From Anaerolineales bacterium (GTDB lineage Bacteria; Chloroflexota; Anaerolineae; Promineifilales; Promineifilaceae), in the NCBI GenBank assembly GCA_020432595.1, contig JAGQGA010000228.1, positions 1 through 8,088 of the forward strand: a DNA stretch of 8,088 nt, given 5' to 3'. Shown here piece by piece: positions 1-8,088 of this stretch. A model generated the notes under the pieces. That model ran no database searches. It worked only from the letters and a program-made list of their open reading frames with translations, and was not told the origin of the DNA. The position numbers and the translations under genes are program-made. Each line of letters opens with the position of its first letter. Position 1 is the stretch's first letter.

Positions 1-108
1 AAACGCATTGTTTCCCTCGCTTCCTCTGTGAAGCTCTCTCCTAACTCTGTGTAACTCTGTGCTACTTCTTGTTCAGCGTACAAGAATTTCACTGATAAGG
101 AACGAATC

Positions 109-135
109 TCTAATCTCCCAACCTCCAATCTCCCT
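109..135. repeat. Partial copy of the AATCTCCAATC intergenic repeat
   Basis: The stretch reads gaatctctaatctcccaacc followed by tccaatctccc. It resembles one arm of the inverted repeats at 4242-4310 and 5372-5418, without an obvious partner arm here. It lies three bases beyond the stop codon of the M48 gene. The rest of 1-137 holds no gene I can support; it contains a short direct repeat of taactctgtg around 43-62. Confidence 0.55.
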
Positions 136-137
136 TT

Positions 138-981
138 TTACGGCGTTAACCCATCCGGCACGCCATCGGGAAACAACTGCTGAATCGCTTCCTCAATGCG
201 GGCGGCACGGTTGCCAGGGTTGGGGTGGGTGCTCATAAATTCGGGGGGCGCACCACCAGATGTTTCTTCCAAAATTTTCATCACGCCAATGAGGGCGCGG
301 GGATCATAGCCAGCGTCTACCATGAACTGTACCCCCAAGATGTCGGACTGTAGTTCATCTTCGCGGCCGTATTTCATGTTAACCATTTGCCCGACCATGA
401 CTGCCATTTGCGCTGTCCGTTCATCGCCAGAAGCGACAACCACCGCCCCAGCGATGCCCTCAGTCAGGTTGGCTTTGGCAATGCGCTGCGCCGAATGCCG
501 CGCCACCACGTGGCCTTTTTTTTTTCTCATGCCCCAGCACCCCGGCAAGTTGCCCCTCGGTTTCGAGCCGGTCAAACAGTGCTTTGGTGATAAAAACAGG
601 GCCGCCGGGCAGGGCAAAGGCGTTGATGGTTTGCGGGTCGGCCAGTAGGGTGAATTCAAACTGCCATTCAGTGTCACGGGCGGCACTGCGGTTGACGATG
701 CTAAACCCAACATCATCGAGGTATTGCTGTAGCTGGGGGTCGGGCAGCGCACCGCCATGCTGGGCTGTCATTTCAGGCACAGCTTGCAACCCCATAGCTA
801 TTTCCTGGCGGGGGGTAAGGGCAATGTATTGATCTTCGCCGGTGACGGGGTTGTATTCTTTGGATGAATAGTAAGAAATGAGGGCAAAGGCGATCATGAT
901 GACGGCCACGATGAGGCGGCCTTTGCCACTGGTACGTCCACCAAAAGCGGGAGCAGTGCGGTATGTTCTGCGTGAACCCAT
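138..981 (-). pseudogene. M48-family zinc metalloprotease, broken at the HExxH motif
   Basis: This is a membrane-anchored M48 (Ste24/BepA-like) peptidase gene split over two frames. The N-terminal frame starts at 981 behind a clear GAGGAAGG ribosome site. It carries a membrane segment at residues 23-38 and the M48 signatures INAFALPGGPVFIT and LAGVLGHE, with H151 and E152 as the first half of HExxH. A run of ten A (516-525) follows, after which the protein continues in another frame as GHVVARHSAQR. That frame contains the likely third zinc ligand in REDELQSD and the C-terminal STHPNPGNR block. The intact family motif would be HExGH, so the run is seven bases too long. Removing seven A leaves 837 nt, an in-frame protein of 278 aa, a normal length. 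As read, the product ends soon after the A run and lacks the second zinc His. It is either a real inactivating mutation or a homopolymer assembly error. Family assignment is firm; function as a membrane or periplasmic quality-control protease is inferred. Confidence 0.9.
516..525 (-). other. Ten-A homopolymer that frameshifts the metalloprotease
   Basis: On the coding strand the order is CATGAG, ten A, then GGCCAC. The family motif HExGH would leave three bases between GAG and GGC. A one-base slip to nine A would restore the frame but give HEKKKGH, whose zinc-ligand spacing is still wrong. Only a three-base run gives a working motif. Confidence 0.85.
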
Positions 982-985
982 TTTT

Positions 986-993
986 CCTTCCTC
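986..993 (-). promoter_or_regulatory. Ribosome binding site of the M48 gene
   Basis: The coding strand reads GAGGAAGG, four bases before the ATG at 981. It fixes the start codon. It is one of only two clear Shine-Dalgarno sites in the window. Confidence 0.7.
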
Positions 994-1010
994 GTTTAGT
1001 AACTATACAG

Positions 1011-1081
1011 GTGTCATACCCGCGCAGGCGGGTATCCATCTTCAGCCTAGGCATGGATTCCCGCGAAAGCGAGAATGACAC
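1011..1081. repeat. Nested palindromic intergenic repeat
   Basis: The outer arms gtgtcat (1011-1017) and atgacac (1075-1081) are perfect complements. Inside lie atccat (1034-1039) and atggat (1053-1058), a small hairpin acccgc/gcgggt near 1018-1032, and a cccgcgaaagcgag hairpin near 1060-1073, so a branched, multi-hairpin fold is possible. One frame reads VIPAQAGIH, a phrase I recognise from a palindromic repeat widespread in bacterial intergenic DNA. It fills most of the gap between the membrane-protein stop (1099) and the M48 start (981). Confidence 0.75.
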
Positions 1082-1098
1082 TCTTTTCCGGGGATGTT

Positions 1099-1593
1099 TT
1101 ATTCGACAACAGGGACAAACTCCTCAACTTCCATCGCTTCGTAAATGCCACCAGCGACTGCCCCAAACATGATGTGGGTGGCAACCATGAGCCAGCTTCG
1201 CATGGGGAAGAACCAGGGGAAAATGAGGGTGAGCGTATAGAAGTTGATGGCGTAAAAGGCAAGCCCCAGCAGCCCGCCGCCAAGGATGCCGCCAATTAAC
1301 CCACCTCGGTGAATGACGTAGGCGATGATGAGGGAGAAAGCAATGGAAAGGGCATAGTGGACAATGAGGGCGGCGACAACGGCCGTTAAATCAAACGTTG
1401 CTGGTGGTGCCAAAACCCCTTCGCCCAGCAGTGGTGATGCAAACAGCCGCACAAAGACCCAGACATTGCCCCCCAGCACCAGCGGCGAGACAAACCAGTT
1501 CAAAATGGCAAACACCGTGCCGCCAATGATCCCACCCCAGACAGCCGCGCTCCAATCCACAAGCTGCCGCATTCGTTTTGTTTGCACTTGCAT
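1099..1593 (-). CDS. Small four-helix integral membrane protein, function unknown
   Basis: The product is 164 aa and almost entirely hydrophobic, with probable membrane segments near residues 15-35, 66-92, 96-120 and 132-152. Conserved-looking features are the glycine-rich GGIIGGTVFA and GGILGGGLLGLA stretches, a PPATFDL loop, and the INFY and FPWF motifs. From memory it resembles small bacterial membrane proteins often labelled, without functional proof, as sodium:proline symporter-like; I would not transfer that name. The C-terminus EAMEVEEFVPVVE is acidic. I chose the ATG at 1593 over the TTG at 1599 because AGGAGGG at 1602-1608 sits eight bases before the ATG but only about two before the TTG. 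The gene is 147 bp downstream of the methyltransferase and may have its own transcription start. Confidence 0.8.
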   Translation of the reverse strand: MQVQTKRMRQLVDWSAAVWGGIIGGTVFAILNWFVSPLVLGGNVWVFVRLFASPLLGEGVLAPPATFDLTAVVAALIVHYALSIAFSLIIAYVIHRGGLIGGILGGGLLGLAFYAINFYTLTLIFPWFFPMRSWLMVATHIMFGAVAGGIYEAMEVEEFVPVVE

Positions 1594-1601
1594 AGACAAA
1601 T

Positions 1602-1608
1602 CCCTCCT
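1602..1608 (-). promoter_or_regulatory. Strong ribosome binding site that decides the membrane-protein start
   Basis: The coding strand reads AGGAGGG with eight bases to the ATG at 1593. The alternative TTG at 1599 would be too close. This is the strongest Shine-Dalgarno in the window. Confidence 0.75.
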
Positions 1609-1632
1609 ATTTCTGTCTTATTCATACAGACC

Positions 1633-1666
1633 AAGTGCCCTGCATCGTCTACAGTTCGTGGCACTT
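1633..1666. repeat. Short inverted repeat in the gap before the membrane-protein gene
   Basis: The arms aagtgcc (1633-1639) and ggcactt (1660-1666) form a perfect 7-bp stem with a 20-base loop. It lies about 40 bases upstream of the membrane-protein start. It could be an operator or an RNA hairpin; no flanking T run supports a terminator. I see no convincing promoter elements in 1594-1740. Confidence 0.4.
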
Positions 1667-1740
1667 TAAGCATTCTAATGACACCACAAATAAGAAAAGT
1701 AGACAAATCATACCATGTTCCTTACCTGCAAGATGCCATT

Positions 1741-2619
1741 TTATGGCTTGCCAGGCCAACGCCCCAAAAAGTCTAGCTGGTGGGCGATGTAGACGAGGTC
1801 GCCGCTTTCGATTTGGGCGTGGCGTTGGGCGATCCAGTTGTCAAAAACGGCCGTTTCCAATTCTGCGTGCCCTGCCAGTGCCCCGTGCATCGTGTGGACA
1901 ATAAAGTGGAGGAAGTACGCTTCATCGGCTGGATACGCCCCGTTTTCCCCCGTAAAAATCACCCAATCTGATCCACCCGCTGCCAAAATGGTGCCGCCGG
2001 CCGCCCGTAGCTGGTGAAAAAGATGCCGCCCGGTTTGACTGTCGCCGGATAAACGGCCGTTAATCACCCGCTCATCCATCGTTTGATGATACAGCCGTTC
2101 GATCTTTGCGTCTAACGCTAGGTCAATCGTTGGCTGCAAAATTGTGGCTCCGTCAAAGTTGATGGAAAAATAAAACAGCCCCCCGGGAGCCAACAAGTCA
2201 AACAGCTTTGGCAACGTCGCCGCCACGTCGGTCAAATCCAGCACGGCATGGGCAATGAGTAAATCCCACTGCCGCTGGCCGCTGTGCTGGGCGGCGTAAT
2301 CATAAAAATCGGCCGTTTCCAGCTCCAGCCGCACGGTGGCTGGCCGCGCTGCCAGCCGCTTTTGCGCCGTGGCAATGTTGTCTGGCTGTTCATCAACAGC
2401 CGTATAAACCGCGTGCGTCAGCATATTGTGGTTCACCAGCCGTTCAACCATGGTGCCAATGCCTGCGCCAATTTCCAGCACGCGCAGCGGCGACTGTGGC
2501 GACGCGCCGGGCAGTTCCATCGCCAATGTTTGCCACACATGTTTGTTCAGGGCGCGGTCGTCCACGCTCGTTTTGGCCGCCAGATAGCGGGGGAAGGTGT
2601 AGGAGAAGGGTTCGGTCAT
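1741..2619 (-). CDS. Class I SAM-dependent methyltransferase
   Basis: The 292-aa protein has a Rossmann-type methyltransferase core. Motif I is VLEIGAGIG at residues 47-55. The acidic residue that usually holds the SAM ribose is D76 in YTAVDEQ. The motif around residues 119-129, DLLIAHAVLDL, is followed by LLAPGGLFYFSINFDG. The C-terminal 120 residues (ERLYHQTMDERVINGRL onward) are not a standard methyltransferase piece and probably bind the acceptor, which cannot be named from sequence. It is the last gene of the five-gene string, starting 45 bp after the glycosyltransferase stop with no Shine-Dalgarno; the DNA just upstream is an inverted repeat. By context it probably methylates the product of the neighbouring GTP-derived pathway or its sugar. 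That is inference; the family call is firm. Confidence 0.85.
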   Translation of the reverse strand: MTEPFSYTFPRYLAAKTSVDDRALNKHVWQTLAMELPGASPQSPLRVLEIGAGIGTMVERLVNHNMLTHAVYTAVDEQPDNIATAQKRLAARPATVRLELETADFYDYAAQHSGQRQWDLLIAHAVLDLTDVAATLPKLFDLLAPGGLFYFSINFDGATILQPTIDLALDAKIERLYHQTMDERVINGRLSGDSQTGRHLFHQLRAAGGTILAAGGSDWVIFTGENGAYPADEAYFLHFIVHTMHGALAGHAELETAVFDNWIAQRHAQIESGDLVYIAHQLDFLGRWPGKP

Positions 2620-2633
2620 GGGTGTGGAGGGCA

Positions 2634-2695
2634 GGGGAGCAGGGGAGCGGAGGAGCAGGGGAGATCACCCCTGCTCCCCTGCTCCCCTGCTCCCC
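2634..2695. repeat. Long G-rich/C-rich inverted repeat holding the glycosyltransferase stop
   Basis: Arms 2634-2661 and 2668-2695 are built from GGGGAGCA units and their complement and pair over 28 bp with two imperfect positions (2649/2680 and 2651/2678). The loop is six bases. The stop codon of the glycosyltransferase (2665-2667) lies in the loop, so its last residues, about GSRGAGEQG, are encoded by one repeat arm. Confidence 0.85.
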
Positions 2696-3771
2696 CGAAT
2701 TTTGGGAAATGTCGCTAAAAATTGGTGTATTTTTGCCATGCTCTCCCCCCACGTCGGCCAGCGATGACTGTGAGCCAGGGCAGAGAGGCTGAGGCGGGTG
2801 AGTAGGGCGCGGTCTTGGTGTAGGATGGTTAGTTGCTGCGCTAAGGCGACGGTATCGTCGGGGGCAATGAGAAAGCCGTTGTCACCGTCGTGGATGATTT
2901 CGCTCGCGGCACCGGCCGTTGTGCCAATGGCTGGTAGCCCAAAAGCCATTGCTTCCAGGTAGACAATGCCAAACCCTTCGTAGCTGGATGGGACGACGAG
3001 CAGGTGGCTGCGGGCAAATTGGTCGGCTAGGGCGTCATCGGACAGAGAGCCGTGGAGGGTGACGTTGGCGGCGAGGTTGTACTGGGCAATTTGGCACTGG
3101 ATGTGGGTAGTGTAGGCGGGGGAAACGGCCGTTTCTCCCACCACCGCCAGCCGCCAATCCGACCGAGGGAGGGTTGCCAGTGCGTCTAGCAGCGTGTGCA
3201 GCCCTTTGCGTGGGATGAGGTTGCCGACAAAGAGCAACTGCAAGGGGGCTGTTTGCTGCGCCCTTGCCGCTACTTCAGATGGGGTGATAGTTGGGTTAAA
3301 TCGGTCTCCGGCGGGGGTAGCAACCACAAACGGCCGTTTTTTCCCCACCAGTTCCTCCGTCACCCGCCGCGTGGTTTCGCTGTTAAAGACAAAGCCGTCT
3401 ACGCTGGCAAGATAACGCCGCTCCACCTGCCGGTAGAGCCAGTTTTGCCACGCTGGGCGGGCTTCGCTGCAGCGCAAATGGTGGACAATGCTGACCAATG
3501 GCACTTGCCCGCGCAGCCGTCGGTTGAGCCAAAAGAGGGAGGGGTGGTTGAGTTCGTCTTGGAGGAGGAGATCAAAACGGCCGTTTTCCACCTGTTTTTG
3601 CAGCTTCCGTGACCAATTATGCGCCAAATGCCGCCCATAGTTCGTCCACGGCAGCGACACGATCTCCACCGTCTCCCCTGCCGCCCGCAGGTGCGCCACC
3701 AACTTCCGGTCATACAAATAGCCGCCAGAAACGGTGTCAAGCGTGCCGTAGATGATTAGCCCGATGTGCAT
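2665..3771 (-). CDS. GT4-family glycosyltransferase
   Basis: The 368-aa protein has the two-domain GT-B layout. The N-terminal half has the glycine-rich start IIYGTLDTVSGGYLYD (residues 7-21), HHLRCSE at 97-103, and FNSETTRR at 129-136. The C-terminal half has FVGNLIPRKG (181-190), with R188 and K189 typical of nucleotide-sugar binding. It also has the EX7E motif from E265 to E273 in SYEGFGIVYLEAMAFG. These are standard for retaining GT4 enzymes, which are usually cytoplasmic and use NDP-sugars. The donor and acceptor are unknown. It lies 77 bp after the pterin-synthase-like gene, which suggests a small-molecule acceptor rather than a cell-wall polymer; no other sugar genes are nearby. The final residues come from an inverted repeat and are probably not functional. 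No Shine-Dalgarno precedes the ATG. Confidence 0.9.
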   Translation of the reverse strand: MHIGLIIYGTLDTVSGGYLYDRKLVAHLRAAGETVEIVSLPWTNYGRHLAHNWSRKLQKQVENGRFDLLLQDELNHPSLFWLNRRLRGQVPLVSIVHHLRCSEARPAWQNWLYRQVERRYLASVDGFVFNSETTRRVTEELVGKKRPFVVATPAGDRFNPTITPSEVAARAQQTAPLQLLFVGNLIPRKGLHTLLDALATLPRSDWRLAVVGETAVSPAYTTHIQCQIAQYNLAANVTLHGSLSDDALADQFARSHLLVVPSSYEGFGIVYLEAMAFGLPAIGTTAGAASEIIHDGDNGFLIAPDDTVALAQQLTILHQDRALLTRLSLSALAHSHRWPTWGESMAKIHQFLATFPKIRGSRGAGEQG

Positions 3772-3780
3772 GGGGGAATA

Positions 3781-3842
3781 GGACGCAGATTTACCTGATT
3801 ATCCTGATGTTTTAATCAGTTCAATCAAGCAAATCTGCGTCC
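3781..3842. repeat. Inverted repeat after the pterin-synthase-like gene
   Basis: ggacgcagattt (3781-3792) pairs perfectly with aaatctgcgtcc (3831-3842). An inner pair, ctgatta (3795-3801) and taatcag (3813-3819), can form a second stem. It fills the gap between the stop at 3849 and the glycosyltransferase start at 3771. There is no T run to make it a classic terminator. Confidence 0.8.
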
Positions 3843-3848
3843 CATCTC

Positions 3849-4229
3849 TTATTTCAACGCCAACCGATAGCTTGCCCAAGCGATCTCGTTTTCCCAAATT
3901 TGCACCGTGAGGGCGTTGAGGTTGGGGGCATTGATGCGCTCGGCCAGCTTTTCGCAGAAAATGCGGGAGAAATGCTCAATGCTGGGGTTTAGCCCGGCAA
4001 ATTCCGGCAAATCGTTGAGCGTTTTGTCCTTATAATGGCCCACCAACGCTTCTAAATTGCTTTCGATGTCTACGATGTCTACCAGATAGCCATGCTTGTC
4101 GAGGGTTTCGCCCTCAAGCTGGACTTCGACATAATAATGGTGGGAGTGCCACTGGTTTTCGGCTCCCCAATCGCCGCCGACCAGAAAATGCTGGCCGACG
4201 AAATCACGTTTAACGGCAACTTTGTACAT
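3849..4229 (-). CDS. Divergent 6-pyruvoyl-tetrahydropterin synthase / QueD-like protein
   Basis: The 126-aa protein has the T-fold PTPS layout and normal length. The probable zinc ligands are H14 (DFVGQHF), H28 and H30 (QWHSHHY, in place of the usual HGH). P82-S83-x-E85 matches the conserved PTxE block, and E113 in IWENEIAWASY matches the Glu that anchors the pterin ring. Two catalytic positions are unusual. The Cys normally four residues before HGH is E24, and the Asp-His pair normally before xxLN is K67-D68 in YKDKTLND. Loss of the Cys recalls PTPS-III proteins, where Glu replaces it and the enzyme yields 6-hydroxymethyl-dihydropterin; loss of the His goes further. It therefore should not be called QueD or PTPS without testing. 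It sits between the dehydrogenase and the glycosyltransferase and is probably co-transcribed. No Shine-Dalgarno is visible. Confidence 0.85.
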   Translation of the reverse strand: MYKVAVKRDFVGQHFLVGGDWGAENQWHSHHYYVEVQLEGETLDKHGYLVDIVDIESNLEALVGHYKDKTLNDLPEFAGLNPSIEHFSRIFCEKLAERINAPNLNALTVQIWENEIAWASYRLALK

Positions 4230-4241
4230 AATTGGGAAATT

Positions 4242-4310
4242 GGAGATTGGGGATTGGAGATTGGAGATTGTGAACCTTCACGAATCTCCAATCTCCAATC
4301 TCTAATCCCC
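4242..4310. repeat. GATTGGAGATT inverted repeat containing the dehydrogenase stop
   Basis: Bases 4251-4269 pair with 4283-4301, and pairing continues outward to 4242/4310 with few mismatches. Inside, gtgaa (4270-4274) pairs with ttcac (4277-4281). Nearly the whole 69 bases can fold. The TAG stop of the dehydrogenase (4302-4304) lies in the right arm. The repeat is of the same family as 5372-5418 and 109-135. Confidence 0.85.
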
Positions 4311-5354
4311 ATATTGAAAGATAATTTGTAAAACCTCACCCGGCTGCTCATCAAGCAACCGATATGCTTCGGCGGCTTGGGCGAGGGGAAAGCGGTGGGT
4401 GATGAAGGGGGTGGGGTTGTGGCGTTGGAGCATGTCCCAGGCGGTTTGCAGGCGGCGGGGCTTGGTCCAACGGCCGTTCCACTGCGGCGCAATGGTGCTA
4501 ACCTGGCTGCTGATGAGCCGGATGTGGTTGCGGTGAAAATGGCCGCCCAGGTTGAGGGTGGCCTGCTTTTGCCCGTACCACGAGCCAACGATAATCCGCC
4601 CGCTGTAGCCTGCCGCCGCAATGGCTTGATCCAGCGCGGCCGGATTGCCCGATAGCTCATAAACGAGGTCGGCTCCGGCAAACGGCCGTTGCGGCTGGTC
4701 TTCACCCTGCCGTTCCTGTAATCGTTCCCTCAGTTCTGCCACCACATCCAGCCGCATGGGGTCAAGGCTGGCGTGTGCGCCCCGCTTTGCCGACCATTCC
4801 CGCCGCAGCGGGTAAGCATCGAGGGTGATGAGGCTGGCGAGGGGCAACTGTGCCAGCAGCGAGGTCGTTAGCAGCCCAACAACCCCTTGCCCAAAGACGG
4901 CCACCTGTTCGCCAATGATTGGCTGCCCGTCCATGAGGAAGGAAACGGCCGTTTCCATGTTGGGCAAAAACGCCGCCATCTCTGCCGTGACCTCCTCTGG
5001 TACCGGCAAACAATCTTCCAGCCGCGCCGTGAAGTGAGTTTGGTGGGGCTGGAAGGAGAAGAGTAAACGGCCGTTCCATCTCTCATCTACCCCTACCCCC
5101 GTTTTAATTACCCGCCCCACCGCCGCATAGCCATATTTGAGCGGATACGCCATTTCCCCGGCCAGAGACGCAATGGTGGCATCGGCGGCAATGCCCGTGG
5201 GCATTTGGCCGCGATAGAGCAACATTTCCGTACCGGCACTGATGGCAGAAACGACAGTTTGCAGCAGCATCTCCCCCGCCGCCGGGCGCGGCAGCGGCTC
5301 TTGGCGCAGTTCAACCTGGTGGGGGGCAGTGAAGAAAAGGGCGTGGCGGGACAT
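4302..5354 (-). CDS. Zinc-free medium-chain dehydrogenase/reductase, BchC-like
   Basis: With the start at 5354 (MSRHALFF) the protein is 350 aa, a normal MDR length. A longer in-frame start at 5420 would add 22 residues that only translate the adjacent inverted repeat, so I rejected it. The coenzyme fold shows FGQGVVG at residues 154-160, and D179 at the end of the next strand suggests NAD(H). The catalytic zinc site of alcohol dehydrogenases is absent: the Cys of the GxCGTD motif is replaced in ISAGTE (38-43), and the GHE motif reads GYAAVGRV (75-82). The four-Cys structural zinc loop is missing too. ISAGTE plus GYxxVGRV recalls BchC, the bacteriochlorophyllide dehydrogenase, so an oxidation or reduction of a hydroxyl or carbonyl side chain is plausible. 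No photosynthesis genes are nearby, so BchC itself is unlikely. It lies 55 bp after the GTP cyclohydrolase fusion. Confidence 0.85.
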   Translation of the reverse strand: MSRHALFFTAPHQVELRQEPLPRPAAGEMLLQTVVSAISAGTEMLLYRGQMPTGIAADATIASLAGEMAYPLKYGYAAVGRVIKTGVGVDERWNGRLLFSFQPHQTHFTARLEDCLPVPEEVTAEMAAFLPNMETAVSFLMDGQPIIGEQVAVFGQGVVGLLTTSLLAQLPLASLITLDAYPLRREWSAKRGAHASLDPMRLDVVAELRERLQERQGEDQPQRPFAGADLVYELSGNPAALDQAIAAAGYSGRIIVGSWYGQKQATLNLGGHFHRNHIRLISSQVSTIAPQWNGRWTKPRRLQTAWDMLQRHNPTPFITHRFPLAQAAEAYRLLDEQPGEVLQIIFQYGD

Positions 5355-5371
5355 GGGACATGGGGAAGACT

Positions 5372-5418
5372 GGGGATTGGAGATTGGAGATTTCACCAAT
5401 CTCCAATCTCTAATCTCC
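5372..5418. repeat. 21-bp inverted repeat containing the GTP cyclohydrolase fusion stop
   Basis: Bases 5372-5392 pair with 5398-5418 around a five-base loop, tcacc. Two positions (5374/5416 and 5379/5411) are G-T pairs on the plus strand and C-A mismatches in the minus-strand RNA. The TAG stop of the upstream gene (5410-5412) is in the right arm. The sequence is closely related to the repeat at 4242-4310. Confidence 0.9.
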
Positions 5419-6741
5419 AAATCTCACATTTTCAACATCCGCAATCAACACCAAATCCTTGCCGACTTGGTGGTATTGATGGTTGACGAGTTGGGGGAAA
5501 AAACGGCCGTTTTGCCCCGTTTTTTGTGGTTCGACGGCTGTCAGGCCACCCAAATAAAGGGGTGCCACCGTGACGACAACCCGATCCACCACGCCAGCGG
5601 TGAGAAAGCTGCTGATAACCTGCGACCCGCCTTCCACCATTAGGCTGTGGTAGCCAGCTTCCTTGAGCCGGGGCAGCAGAGCCGTTAGGGAAATACGGCC
5701 GTTTTTGTTGGCGGGCAACTGCCACACCTGCGCCCCGGCCGCTTCCAGCGCGGCTTGTCGCACCGGGCCGGCGGTGGGCAGGGTAGCGATGATGGGGCGA
5801 CGGGTCATGATTTTGATGTCAGACGGGCAGCGCAAATGGCTGTCGAGAACAACGGGCTGTGGGTTTTCCCCTGGCACCAGCCGCACCGTCAGGCTGGGGT
5901 TGTCGGCCAGCACCGTGCCAATGCCCACCAAAATGCCGTCGTGGTTGGCGCGAAGTTGGTGGGTGAAACGCATGGATTCGCTGCCACTGATGGCGGTGGG
6001 CTGGCCGCGCTGGACGGTGATGGAGCCATCCAAACTTTGGGCGTAGCTGAGGGTGACAAAGGGGCGGTCAGAGCGGTGGCCGGGTTGAAGCTGGGAAAGA
6101 GGGGAGTGGAGGGGAAAACGGCCGTTTGTCCCCACCGCCACCCGTTCCAAATCCAGCAAATGGCGCATCCGCTTGACCTTGGTCTCCAGATACGCCGCGT
6201 TTTCTTCATGGCTTGCCACTTGCAGCGGCACTCGTTCCGTCACCCGCAGCCCTGCCGCCGCCAAACTTTCAATCTTAGCCGGGTTGTTAGTCAGCAGCCG
6301 CAGCGACCGCACCCCCAAATCATGCAGCATCAGTGCCGCCACCGAATAATCCCGTTCGTCCGCCTGGTGGCCGAGCAGCAAATTGGCATCTACCGTGTCA
6401 TACCCTTCATCCTGCAAATTGTAGGCACGAAGTTTGTTCCGCAGACCAATACCCCGCCCCTCTTGCCGCAAATAAAGAATGATCCCTGCTCCTTCGCTGG
6501 CGATAAGCTTGATCGCCTGGTTAAGCTGTGGCCCACAGTCGCAGCGCAGTGACCCCAGCACGTCGCCGGTAAAGCATTCGGAATGGATGCGAACGAGAAC
6601 GTTGTCTCGCCGGGTAACGTCTCCTGCCACCAATGCCAAATGCTCCTTATCGTCTATGTCTGTGCGGTAAAGTGACAGGGTGAACGTGCCATCGGCCGTG
6701 GGAATGCGGGCAGAGGTTTTGGAGACAATTGGCTGCGTCAT
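5410..6741 (-). CDS. GTP cyclohydrolase II fused to a RibD-type reductase
   Basis: The 443-aa protein has two domains. Residues about 10-200 are a complete GTP cyclohydrolase II. HSECFTGD and SLRCDCG supply the zinc ligands C56, C67 and C69, RQEGRGIGL is at 92-100, and Y107 in LRAY aligns with the catalytic Tyr105 of E. coli RibA. TNNPAK and ERVPL follow. Known activity: GTP to 2,5-diamino-6-ribosylamino-pyrimidinone phosphate, formate and diphosphate. After a linker (about 200-224), residues 227-443 form a RibD C-terminal (DHFR-like) reductase with SLDGSI at 236-241, LRANHDGILVGIGTVLADNP and MVEGGSQ. No RibB or deaminase domain is present. A reductase acting directly on the cyclohydrolase product resembles the fungal and archaeal order (Rib7/ArfC), not the usual bacterial one. 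It heads the five-gene string, so it may serve a special pathway rather than riboflavin; both are possible. The last residues RFGD come from an inverted repeat. Confidence 0.93.
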   Translation of the reverse strand: MTQPIVSKTSARIPTADGTFTLSLYRTDIDDKEHLALVAGDVTRRDNVLVRIHSECFTGDVLGSLRCDCGPQLNQAIKLIASEGAGIILYLRQEGRGIGLRNKLRAYNLQDEGYDTVDANLLLGHQADERDYSVAALMLHDLGVRSLRLLTNNPAKIESLAAAGLRVTERVPLQVASHEENAAYLETKVKRMRHLLDLERVAVGTNGRFPLHSPLSQLQPGHRSDRPFVTLSYAQSLDGSITVQRGQPTAISGSESMRFTHQLRANHDGILVGIGTVLADNPSLTVRLVPGENPQPVVLDSHLRCPSDIKIMTRRPIIATLPTAGPVRQAALEAAGAQVWQLPANKNGRISLTALLPRLKEAGYHSLMVEGGSQVISSFLTAGVVDRVVVTVAPLYLGGLTAVEPQKTGQNGRFFPQLVNHQYHQVGKDLVLIADVENVRFGD

Positions 6742-6748
6742 GCGCTTA

Positions 6749-6778
6749 ATGTTACCGTTTTGGGGGTACTTTTGGCAA
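6749..6778 (-). promoter_or_regulatory. Possible promoter of the GTP cyclohydrolase operon
   Basis: On the minus strand TTGCCA (6778-6773) and TAACAT (6754-6749) are separated by 18 bp and sit just before the ATG at 6741. Transcription from it would start at or near the ATG, giving a leaderless message, which fits the lack of a Shine-Dalgarno. The match to a sigma-70 consensus is modest and the call is tentative. Confidence 0.3.
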
Positions 6779-6812
6779 AATCCCTCATGATTTATGAAGG
6801 CGATGTTTTCAT

Positions 6813-7568
6813 TTACGGCCGTTTTCCCACAAAGCCGCGTGCTTGCCAGGCGGCGTAGAGAAGGATTGAGCCAGCAACGGCGGCGTTGAGCGATTCGACG
6901 TGGCCGCGCATGGGCAGTTGCAGCAGGTAATCGCAGCTTTTGCCCACCAAACGACGCAGCCCGTCCCCTTCATGCCCCACGACAATGGCGATGGGGATGT
7001 TGAGGTCAACTTCTTCCAGCGAACGGGCATCTTCGGCCAAATCCATGCCGACGACCCAAATGCCGGCCGTTTGTAGCTGGCGCATGGTGCTGACAAGGTT
7101 GGTGACTTGGGCAATATGCAGGTGTTCGGCCGCGCCGGAGGAGTATTGGACAACGGCAGGGGTGATTTCAGGGGCGCGGCGGTCTTGCACCACCACGCCA
7201 TGCACGCCACAAATCTCGGCGGTGCGGAGCAGGCTGCCAATGTTTTGCGGGCCGTGCAGGAGGTCGAGGAGGAGGAGAAACGGCCGTTCTTCCCGCCTTT
7301 CCGCCACCCCCAAAATCTCATCCACACTGCTGTAAGGGTACGCCCCCACCTCCAACGCCACCCCTTGGTGCCTCCCATCCTGCGCCAACTGCCCCAGCTT
7401 TTGCTTGCTGGCCGTCTGCACCGGCACCCGCCGCCCCCGCGCCGCCTGCACAAAGACATTGTGGGTTTTCTTATCCAACCCCTCTTGTAACCAAAGCTGG
7501 TGCAGATCCCGGCGGCTGCCACGCAGGGCTTCGAGGACGGTGTTGCGACGGGTAAGAATGTCGGCCAT
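6813..7568 (-). CDS. rlmB: 23S rRNA 2'-O-methyltransferase of the SpoU/TrmH family (RlmB type)
   Basis: The 251-aa protein has the RlmB layout. An N-terminal substrate-binding domain (about 1-75, RRNTVLEALRG and HQGVALEV) is followed by a knotted SPOUT methyltransferase domain. Motif 1 is LHGPQNIGSLLRTAE at 104-118, with N109 and R115; motif 2 is IVVGHEGDGLRR near 194-205; motif 3 is LPMRGHVESLNAAVA. Motif 1 has Gly where many members have Asp before the Pro. By family it methylates a ribose in large-subunit rRNA (G2251 in E. coli). Some relatives modify other rRNA or tRNA sites, so the exact base is not certain. It follows cysS by 67 bp, a neighbourhood seen in many bacteria. No Shine-Dalgarno precedes the ATG. 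The stop codon overlaps a variant of the window's palindrome (AAACGGCCGTAA). Confidence 0.9.
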   Translation of the reverse strand: MADILTRRNTVLEALRGSRRDLHQLWLQEGLDKKTHNVFVQAARGRRVPVQTASKQKLGQLAQDGRHQGVALEVGAYPYSSVDEILGVAERREERPFLLLLDLLHGPQNIGSLLRTAEICGVHGVVVQDRRAPEITPAVVQYSSGAAEHLHIAQVTNLVSTMRQLQTAGIWVVGMDLAEDARSLEEVDLNIPIAIVVGHEGDGLRRLVGKSCDYLLQLPMRGHVESLNAAVAGSILLYAAWQARGFVGKRP

Positions 7569-7578
7569 AAAAATAAAA

Positions 7579-7639
7579 GTAATCGGTAACCAGTGATCGG
7601 TTACTGATGACCGATCACTGATTACCGATCACTGATTAC
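7579..7639. repeat. Inverted and tandem repeat between cysS and rlmB
   Basis: cagtgatcggt (7591-7601) pairs with accgatcactg (7610-7620). The 14-mer ccgatcactgatta is repeated head to tail at 7611-7624 and 7625-7638, and related bases on the left side (7582-7589) pair further out. The cysS stop codon (7636-7638) lies in the last unit. The repeat fills most of the 67-bp gap before rlmB. Confidence 0.85.
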
Positions 7640-8088
7640 TCTGCTTTCCAAATCGTCCCATCCGCCCGGTCTTCCAGCGCAATGCCAAGCTCTTTAAGCT
7701 GATTGCGGATCTGGTCGGCGGTAGCCCAGTCGCGGTTGGCGCGGGTCTGAGCACGCAGGTTGATGAGCAGCCGAACGAGGCCATCCTCGCGTTCGGCGTT
7801 GGCACCAGCGTCAGCCTGTTCTGGCACAATGCCCAGCACATCGCCACCCAGCTCGCGGTAAAGCTGGTCAATGGCCTGGAGTGTGTCCTGCGTATGCGGC
7901 CCTTGCTCGTTTAGCAGCGTGTTGACCTTGCGCGTTAGCTCTTGCAGCACGGCCAGGGCGGCAGGGGCGTTGAAGTCGTCGTTCATTTTTTCAATGAAAT
8001 CCGCCTTTACGCCGTCGAGCATGGCAAGCACGGCTGGGTTGGCTTCACCAGCGGCGGCGTGGCGCAGTTGTTCCCGCGTCAGTGAGAC
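7636..8088 (-). CDS. cysS: Cysteinyl-tRNA synthetase, C-terminal part (runs off the window)
   Basis: About 150 residues of the C-terminus are present; the gene continues beyond the right edge, so its start and catalytic domain are not seen. The frame is open from 8088 (VSLTREQLRHAAAG). The helical region after the catalytic core is clear in FIEKMNDDFNAPAALAVL. The ending WATADQIRNQLKELGIALED followed by GTIWK is characteristic of CysS, where this domain contacts the tRNA anticodon stem. The enzyme charges tRNA-Cys in the cytoplasm. Position directly upstream of rlmB supports the call. The stop codon is supplied by a tandem/inverted repeat. Confidence 0.93.
   Translation of the reverse strand, partial: VSLTREQLRHAAAGEANPAVLAMLDGVKADFIEKMNDDFNAPAALAVLQELTRKVNTLLNEQGPHTQDTLQAIDQLYRELGGDVLGIVPEQADAGANAEREDGLVRLLINLRAQTRANRDWATADQIRNQLKELGIALEDRADGTIWKAE

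Follow-up and report, generated by a model that had tools for sequence, protein, structure and literature searches.

The window, the whole stretch of 8,088 nucleotides that was analysed, carries a string of five genes with the following features:

5410..6741, minus strand, RibA-RibD_C fusion, with GTP cyclohydrolase II (GCH II) at residues ~9-196 and pyrimidine reductase at residues 227-431
4302..5354, minus strand, zinc-less medium-chain dehydrogenase, similar to BchC, threonine and polyol dehydrogenases, with a GQGVVG nucleotide motif
3849..4229, minus strand, PTPS-fold protein (PF01242, 3.4e-26), with zinc His14/28/30 and Glu113 present and the Cys/Asp/His triad gone
2665..3771, minus strand, GT4 family glycosyltransferase (PF00534, Glycos_transf_1, 2e-36)
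1741..2619, minus strand, class I SAM-dependent methyltransferase (PF08242, Methyltransf_12, 2.9e-12)

The first-pass annotation had described five genes on one strand with gaps of 45-77 bp, and these coordinates and domains were confirmed; from RibA-RibD_C to the methyltransferase the gaps are 55, 72, 77 and 45 bp. At the loci used for comparison, genes were called mechanically (longest ORF), which leaves errors in a number of starts and short genes. The dehydrogenase ORF is open to 5420, and its start was set at the ATG at 5354, where homologues begin. The C-terminal residues of the GT4 protein seem to extend into an intergenic repeat.

In Pfam, the fusion contains GTP_cyclohydro2 (5.3e-69) and RibD_C (PF01872, 1.7e-44) and has no deaminase domain. 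The first half passes the GTP cyclohydrolase II family score (TIGR00505, 263.3 against a cut-off of 205.85 bits), with the zinc ligands Cys56/67/69 kept in 51/51 family members and Tyr107, which corresponds to E. coli Tyr105, present in 49 of the 51. The reductase half passes TIGR00227 (156.7 against 150.15 bits) but fails the archaeal equivalog TIGR01508 (118.4 against 186.45 bits). Its best solved relative is 6p8c (9.4e-30), deposited as 2,5-diamino-6-ribosylamino-4(3H)-pyrimidinone 5'-phosphate reductase, which places it, among solved chains, nearest to a reductase acting on the non-deaminated pyrimidine.

The dehydrogenase scores slightly under the cut-off for ADH_zinc_N (3.9e-7, 30.5 against 31.8 bits) and above it for ADH_zinc_N_2 (4.2e-6, 28.2 against 27 bits), and its relatives are polyol/secondary-alcohol dehydrogenases and BchC. 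Its description as zinc-free was borne out, as the E. coli Tdh zinc ligands Cys38 and His63 are replaced by Ser and Tyr in 99/100 family members (the remaining one has a gap) and the structural-zinc loop is missing. Identity with BchC, the bacteriochlorophyllide dehydrogenase, was rejected at a TIGR01202 score of only 65.6 against 291.25 bits.

The third protein has the T-fold PTPS domain (PF01242, 92 bits against a cut-off of 22.4). The zinc ligands H14, H28 and H30 are all present in it and in 60/69 sequences, one of them being substituted in 9/69; the Streptomyces and Methylosinus proteins have HGA at the position where most carry HSH. Glu113, in the column of the QueD glutamate that anchors the pterin, is kept in 69/69. 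The catalytic triad of PTPS and QueD is Cys-Asp-His. In a comparison with E. coli QueD, nothing here matches Cys27 (Cys occurs in that stretch in 1/69), the Asp70 column has Lys (Arg or Lys in 62/69) and the His71 column has Asp (57/69). The initial statement that this protein had lost its usual catalytic residues is thus right for the triad but not for the three zinc histidines. Membership of QueD or 6PTHBS was rejected, with the triad lost and NCBIfam scores far under the cut-offs (46.9 against 89.25 bits and 34.1 against 125.5 bits, respectively).

Solved relatives of the GT4 protein include 6kih (Tll1590, 6.7e-19), followed by the tetrahydrobiopterin glucosyltransferase 5zer (3.6e-12) and PimA (4n9w, 1.4e-11). 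Among the best 80 of 523 dehydrogenase relatives, a CDP-alcohol transferase lies within 6 kb in 25 loci and a flippase-like gene in 26; neither type of gene was found in the window. These neighbours, at about one third of the copies, suggest a lipid-linked form of the product.

Related strings are spread over a number of bacterial phyla and are also present in archaea (107 loci examined), and the co-location of the gene families exceeds chance, with kinship among genomes uncorrected in all tests. The tightest unit is dehydrogenase-PTPS-GT4, which the rib genes and the methyltransferase adjoin less often. In the best 80 of 523 relatives, where counts are conditional on the dehydrogenase, that gene has the whole set within 6 kb in 23/80 loci, many of which end at a contig edge. 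Of the 50 loci with enough room, 32 have a methyltransferase relative on the same strand, downstream of the dehydrogenase. For five of the domains, the distances correlate (r 0.69-0.91, 34 loci, shared ancestry uncorrected). Among the strong Chloroflexota loci that were new in the phylum sample, nine once L118 (the contig of L038) is left out, GT4 adjoins PTPS in eight, the methyltransferase in four, a rib gene in two and the complete set in one; gene distances in the phylum sample were read by eye from tables. Such a dehydrogenase is missing near 4/16 strong PTPS-like genes, and 10/31 strong dehydrogenases have no PTPS within 4 kb. Dehydrogenase neighbours were present at 4/14 PTPS loci, and the weak PTPS loci examined further were chosen after this result. 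Of the five families expected to recur together, the dehydrogenase-PTPS-GT4 core does so across phyla but the complete set does so only in part (1/9 new loci), and a strictly conserved five-gene string was rejected.

Here it is proposed, as on balance the probable reading, that the string is a dedicated cluster for a putative GTP-derived, glycosylated and methylated pterin-like product and not for riboflavin; it has probably spread between lineages, as judged from scattered occurrence only. By family function, RibA would open GTP to 2,5-diamino-6-ribosylaminopyrimidinone 5'-phosphate, and RibD_C would reduce this, with no deamination, to 2,5-diamino-6-ribitylaminopyrimidinone 5'-phosphate. The zinc-less dehydrogenase may then oxidise the ribityl 2'-OH, and C1' reduction plus C2' oxidation would together equal the Amadori step within GTP cyclohydrolase I (GCH I). 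On chemical grounds, the 2'-ketone and the 5-amino group could condense to 7,8-dihydroneopterin 3'-phosphate with no GCH I. The PTPS-like protein, with its zinc site kept, may carry out ring closure or side-chain remodelling by a chemistry unlike that of the PTPS triad. GT4 and the methyltransferase are predicted from their families to add a sugar and a methyl group, respectively, to acceptors that would lie on this pterin-like compound, and the product would probably be lipid-linked and exported where CDP-alcohol transferase and flippase-like genes are present. The first-pass annotation had pointed out that PTPS cannot use the GCH II product, a clash that can be resolved if RibD_C and the dehydrogenase give dihydroneopterin phosphate. 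The dehydrogenase, without catalytic zinc, might instead be a reductase, and GCH I could supply PTPS in most carriers, since these have GCH I. More tentatively, with a likelihood short of even, the cluster may represent a second natural GCH I-free pterin route, starting with GCH II, or with GCH III and a deformylase, and leading through a re-purposed PTPS to new pterin glycosides that in many lineages are lipid-anchored and moved to the outer side of the membrane.

A riboflavin role of the first gene, with the other four as unrelated neighbours, had been considered possible and now appears extremely improbable. RibA and RibD_C are riboflavin families and the rib genes do not always adjoin the rest, but the gene order is repeated across phyla with the correlated domain distances given above, and the role was rejected for the 20 Chloroflexota carriers tested (the window's own genome not among them): GCH II is present in 20/20, and lumazine synthase (RibH) and DHBP synthase (RibB) in 0/20, by searches that were positive in 14/14 control genomes. 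Because both are missing, the rib genes of the cluster cannot serve riboflavin in these carriers. A fusion that is the only GCH II of its genome had been named as a point against a dedicated cluster; the only GCH II is indeed the cluster copy or an unlinked RibA-RibD_C elsewhere in 18/20, yet this does not revive the riboflavin role, because the remaining riboflavin synthesis is missing in those genomes. In the phylum sample (200 of 201 drawn genomes, lists compiled by hand), genomes without RibH have GCH II in 14/14 cases with the dehydrogenase against 6/59 without it, or 13/13 when leaving out G005, the centre of the draw and a known carrier. RibH is missing from 14/31 genomes with the dehydrogenase against 59/169 without (p 0.31), and its loss goes with the dehydrogenase only for the 12 strongest (11/12). 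It is also improbable, if less so, that the PTPS-like protein takes the GCH I product dihydroneopterin triphosphate, with RibA-RibD_C as a separate branch sharing the operon. This would suit the full-length GCH I (PF01227) of 12/20 Chloroflexota carriers, with one fragment besides, and the FolE2 of three more; however, neither type was found in 4/20 (metagenome assemblies, perhaps incomplete), the cluster PTPS has no GCH I/FolE2 match within 10 kb (25 genomes, positions compared by eye), and a cyclohydrolase II or III lies near or in the string of the Streptomyces and two haloarchaeal copies.

Database names of the PTPS-like protein (6-carboxytetrahydropterin synthase or similar), and its gene being the only PTPS-family gene found in 17/20 Chloroflexota carriers, would fit an already known product of the pterin or deazapurine type (folate, biopterin or queuosine). 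This is very unlikely given the low QueD and 6PTHBS scores and the separate PTPS-family gene of some carriers, which adjoins FolE2 in Desulfomonile G021; we know of no place for GT4 and the methyltransferase in these three routes. A non-pterin product is a better candidate, though still rather unlikely: a ribityl- or ribosyl-diaminopyrimidine, or a ring made with another carbonyl compound, that receives a sugar, a methyl group and perhaps a lipid. The dehydrogenase would then modify the sugar moiety, and the PTPS-like protein would be a T-fold enzyme that catalyses something unrelated. The lost triad, the zinc histidine replaced in some sequences and the HGA motif are in its favour, and a ribitol-phosphate-like alcohol could be a substrate for the products of the CDP-alcohol transferase and flippase-like genes, while the invariant Glu113 and a dehydrogenase adjoining a pterin-fold protein suit pterin formation.

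Among solved structures, the PTPS-like protein is closest (6e-14) to SCO6650 of Streptomyces coelicolor (PDB 3d7j, deposited as uncharacterised), which reportedly has no zinc and no PTPS activity according to its structure paper. Streptomyces sequences have HGA and lack the third zinc histidine, whereas the window protein has all three. The SCO6650 relative in Streptomyces fungicidicus (L082) is in a dehydrogenase-PTPS-GT4-methyltransferase string with a creatininase-family gene and a GCH II nearby; another such creatininase-family gene lies ~5 kb from the L084 string. The SCO6655-type GCH II, with a Tyr-to-Met change, is said to stop at the formylated product (Spoonamore 2006). In the S. fungicidicus cluster RibA, Met likewise occupies the column of E. 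coli Tyr105, whereas the window RibA keeps Tyr and should itself make the deformylated diaminopyrimidine. In passages of PMC2853524, SCO6655 is placed under riboflavin metabolism and is among the genes with expression opposing predicted flux.

The archaeal start of riboflavin synthesis, in passages of PMC3403918, comprises GCH III, a deformylase and a reductase acting before deamination. Its chemistry is shared with the proposed route up to the ribitylamino compound, after which it continues to lumazine synthase and the cluster to PTPS, GT4 and the methyltransferase. These archaeal enzymes are named ArfA, ArfB and ArfC. GCH III is found inside the haloarchaeal strings L051 and L081, being in L051 a second copy in the genome. 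The alternative cyclohydrolases (GCH II, GCH III and Tyr-to-Met GCH II) are pointing to a diaminopyrimidine intermediate. In Chlamydia, RibA and TrpF reportedly bypass FolE (Adams 2014); there too a GCH II product would reach a pterin by a carbonyl shift from C1' to C2', with an isomerase doing what the cluster is proposed to achieve by a reductase together with a dehydrogenase. Cyanobacteria and Chlorobium also transfer a sugar to a pterin (UDP-glucose:tetrahydrobiopterin glucosyltransferase; CtPGT), but their enzymes use tetrahydrobiopterin, which derives from GCH I, and the window GT4 resembles 5zer no more closely than it does other GT4 enzymes, 6kih and PimA among them. The toxoflavin cluster likewise combines GCH II, RibD-like and methyltransferase genes for a purpose other than riboflavin, and is not known to have PTPS-like, zinc-less dehydrogenase or GT4 genes. 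The cluster and the route were not found described in the open-licence literature searched, and the cluster is not described in the excerpted passages of PMC2853524, PMC13259868, PMC1971073 and PMC3403918.

If the proposed pterin-like pathway is right, GCH II genes automatically annotated as riboflavin genes would belong to an unrecognised pathway in a set of Chloroflexota, which would depend on external riboflavin, and elsewhere such genes would be second copies in the same pathway. It would also mean that pterins can be made independently of GCH I, assign a function to the PTPS homologue SCO6650, and reveal one compound common to bacteria and archaea, with redox cofactor, UV screen or membrane head group as candidate roles. 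Culturable carriers include haloarchaea, Methylosinus and Cohnella.

The five genes of the string were found on the minus strand of the window, separated by gaps of 55, 72, 77 and 45 bp, and the names given to them in the first-pass annotation agree with their Pfam and NCBIfam matches. These genes, and those upstream of the string, are as follows:

5410-6741, minus strand, RibA-RibD_C fusion (GTP cyclohydrolase II, GCH II, and pyrimidine reductase; Pfam and NCBIfam)
4302-5354, minus strand, dehydrogenase (Pfam and NCBIfam)
3849-4229, minus strand, PTPS-like gene (Pfam and NCBIfam)
2665-3771, minus strand, GT4 glycosyltransferase gene (Pfam and NCBIfam)
1741-2619, minus strand, methyltransferase gene (Pfam and NCBIfam)
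6813-7568, upstream of the string, RlmB
upstream of the string, CysS, end only

No deaminase domain was found in the fusion with Pfam or NCBIfam, no tRNA was found in the window, and Rfam gave no match there at the gathering score. The close relatives of the window proteins are labelled Anaerolineales, Ardenticatenaceae and Chloroflexota, which makes a member of the Chloroflexota the most likely source.

The recurrence of the cluster was examined by scanning the dehydrogenase alignment against genome contigs, with one genome per species (84,980 species), and taking the best 80 of 523 relatives. Within these best 80, the PTPS-like gene follows on the same strand in 45/50 loci having at least 4.5 kb downstream, with the GT4 gene downstream on that strand in 43 and the methyltransferase gene in 32 of the same 50, while RibD_C and RibA are upstream in 54 and 41, respectively, of the 69 loci having at least 2.5 kb upstream. 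Counting loci at contig ends, 23 of the best 80 have all six domains no farther than 6 kb from the dehydrogenase, and 31 have the five domains other than RibA at such distances. According to the record titles, the hosts among the best 80 include bacteria (Chloroflexi/Anaerolineae, Desulfobacterales, other Deltaproteobacteria, Binatota, Cohnella and Pseudonocardiales) and archaea (Methanotrichaceae, Bathyarchaeota and Halobacteria). The dehydrogenase-PTPS-GT4-methyltransferase series, whole or partial, was found on annotated plasmids of haloarchaea, Streptomyces fungicidicus and Methylosinus trichosporium OB3b; the Streptomyces sp. NBC_00019 plasmid (L085) has an SCO6650-type PTPS homologue with none of the cluster neighbours. 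In 34 loci, the pairwise distances of RibD_C, dehydrogenase, PTPS, GT4 and methyltransferase correlate (r 0.69-0.91), and 0/1000 permutations reach the observed r for any pair; because shared ancestry is still contained in these correlations, they show only a common history of the five domains.

The phylum of G005 (a chromosome from Chloroflexota known to carry the cluster) was also sampled evenly, without selection by the dehydrogenase; in the 201 genomes drawn, the PTPS-like profile had matches in 53, 16 of them strong (at least 168 bits) and the others at 75 bits or less. For the dehydrogenase profile, 36/201 genomes matched at E 1e-40, of which 31 reach at least 287 bits and 12 at least 427. 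When match coordinates were compared by eye, each of the 12 strongest genomes had the PTPS-like gene no more than 4 kb from the dehydrogenase; this was so in nine of the next 19 (from 287 bits upward), not in the other 10. Four of the 16 strong PTPS-like genes had no such dehydrogenase in the fetched stretch (G105, G169, G185 and G208), and in G169 and G185 a dehydrogenase adjoins GCH II on a different contig. Three of the 12 strongest genomes (G005, G018 and G201) belonged to the dehydrogenase-found set. The other nine are new loci, having within 6 kb GT4 in eight, methyltransferase in four, a rib gene in two and the complete set in one. The five-gene string is therefore one layout of the cluster, with dehydrogenase-PTPS-GT4 as the tightest part. 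Of the 14 best weak PTPS loci, four lie no more than 1.5 kb from a dehydrogenase relative; these four (L132-L135), with the order RibD_C-dehydrogenase-PTPS and GT4 adjoining, are a more divergent form of the cluster.

The first-pass annotation had kept a riboflavin role open for the first gene. GCH II was present in all 20 Chloroflexota carriers tested, as a single copy in 18 (G005 and G014 being single-chromosome assemblies). Neither lumazine synthase (RibH) nor DHBP synthase (RibB) was found in any of these 20, both families being found in 14/14 control genomes, which rules out a riboflavin role of the rib genes in these carriers. Four carriers without rib genes in the string have them elsewhere, as a fusion in G008 and as neighbouring genes in G018-G020. 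The latter three (L040, L071 and L073) have aldo-keto reductase, acyltransferase and flippase-like genes upstream of the dehydrogenase, in place of the rib genes. In the Chloroflexota sample (200 of 201 genome handles usable), RibH was absent from 73 genomes, and among these GCH II was found in 14/14 with the dehydrogenase (at least 287 bits; G005, the known carrier at the centre of the draw, is one of the 14) versus 6/59 without it (Fisher 1e-10, kinship not removed). However, RibH was present in 17/31 sample genomes with the dehydrogenase, with no difference from the rest (p 0.31), which counts against a simple picture; its absence is marked only in the 12 genomes with the strongest dehydrogenase, 11 of which lack it. 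Besides the RibD_C of the cluster, RibB, RibH and a riboflavin-type GCH II are present in Cohnella and in two genomes of Desulfomonile, and Cohnella has a second RibA inside the cluster.

The zinc cysteines of RibA are kept in 51/51 relatives. Tyr107 of the window RibA, equivalent to E. coli Tyr105, is Tyr in 49 of the 51, with one gap and a single Met, in the S. fungicidicus locus L082, where a creatininase-family gene sits between the string and RibA. SCO6655, a GCH II of S. coelicolor, also with Met in this column, reportedly halts at the formylated pyrimidine; ArfB, a creatininase-family protein, deformylates this compound. The best-scoring models for the L082 protein are MftE (141 bits) and creatininase (99.7 bits), each below its cut-off, while ArfB gives only 37.0 bits (cut-off 180), so that a deformylase role on the RibA product is a guess. 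GCH III is within the string of Haloarcula sp. GH36 (3.4e-81) and that of Haladaptatus halobius (7.6e-87), whose genome has another GCH III copy; the single GCH III of Halorussus aquaticus (G025) is away from the string. There are three ways of supplying the cyclohydrolase: GCH II with Tyr, GCH II with Met plus the creatininase-family gene, and GCH III. That these different enzymes converge on a single diaminopyrimidine is the strongest indication of the identity of the intermediate. The nearest solved chain of the reductase half is 2,5-diamino-6-ribosylaminopyrimidinone 5'-phosphate reductase (6p8c, 9.4e-30), ahead of bacterial RibD (2b3z, 5.6e-25).

Both zinc sites are missing in 99/100 members of the dehydrogenase family. 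The protein scores 65.6 bits against the BchC model (cut-off 291.25), and its other named relatives are threonine, sorbitol, ketose and secondary-alcohol dehydrogenases. BchC likewise lacks these zinc ligands, and the reaction that it catalyses is the oxidation of a secondary alcohol to the ketone. In the GCH I route to dihydroneopterin, an Amadori shift moves the carbonyl from C1' to C2' before ring closure. Here it is proposed that, once RibD_C has reduced C1', the dehydrogenase would oxidise C2', giving the same amino-ketose as in GCH I, as the monophosphate, which could close with the 5-amino group to 7,8-dihydroneopterin 3'-phosphate; the PTPS-like protein, GT4 and methyltransferase, as their families suggest, would carry out the next steps. 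Such a route would answer the objection, raised in the initial annotation, that PTPS cannot use the GCH II product. Chlamydia is said to get to the same point using RibA and TrpF. Both GCH I types are missing in 4/20 Chloroflexota carriers (G006, G008, G009 and G017), which fits the proposed route, but these are metagenome assemblies.

In the 69 PTPS-like proteins of the loci, aligned with E. coli QueD as reference, His14 and Glu113 (QueD Glu110) are present in 69/69 and all three zinc histidines in 60/69, the exceptions being HNH in six and HHA in three (Streptomyces, Methylosinus). The QueD triad Cys27-Asp70-His71 is replaced: Cys has no counterpart, Asp is Arg or Lys in 62/69 and His is Asp in 57/69. 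Given the roles of these residues in QueD, the pocket still looks suited to a pterin, but the known PTPS reaction is improbable. A second PTPS-family gene of the Desulfomonile genome G021 (contig 62), about 150 bp from FolE2 (GCH I of the second type) and away from the cluster, is probably an ordinary QueD.

At 25 of the best 80 of 523 loci, a relative of CDP-alcohol phosphatidyltransferase lies no more than 6 kb from the dehydrogenase (same strand in 19), and at 26 a relative of the flippase-like LPG_synthase_TM does (same strand in 18). Annotated transferases are near the string on haloarchaeal and Streptomyces plasmids, and some loci have extra acyltransferase, aldo-keto reductase or 2-phosphosulfolactate phosphatase-like genes; no gene of these five kinds (phosphatidyltransferase and LPG_synthase_TM included) was found in the window. 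That the cluster product is lipid-linked and exported is a reasonable guess, no more. The gene families are already known; in the open-licence literature no description of the cluster and no account of the pathway formed by them was found. SCO6650, the closest solved relative of the PTPS-like protein, and SCO6655 have been studied in S. coelicolor.

The window also contains the palindrome AACGGCCGTT at 13 exact sites (1378 to 7288), or 17 with up to one mismatch versus 0.42 expected. It is frequent too in related Chloroflexota loci (e.g., L001, L004, L006, L010, L027 and L031), has no exact match in 124/140 loci, and would appear to be a highly iterated palindrome specific to a clade, comparable to HIP1 in cyanobacteria. 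Two intergenic gaps of the string (4230-4310 and 5367-5430) are filled by short repeats related to each other (GATTGGAGATTGGAGATT and its inverse), which are also at 105-125. The purine-rich repeat CAGGGGAGCAGGGGAG (2625-2700), between the GT4 and methyltransferase genes, seems to add a few improbable residues to the GT4 reading frame. An M48 peptidase (138-981, minus strand) is broken up between two reading frames that overlap and that both match part of PF01435; the break is near a T run at about 520 and reflects a frameshift or sequencing error.
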